This document shows positions 1 to 64,000 of a stretch of 64,000 nt of DNA, piece by piece. The DNA is taken from the NCBI RefSeq assembly GCF_000174355.1, contig NZ_ACIS01000001.1:434001-498000 (forward strand), in the 5' to 3' direction. This stretch comes from Pseudogulbenkiania ferrooxidans 2002. Its GTDB lineage: Bacteria; Pseudomonadota; Gammaproteobacteria; Burkholderiales; Chromobacteriaceae. Each line of letters begins with the position of its first letter. Position 1 is the stretch's first letter. Both the position numbers and the translations under genes were made by a program. The notes under the pieces are model-generated. The model was not told where the DNA came from. It did no database searches and was given only the letters and a program-made list of their open reading frames with translations.

Positions 1-1
1 T

Positions 2-1603
<1,602 letters not shown>

Positions 1604-1655
1604 GCCAACCAGGTTAGGGCGCAATCGCTGCGAAGCGCATTGTGCCGACCTGCCG

Positions 1656-1690
1656 AAAAACCCCGCAAACTTTGCGGGGTTTTTCTTTTT
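1656..1690 (+). terminator. groL rho-independent terminator
   Basis: A nine-base GC-rich stem (CCCCGCAAA with TTTGCGGGG), flanked by A and T runs, lies 53 bases after the groL stop. A long T-rich tract follows directly, then the inverted repeat at 1691. Confidence 0.93.
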
Positions 1691-1721
1691 CTTCGGCCAA
1701 CCTTGGCAAGGTTGGCCGAAG
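1691..1721. repeat. Inverted pair of the AAGGTTGGCCGAAR word
   Basis: Two exact copies of the 14-base word face each other: minus-strand copy at 1691-1704 and plus-strand copy at 1708-1721, separated by three bases (GGC). Together they make a perfect 14-base-pair stem directly behind the groL terminator. Paired uptake sequences in Neisseria form terminator hairpins in the same way. There is no T run after this stem, so it may not terminate on its own. Confidence 0.9.
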
Positions 1722-1778
1722 GTCATCTGGGCGCCCGCTTTCTGGCACAATCCGCCCATCGATCATCGGGAGAGATTC

Positions 1779-2525
1779 ATGCAACTGAGCGAATTGCAGC
1801 GCGTACTCGACGCGCAACTGGAGCCCTGGCGTTTCAAGGATTATGCCCCCAACGGACTACAGGTGGAGGGCAGGGCCGAGGTGCGTACCATCGTTACGGG
1901 GGTGACCGCGTCGCAGGCGTTGCTCGAAGCGGCCATCTCGAAGCAGGCCGATGCCATCCTGGTGCATCACGGCTATTTCTGGAAGAACGAAGACCCACGT
2001 CTGGTCGGCATCAAGAAGCGTCGGCTGCAGACCCTGCTGGCACACGATATCAGCCTGTTGGCCTACCACTTGCCGCTCGATGCCCATCTGGAACTGGGTA
2101 ATAACGCACAGCTCGCCAAGGAGCTGGGTTGGCAGGTTGAGGGTCAGTCCGGCGATCAGGGCCTGCTATGGTTCGGTGCCGTGCCACAGCCGCAGCGGGC
2201 CGACAATTTTGCCCGTGCTATCGGTACGCACCTGGGGCGTGAGGCGTTGCTGCTGGGGAACCCGGATAAAGAGGTGCGCCGCGTGGCCTGGTGCACGGGG
2301 GGGGCACAGGGGTATTTTGCCGATGCCATTGCGCTGGGAGTGGACGTTTTCGTCACTGGAGAGGTGTCGGAGCAGCAGCATCATATGGCGCTCGAATATG
2401 GCGTAGCGTTTGTTGCCGCGGGACATCACGCGACGGAGCGTTATGGCATCCAGGCTCTGGGGGGGTGGCTCTCCAATAATCATGAAGTTAGTGTGGTTTT
2501 TGCCGATATCCCTAATCCTGTCTGA
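1779..2525 (+). CDS. NIF3 / YbgI family metal-dependent protein (GTP cyclohydrolase 1 type 2 homologue)
   Basis: The 248-residue protein belongs to the NIF3/YbgI family: dimetal proteins that assemble into toroidal hexamers and whose cellular role is still poorly defined. Metal-ligand motifs are visible: HHG at residues 63-65, LPLDAH at 99-103 and GHHATE near 218, matching the family pattern. The length equals E. coli YbgI (about 247). The ATG at 1779 follows a GGGAGA ribosome site at a normal distance. The gene stands alone between the groL terminator and the petABC operon, and its stop codon overlaps a possible FNR-type site at 2522. Confidence 0.9.
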   Translation: MQLSELQRVLDAQLEPWRFKDYAPNGLQVEGRAEVRTIVTGVTASQALLEAAISKQADAILVHHGYFWKNEDPRLVGIKKRRLQTLLAHDISLLAYHLPLDAHLELGNNAQLAKELGWQVEGQSGDQGLLWFGAVPQPQRADNFARAIGTHLGREALLLGNPDKEVRRVAWCTGGAQGYFADAIALGVDVFVTGEVSEQQHHMALEYGVAFVAAGHHATERYGIQALGGWLSNNHEVSVVFADIPNPV

Positions 2526-2535
2526 TCTAGGTCAA
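2522..2535 (+). promoter_or_regulatory. Possible FNR/Anr-type site upstream of petABC
   Basis: The bases CTGAT-CTAG-GTCAA match seven of the eight core bases of the FNR-family palindrome TTGA-N6-TCAA. The site overlaps the stop codon of the NIF3 gene and lies 106 bases before the petA ATG. No well-placed -10 box sits at the expected class II distance, so this is a weak prediction. Confidence 0.35.
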
Positions 2536-2640
2536 AGGGAACTTCGGTAATTAATTTGCATCCGCCCTTCAAGTCCATGTGGGTATTCGGGTAAAATCGG
2601 CAGGATTTGAGCTCGGTTTCCACGTTTGAGGATGACTGTA

Positions 2641-3225
2641 ATGAGTGAGCAACACGTCGATGCGGGGCGCCGTCGTTTCCTGACGGTAGCAACCAGCGCG
2701 GTTGGTGGTGTGGCGGTAGCCGGGGTGGCAACGCCGTTTCTGATGAGTTTCTTCCCGTCCGAGAGGGCCAAGGCTGCCGGTGCGCCGGTCGAGGTCGAGA
2801 TCGGCAAGCTGGAGCCGGGCCAGAAGATCAACGTCGAATGGCGCGGTAAGCCGGTGTGGGTGTTGTCGCGTACTCCGGAGATGGTGAAGAACCTCGCCAA
2901 GAACGACGACAAGCTGGTCGATCCCAAGTCGGAAGTCGAGCAGCAGCCGGAATACTGCAAGAACGAATACCGTTCGATCAAGCCGGAACTCTTGGTGGCG
3001 GTGGGCATCTGTACCCACCTGGGCTGTTCGCCGACGTTCCGTCCCGACCTCGCTCCGGCCGACCTCGGCCCGGAATGGCTTGGCGGTTTCTATTGCCCCT
3101 GTCATGGCTCGAAGTTCGACCTGGCGGCACGGGTTTTCAAAGGGGTGCCGGCACCGAAGAACCTGGAAATCCCGCCGCACAAGTATCTGTCCGATAGCCG
3201 CCTATTGATTGGCGCCGACAAATAA
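2641..3225 (+). CDS. petA: Ubiquinol-cytochrome c reductase, Rieske iron-sulfur subunit
   Basis: This subunit of the cytochrome bc1 complex passes electrons from ubiquinol to cytochrome c1. A twin-arginine signal (GRRRF at residues 9-13) with a hydrophobic anchor precedes the soluble domain. The 2Fe-2S cluster motifs CTHLGC (124-129) and CPCHGS (152-157) are intact. I chose the ATG at 2641 because GAGGA lies eight bases before it; an upstream ATG at 2632 and a TTG at 2626 are also open. At 194 residues it has the usual length. It is the first gene of petABC, and petB follows after 14 bases. Confidence 0.97.
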   Translation: MSEQHVDAGRRRFLTVATSAVGGVAVAGVATPFLMSFFPSERAKAAGAPVEVEIGKLEPGQKINVEWRGKPVWVLSRTPEMVKNLAKNDDKLVDPKSEVEQQPEYCKNEYRSIKPELLVAVGICTHLGCSPTFRPDLAPADLGPEWLGGFYCPCHGSKFDLAARVFKGVPAPKNLEIPPHKYLSDSRLLIGADK

Positions 3226-3239
3226 GCTGAGGGCGAAAA

Positions 3240-4559
3240 ATGAGCAAAGGACAAAGCATCCTGAACTGGATCGACGAGCGCTTCCCGCTGTCATCCACCA
3301 TGAAGGCGCACATCACCGAGTACTACGCGCCCAAGAACTTCAACTTCTGGTACTTCTTCGGCAGCCTGGCGATGCTGGTACTGGTGATCCAGATCGTCAC
3401 CGGCATCTTCCTCACCATGAACTACAAGCCGGATGCCGCGACGGCCTTCCTGTCCGTCGAGTACATCATGCGCGACGTGGCCGGGGGCTGGATCATCCGT
3501 TACATGCACTCCACCGGCGCCTCGATGTTCTTCATCGTGGTCTATCTGCACATGTTCCGCGGCCTGATCTACGGTTCGTACAAGCAGCCGCGTGAACTGA
3601 TCTGGGTGTTCGGCACCTTGATCTTCCTGTGCCTGATGGCCGAAGCCTTCATGGGTTACCTGCTGCCGTGGGGCCAGATGTCGTTCTGGGGCGCCCAGGT
3701 GATCGTGAACCTGTTCGGTTCGATCCCGGTCATTGGCCCGGATCTGTCGGTATGGATCCGTGGTGACTACGTGGTGTCCGACGCCACCCTGAACCGCTTC
3801 TTCGCGCTGCATGTAATCGCGGTTCCGCTGGTGCTGCTGGCACTGGTGGTGGCCCACCTGGTGGCGCTGCACGAAGTGGGTTCCAACAACCCCGATGGCG
3901 TCGAAATCAAGAAGAACAAGGACCCGAAGACCGGCATTCCGCTCGACGGCATCCCGTTCCACCCGTACTACACCGTCAAGGATGTACTGGGCGTTGCCGT
4001 GTTCCTGATCGTGTTCTCGGCCATCGTGTTCTTCATGCCGGAAATGGGTGGCTTCTTCCTCGAGCACCCGAACTTCGACCCGGCCGACCCGCTGAAGACC
4101 CCGCCGCACATCGCACCGGTATGGTACTTCACGCCGTTCTACGCCATTCTGCGCGCCATTCCGTCCTTCCTGGGCACCCAGGTGTGGGGTGTGCTGGGCA
4201 TGGGGGCGGCCGTGGTGCTGATCGCCTTCCTGCCGTGGCTGGACAAATCGCCGGTGAAATCGATCCGCTACCGCGGTCCGAAGTTCAAGTTCATGCTGGT
4301 CCTGTTCATCATCGCCTTTATCGGCCTGGGTATCCTGGGGGCCATGCCGTCCACCAATACCCGCACCGTGATTGCCCAGATCCTGTCTGCGATCTACTTC
4401 GCCTTCTTCCTGGGCATGCCGATCTATACCAAGAACGATGTCGGCAGTGAGCCGGTTCCGAGCCGCGTGACCGAGACCAACGCCAAGCGCCAGCTGCGCT
4501 TCCTGGTGCTGGTTGCCGTCACCGTGGTCGGTGCAGCGCTGTTTGCCATGAACGTGTAA
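3240..4559 (+). CDS. petB: Ubiquinol-cytochrome c reductase, cytochrome b subunit
   Basis: This is the membrane core of the bc1 complex, holding the two b hemes and the Qo and Qi quinone sites. The 439-residue protein has the expected multi-helix pattern. It shows the PVWY motif of the Qo site (seen as APVWYFTPFYAIL), the paired-histidine region MHSTGASMFF...YLHMFRG, and a second heme-ligand helix containing FALHVIAVP...AHLVALH. It is about the length seen in proteobacteria, with a C-terminal extra helix. The second gene of petABC, it is separated from petA by 14 bases and from petC by about 17. Confidence 0.98.
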   Translation: MSKGQSILNWIDERFPLSSTMKAHITEYYAPKNFNFWYFFGSLAMLVLVIQIVTGIFLTMNYKPDAATAFLSVEYIMRDVAGGWIIRYMHSTGASMFFIVVYLHMFRGLIYGSYKQPRELIWVFGTLIFLCLMAEAFMGYLLPWGQMSFWGAQVIVNLFGSIPVIGPDLSVWIRGDYVVSDATLNRFFALHVIAVPLVLLALVVAHLVALHEVGSNNPDGVEIKKNKDPKTGIPLDGIPFHPYYTVKDVLGVAVFLIVFSAIVFFMPEMGGFFLEHPNFDPADPLKTPPHIAPVWYFTPFYAILRAIPSFLGTQVWGVLGMGAAVVLIAFLPWLDKSPVKSIRYRGPKFKFMLVLFIIAFIGLGILGAMPSTNTRTVIAQILSAIYFAFFLGMPIYTKNDVGSEPVPSRVTETNAKRQLRFLVLVAVTVVGAALFAMNV

Positions 4560-4576
4560 CGAGGGGGATGGACAAT

Positions 4577-5338
4577 ATGAAAACCAAAATCCGTCATCTG
4601 ATCGCCGCTGCTGCGTTCATGCTGCCGCTGGGGGCTGCCGTGGCCTCCGAAGGGGGCCCTGCGCTGGAAAAGGCTCCGATCGATATCCATGATACCGAGT
4701 CGCTGCAGCGCGGCGCGCAGCTGTTTACCAACTACTGCTTGTCCTGCCATTCGGCCAACGCCATGCGTTACAACCGTCTGGCGGATATCGGTCTGACCGA
4801 AGACCAGATCAAGGAAAACCTGCTGCCGCCGGACGCCAAGGTGGGTGACACCATGAGCATCGCCATGGGCAAGAAGGATGCCAAGGTCTGGCTCGGCGCT
4901 GCGCCGCCGGACCTGTCGGTGATCGCACGCTCGCGCGGTGCCGACTACCTGTACGCCTACCTGCGCGGTTTCTACCGTGACGACACGCGTCCCACCGGCT
5001 GGAACAACCTGGTATTCGACAAAGTCGGCATGCCGCATGTGTTCTGGCAGTGGCAGGGTGATCAGGTGCTGAAGACGGTCAAGGGCGAGGGCGGCCACGA
5101 AGAGCATCAGCTCGAGTTGGTCAAGGCCGGTACCATGACCAAGCTGGAAAACGGCAAGGCCAATACCGTCGAATTCGACCGCCGCATGGCCGATCTGACC
5201 AACTATCTGGTGTACATGGGCGAACCGGCCCAGGTGAAGCGCCACCAGATCGGCTACGTCGTGCTGATGTTCCTGGGCCTGCTGCTGCTGCCACTGGCCT
5301 ACTTCCTGAAGAAGGAATACTGGAAAGACATTCACTGA
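4577..5338 (+). CDS. petC: Cytochrome c1, heme subunit of bc1 complex
   Basis: Periplasmic, membrane-anchored c-type cytochrome that takes electrons from the Rieske protein. It has a Sec signal peptide (residues 1-23, ending in AVASEG), the heme-binding CLSCH at 54-58, and a C-terminal anchor helix starting near HQIGYVVLM. The likely axial Met lies in VGMPHVFWQ. I prefer the ATG at 4577 (253 residues): the GAGGGGG ribosome site at 4561-4567 is well spaced for it, whereas it directly abuts the ATG at 4568. Last gene of petABC; one copy of the 14-base repeat and a terminator follow. Confidence 0.96.
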   Translation: MKTKIRHLIAAAAFMLPLGAAVASEGGPALEKAPIDIHDTESLQRGAQLFTNYCLSCHSANAMRYNRLADIGLTEDQIKENLLPPDAKVGDTMSIAMGKKDAKVWLGAAPPDLSVIARSRGADYLYAYLRGFYRDDTRPTGWNNLVFDKVGMPHVFWQWQGDQVLKTVKGEGGHEEHQLELVKAGTMTKLENGKANTVEFDRRMADLTNYLVYMGEPAQVKRHQIGYVVLMFLGLLLLPLAYFLKKEYWKDIH

Positions 5339-5343
5339 GTCTG

Positions 5344-5357
5344 AAGGTTGGCCGAAG
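5344..5357 (+). repeat. Exact AAGGTTGGCCGAAG word, after petC
   Basis: An exact 14/14 copy starts five bases after the petC stop codon and just before the petC terminator stem. Confidence 0.88.
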
Positions 5358-5360
5358 ACA

Positions 5361-5391
5361 AGGGCGGGTAAATCCCGCCCTTTTTCTTTTT
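5361..5391 (+). terminator. petABC terminator
   Basis: Stem AGGGCGGG / CCCGCCCT with a five-base loop, followed by TTTTCTTTTTC. Confidence 0.93.
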
Positions 5392-5484
5392 CAAACAGGG
5401 GCTTAATGGCTAAAACTGGAAAAGCGTGGCGGCAAAATGGTAAACTCCACTATTGTTGCCAATCAGAAGGATGCGCTTTTAGCC

Positions 5485-6087
5485 ATGATGACCTTGTACT
5501 CCGGTATCACCTGCCCGTTCAGCCAGCGTTGCCGCATCGTATTGTATGAAAAAGGGATGGATTTCGAGATCATCGATGTGGACGTCCACAACAAACCCGA
5601 AGATCTCGCGGTGATGAACCCGTACAACGAGGTGCCGGTCTTGGTCGAGCGTGATCTGATCCTGCACGAATCGAACATCATCAACGAATACATCGACGAG
5701 CGCTTCCCGCACCCGCAACTGATGCCGGCTGATCCGGTGATGCGCGCGCGTGCTCGCCTGTTCCTGTTCCGCTTCGAGCAGGAGCTGTTCTGCCACGTCA
5801 AGACGCTGGAAGCCGGTGCCACCGGTAAAGAAGCGACCAAGGCGCGCGAGGCGATTCGCGACGGCCTGATCATGATCGCACCGATCTTCGCCAAGCAGAA
5901 GTTTATGCTGGGCGACGAGTTCTCGATGATCGACGTGGCCATCGCTCCGTTGATGTGGCGCCTTGAACACTACAATATCGACCTCGGCAAGAGCGCTGCG
6001 CCGATTCTCAAGTACGCCGAACGGATCTTCCAGCGCCAGTCCTTCATCGACTCGCTGACCCCGTCCGAAAAGGCCATGCGCAAGTAA
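5485..6087 (+). CDS. sspA: Stringent starvation protein A (glutathione S-transferase fold)
   Basis: SspA is a GST-fold protein without transferase activity that binds RNA polymerase and helps cells survive starvation and stationary phase. The N-terminal thioredoxin-like part (TLYSGITCPFSQRC) and the ESNIINEYIDE motif are typical of Neisseriales SspA. I chose the ATG at 5485 (200 residues) because homologues start MMTLYSG. The frame is open back to an ATG at 5437, and the AGAAGGA at 5465-5471 sits rather far (13 bases) from 5485, so the start is not certain. It sits eight bases upstream of sspB, the normal partner. Confidence 0.93.
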   Translation: MMTLYSGITCPFSQRCRIVLYEKGMDFEIIDVDVHNKPEDLAVMNPYNEVPVLVERDLILHESNIINEYIDERFPHPQLMPADPVMRARARLFLFRFEQELFCHVKTLEAGATGKEATKAREAIRDGLIMIAPIFAKQKFMLGDEFSMIDVAIAPLMWRLEHYNIDLGKSAAPILKYAERIFQRQSFIDSLTPSEKAMRK

Positions 6088-6095
6088 GGGCAGTG

Positions 6096-6539
6096 ATGAG
6101 TTCGTCTACCAAGCCTTACCTGATCCGCGCTCTGCACGAGTGGTGCACCGATAATGGTCACACACCTTATATCGTGGTGTGGGTCACCGACCAGACCTCG
6201 GTGCCGCGCGAATTCGTCAAGAATAACGAAATCGTGCTCAATATCTCCCCGACCGCTTGCCAGGCGCTCAAGATCGACAACGACTGGATCTCGTTCTCGG
6301 CTCGCTTCGGCGGCGTTGCTCGCGAGATCTGGGTTCCGGTCGCCAACGTCATGTCCATCTTTGCCCGGGAAACCGGGGAGGGGATGGGGTTCGAAGTCGA
6401 AGCTCCTCCGGCGGAGGAAGATGTGTCCGAATCGGCTCCTGCCTTGAAACCGGTCGAAGGACCGGGGGAAGGCACGGTATCGGAGGCTGAGCCAGCGCCG
6501 CGCCCATCCGGCCGACCCAGCCTGCGCGTCGTCAAGTAG
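6096..6539 (+). CDS. sspB: ClpXP protease specificity-enhancing factor SspB
   Basis: SspB is an adaptor that binds the ssrA tag on stalled proteins and hands them to ClpXP. The conserved N-terminal domain is visible (STKPYLIRALHEWC, HTPYIVVWV, NEIVLNISP, SFSARFGG). It is followed by an acidic, proline-rich linker and a short basic C-terminal tail (RPSLRVVK) that fits the ClpX-docking peptide. The start is ATG 6096 with AAGGG upstream; a GTG at 6093 is in frame. At 147 residues the length is normal. It forms an operon with sspA. Confidence 0.95.
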   Translation: MSSSTKPYLIRALHEWCTDNGHTPYIVVWVTDQTSVPREFVKNNEIVLNISPTACQALKIDNDWISFSARFGGVAREIWVPVANVMSIFARETGEGMGFEVEAPPAEEDVSESAPALKPVEGPGEGTVSEAEPAPRPSGRPSLRVVK

Positions 6540-6557
6540 GGTGTCTCTCCCCAAGCC

Positions 6558-6583
6558 AAAAGCCAGCTCGATGCTGGCTTTTT
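6558..6583 (+). terminator. sspAB terminator
   Basis: Stem AAAAGCCAGC / GCTGGCTTTT with a five-base loop, then TTTGTTT. Confidence 0.9.
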
Positions 6584-6618
6584 GTTTGGTCGTTTCTTCG
6601 GCGCGCCAGAATGCCGGC

Positions 6619-6644
6619 AAAAAAATGGGGCGCCGAAGCGCCCC
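6619..6644 (-). terminator. glnK-amtB terminator
   Basis: On the minus strand: stem GGGGCGC / GCGCCCC with a TTCG tetraloop, then a T run (plus-strand A run 6619-6625). It faces the sspB terminator. Confidence 0.9.
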
Positions 6645-6686
6645 TAAGTCCCTTACCACAACAAGACAACTTAATGATCTCTTGTG

Positions 6687-7991
6687 TTACTCCACGCGTT
6701 CGCCGTGGAGCACCACATCCAGCCCCTCGCGCTCTTCTTCATCGGTGACTCGCAGACCGATGACCACGTCGATAAGCTTCAGCAGCACAAAGCTGGCAAC
6801 GCCACAGTAGGCCGCGGTGACCACCACGCCGAGCGCCTGGGTGGCGAGGCTGCCATCAACGCCGCCGATATCCTTCACCGCGAACACGCCGGTGAGCAGG
6901 GCGCCGACGATACCGCCAACACCGTGTACGCCGAAGGCATCGAGCGAATCGTCATATTTCAGGGCGTGTTTCAGGCCGGTTGCGCCCCAGTAGCACACGA
7001 GGCCGGCGATGAGGCCGATGGCCAGCGCACCCTTGGCATCCACGAAGCCGGCGGCCGGGGTGATGGCCACCAGGCCGGCCACGGCGCCGGAGGCGATACC
7101 CAGCACCGACGGCTTGCCCTTGGCAATCCACTCGGCGCCCATCCAGGCCAGTGCCGCCATGCCGGTCGCGATCTGGGTCACCATCATCGCCATGCCGGCG
7201 CGGCCATCGGCTGCGGCGGCGGAGCCGGCGTTGAAGCCGAACCAGCCCACCCATAGCATGGAGGCGCCAATCAGGGTCAGCACCAGGTTATGCGGGGCCA
7301 TCGCTTCCTTGCCGAAGCCGACGCGCTTGCCCAGAACCAGGGCTGCCACCAGGCCGGCGACACCGGCGTTAATGTGTACTACGGTGCCGCCCGCAAAGTC
7401 GAGGACGCCTTTATCGGCCATCCAGCCGCCCGGTGCCCATACCCAGTGTGCAACTGGTACGTAGACCAGCAGCGACCACAGGGCCATGAACACCATCATG
7501 GCGGAAAACTTCATCCGTTCAGCAAAGGCACCGGTAATCAGGGCCGGAGTGATGATGAAGAAGGTCATCTGGAACATCATGAAGACCGGTTCCGGAATGG
7601 TCGGGGCCAGCGGGTGGACGGTCAGTTTGCCGCCATCCTTCAGATAAGTCAGGCCTTCCATCAGGACACGATCGAAACCGCCGATCAGGGAATTGCCGGG
7701 GGAGAAGGTCAGGCTGTAGCCAATGACGGTCCACAGCACGGTCATCAGAGCACAGATCGCGAAGCTCTGCATCAGCGTCGCCAGTACGTTCTTCTTGCGG
7801 ACCATGCCGCCATAGAACAGGGCAAGACCCGGGATGGTCATGAACAGCACCAGTGCCGTCGAGGTCATCATCCAGGCCGTATCGCCACCACTGATGGTGG
7901 AGGTGGCAACCAGGGTCGGTTCGCCTGCGGCCAGTGCCGGCAGGGAGGAGACGAGGGCGAGAGCGCCCAGTGTGGCCATATTCCTTTTCAT
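6687..7991 (-). CDS. amtB: Ammonium transporter Amt
   Basis: Trimeric inner-membrane channel for ammonium, controlled by PII protein GlnK. The 434-residue protein starts with a cleavable signal (ALVSSLPALAAG) and has the eleven-helix Amt pattern. Family motifs are visible: GLALFYGGMVR, DFAGGTVVHINAGVAGL and GVHGVGGIVG. I prefer the ATG at 7991 (MKRNMATLG) over 7997 because the GAAGGGG ribosome site directly abuts the latter. It lies 31 bases downstream of glnK in a classic glnK-amtB operon, so it should respond to nitrogen limitation through the sigma-54 promoter at 8416. Confidence 0.97.
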   Translation of the reverse strand: MKRNMATLGALALVSSLPALAAGEPTLVATSTISGGDTAWMMTSTALVLFMTIPGLALFYGGMVRKKNVLATLMQSFAICALMTVLWTVIGYSLTFSPGNSLIGGFDRVLMEGLTYLKDGGKLTVHPLAPTIPEPVFMMFQMTFFIITPALITGAFAERMKFSAMMVFMALWSLLVYVPVAHWVWAPGGWMADKGVLDFAGGTVVHINAGVAGLVAALVLGKRVGFGKEAMAPHNLVLTLIGASMLWVGWFGFNAGSAAAADGRAGMAMMVTQIATGMAALAWMGAEWIAKGKPSVLGIASGAVAGLVAITPAAGFVDAKGALAIGLIAGLVCYWGATGLKHALKYDDSLDAFGVHGVGGIVGALLTGVFAVKDIGGVDGSLATQALGVVVTAAYCGVASFVLLKLIDVVIGLRVTDEEEREGLDVVLHGERVE

Positions 7992-8022
7992 TGGCATTCC
8001 CCTTCAGTTCCCGTTATGGAAT

Positions 8023-8412
<390 letters not shown>

Positions 8413-8415
8413 TTA

Positions 8416-8431
8416 AGCAGGTTTCGTGCCA
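8416..8431 (-). promoter_or_regulatory. Sigma-54 (RpoN) promoter of glnK-amtB
   Basis: Read on the minus strand the sequence is TGGCACG-AAAC-CTGCT. This matches 14 or more of the 16 positions of the RpoN consensus (TGGCACG-N4-TTGCW), with the key GG and GC doublets at the right spacing. Transcription would start near 8405, about 44 bases before the glnK ATG. Confidence 0.88.
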
Positions 8432-8537
8432 GAGCATGTCGTTCACCTCATATAGCGCAATGACGGCACCGTCACGGCCTGAAAGCGGGCATCCGCTACG
8501 CCTTGGCACCGTCTTGGCGCGATTGGCGTTCGGCGAC

Positions 8538-8554
8538 TGCACCAATGCTGTGCG
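8538..8554 (-). promoter_or_regulatory. NtrC-like enhancer site for glnK
   Basis: TGCAC-N7-GTGCG matches the NtrC dyad TGCAC-N7-GTGCA in nine of ten bases. It lies about 110-120 bases upstream of the sigma-54 promoter, a usual enhancer distance. A weaker half-match sits at 8505-8521. Confidence 0.6.
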
Positions 8555-8632
8555 GCTGCCCGGCGCTGCAGCGGCAAATCCTTTTTGCTACACTCAAGCC
8601 TGTGCAACATGACGAAGTCAAGGAGGCCCCAG

Positions 8633-8920
8633 ATGCTGAGCCAGAAGTTGTTTGAAGAAATCACCACCAAGATCAGTGACACCATCGCGGCCAGCCCGGT
8701 GAAGGATGTCGAGAAGAATGTCAAAGCCATGATGGCGTCGACCTTCTCGCGCCTGGACCTGGTTACCCGCGAGGAATTCGACGTCCAGCAGGAGGTTTTG
8801 CTGCGTACTCGAGAAAAGCTAGAGCGGTTGGAGGCTCGCCTGGCCACTCTGGAAGCGGCGGTGTTCCCCGATAAGGCAGCAGAGCAGGTCGATACCCAGG
8901 CTACGCTGGGTCATTCCTGA
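8633..8920 (+). CDS. ubiK: Ubiquinone biosynthesis accessory factor UbiK (YqiC / BMFP family)
   Basis: This 95-residue protein is small and mostly helical, with an amphipathic N-terminus and a C-terminal coiled coil (TREKLERLEARLATLEAAV). UbiK trimers bind membranes and UbiJ and help assemble the ubiquinone-making complex under air. The AAGGAGG ribosome site at 8620-8626 is ideal for the ATG at 8633; the open frame upstream is not used. It sits directly before comM (10 bases) and may be co-transcribed with it. Confidence 0.92.
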   Translation: MLSQKLFEEITTKISDTIAASPVKDVEKNVKAMMASTFSRLDLVTREEFDVQQEVLLRTREKLERLEARLATLEAAVFPDKAAEQVDTQATLGHS

Positions 8921-8930
8921 TTTCTAGCCG

Positions 8931-10433
8931 ATGACGCTGGCCATCGTTCATAGCCGGGCCTTGTCCGGCATGGAGGCTTCCGAGGTCTCTGTCGAGGTGC
9001 ACATGGCCAATGGCCTGCCGGCGTTCGCCATCGTGGGTCTGCCCGACACCGAGGTAAAGGAAAGTCGCGACCGGGTCCGGGCCGCGATCCTGACCTCGGG
9101 GTTTACCTTCCCTGCGCGGAAGATCACAGTGAATCTGGCTCCCGCCGATTTGCCCAAAGATTCGGGGCGCTTCGATTTGCCGATCGCGCTTGGCATTCTG
9201 GTGGCGTCCGGACAGGTGAAGGGTGAAGCGCTTAGCCGCTATGAATTCGCCGGCGAACTGGCGCTGAGCGGCCAACTGCGAGCTGTCCGAGGCGGTTTGG
9301 CGATGACCTGTCATGCCCGGCGTGCCGGGCGTGCCTTTGTGTTACCGCCGCAAAGCGCCACCGAGGCCGCCTTGGTCGCCGATGCCACGGTGTATTCGGC
9401 GGCGACGCTGCTGGAGGTTTGTGCCCATCTCAATGGCTTGCAGCTCTTGCCACGCGCGCAGGCGGAGAGTGTACGCACCACTATCGGCTATCCCGATCTG
9501 GCCGATGTCAAAGGACAGGGGGCGGCGCGCGGGGCGCTGGAGATCGCCGCCGCGGGCGGCCACAGCTTGCTGCTGATTGGTCCTCCGGGAACAGGGAAGT
9601 CGATGCTGGCCAGCCGTTTGCCCGGGCTGCTGCCGCCGATGCAGGATGACGAGGCACTGGAGGCGGCGGCGGTTCAGTCACTCGGATCGCAAGGGTTCTC
9701 TGCCGAGGCCTGGCGCGCCAGGCCATTCAGAGCACCTCACCATACCGCTTCGGCCGTGGCCATGGTGGGAGGCGGCTCCGAGCCACGTCCGGGAGAGGTC
9801 AGCCTGGCGCACCGTGGGGTGCTGTTCCTGGACGAATTGCCGGAGTTTGATCGCCGCGTGCTGGAGGTCCTGCGTGAACCTTTGGAGAATGGCGTGATCC
9901 ATATCTCCCGTGCGGCCCGCCAGGCGACGTTTCCAGCCCGATTTCAGCTCGTGGCGGCAATGAATCCCTGCCCCTGCGGTTATCTCGGGCACCGTTCCGG
10001 GCGCTGCCAGTGCACGCCGGAGCAGGTCGCGCGTTATCGCGGTAAAATCTCCGGCCCTTTGCTGGACCGGATCGACATGCATATCGAGATGCCGACCCTG
10101 TCGCCGGACGAGCTATCAGGCCAGGGGCAAGGCGAAACGAGTGCGGCGGTGCGCGAGAGGGTGATTTCGGCGCGCCGGATCCAGTTGGCGCGGCAGGGGA
10201 AGGCGAATGCGGACCTTTCCGGGGCCGAGCTGGATCGGCATGGGTTGGTCGAAGCGTCGGCGCAGCAGACCCTGCTTCAGGCGGTCGAGCGGCTGCACCT
10301 TTCCGCTCGCAGCTATCATCGGATTCTGCGTGTGGCTCGAACCATTGCCGACTTGAAGGGCGCGGAACGGATATCGCGCCAGGAAGTGTTGCAGGCGGTA
10401 CAACTGCGACGTGCCGGGCTGCCAAATAGCTGA
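8931..10433 (+). CDS. comM: ComM / YifB, competence-related AAA+ branch-migration helicase
   Basis: ComM is a hexameric helicase that extends the D-loop when incoming single-stranded DNA recombines during natural transformation. The 500-residue protein has the N-terminal lon-like domain (VGLPDTEVKESRDRVRAA), the Mg-chelatase AAA+ core with Walker A GPPGTGKS at 217-224 and Walker B LFLDELPEF near 300, and the cysteine cluster NPCPCGYLGH...CQC. It is full length, as in naturally competent species. This matters for the repeat-word finding: recipient machinery for DNA uptake is encoded in the same window. Confidence 0.95.
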   Translation: MTLAIVHSRALSGMEASEVSVEVHMANGLPAFAIVGLPDTEVKESRDRVRAAILTSGFTFPARKITVNLAPADLPKDSGRFDLPIALGILVASGQVKGEALSRYEFAGELALSGQLRAVRGGLAMTCHARRAGRAFVLPPQSATEAALVADATVYSAATLLEVCAHLNGLQLLPRAQAESVRTTIGYPDLADVKGQGAARGALEIAAAGGHSLLLIGPPGTGKSMLASRLPGLLPPMQDDEALEAAAVQSLGSQGFSAEAWRARPFRAPHHTASAVAMVGGGSEPRPGEVSLAHRGVLFLDELPEFDRRVLEVLREPLENGVIHISRAARQATFPARFQLVAAMNPCPCGYLGHRSGRCQCTPEQVARYRGKISGPLLDRIDMHIEMPTLSPDELSGQGQGETSAAVRERVISARRIQLARQGKANADLSGAELDRHGLVEASAQQTLLQAVERLHLSARSYHRILRVARTIADLKGAERISRQEVLQAVQLRRAGLPNS

Positions 10434-10497
10434 GCTTTTCCCCGGCCCGTCTTAATTATTGGATAATGTGGCGATTGCATGATGCAAGCTAGCGCCC

Positions 10498-11226
10498 ATG
10501 GGTAATATTGATTTGAAACATTCTTCACGTTCTTCCTCTTCGCGCCGCAACTCGTCGGGAGCCGCGCGCAGTGGTGGTGGTGGTCTGATGGCGGGTATCG
10601 TCATTGGGCTGATCGTCGGGGTGGCCGTCGCCATCGGCTTGGCCATGTATCTCAATCGTTCAGCGACGCCCTTTGCTACGGCAACGAAGTCGACACCGAA
10701 GCCTGCCGCCCAGGTGCCCGAGCCGACCTTGCTGTCGCCTGGAAGCAAGATAGCCGAGTTGCCTGTCGCACCGTCATCGGCGCCGGCGACACCGGCTACC
10801 GCACCGGCGATTCCGGCGACTTCCCCGGCTCCCGTGGCCCCGCCGGCCGCCAAGCCGACCGCCCCGGCCAAAAGCCAGGATGAGCAACGTTTCGATTTTT
10901 ACAAGATTCTGCCGGGGCAGCTTGATGCTGTTCCGGGTGAGGGGGGGAAGCACGCCAAGGGCGGGGAACCTTCCGCCTCTGCAGCTGTTCCTAAGTCTTA
11001 TTTGCAAGTAGGTGCATTCCAGAATGAAGACGAGGCGGATAACCTGAAGGCCCGTTTGGCCATGCTGGGTGTCGAAGCCTCGATACAGTCGGTCAATCTG
11101 CCCGACAAAGGTCTGGTGCACCGTGTCCGCGTCGGTCCGTTTACACGGCAAGAAGATCTGGACCGGGTGCGTGCTCAACTCAAGCAGGATGGCCTGACCG
11201 GAGCTGTGGTCAAGGGCGGTAATTGA
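10498..11226 (+). CDS. SPOR domain-containing membrane protein (FtsN-like layout)
   Basis: The layout is a short Ser/Arg-rich cytoplasmic head (residues 1-25), one transmembrane helix (about 29-52, GLMAGIVIGLIVGVAVAIGLAMYL), a long Pro/Ala-rich periplasmic linker, and a C-terminal SPOR domain (from SYLQVGAFQNEDEADNLKARL to the end). SPOR domains bind denuded septal peptidoglycan. The gene lies 18 bases before dsbA, an order common in betaproteobacteria. The start is uncertain because there is no clear ribosome site before the ATG at 10498. It may be FtsN, but I leave the symbol blank. Confidence 0.87.
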   Translation: MGNIDLKHSSRSSSSRRNSSGAARSGGGGLMAGIVIGLIVGVAVAIGLAMYLNRSATPFATATKSTPKPAAQVPEPTLLSPGSKIAELPVAPSSAPATPATAPAIPATSPAPVAPPAAKPTAPAKSQDEQRFDFYKILPGQLDAVPGEGGKHAKGGEPSASAAVPKSYLQVGAFQNEDEADNLKARLAMLGVEASIQSVNLPDKGLVHRVRVGPFTRQEDLDRVRAQLKQDGLTGAVVKGGN

Positions 11227-11244
11227 TTTCGACAAGGGGATGAT

Positions 11245-11859
11245 ATGAAAAAGTGGTTGCTTGCCGGGCTGATGCTGTTTAGTGCCTGGGCCAATGCGGC
11301 GATTGAGCAGGGCAAGGATTACACGGTATTGGCCAATCCGCAGCCAGTGGCAACGCCGGGCAAGGTGGAGGTCATCGAGTTCTTTTCCTACCACTGCATC
11401 CATTGTTTTCATCTTGACCCGGCTTTGACGGCGTGGAGCAAGAAGCTGCCGGCCAACGTCAGCTTCCGTCGTGAGCAGATTGTCTGGAACAAGCAGATGG
11501 AGGGTCTGGCTCGTTTGTTCGCGACCTTCAATGCCACCCGGACGCTGGACAGGCTGCATGCCCCGGCGCTGAGCGCCATGGTGGAGAAAAAGATCAATCT
11601 GGCCGACGAGACGGAGATGAGCAAGTGGCTGGCGACCCAGCCAGGGATCGACACCAAGACTTTCATGGCAACGTATAAGTCCTTCGGCATCAATGCCCAG
11701 GTGGCCCGTGCCAGCAAGATCACCCGAGACTACGGTATCGAAGGGACGCCGACCATCGTGGTGGCCGGCAAGTACGCGACGATGGCGGCCGAGCCAGCCC
11801 GCTTGCTGCAGGTGGTGGATGAGTTGATCGTCAAGGCGCAGCGGGAAGCGAAGAAATAA
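11245..11859 (+). CDS. dsbA: Thiol:disulfide interchange protein DsbA
   Basis: Periplasmic oxidase that puts disulfide bonds into exported proteins, recycled by DsbB. It has a clear signal peptide (MKKWLL to WANA, residues 1-18), the thioredoxin-fold active site CIHC at 51-54 (usual CPHC; CVHC in Neisseria), and the cis-proline loop GTPTIVV. The ribosome site AAGGGG is well placed. Length 204 residues fits. Type IV pilins and porins need disulfides, so it supports the pilus and porin genes nearby. Confidence 0.95.
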   Translation: MKKWLLAGLMLFSAWANAAIEQGKDYTVLANPQPVATPGKVEVIEFFSYHCIHCFHLDPALTAWSKKLPANVSFRREQIVWNKQMEGLARLFATFNATRTLDRLHAPALSAMVEKKINLADETEMSKWLATQPGIDTKTFMATYKSFGINAQVARASKITRDYGIEGTPTIVVAGKYATMAAEPARLLQVVDELIVKAQREAKK

Positions 11860-11884
11860 GGTAGTTAAGTTTGCATTAATCGAA

Positions 11885-11912
11885 CAAAGGCAGCCTGGCT
11901 GCCTTTGTTTTT
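11885..11912 (+). terminator. dsbA terminator
   Basis: Stem CAAAGGCAGC / GCTGCCTTTG with a three-base loop, followed by TTTTTG. Confidence 0.9.
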
Positions 11913-11942
11913 GCCTAATAACGACAATGGAAAGGTTGTACC

Positions 11943-12764
11943 GTGGACGTGCTGCTGCTAGCCAAGGCTTTACTGATGGGGGTCGTGGAAGGCCTGACGG
12001 AGTTTCTGCCGATTTCGAGTACTGGCCACCTGATCGTGGCGGGTGACCTGATCAATTTCCATAGCGAGACCAGCGCGGTCTTCGAGGTGGTGATCCAGCT
12101 GGCGGCCATTTTGGCGGTGGTCTGGGAATACCGGGCTCGTTTCACCGGCGTGGCGGAAAATCTGGGACGTGACGCTTCGGCCCAGCGCTTTGTGTTCAAT
12201 TTGCTGCTGGCCTTTTTGCCCGCTGCCATCATCGGCTTTCTGTTTATCAAGGTCATCAAGCTCTACCTGTTCAACGCGGTGAGCGTGGCGTTGGCGTTTA
12301 TTATTGGTGGCCTGGTGATCTTGTTGGTCGAGCGCAAGGATCGTCGTGCCCAGGTGCATAGCGTCGAGGCCATGACGGGGAGGGATGCCCTCAAGGTGGG
12401 GCTGGCTCAGGTGTTTGCCCTGATTCCGGGAACCTCGCGTTCTGGTGCCACCATCATTGGCGGTATGTTGTTTGGCCTCGACCGGAAGGTGGCCACCGAG
12501 TTTTCCTTCTTTCTGGCGGTTCCAACCATGTTCGCGGCAACTATTTACGATGTGTACAAACATCGTGCACTGTTCGCCTTGAGTGATGCCCCAGTCTTTG
12601 CCGTAGGTTTTGTGGCGGCCTTCTTCAGTGCGTTTCTGGCGGTACGCGGGCTGATCCGCTATGTCTCGGGCCATAACTTCAATGCTTTCGCCTGGTACCG
12701 TATTGGCTTCGGTGTGCTGATCCTGCTGACCTGGAAAATGGGTTGGGTGGACTGGGCGGCGTAA
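11943..12764 (+). CDS. uppP: Undecaprenyl-diphosphatase (UppP / BacA)
   Basis: This integral membrane phosphatase recycles the lipid carrier used for peptidoglycan and other surface polymers; overexpression gives bacitracin resistance. The family motifs are present: GVVEGLTEFLPISSTGHL near residues 12-29 and the PGTSRSGATI motif near 160. About eight hydrophobic helices and 273 residues match the family. The start is GTG at 11943 with GGAAAGG about seven bases upstream. Confidence 0.97.
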   Translation: MDVLLLAKALLMGVVEGLTEFLPISSTGHLIVAGDLINFHSETSAVFEVVIQLAAILAVVWEYRARFTGVAENLGRDASAQRFVFNLLLAFLPAAIIGFLFIKVIKLYLFNAVSVALAFIIGGLVILLVERKDRRAQVHSVEAMTGRDALKVGLAQVFALIPGTSRSGATIIGGMLFGLDRKVATEFSFFLAVPTMFAATIYDVYKHRALFALSDAPVFAVGFVAAFFSAFLAVRGLIRYVSGHNFNAFAWYRIGFGVLILLTWKMGWVDWAA

Positions 12765-12790
12765 GCCATCCCTTTTTTGCTCATAAAAGC

Positions 12791-12819
12791 TTGACGCGGG
12801 TTCTGCGAGACGGTAAGAT
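12791..12819 (+). promoter_or_regulatory. Sigma-70 promoter of tRNA-fMet
   Basis: TTGACG, a 17-base spacer, then TAAGAT. Initiation would fall near 12826, seven bases before the mature tRNA. Confidence 0.85.
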
Positions 12820-12832
12820 GCATTTCTTCAGA

Positions 12833-12909
<77 letters not shown>

Positions 12910-12916
12910 AGTTTAG

Positions 12917-12946
12917 AAAAGCCAGAACATCATGTTCTGGCTTTTT
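12917..12946 (+). terminator. tRNA-fMet terminator
   Basis: Stem AAAAGCCAGAACA / TGTTCTGGCTTTT with a three-base loop and a following T run, eight bases after the tRNA. Confidence 0.92.
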
Positions 12947-13075
12947 GCTATCCAACGTGCCCCATATCGGTGTACGCCGCATAACGTGCGATTTCCGTCG
13001 CGACGCTTCCTGAATTCTTGTGGGTCCCTCCGCCGGCTTGGCTTTTCAATTTAGCCAGCGCGGATGCTTGCGCAT

Positions 13076-13112
13076 AAAAAAACACGTCACCCGAAGAGTG
13101 ACGTGTTTTTTT
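13076..13112. terminator. Terminator of purB (usable both ways)
   Basis: Near-symmetrical stem AAAAAAACACGTCAC / GTGACGTGTTTTTTT with a seven-base loop. It lies just past the purB stop on the minus strand and would also stop plus-strand readthrough from the tRNA side. Confidence 0.92.
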
Positions 13113-13125
13113 GGGGGCGGGCGAT

Positions 13126-14538
<1,413 letters not shown>

Positions 14539-14553
14539 TCAGTACAAAAGTAA

Positions 14554-14567
14554 AAGGTTGGCCGAAG
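14554..14567 (+). repeat. Exact AAGGTTGGCCGAAG word, after the ATP-grasp gene
   Basis: An exact copy ends one base from the stop codon (14569-14571) of the minus-strand ATP-grasp gene, so it lies on the 3' side of that gene. Confidence 0.88.
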
Positions 14568-14568
14568 G

Positions 14569-15468
14569 TTAGGCGCGCAGGCGGCGTGCCACGCCTTCAG
14601 CCAGCCGGTCGGCGGCTTCCGGGTGAAAGCGGAAGAACAGCTCCGGCTCGATCATTTCCAGTTCCATCACGGCCAGCTGGCCGTCGTTATCGCGGATGAG
14701 GTCGACGCGGGCGTAGAGCACGTCGAACGGCACCGCGGCGACGGCCGCTTCGGCGAAGGTGATCTCCTCCTGGCTCGGCGTGTAGTCGTGCACCTGGCCG
14801 CCATGGTCGTCCTGCACCCGGAAGTCGCCGCTCTTGGGCGTCTTGCGGATGGCGTGGGTAAAGCGGCCGTCGATGATCATCAGGGAGGTTTCCCCCTGTG
14901 CCAGTACATCGTGCTGGAACGGCTGCAGCATCATCGCTTCCTGCTCGATCAGCTCCCCGTAGCTGCATTCCAGCGCCGGGGTGTCGGTATGGTGGAAACG
15001 ATAAGTATGCCGTGCTGCCCCCGAGATCACCGGCTTCAGGATCAGCTCGTCCCAGCCGCTGCTCTCGACAATGCTGAGCAGGGAACGTCTATCGCCCTTT
15101 TCAATGTAGAGCGTCGGGACGATGTTGATGTCTTTTTCTGCCAGTGTGCCGAGGTAGTGCTTGTCGATGTTCCAGCGGATCAGGCCGGCCTCGTTGAACA
15201 GCCGGGTCTGGGCGCTGGCACGTGAAAGCCAGGCGCTGAATTCGGCGTAGCGGTCGAAGTAGTCCCAGGTGGTGCGCAGTAGGGCGGAACGCGTCTGCGT
15301 CCAGTCCATCGCGGAGTCGGCCCAGTCGTGGCGGGCAACGGCGAGCCCCTGTCTTTCCAGGGCTTGCAGTACCAGATTGTCTTCGGTGTGTACCTGGCGG
15401 GTGTACCAGTCGGCCTCGTTGGGGGCGAGGTAGCGGCTTTCGGTCAGGACGACAACGTCGTAATGCAT
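14569..15468 (-). CDS. ATP-grasp domain protein of unknown substrate
   Basis: The ~299-residue protein looks like an ATP-grasp ligase related to the RimK/glutathione-synthetase type. It has a Rossmann-like N-terminal part, an ATP-binding central part (ELILKPVISGAARHTYRF), and the C-terminal metal-binding stretch ALYARVDLIRDNDG...LEMIEPELFF, which carries the typical Arg/Asp/Glu ligands. Substrate and product are unknown. The start is unclear: ATG 15468 (MHYDVVVL) looks natural; ATG 15480 is also in frame. It begins soon after the ffh stop codon and may be co-transcribed with ffh. Confidence 0.8.
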   Translation of the reverse strand: MHYDVVVLTESRYLAPNEADWYTRQVHTEDNLVLQALERQGLAVARHDWADSAMDWTQTRSALLRTTWDYFDRYAEFSAWLSRASAQTRLFNEAGLIRWNIDKHYLGTLAEKDINIVPTLYIEKGDRRSLLSIVESSGWDELILKPVISGAARHTYRFHHTDTPALECSYGELIEQEAMMLQPFQHDVLAQGETSLMIIDGRFTHAIRKTPKSGDFRVQDDHGGQVHDYTPSQEEITFAEAAVAAVPFDVLYARVDLIRDNDGQLAVMELEMIEPELFFRFHPEAADRLAEGVARRLRA

Positions 15469-15492
15469 GGCGGGTTCCATGTTCTGCGGCGT

Positions 15493-16851
<1,359 letters not shown>

Positions 16852-16959
16852 GGGGCGTCCTTCTGCCTGCCAACGATGGGCAGCTTGGTGTAGACTTTCA
16901 AATTGTCTATTTTACACGACCCACCGGGCTTGCGCCCGGTTCACGAGTGCAATTACCTC

Positions 16960-17781
16960 ATGACCAGTTTTCTGCTCGTCATCACCCTGCTTCTGATTCT
17001 GGCCTACGGTGCGTTTTCCTGGCATTTCATCGGGCACTGGCGCGGTGTCGGGATCCTGCCGCGTCATCCGCGTCGCGAGCACCTGCTGCTGGGGGTGCTG
17101 TTGTTGCTGCACGCCATGGCGGTGATGGGGCCGCTACGCGAGGGAGCGTTGTTGTCGCTCGGGGTCGGACGGGCGCTGTCGGTGCTGGTGTGGCTGATGT
17201 TGCTGATCTACTGGACCTGCGGTTTTTTCTACCGTGTGGAAGGGCTGCAGCTGTTCATGATGCCGCTGGCGGTGGCCACGCTGGCTTTCAGCCTGCTGTT
17301 TCCGGGGGAGCATCTGCTGGGCGATCTGAGCAATCCGGCCTTGCTGTTGCATATTCTGGTGTCGATGCTGGCCTACAGCCTACTCGCTATCGGCGCCCTG
17401 GTGGCGTTGTTGATGTTGGCGTTGGACAAAGCGCTGCATGACAAACGCTGGATCACGTTGGTGCGTCAGCTGCCCCCGTTGCTGTCGCTGGAAACCATGA
17501 TGTTCCAGGTGCTGGGTGTGGGGTTTTTGCTACTGACGGCGAGCCTGTTCAGCGGCGTGGTGTTCTCCGAGGAGGTGTTTGGCAAGCCGGCGGCCTGGTC
17601 GCACAAGATCGTGTTTTCGATCATGGCGTGGGGCCTGTTTGGCGCATTGCTGGTGGGGCGCAAGCTGTATGGCTGGCGCGGCAAGTTGGCAGTGCGCTGG
17701 ACGCTGATTGGCTTTGTGGCGCTGATGTTCGCCTACGTCGGCAGCAAGGTGGTGCTCGAACTGGTTTTGCATCGCGGTTAA
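16960..17781 (+). CDS. CcsA/HemX-like inner membrane protein (YpjD/CorE type)
   Basis: A polytopic membrane protein of about 273 residues with eight predicted hydrophobic segments, resembling the cytochrome c assembly (CcsA/HemX/YpjD) family. The conserved region with two histidines, LLLHILVSMLAYSLLAIGAL and AAWSHKIVFSIMAWGLF, fits the family, although a full WWD heme motif is not evident. Homologues often lie next to ffh in proteobacteria, as here. I chose ATG 16960; the frame extends to 16903 but would begin inside the promoter region. The precise role is uncertain. Confidence 0.8.
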   Translation: MTSFLLVITLLLILAYGAFSWHFIGHWRGVGILPRHPRREHLLLGVLLLLHAMAVMGPLREGALLSLGVGRALSVLVWLMLLIYWTCGFFYRVEGLQLFMMPLAVATLAFSLLFPGEHLLGDLSNPALLLHILVSMLAYSLLAIGALVALLMLALDKALHDKRWITLVRQLPPLLSLETMMFQVLGVGFLLLTASLFSGVVFSEEVFGKPAAWSHKIVFSIMAWGLFGALLVGRKLYGWRGKLAVRWTLIGFVALMFAYVGSKVVLELVLHRG

Positions 17782-17840
17782 TTATTTGTCATATTGATGG
17801 GGCGGGCTTCGCATTTGTTCACTCTAGTTAAGGAGTCGAT

Positions 17841-18200
17841 ATGAAAAAATTGCTGCTGATCCTCGCCAGCGTGCTGGCGTTCTGTTCCTCCGCCATGGCG
17901 GCCATCAACCTTAATACTGCAACGCAGCAGGAACTCGAATCGCTCAACGGTATCGGCCCGGCCAAGGCCAAGGCGATCATGGATTATCGGACCAAACAAG
18001 GGCCGTTCAAGACTGTCGACGAACTGAAGAACGTGCCAGGCATCGGCGACAAGACGCTGGAAAAACTGCGCAAGGATATCGCCGTGTCGGGCAAGAGTGC
18101 CGCGCCGACGGCGAAACCGGCGGCTCCGGCCAAAGCCGGCAGCAGCCCCGTCGTGCCGGCCAAGCCAGTGGCCAAGCCGGTCGCTCCGGCCAAGCCGTAA
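17841..18200 (+). CDS. comEA: ComEA-family periplasmic DNA-binding protein (helix-hairpin-helix)
   Basis: In transformation, ComEA binds double-stranded DNA in the periplasm and pulls it in by acting as a ratchet. The 119-residue protein has a signal peptide (residues 1-20, ending SSAMA), then two helix-hairpin-helix motifs with GIGP at 37-40 and GIGD at 67-70, within the standard INLNTATQQEL fold. A basic Ala/Lys/Pro tail (from about 88) follows. That tail resembles a disordered, DNA- or wall-binding extension. A good AAGGAG site precedes the ATG. Confidence 0.93.
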   Translation: MKKLLLILASVLAFCSSAMAAINLNTATQQELESLNGIGPAKAKAIMDYRTKQGPFKTVDELKNVPGIGDKTLEKLRKDIAVSGKSAAPTAKPAAPAKAGSSPVVPAKPVAKPVAPAKP

Positions 18201-18223
18201 TCGTTCGCTGGTTGCCGATATAG

Positions 18224-18241
18224 ACGCCCCGCTTGGGGCGT
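18224..18241. terminator. Hairpin between convergent comEA and phr
   Basis: Stem ACGCCCC / GGGGCGT with GCTT loop, between the convergent ends. The T tract is poor (TTATGCTTTTT), so confidence is moderate. Confidence 0.6.
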
Positions 18242-19651
18242 TTATGCTTTTTGGCGCTGCCCGAACAGCGCCAGGGCCTGTGTCCGCTGCTCGGCATGGT
18301 CGACGATGGGCCGAGGATAATCGCGTCCCAATAGAAATCCGCCGGGCAACACCTTGGCCTGCCACGGAGCGTGGATAGCCTTGTTATCGAGTGCGGCCAG
18401 TTCCGGCACATAACGGCGGATGAACTTGCCTTCAGGGTCGAATTTCTGCGACTGCGTTACCGGATTGAAAATGCGGAACCAGGGTTGGGCATCGCAACCG
18501 GTCGATGCGGCCCACTGCCAACCGCCATTGTTGGCGGCCAGATCGTAGTCGATCAGCTTCTCGGCGAAATAGCGCTCCCCCCAACGCCAGTCCACCAGCA
18601 GATCCTTGACCAGGAAGCTCGCCGTCACCATGCGCAGCCGGTTGTGCATGTAGCCGCTGTACGCGAGCTGCCGCATGGCGGCATCGACCAGCGGGTAGCC
18701 GGTGCGTCCGGCGCACCAGGCGGCGAACAGGGTTTCGTCGTTGGGGAAACCGAGCTGCCGGTACTCCGGTTTGAAGCTTTCCTCCACGACGTGCGGGTAG
18801 TGCCACAGCAATTGCTGATAGAACTCACGCCAGATCAGCTCGCTCAACCAGGTCGTCGCCCCGGCGCTGCCTTGCTGCCAGGCAAACTGTGCCAATTGAC
18901 GAATCGAGATGGTGCCAAAGCGCAGGTGAACCGACAGGTACGACACTCCCTTGGCAGCAGGGAAGTCGCGCCATTGTTGGTAGTGTTCGATACGTTGGCC
19001 GAAATCGGTGAACACGGCCGCGGCGCCCGCCATGCCGGCGCGAATGCCCAGACGACCGAGCCCGGTATCGGTAAAGCCCAGGTCGGCCAGGCTGGGTAGC
19101 GGGGTTTCGGCCAACCTTGCCAGCCTGTTGAGGTAACGTGTGCTTGGGTAGGCCTGCAGAAAAAAGGGGGTGAGCTTTTTCAGCCAGGCATTCCGGTAGG
19201 GGGTGAATACGGTATAGGGCTTGCTGTTTACGGTGAGCACTTCGTCCTGCTCGAAGATCACCTGGTCTTTCACCGTTTCCAGCCGCGTGCCGTGTCGAGA
19301 TAGCCGCTCGGCAACCGCCGCATCACGCAGGCAGGCGGCCGGTTCATAGTCGCGGCTGGCCCAGACTGTGCTGGCCCCGTGTTCCTGCGCCAAGGCCGGG
19401 ATGCAATCCACTGGCCGGCCGGATACGACGACTAGGTCGCTGCCGAGGGCACACAACTGCTCTTTCAGTTCCACCAGAGAGTGCCAGATGAAGTCGACGC
19501 GGCGGTCCTGCGCGGGGAGGTGCTTCAGGATATCCCGGTCGAACACGAACACGCAGACGACGCGTTCGCTGTGGCGCAAGGCGGCATACAGTGCCGCGTG
19601 ATCGTCAAGTCGCAGGTCGCGGCGGAACCAGCAGAGGGCAGTCGTGGTCAT
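18242..19651 (-). CDS. phrB: Deoxyribodipyrimidine photolyase (class I CPD)
   Basis: Photolyase repairs UV-made cyclobutane pyrimidine dimers with light, FAD and an antenna chromophore. The start is ATG 19651 (MTTTALCWFRRDLRLDDHAAL), giving 469 residues, near the 472 of E. coli PhrB. The open frame upstream to 19753 is not needed. FAD-domain motifs are clear: GYPLVDAAMRQL, MHNRLRMVTASFL and the WRWGERYFAEKLIDYDLAANNGGWQWAASTG stretch (split here: WRWGE, then DYDLAANNGGWQW). The gene carries an exact repeat word at 19105, in the frame that encodes Arg-Leu-Ala-Glu. Confidence 0.95.
   Translation of the reverse strand: MTTTALCWFRRDLRLDDHAALYAALRHSERVVCVFVFDRDILKHLPAQDRRVDFIWHSLVELKEQLCALGSDLVVVSGRPVDCIPALAQEHGASTVWASRDYEPAACLRDAAVAERLSRHGTRLETVKDQVIFEQDEVLTVNSKPYTVFTPYRNAWLKKLTPFFLQAYPSTRYLNRLARLAETPLPSLADLGFTDTGLGRLGIRAGMAGAAAVFTDFGQRIEHYQQWRDFPAAKGVSYLSVHLRFGTISIRQLAQFAWQQGSAGATTWLSELIWREFYQQLLWHYPHVVEESFKPEYRQLGFPNDETLFAAWCAGRTGYPLVDAAMRQLAYSGYMHNRLRMVTASFLVKDLLVDWRWGERYFAEKLIDYDLAANNGGWQWAASTGCDAQPWFRIFNPVTQSQKFDPEGKFIRRYVPELAALDNKAIHAPWQAKVLPGGFLLGRDYPRPIVDHAEQRTQALALFGQRQKA
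18994..19004 (+). repeat. Partial word GTTGGCCGAAA inside phr
   Basis: The last 11 bases of the repeat word are present; the AAG at the start is replaced. Confidence 0.5.
19105..19118 (-). repeat. Exact AAGGTTGGCCGAAA word inside phr
   Basis: An exact copy on the coding (minus) strand. It is read as AGG-TTG-GCC-GAA, giving Arg-Leu-Ala-Glu; AGG and TTG are uncommon next to the CGC and CTG used elsewhere. Confidence 0.88.
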
Positions 19652-20028
19652 GGTCGGGTTCGAGTCAGGGAGTGGCGTTATTTTGCGGTGTTTTAGGCCA
19701 TGAGGCATGGAGCGGCAACCCGCTCGGGAATGCATGGAGTGACTTTTTTGCAACAGTTTTTGTCATATTGGGTTGTTGTGTCTCAAATTGACAACATTTG
19801 TTGTTTGTTTGTATTTCCATATAAAACAATGGTTTATCGAATCGTGTTGCAACTTGGTTGAAGCCTGTCCAGCGTGCCGACCACGCGGTTTTGTATTTTC
19901 GCAACGCCAGATTTATAGTCTCGACAGAAATCGCCGGAAATTATCGGTGGTGCAGAAATGTTCGGGCTGGCCTTGTTTAGCCTGGCTAGCAGCCGGACAA
20001 ACCCAACTGACTTAAAAGGAAGAACGCG
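19652..20028 (+). other. 377-base gap upstream of the porin: A/T-rich regulatory region
   Basis: No gene is seen here. The middle (19740-19830) is much more A/T-rich than its surroundings and holds a short dyad ACAAC-ATTT-GTTGT at 19791-19804. A promoter-like pair lies at 19891-19919, closer to the porin. A region like this fits a well-regulated, strongly expressed outer-membrane gene. Confidence 0.6.
19891..19919 (+). promoter_or_regulatory. Likely porin promoter
   Basis: TTGTAT, a 17-base spacer, then TATAGT. Initiation near 19926 would leave a leader of about 100 bases before the porin ATG. Confidence 0.6.
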
Positions 20029-21093
20029 ATGAACAAAAAGCTGATCGCTGTTGCTCTGGCCGCCCTGCCGGTAGCCGCCATGGCCGACGTGACCCTGTAC
20101 GGCAAGATCAAGGTAGGCGTTGAAAACACCAAGACTGGTAACGCCGGCTCCATCAACCACATCGACGACCTCGGTTCCCGCATTGGCTTCAAGGGCAGCG
20201 AAGACCTGGGCAACGGTCTGAAAGCCATCTGGCAAGTTGAACAAGCCATCTCCGTCGACAACGGTGGTACGGGCAACACTTGGGCGACCCGTGACAGCTT
20301 CATCGGCTTCCAGGGTGACTTCGGTAAGGTTCGTCTGGGCCGTCTGAGCAACTACCAGAACGACTCTATGGAAGATGTAGATCCGTGGAACTACAGCAGC
20401 CCGGCAATGGGTCTGGGGACGTTCACCCGCAACGATACCCGTTACAACAACGCCATCGCCTACGATAGCCCGGAATTCGCCGGCTTCTCCGGTCGCGTTC
20501 TGTACGGTGTGGATGAAGCCCGTACGACCGTTGGCAGCAACCGTACCAACAAGGATACTTGGAACGTTGGCCTGGGCTACCACTTCGACGCCTTCTTCGC
20601 CAAGTACAGCTACATCCGTCAGAACGACCAGAATACCGATGGCGACAAGGCTAACTCCAGCCACCGCTTTGAAGGCGGCTACAACGCCAACAATCTGTAC
20701 GTAGTCCTGGGTTACCAGCAGACCAAGAGCTATGGTGGTTCGCTGTCCGCTGCAAACTTCATCTACAAGAACGCAATCGGTAATTCCTTGGTTACTGATA
20801 GCGCCACTACCGGCGTAACTGGTAACACTGAGGTTAAAGACCGCGAAGCAGCTCTGACGGTGGGTTACACCTTTGGCGCCATCACCCCGTACATCTCGCT
20901 GGCCAAGGGCTGGGATGCCAAGTTTGACGGTGTGAAAGACTCCGACAGTGGCTACAAGCAGTACGTGATCGGCGCTCAGTACGACCTGTCCAAGCGCACC
21001 CAACTGGGCGTCGCTTACGGCAAGCTGAATGCTGATGGCGGCAAGGACTTTGATGTCCGTGCCTTCGGTGTGAACGCTGTTCACTCCTTCTAA
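20029..21093 (+). CDS. Gram-negative trimeric porin
   Basis: Outer-membrane general diffusion channel. A Sec signal (MNKKLIAVALAALPVAAMA) is followed by DVTLYGKIKVGVE, the usual first strand of Neisserial/betaproteobacterial porins. Further motifs include DDLGSRIGFKGSEDLGNGLKA and the L3-type NDTRYNNAIAYDSPEFAGFSG. The last residues (AVHSF) end in the C-terminal Phe needed by the BAM complex. At 354 residues it fits 16-stranded porins. AAAAGGAAG precedes the ATG, and codon use suggests high expression. I cannot assign ion selectivity. Confidence 0.95.
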   Translation: MNKKLIAVALAALPVAAMADVTLYGKIKVGVENTKTGNAGSINHIDDLGSRIGFKGSEDLGNGLKAIWQVEQAISVDNGGTGNTWATRDSFIGFQGDFGKVRLGRLSNYQNDSMEDVDPWNYSSPAMGLGTFTRNDTRYNNAIAYDSPEFAGFSGRVLYGVDEARTTVGSNRTNKDTWNVGLGYHFDAFFAKYSYIRQNDQNTDGDKANSSHRFEGGYNANNLYVVLGYQQTKSYGGSLSAANFIYKNAIGNSLVTDSATTGVTGNTEVKDREAALTVGYTFGAITPYISLAKGWDAKFDGVKDSDSGYKQYVIGAQYDLSKRTQLGVAYGKLNADGGKDFDVRAFGVNAVHSF

Positions 21094-21094
21094 T

Positions 21095-21143
21095 CTGTAA
21101 ATCCTTACAGATGACTGAAAAGGCCGCGCAAGCGGCCTTTTTT
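21095..21143 (+). terminator. Porin terminator (two stems)
   Basis: A small stem (CTGTAA-ATCC-TTACAG, 21095-21110) precedes the main one, AAAAGGCCGC / GCGGCCTTTTTT with GCAA loop (21118-21143). Confidence 0.92.
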
Positions 21144-21376
21144 CATGTCATTAGCTTCCGTACAATATCCCTGGCTTTTATGAGGCTTGATCCCGTTCTC
21201 GAATGATTGCTTTCTTCCGTGCTCATCTCGTCGGATGAGGTGGAGTATGAGGGCATTGTATCCCATGCACAGGGGTGAAATTTACGCTAAAGTCCGGGGT
21301 GTGCCGCTGTCATGGTCTGCCTCTATACGGCATGGCTGGCCGGCGTGATGATCGCTCTGTTCTAACGAGGGACGTT

Positions 21377-23086
21377 ATGGAAGTTTCTGCCGGCGTTTCC
21401 GGCCTCGGCCGAGCCTTGGTGCAACATAACAGCCTGCTATTGCAGGATGCCGAGGCTATCCAGCGCCAGGCGCAGAGCTCGTCGATCAGCTTCGTCGAGC
21501 AGCTTATTCTCAGCAAGAAAATGAGCTCGCTGGAGGTAGCGACGTTCGCTTCGCAGGTGTTCGGCTTTCCCTTGCTGGACCTTGTCGCTATCGAGCCGGA
21601 GCAACTGCCGCAGGGGCTGGTGGACGAGGACCTGATCAGCTCGCGCCGCCTGTTGCCCTTGTACAAGCGGGGTAGCCGGCTGTTCATCGGCACCTCCGAC
21701 CCCACCCAGACCTCGGCCTTCCACGCCATTACCTTCAAGACCAGCCTGTCGGTCGAAGTCGTGGTGGTGGAGGACGACAAGCTCGGCAAGCTGATCGGCA
21801 GCTACCAGGCGGGTGGGGCCGAAGCGATCAAGGCTCTGGTGGACGAGGATTTTGGCGACCTCGAGTTTGCCGACCCGGATGCCGAGCCGGAAAAAACCGT
21901 TGCCCAGACCGAAGTCGACGATGCGCCCGTCGTCAAATTCATCCACAAGGTGCTGCTGGATGCAATCAACGGCGGGGCATCGGATGTCCATTTCGAGCCG
22001 TATGAGAAGTATTACCGCATCCGCTACCGGGTGGATGGCGTGCTCAAGGAAGTCGCCCAGCCCCCCCTCTTGCTGAAGGAGAAGATCGCCTCGCGCATCA
22101 AGGTGATCTCGCGGCTGGACATTTCCGAAAAGCGCGTACCACAGGACGGCCGCTTGAAGCTGGTGTTGTCCAAGACGCGTGCCATCGATTTCCGGGTCAG
22201 CACTCTGCCGACGCTGTTTGGCGAGAAGATCGTGATGCGTATTCTCGACCAATCGGCGGCCACGCTGAATATCGAGCAGCTGGGGTTCGAGCCGGAGCAG
22301 AAGGCGATGCTGCTCGAGGCCATCAGCCGTCCCTATGGCATGGTGCTGGTGACCGGCCCGACCGGCAGCGGCAAGACGGTGTCGCTCTATACCTGTCTGA
22401 ACATCCTGAACAAGCCGGACACCAATATTTCCACGGCGGAGGACCCGGTCGAAATCAACCTGCCGGGAATCAACCAGGTAAACGTCAACGAGCGTGCCGG
22501 GCTGACCTTCTCGTCAGCGCTGAAGGCCTTTCTGCGCCAGGATCCGGATGTGATCATGGTGGGCGAAATCCGCGATTTCGAAACTGCCGATATCGCCATC
22601 AAGGCGGCGCAGACTGGTCACATGGTGTTTTCCACGCTGCATACCAACAATGCACCCGCCACGCTGACACGCTTGCTGAACATGGGGGTGGCACCGTTCA
22701 ACGTGGCCAGCTCGGTGCTGCTGATCATGGCGCAGCGCCTAGCCAGACGCTTGTGCAGCCATTGCAAGAAGCCGATGGATATTCCGAAAGAGGCGCTGCT
22801 ACGGGCGGGCTACCGTGAGGTGGAGCTGGACGGTAGTTGGCAGCCTTACGGACCCGTCGGGTGCCGTGAATGCCGCGATTCGGGCTATCGGGGGCGGGTG
22901 GGGATTTATGAGGTCATGCCCATCACCGATGCCATGACTCGCCTTATCATGAAAAACGGCACGGCGGTGGACATCGCGGATCTGGCACGGCAGGAGGGGA
23001 TGGTCGATCTACGCCGTGCCGGCTTGCTCAAGGTGAAGCAGGGCATCACCTCGCTGGCGGAAATTGAAGCCGCCACCAACGAATAA
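21377..23086 (+). CDS. pilB: Type IV pilus assembly ATPase PilB (PilF of Neisseria)
   Basis: Hexameric ATPase that powers pilus extension. The 569-residue protein has an N-terminal T2SSE_N/MshEN-like domain (residues ~1-160), Walker A GPTGSGKT at 327-334, the Asp and His boxes (AEDPVE, GEIRDFETADIA, FSTLHTNN), and the zinc tetracysteine CSHC...CREC at 460/463 and 496/499. I chose ATG 21377 with GAGGGA upstream; the frame is open back to a GTG at 21275. First gene of pilBCD. The pilus is needed for DNA uptake in transformation. Confidence 0.95.
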   Translation: MEVSAGVSGLGRALVQHNSLLLQDAEAIQRQAQSSSISFVEQLILSKKMSSLEVATFASQVFGFPLLDLVAIEPEQLPQGLVDEDLISSRRLLPLYKRGSRLFIGTSDPTQTSAFHAITFKTSLSVEVVVVEDDKLGKLIGSYQAGGAEAIKALVDEDFGDLEFADPDAEPEKTVAQTEVDDAPVVKFIHKVLLDAINGGASDVHFEPYEKYYRIRYRVDGVLKEVAQPPLLLKEKIASRIKVISRLDISEKRVPQDGRLKLVLSKTRAIDFRVSTLPTLFGEKIVMRILDQSAATLNIEQLGFEPEQKAMLLEAISRPYGMVLVTGPTGSGKTVSLYTCLNILNKPDTNISTAEDPVEINLPGINQVNVNERAGLTFSSALKAFLRQDPDVIMVGEIRDFETADIAIKAAQTGHMVFSTLHTNNAPATLTRLLNMGVAPFNVASSVLLIMAQRLARRLCSHCKKPMDIPKEALLRAGYREVELDGSWQPYGPVGCRECRDSGYRGRVGIYEVMPITDAMTRLIMKNGTAVDIADLARQEGMVDLRRAGLLKVKQGITSLAEIEAATNE

Positions 23087-23109
23087 CCAGCGCAGGGAAA
23101 CAAGACGCC

Positions 23110-24336
23110 ATGGCTACTCTGGCAAAGAAACTGTCGACGACGGCAGCCCACATCTGGGAGTGGGAAGGCAAGGACCGTGCCGGCAAGGTGGTGCGGGGCG
23201 AGATGCGCGCAGAGTCCGAAATCGTCGCCAAGACCCAGTTGCGGCGGCAGGGCATCACGGTCCAGAAACTGAAGAAGCGCAAGGCCGGCTTTGGTAAGCG
23301 CATCACTGACCGCGACATTACCCTGTTTACCCGGCAACTGGCCACCATGATGAAAGCCGGTGTTCCACTGCTGCAGTCCTTCGATATCTCGGCCAAGGGG
23401 CATAGCAATCCTGCCGTGACCAAGATGCTGCTGGAAGTCCGGGCCGACGTGGAGACTGGCATGTCGCTGGCCGAGGCCTTTCGCAAGCGTCCGCTGTACT
23501 TCGACAAGCTGTTCTGCAACCTGATCGCTGCCGGTGAAACCGGTGGCGTGCTGGATTCGCTGCTGGACAAGCTGGCGACCTACCGCGAAAAGATCATGGC
23601 GATCAAGGGCAAGATCAAGTCGGCGATGATCTATCCTTCCGCCATTATCGCCACTGCTTTCATCATCACCACCATCATCATGCTGTACGTGATTCCGGCG
23701 TTCAAGGATCTGTTTTCCAGTTTTGGCGCCGATCTGCCGGCGCCGACTCTGCTCGTGATCTGGCTGTCGGACGCCTTTGTGAAGTTCTGGTGGTTGGTCT
23801 TCGGCATTATCTTCGGCATTATTTTTGGCACCATGTTCTTCTTCAAACGCTCCCCCAAGTTCCAGGAGCAGGTCGACCGCTTGCTGCTCAAGCTGCCGGT
23901 GCTGGGCGAGGTGGTGCAGAAGGCGACCATCGCACGCTGGTCGCGCACCCTGGCTACCATGTTCACCGCCGGGGTGCCGCTGGTGGAGGCCCTGGATTCG
24001 GTCGGAGGGGCTTCCGGCAACCAAGTCTATGCCGAGGCTACCAAGCGCATCCAGGCGGAGGTGAGCATTGGTTCCAGCCTGAGTTTCGCCATGCAACGTA
24101 CCAATCTGTTCCCCAATATGGTGATGCAGATGACGGCGATCGGTGAGGAGTCGGGCTCGCTCGACCACATGCTCGACAAGGTGGCGGACTTCTACGAGGA
24201 AGAGGTCGATAACGCAGTGGCGGCGATGTCCAGCTTGATGGAACCGGTCATCATGATCGTCCTCGGGGTGCTGATCGGTGGCCTGGTGGTCGCCATGTAC
24301 ATGCCGATCTTCAAGATGGGGCAGGTGGTCGGCTGA
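23110..24336 (+). CDS. pilC: Type IV pilus inner membrane platform protein PilC (PilG of Neisseria)
   Basis: The T2SSF-type platform couples the PilB motor to pilin polymerisation. The 408-residue protein has two repeated T2SSF domains, each with the FTRQLATMMKAGVPLLQS / WSRTLATMFTAGVPLVEA pattern. Three transmembrane helices are visible (about 180-200, 225-250, 378-400). It starts 23 bases after pilB and its stop overlaps the pilD start by one base, so the three are translationally coupled. Confidence 0.96.
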   Translation: MATLAKKLSTTAAHIWEWEGKDRAGKVVRGEMRAESEIVAKTQLRRQGITVQKLKKRKAGFGKRITDRDITLFTRQLATMMKAGVPLLQSFDISAKGHSNPAVTKMLLEVRADVETGMSLAEAFRKRPLYFDKLFCNLIAAGETGGVLDSLLDKLATYREKIMAIKGKIKSAMIYPSAIIATAFIITTIIMLYVIPAFKDLFSSFGADLPAPTLLVIWLSDAFVKFWWLVFGIIFGIIFGTMFFFKRSPKFQEQVDRLLLKLPVLGEVVQKATIARWSRTLATMFTAGVPLVEALDSVGGASGNQVYAEATKRIQAEVSIGSSLSFAMQRTNLFPNMVMQMTAIGEESGSLDHMLDKVADFYEEEVDNAVAAMSSLMEPVIMIVLGVLIGGLVVAMYMPIFKMGQVVG

Positions 24337-25202
24337 TGATGACGGAGATGGATGCAGTTCTTTCGGCCAACCTTCCGCTGATGATCGGGGTGGTGGCGCT
24401 GCTGGGCTTGCTGGTGGGGAGTTTCCTGAACGTGGTGATTCATCGCCTGCCCAAGATGCTGGAGCAGGAGTGGCAGCTGGAGTGCGCACTGTTGAGCGGG
24501 CAGCCCGCGCAGGAGATGCCGCGTTTCAACCTGCTGACGCCGGCATCGCATTGCCCTTCCTGCCAGGCGCCGGTGCGTGCCTGGCACAACATCCCAGTGC
24601 TCAGTTTCCTGCTGCTGCGCGGCCGTTGCCACAGTTGCAAGGCCACGATCGCGCGGCGTTATCCGCTGGTCGAGCTGATGTGTGGTGTGATGTTCGCGGC
24701 GTTGGCTTACCGCTTCGGCTGGACACTCGACTTGTTGGGTTACGCTGCCCTGACCGCGACGCTGATTGCACTGGCGTTCATCGATGCCGACACCCAGCTG
24801 CTGCCCGATTCGTTGACCTTGCCCTTGCTGTGGGGAGGATTGCTGTTCAGCCTGCTGGGCGGGCGCGTGCCGCTGGACGAGGCGGTGATCGGTGCCATGC
24901 TCGGTTACGTCTCGCTGTGGGTGATTTTCTGGTTGTTCAAGCTGGCGACGGGCAAGGAAGGCATGGGGTACGGCGACTTCAAGCTGCTGGCGGCACTGGG
25001 GGCCTGGCTGGGCTGGAAGATGTTGCCTTTGGTGATCCTGCTGTCGTCGCTGGTCGGGGCCGTGTTCGGTATTGCCATGATCCTGATGGCGCGACTGGGG
25101 CGGGGCCAGCATCTGCCGTTCGGCCCCTATCTGGCGCTGGCAGGCTGGATTGCCCTGCTCTGGGGCGAGCAGATCGTCGGGTGGTATCTTGGCGGGCGTT
25201 AA
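24336..25202 (+). CDS. pilD: Prepilin peptidase / N-methyltransferase PilD
   Basis: Inner-membrane aspartic protease that trims and methylates type IV prepilins. The 288-residue protein has the cytoplasmic zinc loop with CPSC (73/76) and CHSC (98/101), and the two catalytic aspartates Asp149 (FIDAD) and Asp213 (GYGD). All are intact. Its ATG overlaps the pilC stop (TGATG). An exact repeat word at 24361 covers codons 9-14 (Leu-Ser-Ala-Asn-Leu). Confidence 0.96.
   Translation: MMTEMDAVLSANLPLMIGVVALLGLLVGSFLNVVIHRLPKMLEQEWQLECALLSGQPAQEMPRFNLLTPASHCPSCQAPVRAWHNIPVLSFLLLRGRCHSCKATIARRYPLVELMCGVMFAALAYRFGWTLDLLGYAALTATLIALAFIDADTQLLPDSLTLPLLWGGLLFSLLGGRVPLDEAVIGAMLGYVSLWVIFWLFKLATGKEGMGYGDFKLLAALGAWLGWKMLPLVILLSSLVGAVFGIAMILMARLGRGQHLPFGPYLALAGWIALLWGEQIVGWYLGGR
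24361..24374 (-). repeat. Exact AAGGTTGGCCGAAA word inside pilD
   Basis: An exact copy on the non-coding strand, read in the gene as TCG-GCC-AAC-CTT (Ser-Ala-Asn-Leu). Confidence 0.88.
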
Positions 25203-25809
25203 GGTCGTTGGACTCACCGGTGGCATCGGCTCGGGGAAGACGGCTGCGGCCCGTTGTTTTGCCGCGCAGGGTGTGGCGGTGGTCGATACCGACGAGCTGT
25301 CGCATGCGTTGACAGCCCCCGGTGGGCGGGCGATGCCGACGCTCGTGGCAAGGTTCGGGCCCGATTTCCAGCGCGCGGACGGGGCGCTCGATCGCCTGCG
25401 CATGCGTGAGCTGGTGTTCCGGCAGCCGTCGGCGCGGCGCGAACTGGAAGCCATCTTGCACCCGCTGATTCTGGAAGACAGCCTGGCCGCGCTGGCAGGG
25501 GCTCAGGGGCCGTACGCGGTGCTGGTAGTGCCCTTGCTGTTCGAAAGCCAGGCCTATCGGGATGTGGTCGACCGCACCCTGCTGATCGATTGCGACGAGG
25601 AAGTGCAGGTGGCGCGGGTGATGCAACGTAGTGGTTTGAGCGAGCCGCAGGTGCGTGCCATCATGGCGACGCAGATGCCGCGCGGGGACAAGCGCAGGCT
25701 CGCGGACGATATTATTGACAATAGCGGCTCGCTGAGTGAACTTGCGCTTCAAGTCGAAGCCAAACATCGTTATTATCTGTCGAGCCTCGCCAGGGCTCGG
25801 AGCCAGTGA
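25189..25809 (+). CDS. coaE: Dephospho-CoA kinase
   Basis: CoaE phosphorylates dephospho-CoA in the last step of coenzyme A synthesis. The P-loop GLTGGIGSGKTAAA lies right at the N-terminus and the lid region PRGDKRRLADDIIDNSGS near the end. No ATG precedes the P-loop in a sensible place; the TTG at 25189 gives MAGVKVVGLTGG, which fits the family start and overlaps the pilD end by 14 bases. Length 206 residues is normal. Order pilD-coaE-zapD-yacG is typical. Confidence 0.93.
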   Translation: MAGVKVVGLTGGIGSGKTAAARCFAAQGVAVVDTDELSHALTAPGGRAMPTLVARFGPDFQRADGALDRLRMRELVFRQPSARRELEAILHPLILEDSLAALAGAQGPYAVLVVPLLFESQAYRDVVDRTLLIDCDEEVQVARVMQRSGLSEPQVRAIMATQMPRGDKRRLADDIIDNSGSLSELALQVEAKHRYYLSSLARARSQ

Positions 25810-25895
25810 TGAAGCCGCGTTCCTCTTCTGCGGTGCCCCATGACCGGCGCGATACAACTACTCCAATAAAAGCCATCTAGAAGGGCCGTGGTGCC

Positions 25896-26654
25896 GTGAT
25901 CAGTTTTGAATTCCCCGTTACCGAGAAAACTCGGATGCTGCTGCGTTTGGAGCAGTTGTACACACGCCTGGCCTTCTTCATTTCCCAAGATCATCCGTTC
26001 GAACACCATTCCGCCATCCTGACGCTGTTCGAGCTGATGGAAACGGCCTCCCGAGCCGATCTCAAGGCCGAGCTACTGCAGGAGCTGGAACGGCAGAAGC
26101 AGATTCTCGAGGCCCTGCGCGACAATCCCAACGTCTCCGAAGACATGCTGGAAGGTGTCATCGAGGAAATCGAGGGCACGGCGGCGAACCTGCTGGATCT
26201 GACCGGCAAGTTCGGCCAGCACCTGCGCGAGAACGAGTGGCTGATGGCGATCAAGCAGCGTGCCGGCATCCCCGGCGGGACCTGCCAGTTCGACCTGCCG
26301 TCATACTACCTGTGGCAGCTCAAGCCGCCGGAGGAGCGCCGCCTCGATCTGCAGCGCTGGGCGGGGCCGCTGATGCCCACCGCCGAAGCCTCGCGCATTC
26401 TGCTCAAGCTGCTGCGCAACAGCGGCAAGTCGCACCAGTACGTGGCGCGACGCGGCGTGTTCCAGCAGATGTCCGGCGGCAAGGTGGTGCAACTGATCCG
26501 TATCGGTTTCGACGAGTCGCTCGGCGCCCTGCCGGAACTCTCGGCCAACAAGTACGCCCTGAATATCCGCTTCATCAATGCGGCCACCGGCGAGAGCCGG
26601 CCCAAGCCGACCGAGGCCGATGTCGAATTCACCCTGACCCATTGCAAGTTCTGA
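25896..26654 (+). CDS. zapD: Cell division protein ZapD
   Basis: ZapD bundles FtsZ filaments at midcell. The 252-residue, mainly helical protein matches E. coli ZapD/YacF (247) and has its conserved stretches [30 protein letters not shown]-like [18 protein letters not shown] and [14 protein letters not shown]. The GTG at 25896 starts it, with AGAAGGG ten bases before. It sits in the conserved coaE-zapD-yacG cluster. Confidence 0.95.
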
Positions 26655-26662
26655 GCCGTGTT

Positions 26663-26857
26663 ATGAGCGAGAAGGTACGAATCGTCGCCTGTCCAACCTG
26701 TGGTGCCGCCGTGCGCTGGGAGCCGCAAAGTCGCTATCGGCCCTTTTGCAGCGAGCGCTGCAAGTTGATCGACCTGGGGCAGTGGGCGGATGAGAGCTAC
26801 CGCGTGCCGGCCGAAGAGGAGCATCCGGATAGCTTGGCGCCTGGGGAGTCACGCTGA
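26663..26857 (+). CDS. yacG: DNA gyrase inhibitor / zinc-binding protein YacG
   Basis: YacG is a 65-residue-class zinc protein that binds GyrB and inhibits gyrase. This copy has 64 residues with the zinc ligands CPTC and CSERC (C-x2-C, then C-x3-C) and the conserved [22 protein letters not shown] block. The ATG at 26663 begins [14 protein letters not shown]; the long open frame upstream is not used. It begins eight bases after zapD. Confidence 0.95.
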
Positions 26858-26871
26858 ATCCCGATGGCAAC

Positions 26872-26903
26872 GAAAATGGCCCGCCAAATGCGGGCCATTT
26901 TTT
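26872..26903. terminator. Terminator between convergent yacG and amiC
   Basis: Stem AAAATGGCCCGC / GCGGGCCATTTT with a five-base loop; A run on one side and T run on the other, so it can work in both directions. Confidence 0.9.
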
Positions 26904-26923
26904 GTTGCCGGCCTGGGGGTGCT

Positions 26924-28156
26924 TCAGGTCCTGGCCAGTGCGGCCCCCTGGGCGAAGTAGCCGCGTACCCCGCCGAAGATGCTTTCCGCCACTTTCTGCT
27001 GGAAGGAGGCATCCATCAGCCGGTGCTCTTCTTCCGGATTGCTGATAAAGGCGGTTTCGACCAGGATGGACGGGATGTCCGGTGCCTTCAGCACGGCGAA
27101 GCCGGCCTGTTCTACCTCGTCCTTGTGTAGCCGGTTGAGTTCGCCCATCTTGCCCAGCACGCTCTTGCCGAGCTTGAGGCTGTCGTTGATGGTGGCGGTC
27201 TGGGTGAGGTCGAACAGGGTATGCGCCAGATAGCGGTCCTTGCTGGTGATCTTCACCCCGCCGATCAGGTCGGCGTCGTTCTGGGTCTTGGCCAGGTAGC
27301 GAGCGGCGGTACTGGTGGCGCCTTGCTCCGACAGCGCGAACACCGACGAACCGCGCGCGCTTGGATTGAGGAAGGCATCGGCGTGGATCGAGATGAACAG
27401 GTCTGCATTCAGTTTGCGCGCCTTGACCACGCGCACGCCAAGCGGAATGAACACGTCCTCGTCGCGCGTCATGTAGGCTTTCATGTTGCGCTCGGCGTCG
27501 ATCATGCGCTTGAGCTGCTTGGCAATCTTCAGTACCACGTCCTTTTCCCGCGTACCGGAAGGGCCGATCGCGCCAGGGTCTTCGCCGCCGTGTCCCGGGT
27601 CGAGCATGATCAGGATCGGGCGGCTCTTGTCGGATTTATTCTTGGACTTCAGTGGTGGCTGCTCCAACTTGCCCTTGTTGTAGTCTTCGAGCAGTGCCAG
27701 CAGCGGGTCGTCCTGCTGCGCCGTAGGGTAGAGGTCGATCACCAGCCGGTGCTGGTATTCCGCTACCGGCGCCAGCGTAAACACTTGCGGTTTGATGTCG
27801 GACTTCAGGTCGAGCACGATACGTACCGTGTCCGGGGTGAACTGGCCGGCGCGCGCGGTCTGGATGAAGGGATCAGCGGCGCTGATCTGGCTGCCGATGT
27901 CCTTGAGCACGGCGTTGAGCTGCACGCCCTCGATATCGATCACCAGGCGCTCGGGATTGGCGATGTTGAAATACTTGTACTTGAGCGCCTCGCTGGCTTC
28001 CAGCGTGATGCGGGTGTAGGTGGACGACGGCCAGACGCGCAGGGCGACGAGTTGGCTCGAAGCGGCCAAGCCAACGCGGCTGACCGTCAGCAGGAAGGTC
28101 GCGGCCGCCGCCGTGATCAAAGTGCGGCGGGTGGGGTCGAAAGTCGGGTGAGGCAT
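26924..28156 (-). CDS. amiC: N-acetylmuramoyl-L-alanine amidase AmiC
   Basis: Periplasmic zinc amidase that cuts peptide stems from peptidoglycan so daughter cells can separate. A twin-arginine signal (DPTRRTLIT), an AMIN targeting domain (about 35-140), and a C-terminal Amidase_3 domain are visible. Zinc and catalytic motifs are intact: [14 protein letters not shown], the FISIHADAF histidine and the late [12 protein letters not shown] glutamate. At 410 residues it has AmiC length. Its start overlaps the tsaE end by 40 bases, so both are co-transcribed. Confidence 0.95.
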
Positions 28157-28608
28157 GACTGTCCAATGTCGGTTTGGGCGGTGATTCGGTAGCTCCGACC
28201 GCTGCCGGCGACGGCCAGTTCCACGACCAGGTCGGCGCGGGGCAGCAGGCCCTCGGCCTTGTCAGGCCACTCTACCAAGCATAGCGTGTCGGGGCCGAAA
28301 TAGTCGCGAAAGCCGGCGTCTTCCCATTCCTCGGGGTCGGCGAAGCGGTATAGGTCGAAATGGTGTACCGTGAGAGAGGCGAGCGGATAGCTTTCCACCA
28401 GCGTGTAGGTGGGGCTCTTGACCCGGCCATGGTGGCCGAGCGCTGTCAGCAGGCCGCGGCTCAGGGTGGTCTTGCCCGCCCCCAGGTCGCCCCACAGGTA
28501 GATGACAGTGCCCGGGGCGATGGCGTGTGCCAAGGCTGCGCCTAGCGCCAGCGTGGCGTCTTCATCCGGCAGGCTGCCCTGGCGAACACTGGTATCATCC
28601 ATCTCCAT
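28117..28608 (-). CDS. tsaE: tRNA threonylcarbamoyladenosine biosynthesis ATPase TsaE
   Basis: TsaE is the ATPase that, with TsaB and TsaD, makes t6A on ANN-decoding tRNAs. The P-loop GDLGAGKT lies at residues 40-47, then the conserved [10 protein letters not shown] and HFDLYR motifs and the LVEWPDKAE region. Length is 163 residues. The start is ATG 28608 or 28602; AAGGA lies about ten bases before 28608. Next to amiC, as in many proteobacteria. The ATG of the divergent queG overlaps this start (CATG at 28606-28609). Confidence 0.93.
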
Positions 28609-29710
28609 GACCGAGAAGTCCTTACAAAAACCGAATTATCCCGAATTGGCGCGCCAAATCAAAGCATGGGCGCGCGAATTGGGCTTTGCCGATGCGCGTA
28701 TTACCCGGCCACAGTTGCCGCCCGAGGCCGAGCACACGCTGCTGGCGTGGCTGGCCGAGGGCTGTCACGGCGAAATGGAGTACATGGCGCGCCATGGCGT
28801 GTTGCGGCTGCGACCTGCGGAGCTGGTGCCCGGCACCTTGTCGGTGGTGTCGCTGCGCATGCACTACTGGCCGGGTGCCTCGCGTGGGGCCGACGAGGTG
28901 CTGGCCGATGGCGAGCGCGCCTACCTGTCGCGTTACGCGCTGGGGCGGGATTATCACAAGGTGTTGCGCAATCGCTTGCAAAGGTTGGCCGAAAGAGTTC
29001 AGGCCGAGGTGGGCGAGTTCGGCCACCGCGTGTTCACCGACAGTGCGCCGGTGGCGGAGGTGGCGCTGGCGGCGCAGGCCGGACTCGGCTGGCGCGGCAA
29101 GCACACGCTGCTGCTCAACCGCCGGCACGGTTCGCTGTTCTTTCTCGGCGAGCTGTTCACCGATCTGCCTCTGCCGCCCGACGCCGCGGAAGAGGGGCAT
29201 TGCGGCCGCTGCACGCGCTGCCTCGACGTGTGCCCGACCGGGGCCATCGTCGAGCCGTACAAGGTCGATGCACGCCGTTGCATCTCCTACCTCACCATCG
29301 AATTGGCCGGGGCGATTCCGCCAGCGTTGCGGCCGCTGATCGGCAACCGCGTGTACGGTTGCGACGATTGCCAGTTGGCGTGTCCGTGGAATCGTTTCGC
29401 CGTGCCGACCGAGGAGACCGATTTTGCGGTGCGGCACGGGCTCGACGATGTGACGCTGGCCGAGCTGTTCGGCTGGAGCGCGGCGGATTTCGCTTCGCGC
29501 ATGGCGGGCAGCCCGATCTACCGCATCGGTTACGAGCGCTGGTCGCGCAACCTGGCGGTCGGGCTCGGCAACGCCCCGAGCTCTCCGGCGGTGTTGGCGG
29601 CGCTCACGGCGCGCGCCGACGATCCGTCCGAGCTGGTGCGCGAGCACGTGCAGTGGGCGCTGGCGCAGCATGCGGGGCGCGCCGCTGGCGGCACCGTTGC
29701 GGCATGCTAA
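28607..29710 (+). CDS. queG: Epoxyqueuosine reductase QueG
   Basis: Cobalamin- and 4Fe-4S-dependent enzyme that makes the last step of queuosine in tRNA. The two ferredoxin-like clusters are visible: CGRCTRCLDVCPTGAI and, later, CDDCQLACPWN. A HEAT-like C-terminal part (ARADDPSELVREHVQWALAQH) follows. The start MTEKSLQ (ATG 28607) gives 367 residues. There is no clear ribosome site. One repeat word is exact at 28981, read as AGG-TTG-GCC-GAA. Confidence 0.94.
   Translation: MTEKSLQKPNYPELARQIKAWARELGFADARITRPQLPPEAEHTLLAWLAEGCHGEMEYMARHGVLRLRPAELVPGTLSVVSLRMHYWPGASRGADEVLADGERAYLSRYALGRDYHKVLRNRLQRLAERVQAEVGEFGHRVFTDSAPVAEVALAAQAGLGWRGKHTLLLNRRHGSLFFLGELFTDLPLPPDAAEEGHCGRCTRCLDVCPTGAIVEPYKVDARRCISYLTIELAGAIPPALRPLIGNRVYGCDDCQLACPWNRFAVPTEETDFAVRHGLDDVTLAELFGWSAADFASRMAGSPIYRIGYERWSRNLAVGLGNAPSSPAVLAALTARADDPSELVREHVQWALAQHAGRAAGGTVAAC
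28981..28994 (+). repeat. Exact AAGGTTGGCCGAAA word inside queG
   Basis: An exact copy on the coding strand, read Arg-Leu-Ala-Glu with AGG and TTG. Confidence 0.88.
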
Positions 29711-29741
29711 GATGCGCGCCTTCTCTGCTTGAGGAAACGTC

Positions 29742-30554
29742 ATGACAGCCAAAGCTCGCCGTCCCATCGGGGTGTTCGATTCCGGTGTGGGAGGGCTGAC
29801 CGTGGTGCGGGCGCTGATGGACCGCCTGCCGTTCGAGGACATCATCTATTTCGGCGACACGGCGCGGGTGCCCTACGGCGTGAAGTCGGTGGCGACCATC
29901 CGGGCCTTTTCCCGGCAGATTGTCGAGTTTTTGCTGCAGCACGAGGTCAAGGCGCTGGTGGTGGCGTGCAACACCATTTCGGCGGTGGCGCTGGAGCAGG
30001 TGCGGGAGCTGGCGGGCGACATTCCGGTGATCGGCGTGATCGAGGCCGGCGCCCAGGCGGCGGTCAAGGTCAGCAAAAACCACGAAATCGGCGTGATTGC
30101 CACCTCGACCACCATCAACAGCAATGCCTATGCCCGCGAGATCCATCGCCTGATGCCGGATGCCCGGGTGTATTCGCAGGCCTGCCCGCTGTTCGTCCCG
30201 CTGGTCGAAGAGGGCTGGGTCGACCACCCGGTGACCCGCCTCACCGCCGAGGAGTATCTCAAGACGGTGCTGGAGGAGCATGTCGATACACTGGTGCTGG
30301 GCTGCACCCATTACCCGTTGATCAAGCCGCTGCTGACCGAGGTGACGGGCGGCCGCGTCGAACTGGTCGATTCGGCGCTGACCACGGCGGAAGCCACGGC
30401 CGAGGTGTTGGCGGGGCTCAACCTGCTCAACCCGCAGCGCGGCGCCCCCGAGTACCGCTATTACGTCACCGACATCCCGCTCAAGTTCCAGACCATCGGC
30501 GAGCGCTTTCTCGGGCGCAGCATCCGCGACCTGGAGATGGTGAAGCTGGGCTGA
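29742..30554 (+). CDS. murI: Glutamate racemase
   Basis: MurI makes D-glutamate for peptidoglycan. The 270-residue enzyme has both catalytic cysteines: Cys76 in VACNTIS and Cys188 in LGCTHYPL. The N-terminal GVFDSGVGGLTVV and YFGDTARVPYG motifs are also present. GAGGAAA precedes the ATG. It is likely transcribed with queG and ends at a terminator preceded by a repeat word. Confidence 0.97.
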   Translation: MTAKARRPIGVFDSGVGGLTVVRALMDRLPFEDIIYFGDTARVPYGVKSVATIRAFSRQIVEFLLQHEVKALVVACNTISAVALEQVRELAGDIPVIGVIEAGAQAAVKVSKNHEIGVIATSTTINSNAYAREIHRLMPDARVYSQACPLFVPLVEEGWVDHPVTRLTAEEYLKTVLEEHVDTLVLGCTHYPLIKPLLTEVTGGRVELVDSALTTAEATAEVLAGLNLLNPQRGAPEYRYYVTDIPLKFQTIGERFLGRSIRDLEMVKLG

Positions 30555-30560
30555 ACCGCG

Positions 30561-30574
30561 AGGGTTGGCCGAAG
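30561..30574 (+). repeat. Near-exact word (13/14) after murI
   Basis: AGGGTTGGCCGAAG: one difference, seven bases after the murI stop and just before its terminator. Confidence 0.8.
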
Positions 30575-30580
30575 CCAGGC

Positions 30581-30610
30581 AAAAGGGCCCATGAAATGGG
30601 CCCTTTGTTT
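30581..30610. terminator. Terminator between convergent murI and the MaoC gene
   Basis: Stem AAAGGGCCCAT / ATGGGCCCTTT with a three-base loop, followed by GTTT on the plus strand. Confidence 0.85.
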
Positions 30611-30632
30611 CGGATGGAGAGGGTGCCGCCGT

Positions 30633-31058
30633 TTACAGCGCCGGTCGCGACGGCGCGATCACCAGCGATTCGCCTTCCAGCACGACCTTGCCGCCGACCA
30701 GGCATTGGGTCAGAAACTTGACGCGTTTCTTGGCCGGGTCGAGCTCGGTGGCGGTGGCGCGGGCGGTCACGGTGTCGCCGATCTTCACCGGAGCCTTGAA
30801 GCGGGTGGATTGCGACAGGTAGATGGTGCCTTCACCCGGCAGCCGGGTACCGACCACGGTCGAGATCAGCCCGGCGGTGAGCATGCCGTGGGCGATGCGC
30901 GTGCCGAACGGGGTCTGCTCGGCGTATTCCTGATTGAGGTGCACCGGATTGTTGTCGCCCGAGACCGCAGCAAACATCAGGATGTCGGCCTCGGTGATGG
31001 TCTTGGCGTATTCGGCACTCTGGCCGATCTCGATATCCTCAAAATAGATCGTGGGCAT
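30633..31058 (-). CDS. MaoC-like (R)-specific enoyl-CoA hydratase
   Basis: A 141-residue hot-dog-fold hydratase of the MaoC/PhaJ type, which converts trans-2-enoyl-CoA to (R)-3-hydroxyacyl-CoA. The hydratase-2 signature is intact: DNNPVHLNQEYA with the catalytic Asp and His, then HGMLTAGLIS. Such proteins often feed polyhydroxyalkanoate synthesis from beta-oxidation. It is divergent from etfBA, sharing a 246-base intergenic region. PhaJ is a fair label but the chain-length preference is unknown. Confidence 0.88.
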   Translation of the reverse strand: MPTIYFEDIEIGQSAEYAKTITEADILMFAAVSGDNNPVHLNQEYAEQTPFGTRIAHGMLTAGLISTVVGTRLPGEGTIYLSQSTRFKAPVKIGDTVTARATATELDPAKKRVKFLTQCLVGGKVVLEGESLVIAPSRPAL

Positions 31059-31197
31059 GCGGTCGCTCCTGCGTTTGTCATGGAGATGTTGCAGTGCATC
31101 TTGTCATACTTTCCACGGCATGCAAATCGAGCGGAAACAAGGTAGTATTTCGAGTCCAGTTGCGTTTTTGAGACGGTCCACATATCTTTTCTCGACC

Positions 31198-31209
31198 AAA
31201 CGCTCGTTT
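31198..31209. promoter_or_regulatory. Dyad AAACG-N2-CGTTT, possible TetR-type operator
   Basis: A perfect inverted repeat with a two-base centre lies between the divergent MaoC hydratase and etfBA genes. Operators of acyl-CoA-responsive TetR regulators such as PsrA look similar (AAAC and GTTT half-sites). No regulator gene is in the window. Confidence 0.4.
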
Positions 31210-31304
31210 TATTTTGGCGGGCGTGCATAATCGACGCAACTGCATGTCACGCATGCTTGGGCATGCCGTCCAAATACCAGACAGACGACACTTGCTGGAG
31301 GAAT

Positions 31305-32054
31305 ATGAAAGTTCTAGTCGCTGTGAAACGCGTTGTCGATTACAACGTGAAGGTCCGGGTCAAGGCCGATGGCTCCGATGTGGATATCGCCAACGTCAAG
31401 ATGTCGATGAACCCGTTCGACGAAATCGCCGTGGAAGAGGCGGTGCGCCTTAAGGAAGCCGGCAAGGTCAGCGAAGTGGTGGCGGTATCGCTGGGTGTCA
31501 AGCAGTGCGAAGAGACCCTGCGCACCGCGCTGGCGATGGGCGCCGACCGCGCCATCCACGTCGAGACCGACGCCGAGCTGCAACCGCTGGCCGTGGCCAA
31601 GCTGCTCAAGGCCGTGGCCGAGAAGGAACAGCCGCAGCTGATGATCCTGGGCAAGCAGGCCATCGACGACGACGCCAACCAGACCGGCCAGATGGTCGCC
31701 GCGCTCTTGGGCTGGGGGCAGGGCACGTTTGCCTCCAAGGTCGACCTGGCGGCGGAAACCGTCGACGTCACCCGCGAGGTGGACGGCGGCCTGGAAACCG
31801 TCAAGCTGCGCCTGCCGGCGGTGGTGACCACCGACCTGCGCCTGAACGAGCCGCGCTACGTCAAGCTGCCGAACATCATGGCCGCCAAGAAGAAGCCGCT
31901 CGACAAGCTGACGGTGGAGGCGCTGGGCGTCGACGTGACCCCGCGTCTGAAGACCCTCAAGGTGGCCGAGCCGGCCAAGCGTTCCGCCGGCATCAAGGTG
32001 GCCAACGCCGCCGAACTGGTCGCCAAACTCAAGAATGAAGCAAAGGTGCTGTGA
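31305..32054 (+). CDS. etfB: Electron transfer flavoprotein, beta subunit
   Basis: The Etf dimer collects electrons from acyl-CoA dehydrogenases and hands them to ETF:ubiquinone oxidoreductase. The 249-residue sequence starts [20 protein letters not shown] and contains [18 protein letters not shown] and the AMP-binding [15 protein letters not shown] signature. GGAGGA precedes ATG 31305. etfA follows with a short gap. Confidence 0.97.
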
Positions 32055-32056
32055 TC

Positions 32057-32992
32057 ATGGCCATTCTCGTTATCGCTGAACACGACAACCAGAGCCTGAA
32101 GGCAGGCACCCTCAATACCGTTACCGCCGCCGGCAAGATCGGCGGCGAGGTGCACCTGCTGGTGGCCGGCCACAACTGCGGCGCGGTCGCCGACGCGGCC
32201 AAGGCCGTGGCCGGTGTGGCCAAGGTGCTGGTGGCCGACGCTGCCCAATACGCCCACGGCCTGGCCGAGAACCTGGCCGCGCTGGTGGTCGATCTGGCCA
32301 AAAACTACAGCCACGTGCTGTCGCCGGCCGGCACCTCGGGCAAGAACTTCCTGCCGCGCGTCGCCGCGCTGCTCGACGTGGCGCAGATCTCCGACATCGT
32401 CGCCGTCGAGTCGGCCGACACCTTCGTGCGTCCGGTCTACGCCGGCAACGTGCTGGCCACGGTGCAGTCCGTCGATTCTATCAAGGTCATCACCGTGCGC
32501 ACCACCGCCTTCGAGGCGGCGGCACTGGGCGGTTCGGCCAGTGTTGAAAGCGTTGGCGGCCCGGCCGAGGCGCAGCTGTCGAGCTTCATCAGCCAGGAGC
32601 TGACCAAGTCGGACCGTCCGGAACTGGGCGCCGCCAAGGTGATCGTCTCCGGCGGTCGTGCGCTGGGTTCGGAAGAACAGTTCAAGGCCATCATCGAGCC
32701 GCTGGCCGACAAGCTGGGTGCCGCCGTTGGCGCCTCGCGTGCCGCCGTGGACGCCGGCTACGCGCCGAACGACTACCAGGTCGGCCAGACCGGCAAGGTG
32801 GTGGCGCCGCAGCTGTACCTCGCCGTCGGCATTTCCGGCGCGATCCAGCACCTGGCCGGCATGAAGGACTCCAAGGTGATCGTGGCGATCAACAAGGACG
32901 AAGAAGCGCCGATCTTCCAGGTGGCGGACTACGGCATCGTCGGTGACCTGTTCACCGTCGTACCCGAACTGATGGCCGAACTGTCCAAGTAA
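32057..32992 (+). CDS. etfA: Electron transfer flavoprotein, alpha subunit (FAD-binding)
   Basis: This subunit binds FAD. The 311-residue sequence carries the C-terminal FAD domain ([68 protein letters not shown]). I chose ATG 32057 with AAGGTG eight bases before it; GTG 32051 overlaps etfB's stop. Together with the downstream acyl-CoA dehydrogenase it makes a fatty-acid oxidation block. Confidence 0.97.
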
Positions 32993-33018
32993 GGGCGGAA
33001 TCGCGAGCAGTGCTCATC

Positions 33019-33046
33019 AAGGCCGGCGTCAGACCGGCCTTTTTTT
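33019..33046 (+). terminator. etfBA terminator
   Basis: Stem AAGGCCGG / CCGGCCTT with a seven-base loop and T run. Confidence 0.88.
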
Positions 33047-33081
33047 ACATCACGAGAAAACACGAGAACCGAGGTGCTGAC

Positions 33082-34863
33082 ATGACTTACCAAGCTCCCC
33101 TGAAAGATATCCGTTTCGCCCTCAACGAGCTGGCGGAACTGCCGGCGGTCTGCTCCCTGCCGGGCTATGAAGACGCCAGCGTGGAACTGGTCGACGCCAT
33201 CCTGGACGAAGGAGCCCGCTTCGCCGAAGAAGTGCTGGCGCCGATCAACAAGCAGGGTGACAAGGGGGCGCGGCTGGACGGCGAGACCGTCACCGCCGCG
33301 CCGGGCTTCAAGAACGCTTGGCAGCAATACGTCGATGCCGGCTGGGTCGGTCTGCGCGCGCCTTACGAATTCGGCGGGCAAGGCCTGCCGGCCCTGGTGG
33401 CGATCGCCGCCGAGGAAATGTGGTGTTCGGCCAACCTGGCCTTCTCGCTGGCGCCGCTGTTGACGCTGGGGGCGATCGAAGCGCTCAACCACCACGCCTC
33501 GGACGAGCTCAAGGCGCTCTATCTGCCGAAGATGGCGAGCGGCGAGTGGACCGGCACCATGAACCTGACCGAGCCGCAGGCCGGCTCAGACCTGGCGCAG
33601 GTGCGCACCCGCGCCGTGCCGCAAGACGACGGCAGCTACCGCATCAGCGGCCAGAAGATCTTCATCACCTGGGGTGAGCACGACCTGGCCGAGAACATCG
33701 TGCACCTAGTCTTGGCGCGCCTGCCCGATGCCCCCGCCGGGGTAAAGGGCATCTCGCTGTTCGTCGTGCCCAAGTTCCTGCCGGGCGCCGACGGCACGCC
33801 CGGTGCACGCAACGACCTGCGCTGCGTGTCGCTGGAGCACAAGCTCGGTATCCATGGCTCGCCCACCTGCGTGATGAGTTTCGGCGATCAGGGCGGCGCC
33901 GCCGGTTACCTGGTGGGCGAAGCCAACAAGGGCCTGGGCTACATGTTCACCATGATGAACCACGCCCGTCTCGGCGTCGGCGTCGAGGGCATGGCGGTGT
34001 CCGAGCGCGCCTACCAGCAGGCCGTGGCTTACGCCCGCGAACGCGTGCAGAGCCGTGCCGTCGGTTCTCCCGACGCGGCCGGGGTGGCGATCATCAAGCA
34101 TCCGGACGTGCGTCGCATGCTGATGACGATGAAGGCGCAGATCGAGGCGCAGCGTGCCTTGGCCTTCGTTGCCGCCGCCGCGCTGGACCGCGCGGCGCGT
34201 CATCCGCATCCGCAGGAAAAGGCGCGCAACCAGGCGCTGGTCAACTTCCTGATCCCCATCGTCAAGGGCTGGAATACCGAGCAGGCCAACGAAATCACCT
34301 CGCTGGCGCTGCAGGTGCACGGCGGCATGGGCTATATCGAGGAAACCGGCGTGGCGCAGTACTATCGCGACGCCCGCATCACCGCCATCTACGAGGGAAC
34401 GACCGGCATCCAGGCGCTCGACCTGATCGGCCGCAAGACCGCGGCGGAAGAGGGGGCCACCGCGCGTGCGCTGCTGGCCGAGGTGCAGGCTACGGCCGAC
34501 AAGCTGGCGACAGCCGGTTTTGCCAGCCTTTCGGCCAACCTGAAGAGCGCGGCGGCCGACGCCGAGCGCTGCGTGGCGTTCATTCTTGAATCGTTCGCCG
34601 CCGCACCGCAGCGTGCTGCCGCCGGTTCGGTGCCGTTCCTCAAGCTGATGGGCATCCTGCTGGGCGGCTGGCAGCTCGGGCGCGCCGCTCTGATCGCTCG
34701 CGAGCGCATGGGCGAGGAGGATGCCGATGTCGACTTCCTGCACGCCAAGCAGGTGACCGCGCGCTTTTTCGGCGAGCACCTGCTGCCCCAGGTGAGTGGC
34801 CTGGCGGCAGCGATCCTGCACGGGGCCGACAGCGTGCTGGAACTCGACGACGGCCAGTTCTGA
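33082..34863 (+). CDS. Acyl-CoA dehydrogenase (with C-terminal extension)
   Basis: FAD enzyme for the first oxidation of an acyl-CoA, giving electrons to the Etf encoded just upstream. The 593-residue protein has the N-terminal helical, middle beta (LTEPQAGSDLAQVRTRA) and C-terminal FAD domains (QVHGGMGYIEETG). A Glu in the YEGTTGIQALDLIGRK stretch is the likely catalytic base. The last ~150 residues form the extension seen in the longer AcdA/DUF5931-type family. Start ATG 33082 has GAGGTG upstream. Two repeat words lie inside (33425 and 34529). Confidence 0.94.
   Translation: MTYQAPLKDIRFALNELAELPAVCSLPGYEDASVELVDAILDEGARFAEEVLAPINKQGDKGARLDGETVTAAPGFKNAWQQYVDAGWVGLRAPYEFGGQGLPALVAIAAEEMWCSANLAFSLAPLLTLGAIEALNHHASDELKALYLPKMASGEWTGTMNLTEPQAGSDLAQVRTRAVPQDDGSYRISGQKIFITWGEHDLAENIVHLVLARLPDAPAGVKGISLFVVPKFLPGADGTPGARNDLRCVSLEHKLGIHGSPTCVMSFGDQGGAAGYLVGEANKGLGYMFTMMNHARLGVGVEGMAVSERAYQQAVAYARERVQSRAVGSPDAAGVAIIKHPDVRRMLMTMKAQIEAQRALAFVAAAALDRAARHPHPQEKARNQALVNFLIPIVKGWNTEQANEITSLALQVHGGMGYIEETGVAQYYRDARITAIYEGTTGIQALDLIGRKTAAEEGATARALLAEVQATADKLATAGFASLSANLKSAAADAERCVAFILESFAAAPQRAAAGSVPFLKLMGILLGGWQLGRAALIARERMGEEDADVDFLHAKQVTARFFGEHLLPQVSGLAAAILHGADSVLELDDGQF
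33425..33438 (-). repeat. Near-exact word (12/14) inside acyl-CoA dehydrogenase
   Basis: The 12-base core AGGTTGGCCGAA is complete (33426-33437); the end bases differ. It is read in the gene as TCG-GCC-AAC-CTG (Ser-Ala-Asn-Leu). Confidence 0.7.
34529..34542 (-). repeat. Near-exact word (13/14) inside acyl-CoA dehydrogenase
   Basis: AGGTTGGCCGAAA is complete; only the first A differs. It is read as Ser-Ala-Asn-Leu. Confidence 0.78.
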
Positions 34864-34939
34864 GCCCCGTCGCCAACGCCGGCACCGCCAGGAAGACAAG
34901 CGCTTGCTCGGTGCCGCATCGCGGAGGGGCGATGCCGCC

Positions 34940-34968
34940 TTGCCAGAAATAGCTAAAAAAATTATACT
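34940..34968 (+). promoter_or_regulatory. Sigma-70 promoter of carA
   Basis: TTGCCA, a 17-base spacer, then TATACT. Initiation would be near 34975, about 91 bases before the carA GTG. Confidence 0.85.
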
Positions 34969-34983
34969 GTTAAGGTTTAACAA

Positions 34984-35016
34984 AACGGGACAAGCGTTAC
35001 GACGCGGTGTCCCGTT
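34984..35016 (+). promoter_or_regulatory. Leader hairpin in the carA transcript
   Basis: A perfect nine-base stem AACGGGACA / TGTCCCGTT closes a 15-base loop. It begins about ten bases after the predicted start of transcription. There is no T run, so it is not a plain terminator for the gene upstream. It may shape translation or stability of the carA message. Confidence 0.6.
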
Positions 35017-35065
35017 CTTCACATAAAAGCTTCGAAAACAGAGCAAACGGAACAGGAGCCAGTCA

Positions 35066-36193
35066 GTGTCATCCGTACCCGCGATTCTTGTCTTGGCTGA
35101 CGGAACCCTCTTCAAGGGCAGTGCCATCGGTGCCGCCGGCCATACGGTCGGCGAAGTGGTATTCAATACCGCCATCACCGGCTACCAGGAAATCTTGACG
35201 GACCCTTCTTACACCAAGCAGATTGTCACCCTGACCTATCCGCATATCGGCAACGTCGGTGCCAACGCGGAAGACACCGAGTCGCGCGCCGTGTTCGCCG
35301 CAGGCCTGATCGTGCGCGATCTGCCCCTGCTGCACAGCAACTTCCGCGCTGAGGCGTCGCTGTCGGGCTATCTCAAGGCCAACAACGTGGTGGCGATCGC
35401 CGACATCGACACCCGCAAGCTGACCCGCATCCTGCGCGAAAAGGGCGCCCAGCCGGGCTGCATCATGGCGGGCGAGATCGACGAAGCGCGCGCACTGGAA
35501 CTGGCGCGCGGCTTTGGCACCATGGCCGGGCAGGATCTGGCCAAGGTGGTCAGCTGCGATTCGATCTACCAGTGGGATACCCGCGAGTGGCGTCTGGGCG
35601 AAGGCTACCGCGCGCAGGCCGAACCGAAATACCACGTGGTGGCGTACGACTTCGGCGTCAAGCACAACATCCTGCGCATGCTCGCCGAACGCGGCTGCAA
35701 GCTGACCGTGGTGCCGGCGCAGACTCCGGCCAAGGACGTGCTGGCGCTCAAGCCGGACGGCGTGTTCCTGTCCAACGGCCCGGGGGATCCGGAACCGTGC
35801 GACTACGCCATCGACGCGATCAAGGAAATCCTCGACACCAAGCTGCCGGTGTTCGGCATCTGCCTGGGGCACCAACTGCTCGGCCTGGCGGTCGGCGGCA
35901 AGACCTCCAAGATGAAGTTCGGCCATCACGGCGCCAACCATCCGGTGCAGGATCTGGATACCGGCCGCGTCATGATCACCAGCCAGAACCACGGCTTCCA
36001 GGTCGACGAGAACAGCCTGCCCGCCAACGTGCGTGTTACCCATCGCTCGCTGTTCGACGGCACGGTGCAGGGCATCGCCCTGACCGACCGCCCGGCCTTC
36101 AGCTTCCAGGGCCACCCGGAAGCGAGCCCCGGTCCGAACGACGTGGCGTACCTGTTCGACAAGTTCATCAAGGCGATGGACGAACGCGGCTGA
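35066..36193 (+). CDS. carA: Carbamoyl-phosphate synthase, small (glutaminase) subunit
   Basis: CarA splits glutamine and channels ammonia to CarB for carbamoyl phosphate, the precursor of arginine and pyrimidines. The 375-residue protein has the N-terminal CPSase domain ([31 protein letters not shown]) and a class I amidotransferase domain with catalytic Cys266 (GICLGHQ) and the later [11 protein letters not shown] His-Glu. The start is GTG 35066 with CAGGAG seven bases before. carB lies downstream, with leuE between. Confidence 0.97.
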
Positions 36194-36250
36194 GAGGCCG
36201 CTTGATGGCCGGTGCGGCGTCGTCGCGCCGGCCTAGACGGGAGTCAGAGC

Positions 36251-36898
36251 ATGCTGGGAATTACCGATCCGTTGACCTACCTGATAGGCACCATCTTCAT
36301 CATCCTGCTGCCGGGGCCGAACTCGCTCTACGTGCTGTCGGTCGGAGCGCAACGCGGGGTGCGTCCCGGCTTCAAGGCCGCCGGTGGGGTGCTGGTGGGG
36401 GATACGCTGCTGATGGTGGCCACCGCCGCCGGCGCGGCGTCGCTGCTGAAGAACTATCCGGCGCTGTTCTGGGTGGTCAAGTACATTGGTGCGGCCTACC
36501 TGGCGTGGATGGGTATCAACATGCTGCGCGCCGCGCTGCGACGCTGGTCTGCTCCGGCGCCGGCAGCGCTGAGCGCGCCGATAACCTTGGGCCATCGCGA
36601 CCCGTTCCGGCGGGCGCTGACCCTGAGCCTGATGAACCCCAAGGCCATCCTGTTCTTCCTCTCGTTCTTCGTGCAATTCGTCGATCCGGCCTACCCTTAC
36701 CCGGCGCTGACCTTCGTCGCCCTGGGAGGTATGCTGCAGGTGTGCAGCATCAGCTACCTGACGGCGCTGATCCTGGCCGGCAGCCGCCTGGCCGAAGCCT
36801 TCCGCGCCCGGCGCCGGCTGGCGAGCGCCGCCACCGGCGGTACCGGCGCGCTGTTTCTGGGCTTCGGCGCCAAGCTGGCCGCGGCGAGCCTGAACTGA
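36251..36898 (+). CDS. leuE: LysE/RhtB-family amino acid exporter, LeuE-like
   Basis: A 215-residue, six-helix exporter. The N-terminal TYLIGTIFIILLPGPNSLYVL and the central RRALTLSLMNPKAILFFLSFFVQFVD are hallmarks of the RhtB/LeuE group, and E. coli LeuE (leucine exporter) is the closest one I can name. It sits between carA and carB and is likely co-transcribed with them, which is unusual. The start is ATG 36251. The real substrate is unknown. Confidence 0.82.
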   Translation: MLGITDPLTYLIGTIFIILLPGPNSLYVLSVGAQRGVRPGFKAAGGVLVGDTLLMVATAAGAASLLKNYPALFWVVKYIGAAYLAWMGINMLRAALRRWSAPAPAALSAPITLGHRDPFRRALTLSLMNPKAILFFLSFFVQFVDPAYPYPALTFVALGGMLQVCSISYLTALILAGSRLAEAFRARRRLASAATGGTGALFLGFGAKLAAASLN

Positions 36899-36925
36899 AT
36901 AAATGATCCAAATTGAGCCAAAACG

Positions 36926-40138
<3,213 letters not shown>

Positions 40139-40156
40139 CGACACGGACGGTGCGGG

Positions 40157-40170
40157 TTTCGGCCAACCTT
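40157..40170 (-). repeat. Exact AAGGTTGGCCGAAA word after carB
   Basis: An exact copy, 18 bases after the carB stop and before its terminator. Confidence 0.88.
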
Positions 40171-40222
40171 TGAACCCCACGCCGTTTGCCGTTACAATTC
40201 AGCCAGCAAGCTACTAGCAGCC

Positions 40223-40256
40223 AAGCCGCCGTCCCGTACGGCGGCTTGTGCTTTTT
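40223..40256 (+). terminator. carB terminator
   Basis: Stem AAGCCGCCGT / ACGGCGGCTT with a five-base loop, followed by GTGCTTTTTC. Confidence 0.82.
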
Positions 40257-40293
40257 CATGATGGCGGGTATCCCGCCTGCGGAGAGAAGTCGA

Positions 40294-40770
40294 ATGAACA
40301 AAGTCCCGTTGACCCTGCGTGGCGCAGAACTGCTGAAAGAAGAACTGCAGCGGCTCAAGAGCGTGGAACGTCCGGCGGTGATCGAGGCCATTGCCGAAGC
40401 CCGCTCCCATGGCGATCTGTCGGAGAACGCCGAATACGACGCGGCCAAGGAGCGTCAGGCGTTTGTCGAAGGCCGCATCGCGGAGCTGGAGGGCAAGCTC
40501 TCCAATGCCCAGATCATCAATCCGAGCGAACTGGATGCGGAAGGCCGCATCGTGTTCGGCACCACGGTCGAACTGATGGATCTGGAGACCGAGGACGAGG
40601 TCACTTACCAGATCGTCGGCGACGACGAAGCGGACATCAAGTTCGCCAAGGTGTCGGTGAACTCGCCGATCGCCCGCGCCTTGATCGGCAAGGAAGCCGG
40701 CGATGTGGCCGAAGTGATGGCCCCGGGCGGCATCCGCGAGTACGAAATCCTGGACGTCAAATACATCTGA
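40294..40770 (+). CDS. greA: Transcript cleavage factor GreA
   Basis: GreA enters the RNA polymerase secondary channel and triggers cleavage of backtracked RNA. The start [22 protein letters not shown] begins the N-terminal coiled coil, whose tip carries the acidic residues in [11 protein letters not shown]. The C-terminal FKBP-like domain follows ([35 protein letters not shown]). Length 158 is normal. GGAGAG precedes ATG 40294. The carB-greA order is common in proteobacteria. Confidence 0.97.
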
Positions 40771-40826
40771 GCGGCTTGCGGCACGGTGGGGCCGCGCCTG
40801 GCAGGTTTGGATAAAGGGGACTGCGC

Positions 40827-41258
40827 ATGGATGGATTGAGGGCGATTACCCGCACCTTCTGGATCGGTGGCATGTGGATCATCGGCATCATCGTCACCCC
40901 GGTATTGTTCTCGGTGCTCGACCGCGGCACCGCCGGCATGGTCGCCGGCAAGCTGTTTTCTGCCATCGCCTGGGTCGGGCTGGTGTGCGGGGTGTTCCTG
41001 CTGGTGGATTTCATCTGGCGCGATGGCCTGCGTGGCGTCAAGTCCGCCACGTTCTGGCTGATCATCGGCATGCTGTCATGCACCCTGATCAACCATTTTG
41101 CCGTGTCGCCGATCATCGCCAATCTCAAGCTGCAGATGAACCAGGCGGCCGAGGGCTTGTTCGGCGGAGGCTTTGCCACCTGGCACGCGATCTCGAGCCT
41201 GATCTATCTGCTGCAGAGCCTGATGGCGCTGGCCTATATCCTGCGCCGGGACAGCTGA
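40827..41258 (+). CDS. DUF4149-type membrane protein
   Basis: A 143-residue protein with four hydrophobic helices (about 8-28, 42-60, 70-92, 118-138). The start TRTFWIGGMWIIGIIVTPVLF resembles the DUF4149/TMEM205-like family, which often sits next to greA in betaproteobacteria. Function unknown. AAGGGGA precedes the ATG. It is likely co-transcribed with greA. Confidence 0.78.
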   Translation: MDGLRAITRTFWIGGMWIIGIIVTPVLFSVLDRGTAGMVAGKLFSAIAWVGLVCGVFLLVDFIWRDGLRGVKSATFWLIIGMLSCTLINHFAVSPIIANLKLQMNQAAEGLFGGGFATWHAISSLIYLLQSLMALAYILRRDS

Positions 41259-41314
41259 CGCCGCCGAGTGGCAGGCTCATTCCCGTGTCGCTGCCGGCAG
41301 CCGGGGGCGGGGCG

Positions 41315-41349
41315 AAAAAAAAGCGGTGGTCCGGCCACCGCTTTTTTTC
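41315..41349. terminator. Two-way terminator between the DUF4149 gene and yhbY
   Basis: Stem AAAAAAAGCGGTGG / CCACCGCTTTTTTT with a five-base loop. Confidence 0.92.
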
Positions 41350-41366
41350 GTGTTCCCTGGGTTAAA

Positions 41367-41693
41367 TCAGGGCTGCGCCTTGAGCGCCTTCTTGCTCTTC
41401 GGCAGCACCACGCGCTGCTTGTCGGACGGACGCCACAGCACCAGGAGCTTGCCGATGTGCTGGACCTGGGCGGCGCCCAGTTCGTCGCAGATCTTGTCGT
41501 ACAGCGCCACGCGGGCATCGCGGTCGTCGCCCTGCACCCGGATCTTGATCAGTTCGTGCGCATCGAGGTTGATGGCGATTTCCCGAACTACCGCCTCGGT
41601 CAGGCCGTGGTTGCCGATCATCACCACCGGCTTGATATCGTGGGCGAGTCCTTTCAGGTATTGGCGCTCGAAGGGAGCAAGTTCGATTTTCAT
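41367..41693 (-). CDS. yhbY: CRM-domain RNA-binding protein YhbY
   Basis: YhbY binds pre-50S ribosomal particles and probably helps assemble 23S rRNA. The 108-residue protein consists of one CRM domain, with the GxxG loop in IGNHGLTEAV and the LIKIRV core. The basic tail is lysine-rich (LPKSKKALKAQP). I prefer ATG 41693 over 41699 for spacing from CAGGAAG. It is divergent from rlmE-ftsH, as in E. coli. Confidence 0.94.
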   Translation of the reverse strand: MKIELAPFERQYLKGLAHDIKPVVMIGNHGLTEAVVREIAINLDAHELIKIRVQGDDRDARVALYDKICDELGAAQVQHIGKLLVLWRPSDKQRVVLPKSKKALKAQP

Positions 41694-42012
41694 GGGCATG
41701 AGCTTCCTGAATAAAACGAGATTCTACTAAACTTTCGGCCTTTACCCCAAGTTCCGGCCCCGCTACTGGTGGAAATAGCCGCTGAAAACAGAGACATGCG
41801 CCATTCCGTCCTGGCGGCAATGGCTATGACATGACCCCGGTGGCTCGCCCGCATTCGGCGGTGGTGGTTCTCCAGCCTGCCAGCCGGGGCCGGCACGGAC
41901 TTTGCGAGTGGCGCCGCCTGGAGTACCTTTAAAAAATGGCAGCCTGGCTGCACGGCCTCCCGCCAACACGAGCGGGGTGGGGCTGTTTTCAAGACGACTG
42001 AGCAGGACATCA
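41694..42012. other. 319-base gap between divergent yhbY and rlmE
   Basis: No convincing gene. Open frames here lack family resemblance. A promoter-like pair, TTGCGA (41902) and TACCTT (41924) with a 16-base spacer, could serve rlmE-ftsH. A GGCAGCCTGGCTGC hairpin follows at 41938-41951 in the presumed leader. Confidence 0.5.
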
Positions 42013-42630
42013 ATGGCTAGAAGTAAATCCAGCAACGACTGGCTGCGCGAGCATGTGCACGACCACTACGTGCACATGGCGCAAAAGGACGGCTACCGTG
42101 CCCGTGCCGCGTACAAGCTCTTGGAAATCAACGACAAGGACAAGCTGATCCGCCCCGGCACGGTGCTCGCCGACCTGGGCTCGGCACCGGGCAGCTGGTC
42201 GCAGGTGGCGGCGCGGCTGGTCGGCGACAAGGGTAAAGTGTATGCGCTCGACATCCTGCCGATGAACCCGATTGCTGACGTGGAGTTCATTCAGGGCGAT
42301 TTTCGCGAGCAGGAAGTCCTCGACCAGTTCGTCGCGTTGCTCGGTGGGCGCGAACTTGATCTTGTAATATCCGACATGGCCCCCAATATCTCAGGTATGA
42401 GCGCCATTGATCAGGCGCGCAGTTTTCACTTGTGCGAGCTGGCGCTGGAATTTGTCCGCGACCATCTGAAACCGGGCGGGAGCTTTCTCGTCAAAGTTTT
42501 TCAGGGTAGCGACTTCCAGCCTTACCTCAAGTCCATGCGGGAACTGTTCGACGAGGTGGTCAGCCGCAAGCCCAAGGCTTCGCGTGACCGCTCCACGGAA
42601 ATTTACCTGTTGGGCAAAGGTCGTCGCTGA
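42013..42630 (+). CDS. rlmE: 23S rRNA 2'-O-methyltransferase RlmE (FtsJ/RrmJ)
   Basis: RlmE methylates U2552 of 23S rRNA in the 50S subunit. The 205-residue protein has the SAM motif [12 protein letters not shown] and the catalytic K-D-K set at Lys35, Asp121 (ISDMAPN) and Lys161 (FLVKVFQG), exactly three residues shifted from E. coli. The start is ATG 42013 with AGGAC upstream. It forms the classic rlmE-ftsH operon. Confidence 0.96.
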
Positions 42631-42707
42631 CATCCACCCCTACGGGGGTTACAATCCGTATCAATACGGGCAACCAGCTAAGTCAGGGCACAGAGGAGTC
42701 CGCTCTA

Positions 42708-44618
42708 GTGAACAATATCGGCAAAAACATCGCCATTTGGGTGATCATCGGTCTGGTACTGATGACGGTGTTCAATCAGTTCAACAAGCGTCAGGATACC
42801 CAGAACCAGATCGAGTATTCGCAGTTCATCAGCGATGTCGAGTCGGGCAAGGTGCAGTCGTTGAGCATCGAGGGGCATCCGTTGCGCGGGCAGTGGCTGA
42901 AAGGCAAGCGAGCCGACGGCTCCTCCTTCATGACCTATGCTCCCTACGACCCGCAACTGGTCGATGACCTGATCAAGAACAACGTGCGCTTCTCGGCCAA
43001 GCCGGAAGAGGAGCCCAGCATGCTGATGAGTCTGTTCATCAGCTGGTTCCCGATGTTGCTCCTGATCGGTGTGTGGATTTTCTTCATGCGCCAGATGCAG
43101 GGTGGCGGCAAGGGCGGGGCGTTCTCGTTCGGCAAGAGCAAGGCGCGCATGCTCGACCAGGACACCAACACGGTGACCTTCCAGGACGTCGCCGGCTGCG
43201 ATGAAGCCAAGGAAGAGGTCAAGGAGATCGTCGACTACCTGCGCGATCCCTCGCGCTACCAGAGCCTGGGTGGCCGCATTCCGCGCGGCATCCTGCTGTG
43301 TGGCAGCCCGGGTACCGGTAAAACGCTGCTGGCCAAGGCCATTGCCGGTGAAGCCAAGGTGCCGTTCTTCAGCATCTCCGGTTCCGACTTCGTCGAAATG
43401 TTCGTCGGTGTCGGTGCGGCACGCGTGCGCGACATGTTCGAGCAGGCCAAGAAAAATTCCCCATGCATCATCTTTATCGATGAAATCGACGCGGTCGGTC
43501 GCCAGCGCGGTGCCGGTCTCGGCGGTGGCAACGACGAGCGCGAGCAAACACTCAACCAGTTGCTGGTCGAGATGGATGGCTTCGAAACCAATACCACGGT
43601 GATCGTGATCGCCGCCACCAACCGCCCTGACGTGCTGGACCCGGCGCTGCAGCGTCCCGGCCGTTTCGACCGCCAGGTGGTAGTGCCGCTGCCGGATATC
43701 CGTGGTCGCGAACAGATTCTCTCGGTGCACATGCGCAAGGTGCCGATTGCCGCCGATGTTGAGGCATCGGTCATCGCGCGCGGCACGCCGGGTTTCTCCG
43801 GCGCGGATCTCGCCAACCTGGTGAACGAGGCGGCGCTGTTCGCTGCGCGCCGCAACAAGCGCCTGGTCGACATGGACGACTTCGAGGCCGCCAAGGACAA
43901 AATCATGATGGGCGCCGAGCGCAAGTCCATGGTGATGTCGGAAGAAGAGAAGCGTAATACCGCCTATCACGAGTCCGGCCACGCCGTGGTCGCCAAGCTG
44001 CTGCCCAAGTCCGATCCAGTGCATAAGGTCACCATCATTCCGCGTGGCCGCGCGCTGGGCTTGACCATGCAGTTGCCCGAAGAGGACCGCTACGCCTACG
44101 ACCGCGGCTACCTGATGGACCGTATCGCCATCCTGTTCGGCGGCCGTATCGCCGAAGAGCTGTTCATGAACCAGATGACCACCGGTGCCTCGAACGACTT
44201 CGAACGTGCCACCCAGATGGCGCGCGACATGGTGACCCGCTACGGCATGTCCGACAAGCTGGGACCGATGGTGTACGGCGAGAACGAGGGCGAAGTGTTC
44301 CTCGGCCGCTCGGTCACGACCCACAAGAACATGTCGGAAGCGACCATGCAGCAGGTGGACACGGAAATCCGCCGCATCATCGACGAACAGTACGGGCTGG
44401 CGCGCCGCCTGCTCGAAGAGCACCGCGACAAGGTCGAAGCGATGACCGCGGCGCTGCTCGAGTGGGAGACCATCGATGCCGAGCAGATCGACGACATCAT
44501 GGCTGGTCGTCCGCCGCGTCCGCCGCGTCCCGACCGCAGCACGGCAGGTAGCGGTGGCGGCGACAAGCCGACCGGTACGGCGCCGGAACCTAGTGCGACC
44601 CCGGCGCAGGAACACTGA
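42708..44618 (+). CDS. ftsH: ATP-dependent zinc metalloprotease FtsH
   Basis: Hexameric membrane AAA+ protease that degrades misfolded membrane proteins and regulators. The 636-residue protein has two N-terminal transmembrane helices, Walker A GSPGTGKT at 199-206, the second-region-of-homology motif ([20 protein letters not shown]) and the zinc site HESGH at 421-425. A long, Pro-rich C-terminal tail follows. The start is GTG 42708 with AGAGGAG nine bases upstream. Confidence 0.98.
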
Positions 44619-44636
44619 GCCATTTCATCCTTACCC

Positions 44637-44668
44637 AAGGCGGCAGCATCGTGCTGCCGCCTTTTTTG
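44637..44668 (+). terminator. ftsH terminator
   Basis: Stem AAGGCGGCAGCA / TGCTGCCGCCTT with a three-base loop and TTTTT, between ftsH and folP. Partial readthrough to folP is likely because there is no other promoter in the gap. Confidence 0.9.
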
Positions 44669-44690
44669 CGACCTCTCTACAGGCAATACC

Positions 44691-45533
44691 ATGACCGACT
44701 TCGTGTGCGGACGCTTTACGCTCGCGTTGGATCGCCCGCTGTTGATGGGCATTCTCAACGTTACCCCCGATTCCTTTTCCGACGGCGGCCGCTTCAACCG
44801 GCTCGATACTGCCCTGGCTCAAGCCGAGAGGCTTCTGGAGGAGGGGGTGGACATCCTCGACATCGGCGGTGAATCGACCCGCCCCGGCGCCCCCTACGTC
44901 AGCCCGGAAGAGGAGGAGGGGCGGGTGTTGCCGGTGCTCGAACGTTTGGCTTCATTGAATGTACCGCTGTCGCTCGATACTCGCCGCGCCTCGGTGATGC
45001 GTGCCGCGCTGGTGGCCGGCGTGGTCGATCTGATCAACGACGTTTCGGCTCTGGAGGACGAGGGGGCGCTGGCCGTGGTGGCGGAGAGCCGGGCCGGTAT
45101 CTGCCTGATGCACAAGCAAGGCAATCCGGACTCCATGCAGCACAATCCGCACTATCGCGATGTGGTTGATGAAGTCGGGTCCTATCTTGGCCGGCGCGTG
45201 GCCTTGTGCCTGGAACATGGTATCGAGCACGCGCGATTGTTGGGCGACCCTGGATTTGGTTTTGGCAAGACGCAGGAGCATAACCTGCAGCTGTTGCAAC
45301 GTCTGGCCGACGTCGAACAGCTGGCGGGTGTCCCACTCCTGGTCGGCATGTCGCGCAAGTCGATGCTCGGCGCGGTGACCGGTGAAGAGGTACCGGCCGA
45401 GCGACTGGGGGCAAGCGTAGCGGCCGCCTTGGAAGCGGCGCGGCGCGGCGCCAAAGTGGTTCGGGTGCACGACGTCAAGGCTACCCGTCAGGCGCTGCAG
45501 TTGCTGGCCGCGCTGGAACGGGCTCATCACTGA
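44691..45533 (+). CDS. folP: Dihydropteroate synthase
   Basis: FolP joins pABA to the pterin in folate synthesis and is the target of sulfonamides. The 280-residue TIM barrel has the pterin-binding LMGILNVTPDSFSDGG and GGESTRPGA motifs plus the C-terminal KVVRVHDV. It sits between ftsH and glmM, a very common order in proteobacteria (ftsH-folP-glmM). Confidence 0.97.
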   Translation: MTDFVCGRFTLALDRPLLMGILNVTPDSFSDGGRFNRLDTALAQAERLLEEGVDILDIGGESTRPGAPYVSPEEEEGRVLPVLERLASLNVPLSLDTRRASVMRAALVAGVVDLINDVSALEDEGALAVVAESRAGICLMHKQGNPDSMQHNPHYRDVVDEVGSYLGRRVALCLEHGIEHARLLGDPGFGFGKTQEHNLQLLQRLADVEQLAGVPLLVGMSRKSMLGAVTGEEVPAERLGASVAAALEAARRGAKVVRVHDVKATRQALQLLAALERAHH

Positions 45534-45590
45534 CACCTCATGTCGGCTGGCAGTACAATGTCGTGCCGTTTTTCAGGGATATAACATAAT

Positions 45591-46928
45591 ATGGCTCGCA
45601 AATACTTTGGTACCGATGGCATCCGTGGCGAAGTCGGCCAATTTCCGATCACCCCCGAATTCGTGCTCAAACTGGGTTACGCCGCTGGACGGGTGTTGGT
45701 CAACCACGAGAACGACTTGCATCCGACCGTGCTGATCGGCAAGGACACGCGAATTTCCGGCTATATGCTGGAAGCCGCCTTGCAGGCGGGTTTGACCGCC
45801 GCCGGGGTCAACGTGCTGCTCACCGGGCCGCTGCCGACCCCGGGTATCGCCTATCTGACGCGTGCCTTGCGCCTGTCTGCAGGGGTCATGATCTCGGCCT
45901 CGCACAATCCCTATCACGATAACGGCATCAAGTTCTTCGCCGAAGGAGGCAAGAAGCTGGATGATGCCATCGAGCTGGAAATCGAGGCAATGCTCGAGCA
46001 GCCGATGGAAACCCGGCCTTCCCGCGAGTTGGGGCGGGCGCGCCGCATCGATGGCGCGGCCGAGCGCTACATCGAGTTCTGCAAGAGCACCTTTCCCAAC
46101 GACCGCAATCTCAAGGGCTTGAAGCTGGTGGTCGATTGCGCCCATGGTGCCACCTATCACATCGCGCCCAAGGTGTTCCACGAACTGGGTGCGGAGGTGG
46201 TGACGATTGGCGGCGAACCGACCGGCTACAACATCAACGACAAGGTCGGTGCCACCTATACCAAGACCCTTCAGGCGGCGGTGCTGCAGCACGAGGCCGA
46301 TTACGGCGTGGCACTGGATGGTGATGGCGACCGGCTGATGATGGTGGACCGCAAGGGCCAGGTCTACGATGGCGACCAGCTGATCTATGTCATCGCCAAG
46401 GCGCGTGCCGCCAAGGGGGAGCTGAAGGGCGGTGTGGTCGGCACCGTGATGACGAATATGGGGATGGAGCTGGCCTTGCAGAAGATGGCGGTGCCGTTCG
46501 GTCGGGCCAAGGTGGGCGACCGCTACGTCCTCGAGATGCTGCACAACAATGGCTGGCTGGTGGGGGGAGAGGCCTCCGGCCATGTGCTGTGCCTCGATAA
46601 ACATAACACCGGTGACGGCATCATTTCCTGTCTCCAGGTGCTGACGGCGTTGGCCGAGCTGGGGCAGGATCTGGCCAGTGTCTGCCGCGATTGGCAGCCG
46701 TTCCCACAGACGCTGATCAATGTGCGGCTCAAGGGGCAGGACTGGAAAGCCGCCTCCGTCGACGTGTTGACAGCGGCCGAGACTGCCTTGCAAGGGCGCG
46801 GCCGGGTTGTCCTGCGCCCCAGTGGCACGGAACCGGTGGTGCGTGTGATGGTGGAGGCGGACGATCATGCCTTGTCGGAGAAGTGGGCACGGGAAATCGC
46901 GGCCGTGATCGAAAGTTCCGCTGGCTGA
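45591..46928 (+). CDS. glmM: Phosphoglucosamine mutase
   Basis: GlmM converts glucosamine-6-P to glucosamine-1-P for UDP-GlcNAc. The 445-residue protein has the phosphoserine site in ISASHNP (Ser104), the metal-binding DGDGDR loop and the sugar-binding GEASGH. CAGGGA precedes ATG 45591. It follows folP by 57 bases. Confidence 0.97.
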
Positions 46929-46950
46929 GCCTGTTTGGTCCACTTCCTGC

Positions 46951-46983
46951 AAAAACCCACAGCTATCTGGTCGTGGGTTTTTT
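46951..46983 (+). terminator. glmM terminator
   Basis: Stem AAAAACCCAC / GTGGGTTTTT with a 12-base loop and a T run. Confidence 0.85.
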
Positions 46984-47088
46984 GCTATTCAGGGCGCTGG
47001 GGGCGATTCCGTGAAGCGATGGAGAAGGCTGTTCGGTATCAAGAAATTGCCACGATGGGCTGTGTTATCATGATGCTCCACGATACGT

Positions 47089-47130
47089 CCCCGCTCTGAA
47101 AACGGGGCACCAACCCTGCCTGGCGCAGGG
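47089..47130 (+). promoter_or_regulatory. Tandem hairpins in the leader of the DedA-family gene
   Basis: Two stems follow each other directly before the gene: CCCCG / CGGGG (47092-47107 region) and CCCTGC / GCAGGG. They could be a structured leader. I do not recognise a known riboswitch class. Confidence 0.4.
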
Positions 47131-47150
47131 GGATGGACAGACGGGCCTAC

Positions 47151-47783
47151 ATGGATATTCTGCAGATTCTTCTCGATTTCTTTACCGGGTATGGCTATCT
47201 CGCCGTATTCCTGGTGTTGTTGGCCTGTGGTTGTGGCGTGCCCATCCCGGAAGACATCACGCTGGTGGCGGGTGGCATCATCTCCGGTTTGGGGTTTGCC
47301 AACGTCGACTGGATGGTGGCCGTGGGCATGGCCGGTGTGCTGTTCGGTGATGGCCTGATGTTTGCGCTTGGTCATCACTACGGCCATCGCGTGCTGCGCT
47401 TCAAGCCGATTGCCCGCATCCTCACCCAGGAGCGTTTTGCCGCAGTGCAGGAAAAATTTGACAAGTACGGCAACTGGGTGTTGTTTGTTGCGCGCTTTCT
47501 GCCTGGTTTGCGTTCGCCGATCTTTATCACCGCCGGGATGACCCGGCGTGTGCCCTACTGGCGTTTTTTGCTGATGGATGGTTTTGCTGCGCTCATTTCG
47601 GTGCCGGTGTGGGTGTATCTGGGCTATCTGGGGGCGGCCAACCGTGACTGGCTGATGACCTGGGTGCACCGCGGCCAGGCTGGGATTCTGATCGTGGTGG
47701 CGCTGTTGCTGGCGGGAGTGGCGATGGCTTGTTACCGCAAGAAAAAGAACGGCCATCCTGCGCCGTTGACGCCCAAGAAATGA
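47151..47783 (+). CDS. DedA-family membrane protein
   Basis: DedA proteins are polytopic membrane proteins, proposed to move undecaprenyl phosphate and other lipids across the inner membrane. The 210-residue protein has the family core (CGVPIPEDITLVAGGIISG near the N-terminus and FVARFLPGLRSPIFITAGMTRRVPYWRF in the middle), with the conserved Glu, Asp and Arg. I chose ATG 47151 (MDILQILLD); ATG 47133 directly abuts the ribosome-site-like GGGGG. The C-terminal tail is basic. This may cooperate with UppP encoded in the same window. Confidence 0.88.
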   Translation: MDILQILLDFFTGYGYLAVFLVLLACGCGVPIPEDITLVAGGIISGLGFANVDWMVAVGMAGVLFGDGLMFALGHHYGHRVLRFKPIARILTQERFAAVQEKFDKYGNWVLFVARFLPGLRSPIFITAGMTRRVPYWRFLLMDGFAALISVPVWVYLGYLGAANRDWLMTWVHRGQAGILIVVALLLAGVAMACYRKKKNGHPAPLTPKK

Positions 47784-47790
47784 ATCGCCC

Positions 47791-47840
47791 TGTTGCAACA
47801 AAAAAGGCCATCGCATGCGATGGCCTTTTTTGTTGCAACA
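47791..47840. terminator. 50-base perfect palindrome, two-way terminator
   Basis: The sequence from TGTTGCAACA to TGTTGCAACA is exactly its own reverse complement: 25-base arms with no loop, centred on GCATGC. The inner A run, GC stem and T run make a terminator in both directions for the convergent DedA and FKBP genes. Confidence 0.93.
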
Positions 47841-47851
47841 GTGGTTGATAT

Positions 47852-48181
47852 TCAGCCTACCTGCAGCAGTTCCACTTCGAAGATCAATGTGGCATTAGGC
47901 GGGATGACCCCGCCGGCGCCGCGTGCGCCGTAGCCCAGCTCTGCCGGGATGGTCAGTTTGCGCTTGCCGCCGACTTTCATGCCGGCTACGCCTTGATCCC
48001 AGCCCTTGATTACGTAACCTGCGCCCAGCGGGAAGGAAAACGGCTGGAACCGGTCCTTGCTCGAGTCGAACTTGGTGCCGTCGGTGAGCCAGCCGGTGTA
48101 GTGCACGGTGACTTCCTGGCCGACGGTGGCTTCGGCACCGTCGCCCAGTTGCAGTTCTTCAATGATCAGTTCGGACGCCAT
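47852..48181 (-). CDS. FKBP-type peptidyl-prolyl cis-trans isomerase
   Basis: A single-domain FKBP isomerase of 109 residues. The active-site residues are visible in [39 protein letters not shown] and [23 protein letters not shown]. There is no signal peptide, so it acts in the cytosol. AAAGGA lies nine bases before ATG 48181; the frame upstream (to 48220) is not used. Its short form matches the Neisseria fkbp gene. Confidence 0.94.
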
Positions 48182-48353
48182 CAGCCCAGTCCTTTCGTTA
48201 GAGTCATCCAAGCTATTCATTGTAGCAGCGCCGTCCGGCGGCGTCGTCCCGTTGGCGGTCCCTCCCGGGTTGTGTTTCCGTGGTTATGGCTTATAAAAAA
48301 ACTAATGCCGGGTTTGTCCGCCACACACACACTTGCTGCAAAGGGGATACATC

Positions 48354-49136
48354 ATGGATATCGCACACCATCCGTCAAACGAGCACCCGGTCGTCAAGCA
48401 TGTCAACGTGTCGTACCCGGCCAAATGGCTGCGTCAGGGCTTCAAGGATTTGCAGCGGGCTCCGGCCGACTCGCTGTTCTACGGCGCCGTCTTCGTATTG
48501 ATGGGGTATCTGCTGACGACTTACTTCGAGCAGGCGCCGGAGATCGTCATCACCTTATCCACCATCTTTCTGCTGGCCGGGCCGTTCCTTGCGATCGGTC
48601 TTTACGACATCGCCAAGCAGATGGAGGCATTCGATGGCCGTGGTCGCGTCACACTGGTCCACAGCATGATGGCTTGGCGGGTCAACATGCACAGCTTTGC
48701 ACTGTACGCTGTGCTGCTGGCGGTGCTGGTGTTCGGCTGGTTCCGCATGTCGCTGTTGATGTTTGCGCTGTTCTACGACACGGCAACCCTGCCAACGCTG
48801 AACATGGTGGTGACCAACGCCTTCAAGCCCGAGAACGTGGGCTTCCTGGTCGCGTATTTTGGCATCGGATTCTTCTTCGCGGCACTGGTGTTCGCGGTCA
48901 GCGCGGTATCGTTGCCGATGTTGCTCGACAAGGAGGTGGATACCGTCACGGCCATGGTGGCCAGCCTGCAGGCGGTGTACAAGAACCTGCTGACGATGCT
49001 GGTGTGGGCGGCTATGATTGTTGCCCTCACCGTGGTGGGCTTTGTCACCTACTTCGTCGGCCTGATCGTGATCATGCCGGTGATCGGCTTGGCCACCTGG
49101 CATGCCTACCGCGATTTGATCACCTTTGAGCGCTGA
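48354..49136 (+). CDS. DUF2189 family integral membrane protein
   Basis: A 260-residue membrane protein with about six hydrophobic helices. Family hallmarks of DUF2189 are seen: WLRQGFKDLQRAPADSLFYGA at the start and GPFLAIGLYDIAKQME between helices two and three. Function unknown. AAGGGG precedes the ATG at 48354. The next gene starts ten bases after its stop, so they are likely co-transcribed. Confidence 0.85.
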   Translation: MDIAHHPSNEHPVVKHVNVSYPAKWLRQGFKDLQRAPADSLFYGAVFVLMGYLLTTYFEQAPEIVITLSTIFLLAGPFLAIGLYDIAKQMEAFDGRGRVTLVHSMMAWRVNMHSFALYAVLLAVLVFGWFRMSLLMFALFYDTATLPTLNMVVTNAFKPENVGFLVAYFGIGFFFAALVFAVSAVSLPMLLDKEVDTVTAMVASLQAVYKNLLTMLVWAAMIVALTVVGFVTYFVGLIVIMPVIGLATWHAYRDLITFER

Positions 49137-49146
49137 CGACGACTAC

Positions 49147-50097
49147 ATGACCCATTCCATCGTGTTTCTGGACCGGGACAGCTTGCCTGTCCCGGTTCCT
49201 GTTTTTGCCTTCCCCCATCATTACCGTGAATTCCCGGCCACCGCGCGAGAGCAGATCGTCCGTCATGTCGAAGGGGCCGAGATCGTCATCACCAACAAGG
49301 TGCCGTTCAACCGTGCCACACTTGAGGCCCTGCCGGCGCTGAAGCTGCTGGCGGTGGCGGCGACCGGGGTGAACCATATCGACCTCGAGGCTTGCCGCGA
49401 ACGCGGCGTGGCCGTGGCGAACATCCAGCATTACGGCGACGATACGGTGGCCGAGCACGCCTTCATGATGATGCTGGCGTTGTTCCGCAACCTGCCGGCC
49501 TACCAGCGCGACGTGGCAGCTGGCGTGTGGCAGAACGCGCCGCAGTTCTGCCATTTCGGCGCGCCGATTCGCGACCTGCAGGGCGCCACGCTGGGCATCA
49601 TTGGCTCTGGTGGCATCGGTCAGGCGCTGGCGTCGCGTGCACGTGCCTTCGGCATGACCGTGCTGTTCGGAGAGCGCAAGGGGGCGGCCAGCGTACGCGA
49701 GGGCTACGTCGATTTCGATACCCTGCTGACCAGCTCGGACGTGCTGTCGCTGCATTGCCTGTTGACCGAGCAAACCCGCAATATGATCGGCGCTGAGGAA
49801 CTGCAGCGTATGAAACCGGGAGCCGTGCTGATCAATACCGCACGTGGCGGGCTGGTCGACGAGGAGGCGCTGGTGGCGGCGCTCAAGTATGGTCAGTTGG
49901 GTGGGGCCGGGTTCGATGTGTTGACGGTCGAGCCGCCGAGCGAGGGGAATCCACTGCTCAAGGCGCGGCTGCCGCATCTGATCGTTACCCCGCACGTTGG
50001 CTGGGCCAGCCACGAGGCGATGAGCCGGCTGGCCGGGCAACTGGTCGAAAATATCGAAGCCTTCATCGAGGGGCGCAGGCTGCGTCGCATCGTCTAA
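49147..50097 (+). CDS. D-2-hydroxyacid dehydrogenase (glycerate dehydrogenase-like)
   Basis: NAD(P)-dependent dehydrogenase of the D-isomer family, 316 residues. The nucleotide-binding GIIGSGGIGQALASRA motif and the catalytic Arg (NTARGGLVDE), Glu (DVLTVEPP) and His (VTPHVGWAS) are all present. The overall look is of HprA, which reduces hydroxypyruvate or glyoxylate. Exact substrate is not certain. Start ATG 49147; a TTG at 49126 overlaps the DUF2189 end. Confidence 0.9.
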   Translation: MTHSIVFLDRDSLPVPVPVFAFPHHYREFPATAREQIVRHVEGAEIVITNKVPFNRATLEALPALKLLAVAATGVNHIDLEACRERGVAVANIQHYGDDTVAEHAFMMMLALFRNLPAYQRDVAAGVWQNAPQFCHFGAPIRDLQGATLGIIGSGGIGQALASRARAFGMTVLFGERKGAASVREGYVDFDTLLTSSDVLSLHCLLTEQTRNMIGAEELQRMKPGAVLINTARGGLVDEEALVAALKYGQLGGAGFDVLTVEPPSEGNPLLKARLPHLIVTPHVGWASHEAMSRLAGQLVENIEAFIEGRRLRRIV

Positions 50098-50118
50098 GGC
50101 GAATAAAACGAGGGATAG

Positions 50119-50147
50119 GCACCCGTGCTATGCACGGGTGCTTTTTT
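50119..50147 (+). terminator. Terminator after the hydroxyacid dehydrogenase
   Basis: Stem GCACCCGTGC / GCACGGGTGC with a three-base loop and six T. Confidence 0.92.
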
Positions 50148-50268
50148 GTTTTGGCGCGTGGTTAGGGGTGCGTTGGGCAGGCTTGGCATCGATTTGCCTC
50201 GCTTGTCATTTCCGGGTTTGTGGCAGTCGCCAACTTGGGCTATCACCTAAAGAACCGGAAGCGCCTTG

Positions 50269-50745
50269 TCAGTCGCCGACATCGTTGGGGTTGATGCGTG
50301 GAGTTTCTTCTTCGCCCATGCCCAGCCGGCCGCGCACGCAGGAAATGTAGCGATTGACGTCCGGGCCACCGCCATAGCGTTGGGCGTGCCAGATCATTTC
50401 GCCAAGACATTCCATCATCTGGTGCTGGGCGGCATGCTCGTCGCCCAGACGCAAGGCGAGCTGGGCGTAGAGCGAGCGGATGCCGAAGGGTTGGTCGATG
50501 GAACGTTGCTCCTCGATCGCCATGTGCAGGCTCAGGTGCAGGAAGGGGTTGGATTCTCCCATGTCCGGCGTCCATTCCTGTTCCAGGTAGCGCTCGGGCT
50601 GGCCGACGATGGCATGGTATTCCGGATGCTCCAGCAGGATGGTCAGCGTGATTTTTTCCAGATCGGTCAGCGGCTCGTTGCGCTGGTGTTTGGCCCAGGT
50701 GTCGAAAAAGAAACGGCGTGCATCCTGGCGGCTGGGATTGAACAT
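50269..50745 (-). CDS. DUF1841 family protein
   Basis: A soluble, helical protein of 158 residues. It resembles the DUF1841 family found mainly in beta- and gammaproteobacteria: MFNPSRQDARRFFFDTWAKH at the start, then HPEYHAI and NPFLHLSLHMAIEEQRSIDQP. No catalytic motif is evident; function unknown. It is divergent from the glutathione peroxidase gene and separated from it by 90 bases. Confidence 0.85.
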   Translation of the reverse strand: MFNPSRQDARRFFFDTWAKHQRNEPLTDLEKITLTILLEHPEYHAIVGQPERYLEQEWTPDMGESNPFLHLSLHMAIEEQRSIDQPFGIRSLYAQLALRLGDEHAAQHQMMECLGEMIWHAQRYGGGPDVNRYISCVRGRLGMGEEETPRINPNDVGD

Positions 50746-50835
50746 GGCGATCTACCTGAGGAGAAAAACGGAGGATGCTGCGCGCGGCGGCTCCTGTGCT
50801 GTAGCAGTGCCGATTATACGAGACGGAGACCCACC

Positions 50836-51315
50836 ATGACCACGCTCCATGACTTTTCCGCCTGCCGTATCGACGGCAGTCCCGAATCCCTGTCGCGCTA
50901 CGCCGGCATGGTGGTACTGGTGGTCAATACCGCCAGCGAATGTGGCTTCACGCCGCAATACACAGGCTTGCAGGAGCTGGCGGTGTACTTCGCCGGCGAG
51001 GAGTTCGCGGTGCTCGGCTTTCCCTGCAACCAGTTCGGCGGGCAGGAGCCGGGAGCCGAGGACAGCATTGCTGCGTTCTGCCAGAGTCGTTTCGGGGTGA
51101 CGTTTCCGCTTTACGCCAAGGTCGCTGTCAACGGCGACGAGGCACATCCCTTGTGGCGTTGGCTGACTCGCGCCGACACCGATCATCCCCAGCCGGTGAA
51201 ATGGAACTTCACCAAGTTCCTGGTCGACGGCAGGGGGCGGCTGGTCAAACGCTATGAGCCGGCGGTGCAGCCGCACGAGTTGCTTGACGATATCGATCGT
51301 TTGTTGGGCGGCTGA
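50836..51315 (+). CDS. Glutathione peroxidase-family thiol peroxidase
   Basis: A 159-residue, thioredoxin-fold peroxidase that reduces peroxides with glutathione or thioredoxin. The peroxidatic Cys is in VNTASECGFTPQY. The conserved Gln and Trp lie in FPCNQFGGQEPG and VKWNFTKFLVD. It uses Cys, not selenocysteine. Start ATG 50836; the frame upstream is open for several hundred bases but antisense to the DUF1841 gene. Confidence 0.94.
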   Translation: MTTLHDFSACRIDGSPESLSRYAGMVVLVVNTASECGFTPQYTGLQELAVYFAGEEFAVLGFPCNQFGGQEPGAEDSIAAFCQSRFGVTFPLYAKVAVNGDEAHPLWRWLTRADTDHPQPVKWNFTKFLVDGRGRLVKRYEPAVQPHELLDDIDRLLGG

Positions 51316-51367
51316 GACACGCGCCCAGGCCTGCCGTCGAGCGGGCCTAGGCATCGGGATCACCGGC

Positions 51368-52048
51368 TCAGTTGCGCCGGAAGATGATGTCCCACACCCC
51401 GTGGCCGAGGCGGATGCCGCGCTGCTCGAACTTGGTGAGCGGGCGGTAGTCCGGGCGCGGGGCGTAGCCGTCGGCGCTGTTGGCGAGCTCGGGGTTGGCC
51501 GAAAACACCTCCAGGATCTGGATCGCATAATCTTCCCAGTCGGTGGCGGCGTGCAGGTAGCCACCCGGCTTCAGTTTCTTCACCAGCTTCGCCACCAGCG
51601 GGCTCTGGATCAGCCGGCGCTTGTTGTGGCGTTTTTTGTGCCATGGGTCCGGGAAGAAAATGTGAATGCCGTCGAGCGAGGCGTCGGCCAGCATGTGGTC
51701 GATGACCTCGACGGCGTCATGGCGGATCAGGCGCAGGTTGGAAATATCCTGCTCGGCAATCAGCTTGAGCAGGTTGCCCACGCCCGGCGAATGCACTTCG
51801 ACGCCCAGGTAGTCCTGTTGCGGATTGTTGGCGGCGATTTCCGCCGTGGCGGTACCCATGCCGAAGCCGATTTCCAGGATTTTCGGTGCCTGACGGCCGA
51901 ATGCCTGCTCGAGGTCGAGGGTCTCCGGGCGGTACTCGATACCCCAGCGCGGCATGCCTTCGTCCATGGCGCGCTTCTGGGACGGCGTCAGGTGGCCCTG
52001 ACGTAGCACGAAGCTCTTGATGTGTCGCTGAAAAGCCGGGTTTTCCAT
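51368..52048 (-). CDS. trmB: tRNA (guanine-N7-)-methyltransferase TrmB
   Basis: TrmB makes m7G46 in the tRNA variable loop. The 226-residue protein has the SAM-binding [16 protein letters not shown], the catalytic [15 protein letters not shown] and the late [17 protein letters not shown] chose ATG 52048 ([13 protein letters not shown]); a TTG at 52072 is in frame. A 12/14 repeat word lies inside at 51491. The neighbour is an SDR gene on the same strand. Confidence 0.95.
51491..51504 (+). repeat. Near-exact word (12/14) inside trmB
   Basis: GGTTGGCCGAAA is complete; the first AA is GG. In the gene it reads Ser-Ala-Asn-Pro. Confidence 0.68.
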
Positions 52049-52174
52049 GGCGGTCTTCGTTGGAAAAGTCAAAAAAAGCGCGATGTTACCGAATCTGGCG
52101 CGAGGTGGCGAGACATTCCCTTCCTGGCGTGAGTGATGCCGGTCACCGTGATCCTGGCGCGACCGGAACCGACA

Positions 52175-53053
52175 TCACGTTGTCGGGCCAGGCAGGGTGG
52201 CGAGAAAGCTAGCCACAGTCGGGTAGCGCAAGCGGATGCCCAATTCCCGCCGCAATCGGCCGTTATCCAGCCGCCGCGACTCGGCCAGGAACGACCATAG
52301 GGCAGGGGAGACGGCGGCCTGCACTTCGACCCGGGGTAGGCGGGGGGCGTGCGGCATGCCCAGCGCGTCCGCCAGGCGGTCATACCATTCGCCCACCATC
52401 AACGGTTCGGCGTCGCAGGCGTTGTAGACTCGGATACCATCCTCGCGACGCAGTGCGGCAACACAAATCCGTGCCAGGTCGTCGGCGTGGATGTGGTTGC
52501 CGTAGCTGTCTTCGTCCGCCGCGATCAGCGGCGTGCCGTTGATTAGCCGTGTCGTTGGCAGGCGCTCGGCGGCGTAGATGCCTGGAGCGCGCAGGATCGT
52601 CACGGTGGTGCCATGAGTCCGGGCGAAGGCGCGCAGGCGGCGTTCGGCGTCGACGCGCCGCTTGGCGCGCGCGCTTTGTGGACGTAGGGGGGCGGTTTCG
52701 TCCAGCCAGGCACCGCCGGCATCGCCGTAGACCCCGCTGGTGCTGATATAGGCTATCCGCTGTGGTAGACTTTTCCCCTTTGCCAGCGCGCACAGCAACT
52801 TGCCGAGGCGCGGGTCGCTTTCACCGCGTTCCGGCGGCGGGGCGGTATAGAGCAGGGCGTCGGCCAGTCCGGCCAGACGTGTCAGGCTCCGTTTGTCATC
52901 GAGGTCGGCTAGCACCGGCAGGACGCCCAGGCTGCGGGCTTCGGCTATCTGTTTCGGCCGGCGCACCAGCGCCAGCAGCCGCCAGCTCGGCGCCAGGAAA
53001 GGAACGGCCCGGCGCGCCACGTCGCCGAAGCCTGCAATCAATAGAGTACGCAT
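52175..53053 (-). CDS. NAD(P)-binding extended SDR / epimerase-like protein (YeeZ-like)
   Basis: A 292-residue Rossmann protein starting MRTLLIAGFGDVARRAVPFL, with the nucleotide-binding GFGDVA and the extended-SDR YISTSGVYGD motif. A Lys expected in the catalytic YxxxK is not clear, so its activity is uncertain. It resembles the YeeZ-type epimerase family. The start is ATG 53053 or 53062. No operon partner except possibly trmB downstream. Confidence 0.8.
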   Translation of the reverse strand: MRTLLIAGFGDVARRAVPFLAPSWRLLALVRRPKQIAEARSLGVLPVLADLDDKRSLTRLAGLADALLYTAPPPERGESDPRLGKLLCALAKGKSLPQRIAYISTSGVYGDAGGAWLDETAPLRPQSARAKRRVDAERRLRAFARTHGTTVTILRAPGIYAAERLPTTRLINGTPLIAADEDSYGNHIHADDLARICVAALRREDGIRVYNACDAEPLMVGEWYDRLADALGMPHAPRLPRVEVQAAVSPALWSFLAESRRLDNGRLRRELGIRLRYPTVASFLATLPGPTT

Positions 53054-53090
53054 ACACCGCATTTTAGCGAGCTTAAGGTAGAGTAACGAG

Positions 53091-54119
53091 ATGACTGCTC
53101 AAGTCAAAGTGCTCCCGAGTGGACACACCTTCCAGGTCGACGACCACGAAACCATTCTCGAGGCGGCCCTGCGTCAGGGTGTCGGCCTGCCGTACGGCTG
53201 CCGCGATGGCGCCTGTGGCGCCTGTAAGGGCAAGGTGCTGGAAGGCGAGGTGTGCCAGGATGGCTACCAGGAGAAGGCCCTGCCGGAGCAGGAGCGGGTG
53301 CAAGGCTACGCCCTGTTCTGCTGCGCCAAGCCGCAAGGCGACCTGACCATCGAGGTGCGCGAAGTCACCGGCATCGGCGACATTCCGGTCAAGACCCTGC
53401 CGTGCCGCGTCGAGAAAATCGAGAAGCTGCACGACGTCGCGGTGCTGAAGCTGAAGCTGCCGGTTTCAGAGCGCTTGCAGTTCCACGCCGGCCAATACAT
53501 CGACATCCTGATGAAGGATGGCAAGAAGCGCAGCTTCTCGATCGCCAACGCGCCGCACGACGATGCTTTCCTCGAGCTGCACATCCGTCACCAGCCCGGC
53601 GGCTCGTTTTCCGAGTACGTGTTCACCCAGATGAAAGAGCGCGAGATCATGCGCTTCAAGGGACCGCTGGGCACTTTCTTCCTGCGCGAGGATTCGGACA
53701 AACCCATCGTGTTCGTGGCCAGCGGCACCGGCTTTGCTCCGATCAAGGGCATCGTCGAGCATGCTCTGCACAGCGGCATTACCCGTCCCATGGTGTTCTA
53801 CTGGGGGGCGCGCACCAAGGCTGACCTGTACATGGCCGACTTGGCGGAACAGTGGCAGGCGTCCAACGCCAACTTCACCTACATTCCGGTGCTGTCCGAG
53901 GCGTTGCCCGAGGATAATTGGACCGGCCGCACCGGCTTCGTTCACCAGGCGGTGCTGGACGATTTCGACGATCTTTCCGGCCATCAGGTATACGCCTGCG
54001 GCGCCCCTGTCATGGTGGAGGCAGCGCACCGCAGCTTTACCCGCGAGCTCGGGCTGCCTGAGGATGAGTTCTTCTCGGATGCCTTCTTCCTCTCCAAGGA
54101 CATGAGCGCCAGCAAGTAA
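53091..54119 (+). CDS. NAD(P)H-flavin reductase with N-terminal 2Fe-2S ferredoxin
   Basis: The 342-residue protein fuses a plant-type ferredoxin (CRDGACGACKGKVLEGEV and the distant LFCC) to an FNR-like FAD/NAD domain (RSFSIANAP, GPLGTFFL, VASGTGFAPIKG). It matches proteins annotated as CDP-6-deoxy-delta-3,4-glucoseen reductase in betaproteobacteria. Here no deoxysugar genes are nearby, so a general role as an electron donor for an oxygenase or hydroxylase is as likely. Confidence 0.88.
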   Translation: MTAQVKVLPSGHTFQVDDHETILEAALRQGVGLPYGCRDGACGACKGKVLEGEVCQDGYQEKALPEQERVQGYALFCCAKPQGDLTIEVREVTGIGDIPVKTLPCRVEKIEKLHDVAVLKLKLPVSERLQFHAGQYIDILMKDGKKRSFSIANAPHDDAFLELHIRHQPGGSFSEYVFTQMKEREIMRFKGPLGTFFLREDSDKPIVFVASGTGFAPIKGIVEHALHSGITRPMVFYWGARTKADLYMADLAEQWQASNANFTYIPVLSEALPEDNWTGRTGFVHQAVLDDFDDLSGHQVYACGAPVMVEAAHRSFTRELGLPEDEFFSDAFFLSKDMSASK

Positions 54120-54145
54120 AACGCTGTCGAGCAGTGACAAAAGGC

Positions 54146-54179
54146 ATGGCCCCGGAATTGATCCGGGGCCATTTTTTTC
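54146..54179 (+). terminator. Terminator after the flavin reductase
   Basis: Stem ATGGCCCCGG / CCGGGGCCAT with a seven-base loop and seven T. Confidence 0.92.
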
Positions 54180-54215
54180 GCCCTTTGTGCCCGCCAGGTA
54201 CAGAAAAACATGCCT

Positions 54216-54256
54216 TTGACCTACGTCAATTCCCGACATTCTGTCATGGGTATGAT
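54216..54256 (+). promoter_or_regulatory. Class II FNR-type promoter of the DUF3149 gene
   Basis: An FNR-family site, TTGAC-CTAC-GTCAA (54216-54229), has both TTGA/TCAA core halves. A -10 box TATGAT lies at 54251-54256. With a start near 54263-54264, the site is centred at about -41.5, the exact class II position for oxygen-responsive activators. Confidence 0.8.
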
Positions 54257-54307
54257 GGTTGGCAGTCAAAGTCATCAAGGCGAGCTCAGCCGCCACAGGA
54301 GGGCAAA

Positions 54308-54445
54308 ATGGAACTCTGGAAACAACTGTTATCCGACGACGTCGGGCTCTTGAGCCTGATCACCATCGTGGTCGCCAGCCTTGTCGTGGGCGTTTGCGTG
54401 ACGCTGTTCATCCGCAATGTGAAGAACGAGTCGCGCAAGCACTGA
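54308..54445 (+). CDS. DUF3149 small membrane protein
   Basis: A 45-residue protein: short acidic N-terminus (MELWKQLLSDDVG), one transmembrane helix (about 14-36) and a basic C-terminal tail (VKNESRKH). It matches the DUF3149 family of small betaproteobacterial membrane proteins with unknown function. An AGGAGGG site at 54297-54303 supports translation. A class II FNR-type promoter upstream and its own terminator downstream make it a single-gene transcript, probably switched on when oxygen is low. Confidence 0.85.
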   Translation: MELWKQLLSDDVGLLSLITIVVASLVVGVCVTLFIRNVKNESRKH

Positions 54446-54499
54446 GCGGGCGAGCGCTTTCTGCGTTACTTCCTTGGGTTTATGTGTGTGTGCTTGGAC

Positions 54500-54531
54500 G
54501 GATACGGTGACTCGCCGTATCCTCTTTTTTT
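54500..54531 (+). terminator. Terminator of the DUF3149 gene
   Basis: Stem GGATACGG / CCGTATCC with a seven-base loop, then TCTTTTTTT. Confidence 0.88.
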
Positions 54532-54549
54532 GTGCGCCTGCAGAACCAA

Positions 54550-54574
54550 TAAAAACGGGCCGTGAGGCCCGTTT
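54550..54574 (-). terminator. Terminator of apt
   Basis: On the minus strand: stem AAACGGGCC / GGCCCGTTT with a four-base loop and a T run (plus-strand A at 54551-54555). Confidence 0.85.
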
Positions 54575-54599
54575 GCGTTTCCAGTAGTGTGTTCCGCCC

Positions 54600-55157
54600 T
54601 CAGTGACCGTCGTAGGAGCACACGGTAAACAGCTCCAGTCCGCTATCGCGCACCAGCTGGCTGCCACCCAGTTCCGGCAGGTCGATGATGGCCGCCGCCT
54701 CCAGCACTTCGGCTCCGAGTTTTTTCAGCAGCTTGGCTCCGGCCAGCATGGTGCCGCCGGTGGCGACCAGGTCGTCGATCAGCACCACCCGGTCTCCGGG
54801 TTTGCAGGCGTCGGTGTGCATTTCCACCGTGGCGTTGCCGTATTCCAGCTCATACTCCTCCGACACGGTCTTGAACGGTAGCTTGCCCTTCTTGCGGATT
54901 GGGACGAAGCCGACGTTGAGTTCGTAGGCCAGCACCGAGCCGATGATGAAGCCACGTGCGTCCAGGCCCGCGATCAGGTCGACCTTCTCCTCCATGTAGC
55001 GATAGACGAAGATGTCGATCAGCATGCGGAAGGTCTTGGGGTTCTGCAGCAGCGGCGTGATGTCGCGAAACATGACGCCCTGCTGCGGCCAGTCCGGTAC
55101 GGTGCGAATCCGATTCTTCAAGTAGCCGGAGAAATCGAGGCTGCTCAGGTTTTCCAT
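54600..55157 (-). CDS. apt: Adenine phosphoribosyltransferase
   Basis: Apt salvages adenine to AMP using PRPP. The 185-residue protein has the PRPP-binding loop [18 protein letters not shown] and the FRDITPLL and [11 protein letters not shown] motifs. The start [10 protein letters not shown] (ATG 55157) has GAGGAG upstream. It lies just downstream of a purine permease, so uptake and salvage are coupled. Confidence 0.96.
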
Positions 55158-55171
55158 ACGCCCATTGCTCC

Positions 55172-56470
55172 TCAGGCGAAGAAGGCCAGTTTGAAGACCC
55201 ACAGTGCCGCGATCACCAGCACCGCCGGCTTGAGCTCGGCGAAGCGACCGCTCAAGAGCTTGAGGGCGGCGTAGCTGATGAAGCCGAAGGCGATACCGTC
55301 AGCGATGGAGAAGGTGAACGGCATTGCCAGCGCGGTCATGACGGCCGGCGCCGATTCGGTGAGGTCGTCCCACTCGATTTCGGCCAGGCCACGGCACATC
55401 AGCACGGCAACGTAGCACAGTGCCGGCGCGGTGGCGTAGGCCGGCACGGTCTTGGCGAGCGGCGACAGCCACAGACACGCCAGGAACAGGATGGCGACCA
55501 CCAGCGAGGTCAGCCCGGTACGGCCGCCGACGGCGGTGCCCGCCGCACTCTCGATATAGGCCGTGGTGGACGAGGTGCCCATCACCGCACCGGCGGTGAT
55601 GGCGATCGAGTCGGCCAGCAGGGCGCGCTTCAGGCGCGGCAGCTTGCCGTCCTGGTCAAGGAGGCCGGCGCGGTGCGACACCCCGATCAGCGTGCCGGTG
55701 GTGTCGAACAGGTCGACGAAGAAGAATACGAAGATCACCCCGAGCAGGCCGGCGTTGAGCGCGCCGTGCAGGTCCATCTGCATGAAGGTCGGCGCCATGC
55801 TGGGCACGGCGGCGGCGACGCCGTTGAATTTGGACAGGCCAAACGTGATCGACAGCGCGGTCACCGCCAGGATGCCCAGGATGATCGAGCCCGGCACCTT
55901 ACGGTACTCCAGCGCCACGATGACGAAGAAGCCCAGGATGGCGAGCAGCGTGGTCGGGCTATGGATGTCGCCCAGGGTCAGGTAGGTGGCCGGGTGGGCC
56001 TTGATGACGCCGGCATTCTTCAGCGCGATGATCGCGAGGAACATGCCGACGCCGGCGGAAATGGCGAATTTCAGCGAGCGCGGGATGGCGTTGACGATGG
56101 CTTCGCGTACCTTGAACAGGCTCACCGCCAGGAACACCACGCCGGAGATGAATACCGCGCCCAGCGCGGCCTGCCACGGCACGCCCATGCCGCCCACCAC
56201 GGTGAAGGTGAAGTAGGCGTTGAGCCCCATGCCCGGCGCCAGCGCGATCGGGTAGTTGGCGACCAGCGCCATGATGCCGGTGCCCAGCGCGGCGGCGAGG
56301 CAGGTGGCAACGAACACGGCGTCCAGGTTCATGCCGGTGCCCGACAGGATCAGCGGGTTGACCAGGATGATGTAGGCCATGGTCAGGAAGGTGGTGACGC
56401 CGGCGATGACCTCGGTTCTGACCGAGGTGCCGTGTTCCTTGAGTTTGAAAAAGCTATCCAGCAGTGACAT
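55172..56470 (-). CDS. NCS2-family purine permease (AzgA / AdeP type)
   Basis: A 432-residue membrane transporter of the AzgA-like branch of NCS2, which imports adenine, guanine or hypoxanthine by proton symport. The start [22 protein letters not shown], the [10 protein letters not shown] motif and the late [25 protein letters not shown] are classic. About 12-14 helices are predicted. It stands 14 bases before apt in the same operon. Confidence 0.92.
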
Positions 56471-56540
56471 GGAAAACCCCTCGAAAATGGCATATTGGTT
56501 TGATTAAGCTGCGCATTTTGCAATAGTGGCAGGGGACTGG

Positions 56541-56561
56541 CTAGTCCTTCGCCAGGACTAG
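56541..56561. promoter_or_regulatory. Dyad CTAGTCCT-N5-AGGACTAG between the purine permease and gmk
   Basis: A perfect eight-base inverted repeat with a five-base centre lies in the divergent region, about 70 bases upstream of the permease start and 100 upstream of gmk. It may be an operator or a leader hairpin. Confidence 0.4.
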
Positions 56562-56642
56562 GCCGCTTGGTGAACGTCTTAACCGCTTGAAGTGCTTGTG
56601 GTATCCTGAAAAATTATCTTTTGGCGCAGGATGTACGCTTAC

Positions 56643-57269
56643 ATGGTTCAGCCCAGCGGTAACATTTACATCGTTATTGCCCCTTCGGGTGCCGGCAAGA
56701 CCACGCTGGTGTCGGCCTTGCTGGCGGTCGACCCGGCGGTGCAGCTGTCCGTTTCCTACACCACGCGCGCGCCGCGCGAAGGCGAGGTGGAGGGGACGCA
56801 CTACCATTTCGTCGGCAGGGAGCAGTTTCTTGCCATGATCGAGGCCGGTGATTTCCTCGAGTATGCCGAGGTGTACGGCAACTACTACGGCACCAGCGCC
56901 GCCTGGCTGCGCGAGAAGTTGGCCGAAGGTCGCGACATCCTGCTCGAGATCGACTGGCAGGGCGCCGAGCAGGTGCGCCGCCTGTTCGACGGGGTGATCA
57001 CCATCTTCATCGCGCCGCCCTCGATCAACGAGCTGGAGCGCCGCCTGCGCGGCCGCGCCACCGACAGCGAGGAGGTCATCCAGCGCCGTCTGGCCGAGGC
57101 GCGCTCCGAAGTGGACCGCGCGGCGCTGTACGACTATATCGTCGTCAACGACGATATCGAACGCGCCAAGCAGGATCTGATAAGCATCATCCGTGCCGAG
57201 CGGCTGCACGGCACCAAGCAGATGCTGCGCTACCGCGACGCACTGAGCCGCATGGGCAGCCAGGGCTGA
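56643..57269 (+). CDS. gmk: Guanylate kinase
   Basis: Gmk phosphorylates GMP to GDP. The 208-residue protein has the P-loop APSGAGKTTLV, the GMP-binding SVSYTTRAPREGEVEGTHYHF and FLEYAEVYGNYYGT. I chose ATG 56643 because an AGGA site sits 11 bases before it; ATG 56631 overlaps that site. First gene of gmk-rpoZ-spoT, linking GTP supply with the stringent response. Confidence 0.96.
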   Translation: MVQPSGNIYIVIAPSGAGKTTLVSALLAVDPAVQLSVSYTTRAPREGEVEGTHYHFVGREQFLAMIEAGDFLEYAEVYGNYYGTSAAWLREKLAEGRDILLEIDWQGAEQVRRLFDGVITIFIAPPSINELERRLRGRATDSEEVIQRRLAEARSEVDRAALYDYIVVNDDIERAKQDLISIIRAERLHGTKQMLRYRDALSRMGSQG

Positions 57270-57333
57270 CCCCGTTGGTCCCGTGCCCGAAACACTATAT
57301 AGTCTTGAAGACGATTGATTAGCCGAGGACATT

Positions 57334-57540
57334 ATGGCCCGCATTACCGTTGATGATTGCCTGGATCGTATCCAGAACCGTTTCGACCTGACCCTGGCCG
57401 CGGCCTACCGCGCCCGTCAGGTGGCGTCGGGTTCCGCCCCCTTCGTCGAGGCCGGCCGCGACAAGCCGACCGTGGTGGCGCTGCGTGAAATTTCCGCCGG
57501 CCACGTCGGCACCGAAATCCTGCATCGCAACAAGGGCTGA
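57334..57540 (+). CDS. rpoZ: RNA polymerase omega subunit
   Basis: Omega helps fold and hold the beta' subunit and takes part in ppGpp binding. The 68-residue protein starts [29 protein letters not shown], a near-universal start in proteobacteria. GAGGA precedes the ATG. spoT follows after 23 bases, as usual. Confidence 0.97.
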
Positions 57541-57563
57541 GCCGGCGTCCGATGGAAGGCTCC

Positions 57564-59720
57564 ATGAGCGCAGACCTCTCCGCGATCATCGACTATGAGG
57601 CGATGATCGACGCCGACGCGGCAGCCTTTCTCGAGGCCGCCGCCCGTTACCTGAGACCGGAGGACGTGCAGCTGCTGCGGCAGGCCTTCGAGCTCAGCCG
57701 CGCGGCGCACGAGGGGCAGACGCGCAAGAGCGGCGAGCCCTACATCACCCATCCGCTGGCGGTCGCCACCATGCTCACCGAGTGGCGGCTGGATGTGCAG
57801 GGCCTGGCGGCGGCATTGCTGCACGACGTGCTGGAAGACACCGGCGTCACCAAGCCGACGCTGGTGGAGAAGTTCGGCCGCACCATCGCCGACCTGGTCG
57901 ACGGCCTCTCCAAGCTGGAGCGGCTGGAATACCAGACCAAGGAAACGGCCCAGGCCGAGAATTTCCGCAAGATGGTGCTGGCGATGGCGCGCGATATCCG
58001 CGTCATCATCGTCAAGCTGGCCGACCGCTTGCACAATATGCGCACGCTGGACGCGATGCGCGAGGACAAGCGCCAGCGCATCGCGCTGGAAACGCTGGAA
58101 ATCTATGCCCCGATCGCCAACCGCATCGGCTTGAACAAGGTCTACCGCGAGTTGCAAGACCTGGCGTTCAAGCACCTGCATCCGCATCGCTATCACGTGT
58201 TGTCGAAGGCGGTGCGCGCCGCGCGCGGCAACCGGCGCGAGGTGGTGAGCAAGATTCTGCACTCGGTGAGCCAGAAGCTGGTCGAGTGCAATATCGAGGC
58301 GACGATCAAGGGCCGCGAGAAGAACCTGTTCAGCATCTACAAGAAGATGCAGGAAAAGCACCTGTCGTTTTCGGAAGTGCTGGATATCTATGGCTTCCGC
58401 GTGATCGTCAACGATGTGCCCAGCTGCTACCTGGCGCTGGGCGCGCTGCACAGCCTGTACAAGCCCATTCCCGGCAAGTTCAAGGATTACATTGCCATCC
58501 CCAAGGGGAACGGCTACCAGAGTCTGCACACCACGCTGTTCGGCCCGTACGGGACGCCGGTGGAAATGCAGATTCGCACCCGCGAGATGAACAGCGTGGC
58601 CGAGGCCGGCGTGGCCTCGCACTGGATGTACAAGAGCGGCGACGCCTCGCTCGACGCCGCCCATCAGCGCACGCACCAGTGGCTGCAGAGCATTCTCGAC
58701 ATCCAGGCCGAGAGCGACGACGCCGTCGAGTTCTTCGAGCACATCAAGATCGACCTCTTCCCCGACGAGGTCTACGTCTTCACGCCCAAAGGCAAGATCA
58801 TCGTGCTGCCGCAGGGTTCGACGCCGGTGGACTTCGCCTACGCCGTGCACACCGATATCGGCCACCGCTGCATCGCGGCGCGCGTCAATCATTCGCTGAT
58901 GCCGCTGCGCACCGTGCTGCGCAACGGCGACACGGTGGAGGTCATCACCTCCACCCAGTCCAAGCCCAACCCGTCGTGGCTGAGCTTCGTGCAGAGCGGC
59001 CGCGCCCGCTCCTGCATCCGCAATTACCTGAAGAGCCTGCAGCACGAGGAGGCCGCCCAGTTGGGCGAACGCCTGCTCAAGCAGGCGGTCAGCGCGCTGG
59101 CCTCCACGCCGCTGACGCTGGACGACGCGCTGCATGCCGCTTACCTCACGCAGTATGGCGAGAAGGACCAGCCGTTCGACGATGTGCTGGCCGACATCGG
59201 CGTCGGCAAACTGCTGCCGATCGTGGTGGCGCGCCGCCTGGCCGAGCTGGCCGGGGAGCGCACCGGCGAGAACGTGCATATCGGGCCGGTCACCATCCGC
59301 GGCAACGAGGGCGGCGCGGTGCAGCTGGCCACCTGCTGCCACCCCATCCCGGGTGATGACATCCTAGGGGTGATCACCAAGGGGCAGGGGCTGCTGGTGC
59401 ACCGTGTGGTGTGCCCCAATACCAAGCGCGTTGATCACGACAAGCTGCTCGACGTCACCTGGGATAGCACGAAGGAGCGCATGTTCGGCGTCAACATCAG
59501 CATCCTGGCGCGCAACGAGCGCGGGGCGCTGGCGGAGATCGCCACCGCGATTTCGCAGGCTTCGGCCAACATCGAGAGCGTCGACACCCAGGATACCCAC
59601 GTTGGCGACGGTTTCATCCACATTCATTTCCGCCTGCAGGTCGAGAGCCTGGCCCACCTCGGCAAGGTGCTGAACGAGGTGCAGCAGATCGACGTGGTAC
59701 AGCAGGCGGAACGGAGATAA
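57564..59720 (+). CDS. spoT: Bifunctional (p)ppGpp synthase/hydrolase SpoT
   Basis: SpoT makes and breaks the alarmone (p)ppGpp. Domain order: HD hydrolase (about 45-200; HEGQTRKSGEPYITHP and LLHDVLEDT intact), synthetase (about 230-350; GKFKDYIAIPKGNGYQSLHT, so the hydrolase-positive (R/K)xKD type rather than RelA ExDD), TGS (about 390-450) and C-terminal ACT (from about 640). The HD residues show it can hydrolyse. I chose ATG 57564 (718 residues) with GGAAGG close by; ATG 57552 is also in frame. Confidence 0.96.
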   Translation: MSADLSAIIDYEAMIDADAAAFLEAAARYLRPEDVQLLRQAFELSRAAHEGQTRKSGEPYITHPLAVATMLTEWRLDVQGLAAALLHDVLEDTGVTKPTLVEKFGRTIADLVDGLSKLERLEYQTKETAQAENFRKMVLAMARDIRVIIVKLADRLHNMRTLDAMREDKRQRIALETLEIYAPIANRIGLNKVYRELQDLAFKHLHPHRYHVLSKAVRAARGNRREVVSKILHSVSQKLVECNIEATIKGREKNLFSIYKKMQEKHLSFSEVLDIYGFRVIVNDVPSCYLALGALHSLYKPIPGKFKDYIAIPKGNGYQSLHTTLFGPYGTPVEMQIRTREMNSVAEAGVASHWMYKSGDASLDAAHQRTHQWLQSILDIQAESDDAVEFFEHIKIDLFPDEVYVFTPKGKIIVLPQGSTPVDFAYAVHTDIGHRCIAARVNHSLMPLRTVLRNGDTVEVITSTQSKPNPSWLSFVQSGRARSCIRNYLKSLQHEEAAQLGERLLKQAVSALASTPLTLDDALHAAYLTQYGEKDQPFDDVLADIGVGKLLPIVVARRLAELAGERTGENVHIGPVTIRGNEGGAVQLATCCHPIPGDDILGVITKGQGLLVHRVVCPNTKRVDHDKLLDVTWDSTKERMFGVNISILARNERGALAEIATAISQASANIESVDTQDTHVGDGFIHIHFRLQVESLAHLGKVLNEVQQIDVVQQAERR

Positions 59721-59726
59721 TCCCGC

Positions 59727-59927
59727 ATGAAGATTCGTGTCAACGGCGAGGAGCAGGTGCTGGACGGTGTTGCCACGCTGGCCGATCTGATCGCCGTACT
59801 GGAACTGGCCGGCAAGCGCGTCGCCATCGAGAAGAACGGCGAGATCGTGCCGCGCAGCCGCCATGGGGAAGAGCGTTTGTCCGATGGGGACGAACTGGAA
59901 ATTGTCGTCGCCGTTGGCGGCGGTTGA
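59727..59927 (+). CDS. thiS: Sulfur carrier protein ThiS
   Basis: ThiS carries sulfur as a C-terminal thiocarboxylate to build the thiazole of thiamine. The 66-residue ubiquitin-fold protein starts MKIRVNGEEQ and ends VAVGGG, giving the C-terminal Gly-Gly required for adenylation. It starts six bases after spoT and is followed by thiG, so thiamine genes ride on the stringent-response operon. Confidence 0.94.
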   Translation: MKIRVNGEEQVLDGVATLADLIAVLELAGKRVAIEKNGEIVPRSRHGEERLSDGDELEIVVAVGGG

Positions 59928-59942
59928 AGAAGGTACGAGGGA

Positions 59943-60740
59943 ATGATGTCGCAGGATCAGCTTGTCATCGCCGGTAAGGCCTATGCGTCGCGCCTGTTGG
60001 TGGGCACCGGCAAATACCGTGATTTTGCCCAGACCGCCGAGGCGCTGGACGCCTCTGGCGCCGAAATCGTCACCGTGGCGATTCGCCGTGTCAACCTCGG
60101 CCAGAACGCCGACGAGCCGAATTTGCTCGACTTTCTGCCGAAAAACCGGTATACACTGCTGCCCAATACGGCGGGTTGCTATTCCGCCGACGACGCCGTG
60201 CGCACTTTGCGCCTGGCGCGTGAACTGCTGGACGACCATCGCCTGGTCAAGCTCGAGGTGCTGGGTGATCCGCACACGCTGTTCCCCAACGTGCGCGAGA
60301 CGCTCAAGGCCGCCGAAGTGCTGGTCAAGGAAGGTTTCGACGTGATGGTCTACACTTCGGATGACCCCATCGTGGCGCGCGAGCTGGCCGATATCGGCTG
60401 CTGTGCCATCATGCCGCTGGCGAGCCTGATCGGCTCCGGCATGGGCATCCTGAACCCGTGGAACCTGAAACTGATTATCGAAGAGGCCAAGGTGCCGGTG
60501 CTGGTCGATGCCGGCGTCGGAACGGCCTCGGATGCCGCCATCGCCATGGAACTGGGCTGCGATGGCATCCTGATGAATACCGCCATTGCCGCGGCGGATG
60601 ACCCGGTGCTGATGGCCCGGGCCATGAAGTTGGCCGTGGAAGCGGGGCGTGCCGCGTATCGCGCGGGTCGCATGCCCAAGCGTTTTTATAGTGCAACACC
60701 AAGTTCTCCGAGTGAGGGGGTGATTTCCGCTCGCAAGTAG
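59943..60740 (+). CDS. thiG: Thiazole synthase ThiG
   Basis: ThiG assembles the thiazole ring from DXP, dehydroglycine and ThiS-thiocarboxylate. The 265-residue TIM barrel has the Schiff-base lysine in [10 protein letters not shown], the GTGKYRD start motif and the phosphate-binding [21 protein letters not shown]. The start is ATG 59943 (or 59946), with GAAGAAGG upstream. Gap to thiS is 15 bases. Confidence 0.97.
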
Positions 60741-60784
60741 TGATGCGTAAAGCGCACAAAACACTTGCTTGAGTCGCGTCAGGC

Positions 60785-60813
60785 TTTTACAAAACCCTGA
60801 ACGTTGTTAAAAT
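60785..60813 (+). promoter_or_regulatory. Likely rpsU promoter
   Basis: TTTTAC, a 17-base spacer, then TAAAAT; initiation near 60820. The -10 box is strong and the -35 box weak. Confidence 0.55.
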
Positions 60814-60863
60814 ATTTGTTTTCTTCAAGCATTTAGCTTCCAGAATTTAAGGACACTAAAGTA

Positions 60864-61076
60864 ATGCCGAATATCCGCGTCAAAGAGAACGAGCCGTTCG
60901 AAGTCGCCATGCGCCGCTTCAAGCGCGCTGTAGAAAAAACCGGTCTGCTGACCGAACTGCGCGCCCGCGAGTTCTACGAGAAGCCGACTGCCGAGCGCAA
61001 GCGCAAGCAAGCCGCTGCCGTGAAGCGTCACTACAAGCGTCTGCGCAGCCAGATGCTGCCGCCGAAGCTGTACTAA
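60864..61076 (+). CDS. rpsU: 30S ribosomal protein S21
   Basis: S21 is a small basic protein near the anti-Shine-Dalgarno end of 16S rRNA. The 70-residue sequence ([27 protein letters not shown] and basic [19 protein letters not shown]) is diagnostic. First gene of the macromolecular-synthesis operon rpsU-yqeY-dnaG-rpoD. Confidence 0.98.
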
Positions 61077-61104
61077 TCGCTTCGTAGCACGGCAAGAATG
61101 CAGG

Positions 61105-61128
61105 ACCGCAGGCAACGCCTGCGGTTTT
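61105..61128 (+). terminator. Hairpin after rpsU (partial terminator)
   Basis: Stem ACCGCAGGC / GCCTGCGGT with a three-base loop and a short T run. In this operon partial termination after rpsU is known to lower dnaG and rpoD expression. Confidence 0.75.
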
Positions 61129-61197
61129 GCCATTTGTACTTCACGAATTCCCACCATCTGCCATGCCGATGGTTTCGTCTTTTTCCGCGAGCAAGAC

Positions 61198-61644
61198 ATG
61201 AGCCTCAAACTGCGCATCAGTGACGACATGAAAACGGCCATGAAGGCCAAGGACGCCGAGCGTCTCGGCACCATCCGCCTGCTGATGGCGGCGATCAAGC
61301 AGAAGGAAGTGGACGAGCGCGTCGAACTCGACGATGCCGGCATCATTGCTGTGGTCGACAAGATGCTCAAGCAGCGCCGTGATTCGGTCACCCAGTACGA
61401 GGCTGCGGGCCGCCAGGACCTGGCGGACAAGGAAAAGGCGGAAATGGACGTGCTGACTGGCTACCTGCCGCAGCCGCTCACCGAAGCCGAAATCGATGCG
61501 CTGATCGACACCGCCGTGGTGCAGAGCGGTGCCGCCTCGATGCAGGACATGGGCAAGGTCATGGGGCTGTTGCGCCCGCAGATGGCCGGCCGTGCCGACA
61601 TGGCCGTGGTCTCCGCCCGCATCAAAGCCAAGCTGGCCGGCTGA
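61198..61644 (+). CDS. yqeY: GatB/YqeY domain protein
   Basis: A 148-residue helical protein of the YqeY family, related to the C-terminal tRNA-binding part of GatB. Its role is not established, although it is common between rpsU and dnaG. Features: SLKLRISDDMKTAMKAKDAERLGTIRLLMAAIKQKEVDER at the start and the late MGKVMGLLRPQMAGRADM (parts of the family pattern). The ATG is at 61198. Confidence 0.94.
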   Translation: MSLKLRISDDMKTAMKAKDAERLGTIRLLMAAIKQKEVDERVELDDAGIIAVVDKMLKQRRDSVTQYEAAGRQDLADKEKAEMDVLTGYLPQPLTEAEIDALIDTAVVQSGAASMQDMGKVMGLLRPQMAGRADMAVVSARIKAKLAG

Positions 61645-61713
61645 GGTGCCCGCACGCGTGCTCTGTTCGCAAGCTGTTCGGTGGTGCTGCCTGGCTGACG
61701 CGAGAACCTGTCG

Positions 61714-63477
61714 TTGATTCCGCAGGATTTCATCGATCAGCTGCTGTCCCGCGTCGACATCGTCGACGTGGTGGATCGTTACGTCCCGCTCAAGAAGGCC
61801 GGCCAGAACTTCCTCGCCTGCTGCCCCTTCCACAAGGAAAAAAGCCCTTCGTTCACCGTTAGCCCGAGCAAGCAGTTCTATCACTGCTTCGGCTGCGGCG
61901 CCCACGGCTCGGCCATCGGCTTCGTCATGGAGTACCAGGGACTGAGCTTCGTCGATGCCATCCGGCTGTTGGCCGAAGGGCTCGGCATGCCGGTGCCGGC
62001 GGAGCGTTCGGCCAACCCGCAGGCCAGCCGCGAGGCGCGCGAGCGCAAGGTGACGCTGGAAGACCTGTTGCAGCGCGCGGCGGCGTACTACAAGCAGCAG
62101 CTCAAGTCCTCGCCCGCCGCGATCGGCTACTTCAAGGGGCGGGGCCTGACCGGCGAGATCGCCGCGCGCTTCGGCCTCGGCTACGCGCCGGGCGAGTGGC
62201 AGAACCTGCAGGCGATTTTCACTGACTACCAGGACGAGAAACTGGTGGAGAGCGGGCTGGTGATCGCGGGCGACGAGGGCAAGCGCTACGACCGCTTCCG
62301 CGACCGCGTGATGTTCCCGATCCGCAACCAGCGGGGCGGCATCATCGGTTTCGGCGGGCGGGTGCTGGGCAAGGGCGAGCCGAAATACCTCAACTCGCCG
62401 GAGACGCCGCTGTTCGAGAAGGGGCGCGAGCTGTATGGCCTGTACGAGGCGCGCCAGGCGATCCGGGAGAAAAACCGCGTTCTGGTGGTCGAAGGCTATA
62501 TGGACGTGGTGGCGCTGGCTCAGTACGGCGTCGAATACGCGGTGGCGACGCTCGGCACCGCCACCACTGGCGAGCACGTGCGGAAACTGCTGCGCCATGC
62601 CGACCAGGTGTACTTCTGCTTCGACGGCGACAAGGCCGGGCAGAAGGCGGCGTGGCGTGCGCTGGAAAACAGCCTGCCGCAGCTGGTCGACGGCAAGGCG
62701 CTGAACTTCTTGTTTCTGCCGCAGGAGCACGACCCGGACAGCTACATCCGCGAGTTTGGTCGCGAGGCGTTCGAGGAATGCCTGGAGCAGCAAAGTCTGC
62801 CGCTGTCGGTCTATCTCACCCGTGAGCTGACCGGGCGCGCCGACATGAATACCCCGGAGGGCAAGGCCGACCTGATCCGTCAGGCCATGCCGCTCCTGAA
62901 CCAGATTGCCGCACCGGCGCTGGCGCTCATCATCAAGAAAAGGTTGGCCGAACTGGCCGGCGTGGACGTCGACGAATTCGACATGCTGATGGGGCTGAAA
63001 AAGCCGGAGCGCAAGGGCAGGCGCGAATACCGTCTGCCCAACGAGTCGAACCGCTACATCAACACGCCGATCGTGCGCAAGCAGATCAAGTGGCTGCTGA
63101 TGAACCCGCGCTGGGCGGAGGATGTGACGCTCTCCGACAGCGTGGCGCTGTCCGACGAATTGGCCTGTTTTGCCATGTTGGCCGAACGAGTGCACGAGAT
63201 GCCGCAGGAGCCCAATACGGCCCGGCTGGTGGAAAGCATTCGCGGCACCCCTTTCGAAGGGCTGGTGGACAGCGTATTGCAGCAGGCTATGCAAGACCCC
63301 GACGAGTTTGCCGACACCGGCGAGGAGGCACGTCAGCAGTTTCAGGACGGCAACGTCAAACTGCTTAAATTGTTGCGTGAAGCCGAACTGGAAAGGCTAA
63401 AACAAAAGTCAAGGAATGAAGGTCTAACACCTGAGGAAACCCAGTTGCTGCGCGCCTTGCTGACCCGGCAAGGCTAG
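61714..63477 (+). CDS. dnaG: DNA primase
   Basis: DnaG makes RNA primers at the replication fork. The 587-residue protein has the CHC2 zinc finger with Cys37, His40, Cys58 and Cys61, the RNAP-like TOPRIM core (VVEGYMDVVALAQYG and FDGDKAG) and the DnaB-binding C-terminus. The start is TTG 61714 (MIPQDFIDQLLSRVDIVDVV), with no strong ribosome site, which suits a protein kept at low copy. Several repeat words lie inside. Confidence 0.97.
   Translation: MIPQDFIDQLLSRVDIVDVVDRYVPLKKAGQNFLACCPFHKEKSPSFTVSPSKQFYHCFGCGAHGSAIGFVMEYQGLSFVDAIRLLAEGLGMPVPAERSANPQASREARERKVTLEDLLQRAAAYYKQQLKSSPAAIGYFKGRGLTGEIAARFGLGYAPGEWQNLQAIFTDYQDEKLVESGLVIAGDEGKRYDRFRDRVMFPIRNQRGGIIGFGGRVLGKGEPKYLNSPETPLFEKGRELYGLYEARQAIREKNRVLVVEGYMDVVALAQYGVEYAVATLGTATTGEHVRKLLRHADQVYFCFDGDKAGQKAAWRALENSLPQLVDGKALNFLFLPQEHDPDSYIREFGREAFEECLEQQSLPLSVYLTRELTGRADMNTPEGKADLIRQAMPLLNQIAAPALALIIKKRLAELAGVDVDEFDMLMGLKKPERKGRREYRLPNESNRYINTPIVRKQIKWLLMNPRWAEDVTLSDSVALSDELACFAMLAERVHEMPQEPNTARLVESIRGTPFEGLVDSVLQQAMQDPDEFADTGEEARQQFQDGNVKLLKLLREAELERLKQKSRNEGLTPEETQLLRALLTRQG
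62007..62017 (-). repeat. Partial word GGTTGGCCGAA inside dnaG
   Basis: Eleven bases of the word, read as Ser-Ala-Asn-Pro. Further 10-11-base partial copies lie at 61968 and 63177 in the same gene. Confidence 0.5.
62940..62953 (+). repeat. Near-exact word (13/14) inside dnaG
   Basis: AAGGTTGGCCGAA is complete; the last base is C. It is read AAA-AGG-TTG-GCC-GAA (Lys-Arg-Leu-Ala-Glu). Confidence 0.8.
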
Positions 63478-63551
63478 TGGTGCTGGGGCTCGTCACGGGG
63501 TTATGGTAAACTTAACTGTTTTTTTTCGGCTTTTTTCAAGCAGGAAGCGAA

Positions 63552-64000
63552 ATGGCGGCCTCTCCCGAAAATCAGAAAGATATGCAAGACAACGAGCAGG
63601 AATCGATGAGTCTTGAGGATCAGCGCAAACGCCTGCGTTTGCTGATCGCGCTGGGCAAGGAGCGCGGCTACCTTACCTACGCCGAGATCAACGACCATCT
63701 TCCGGAAGACGTGTCGGATACCGAACAGATCGAGAACATCGTCACGATGATCACCGGTCTGGGCATTCAGGTCTACGACGAGGCGCCGGATGCCGATACG
63801 CTGCTGATGTCCGACGCCACGCCGGCGGTTGCCGACGAAGACGCGGTGGAAGAAGCGGAAGCGGCGCTGTCCTCGGTCGACTCCGAGTTCGGTCGCACCA
63901 CCGACCCGGTGCGCATGTACATGCGTGAAATGGGCTCGGTCGAACTCTTGACGCGCGAAGGCGAGATCGAAATCGCCAAGCGCATCGAAGACGGCCTCAA
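63552..64000 (+). CDS. rpoD: RNA polymerase sigma factor RpoD (3' end outside window)
   Basis: Housekeeping sigma factor. Only the first ~149 codons are in the window, with no stop before the edge. The visible part covers region 1.1 (LRLLIALGKERGYLTYAEINDHLPE, TGLGIQVYDEAPD), an acidic linker, and the beginning of region 1.2 (TDPVRMYMREMGSVELLTREGEIEIAKRIEDG). CAGGAAG precedes the ATG at 63552. It is the last gene of the macromolecular-synthesis operon, 74 bases after dnaG. Confidence 0.97.
   Translation, partial: MAASPENQKDMQDNEQESMSLEDQRKRLRLLIALGKERGYLTYAEINDHLPEDVSDTEQIENIVTMITGLGIQVYDEAPDADTLLMSDATPAVADEDAVEEAEAALSSVDSEFGRTTDPVRMYMREMGSVELLTREGEIEIAKRIEDGL

Follow-up and report, generated by a model that had tools for sequence, protein, structure and literature searches.

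DUF3149, a single-helix microprotein under a conserved FNR-type promoter, and its likely tie to cbb3-type cytochrome c oxidase

The cbb3 oxidases serve respiration at very low oxygen in many bacteria. Small single-helix subunits of another terminal oxidase, cytochrome bd, were long overlooked, with CydX and YnhF as examples. YnhF is mentioned in PMC9264385. On the cbb3 side, CcoM is a 36-residue subunit of the Pseudomonas stutzeri enzyme, described in PMC10433244 as essential when cells adapt to low oxygen, and the transmembrane helix of CcoH has been given a tentative place within an engineered cbb3 supercomplex (PMC7876108). A literature search, whose reach into subscription papers was slight, returned no mention of DUF3149 or PF11346 and nothing relevant on FNR-controlled small cbb3 proteins. 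The DUF3149 gene described here is best read, with moderate confidence, as encoding an oxygen-controlled, single-helix, CcoM-like subunit of the cbb3 oxidase under FNR.

The DUF3149 locus and its product

The window, that is, the whole 64-kb stretch of Pseudogulbenkiania ferrooxidans 2002 DNA that was analysed, holds one short gene whose product belongs to the Pfam family PF11346 (53.4 bits against a cut-off of 23.2). The gene and its surroundings comprise the following elements:

54146..54172, forward strand: upstream intrinsic terminator, an 11-pair stem and then a T run, which ends a Fer2/FAD/NAD reductase gene
54216..54229, forward strand: predicted FNR box TTGACCTACGTCAA, centre 54222.5 (about -41.5), kept in 52/52 loci of the family
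54251..54256, forward strand: predicted -10 element TATGAT, its spacing kept across the 52 family loci
54297..54303, forward strand: probable ribosome-binding site AGGAGGG, read from the sequence
54308..54445, forward strand: DUF3149 gene, 45 aa (PF11346, 1.9e-14), with a predicted single long helix
54500..54522, forward strand: intrinsic terminator 3' of the DUF3149 gene, a 10-pair stem with a T run

The TATGAT hexamer would put the transcription start near 54264, and the centre of the box would therefore lie at -41.5. With terminators on both sides the DUF3149 gene stands as a one-gene unit, between the reductase gene upstream and a convergent, apt-like phosphoribosyltransferase gene downstream. 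No plain sigma-70 promoter was found before the gene by a consensus scan, as expected if the promoter is activator-dependent. These elements agree with the earlier note on this DNA, which had described TTGACCTACGTCAA about 41.5 bases before the start with a TATGAT -10 box, followed by a lone DUF3149 microprotein gene between terminators.

In the AlphaFold model the protein is one helix spanning residues 3-44, with a mean pLDDT of 96 at residues 21-30. Of 115 distinct relatives, 104 carry more positive charge towards the C-terminus than towards the N-terminus, a bias from which the N-terminus is probably outside and the C-terminus inside. The most conserved residues are Gly13 (99%) and Ser16 and Leu7 (95% each), with Thr/Val19 and Ile/Val20 as further conserved positions; these would resemble a helix-packing face, and a catalytic or metal site less. 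A profile search of the PDB with DUF3149 gave chance helix matches only, with no match to 5djq; NCBIfam has no model for the family, and a search of plasmid records returned no match. The closest relative of the locus is found in Pseudogulbenkiania subflava (98% of residues), and the named relatives belong to Pseudogulbenkiania, Gulbenkiania, Vogesella, Crenobacter, Paludibacterium and Aquitalea.

An FNR-type box and its probable regulator

With up to one mismatch allowed, TTGACCTACGTCAA is the sole match to TTGACN4GTCAA in the window, where 1.38 such matches (one-mismatch ones included) are expected by chance in 64 kb, and taken alone it is insignificant. What gives the box significance is the excess of such sites across the genome, together with their conservation among relatives. 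The whole genome contains 31 TTGAYN4RTCAA sites against five for the reversed control pattern, and some regulator therefore uses this motif. In the family Chromobacteriaceae, DUF3149 was found in 51 of 61 genomes, and all 52 of its genes carry a perfect TTGAYN4RTCAA box 58-138 nt upstream of the start; the remainder of all loci has a background of 0.033 boxes per 300 nt. Genera differ in the four central bases of the family boxes and in the flanks. The earlier note had proposed looking for the site upstream of DUF3149 in relatives, and the 52 family loci give a clear positive answer.

The spacing points in the same direction. Counted from the start of the box, the family loci show a -10-like hexamer at offset 35, with a mean of 4.02 matches out of six to TATAAT, while elsewhere among the tested offsets (30-41) the mean is at most 2.85, and the distance corresponds to what would be class II spacing. 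In the same genome, the ccoN promoter has TTGATCCAAATCAA and a TATAAT hexamer at an offset identical to that of the DUF3149 promoter. The TTGA-N6-TCAA site near -41.5, counted from the predicted start of transcription, and its matching -10 element thus have the layout of the class II FNR promoter claimed in the earlier note, a claim strengthened by the box, the offset and the conservation across the family. Conserved control of DUF3149 by an FNR-type regulator appears very likely from this pattern.

A suitable regulator is encoded in the genome. The gene at 2721-3476 of locus L135 matches the NCBIfam Fnr model NF008365 with 250.5 bits against a cut-off of 228, and its product has a Cys-x2-Cys-x5-Cys motif near the N-terminus, clustered cysteines of this kind being those of the oxygen-sensing FNR of E. 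coli. Immediately 5' of this fnr gene (L135:2653-2691) lie two FNR boxes, 25 bp apart, which suggests autoregulation. Elsewhere in the genome, where reading-frame calls near FNR-like sites are rough and clear cases only were used, the box TTGACCTGTATCAA (L002:1501-1514) occurs 40 nt upstream of a gene for DUF465, another small protein of an uncharacterised family. A separate arrangement was seen in one genus (g3, presumably Chromobacterium), where ten loci (L042-L045, L075-L077, L089, L091, L133) have a second FNR-like box upstream of the DUF3149 box, the two lying exactly 32 bp, or three helix turns, apart.

Linkage to the cco operon and to oxidase genes

A comparison of about 145 relatives links DUF3149 to the cbb3 oxidase. 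Order-level (Burkholderiales) loci were drawn from 200 genomes, and 65 loci lie outside the family: 19 with a perfect box of their own, 17 following ccoH without a box and 29 with neither. For family and order together, 71 loci have the box alone, 17 have ccoH alone, none has both and 29 have neither, so that own box and ccoH linkage are mutually exclusive. In the 17 ccoH-linked loci DUF3149 lies 30-91 nt 3' of a FixH/CcoH match on the same strand, and none of the 17 has its own perfect box. Sixteen larger regions show the order ccoN-ccoO-ccoP-ccoG-ccoH-DUF3149, with ccoI adjoining in most, according to Pfam labels on representatives (the ccoG match being missing in one region). Ten of these regions have a perfect box before ccoN, and three more have one with a single mismatch before ccoN or ccoI, making 13 of 16. 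In the order, DUF3149 closes a cco operon in seven families or more; in the wider class, two loci (L187, L191) carry it between ccoP and ccoG. That class was sampled at 28 loci, of which, besides these two, 23 have an upstream box, perfect or with one mismatch, at 70-130 nt. Some of the 29 loci with neither feature have a one-mismatch box or an adjoining ccoI. A DUF3149 subgroup with the motif MLxxLFGSxxGIxS (L095, L106, L110, L111, L119, L121-L123, L125, L127, L128) shows neither perfect box nor ccoH linkage, and its host genomes mostly have a cbb3 oxidase.

The operon position could also fit a factor that acts transiently in cbb3 assembly or copper delivery, similar to CcoH/CcoS and absent from the finished enzyme, since the usual place of DUF3149 is directly after ccoG and ccoH, which are assembly or maturation genes, and single-helix cbb3 assembly factors are known (PMC7876108). 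Relatives of DUF3149, however, have no conserved metal-binding motif, the top positions being the Gly, Ser and Leu residues given above, and the tentative placement of CcoH in the supercomplex (PMC7876108) blurs the line between factor and subunit. We regard an assembly factor as rather unlikely, and lean moderately towards a CcoM-like subunit instead.

Co-occurrence provides evidence separate from operon linkage. FixO/CcoO is present in 43 of 45 DUF3149 genomes against 197 of 369 overall in the class sample (Fisher P 8e-11), and in 68 of 71 against 143 of 200 in the order sample (P 1e-9), with P values that are too small because kinship is ignored and related genomes are not independent. The five DUF3149 genomes without cbb3 have weak or fragmentary DUF3149 matches or are incomplete, so the protein occurs essentially only where the oxidase does. 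In the order, 75 of 143 cbb3-bearing genomes yielded no DUF3149 match, that is, about half, and the protein is therefore not universally needed.

Cytochrome bd was weighed as a partner and was found weaker than cbb3 by co-occurrence. A service to this enzyme, or to terminal oxidases generally, of the kind given by CydX or YnhF, would suit the Vogesella loci, where DUF3149 lies 139-220 nt 3' of cydB (L022-L025, L027, L028, L030, L033, L035, L036, L038), and the weak co-occurrence with cydA, found in 53 of 71 DUF3149 genomes of the order against 121 of 200 overall (P 0.0025, likewise too small for the kinship of the genomes). Against it, DUF3149 is present in 3 of 39 genomes with bd and without cbb3 and in 18 of 61 with cbb3 and without bd; cydB adjoins it in Vogesella only, and there it keeps its own promoter with an FNR box. 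A bd-directed role is thus very improbable.

Other neighbours vary as well: an arcD-like amino-acid permease gene lies 3' of DUF3149 in several other genera of the family, and in two other families a dCache/PAS sensor gene adjoins it (L051, L059, L100, L109, L116, L120, L126). These neighbours could suit an anaerobic stress or signalling peptide with no oxidase tie, whose FNR box would mark mere low-oxygen expression, but this idea, which takes in the stress peptide suggested in the earlier note, finds little support and is scarcely credible given that DUF3149 ends cco operons across seven or more families of the order, sits inside them in the wider class, and nearly depends on the presence of cbb3. 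The alternative offered in the same note, an accessory to a terminal oxidase, gains from that operon position and from the co-occurrence, and a role of DUF3149 with the cbb3 oxidase specifically is likely on these genomic grounds.

Proposed role and comparison with CcoM and other small oxidase proteins

In the model favoured here, a CcoM-like subunit under FNR, a fall in oxygen would allow FNR to keep its iron-sulfur cluster and to bind the 54216-54229 box as a class II activator, switching on the one-gene DUF3149 transcript. The product, a predicted 45-residue inner-membrane protein with one helix, would then become a small subunit that stabilises the cbb3-type cytochrome c oxidase, while the cco operon would be expressed simultaneously from the same promoter type. 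In the family, the gene may have moved out of the cco operon or may never have been part of it, and its own FNR box would keep it in step.

This reading would give a so far uncharacterised domain a testable place in a major respiratory enzyme, and cbb3 structures, which come from few model genera, may lack a small subunit that is in use in many relatives. It would also make function predictable from genome sequence by a simple rule: a place in the cco operon or an FNR box of its own.

The known small oxidase proteins resemble DUF3149 to different degrees. CydX and YnhF are alike by description, though they serve the bd oxidase and DUF3149 tracks cbb3 more closely in its distribution. CcoH/FixH (PF05751), encoded directly upstream of DUF3149 in the cco-linked loci, is larger (~170 aa) and of another Pfam family, and accompanies DUF3149 instead of standing in for it. 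CcoM, like DUF3149, is a one-helix inner-membrane microprotein tied to the cbb3 oxidase, and its layout is similar too: a ccoM relative in genome G415 has an FNR/Anr-type box, TTGACATCGGTCAA, 81 nt upstream of the start. Its distribution is narrow, with one of 369 class genomes against 45 of 369 for DUF3149. Homology between the two was considered with the CcoM sequence recovered from PDB 5djq chain N and rejected, since CcoM scores 5.7 bits against the DUF3149 profile and 151 of 1000 helix-preserving CcoM shuffles do as well; a gapless alignment that looked tempting was dropped because the shuffles equal it. DUF3149 would therefore seem to work like CcoM, while identity with CcoM fails the homology test. 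More tentatively, DUF3149 may be the standard, so far unrecognised small cbb3 subunit across much of Gammaproteobacteria (in the GTDB sense, including Burkholderiales), its gene entering and leaving the cco operon while staying under FNR, and CcoM may be a form of it that has diverged strongly or a replacement with a narrow distribution.
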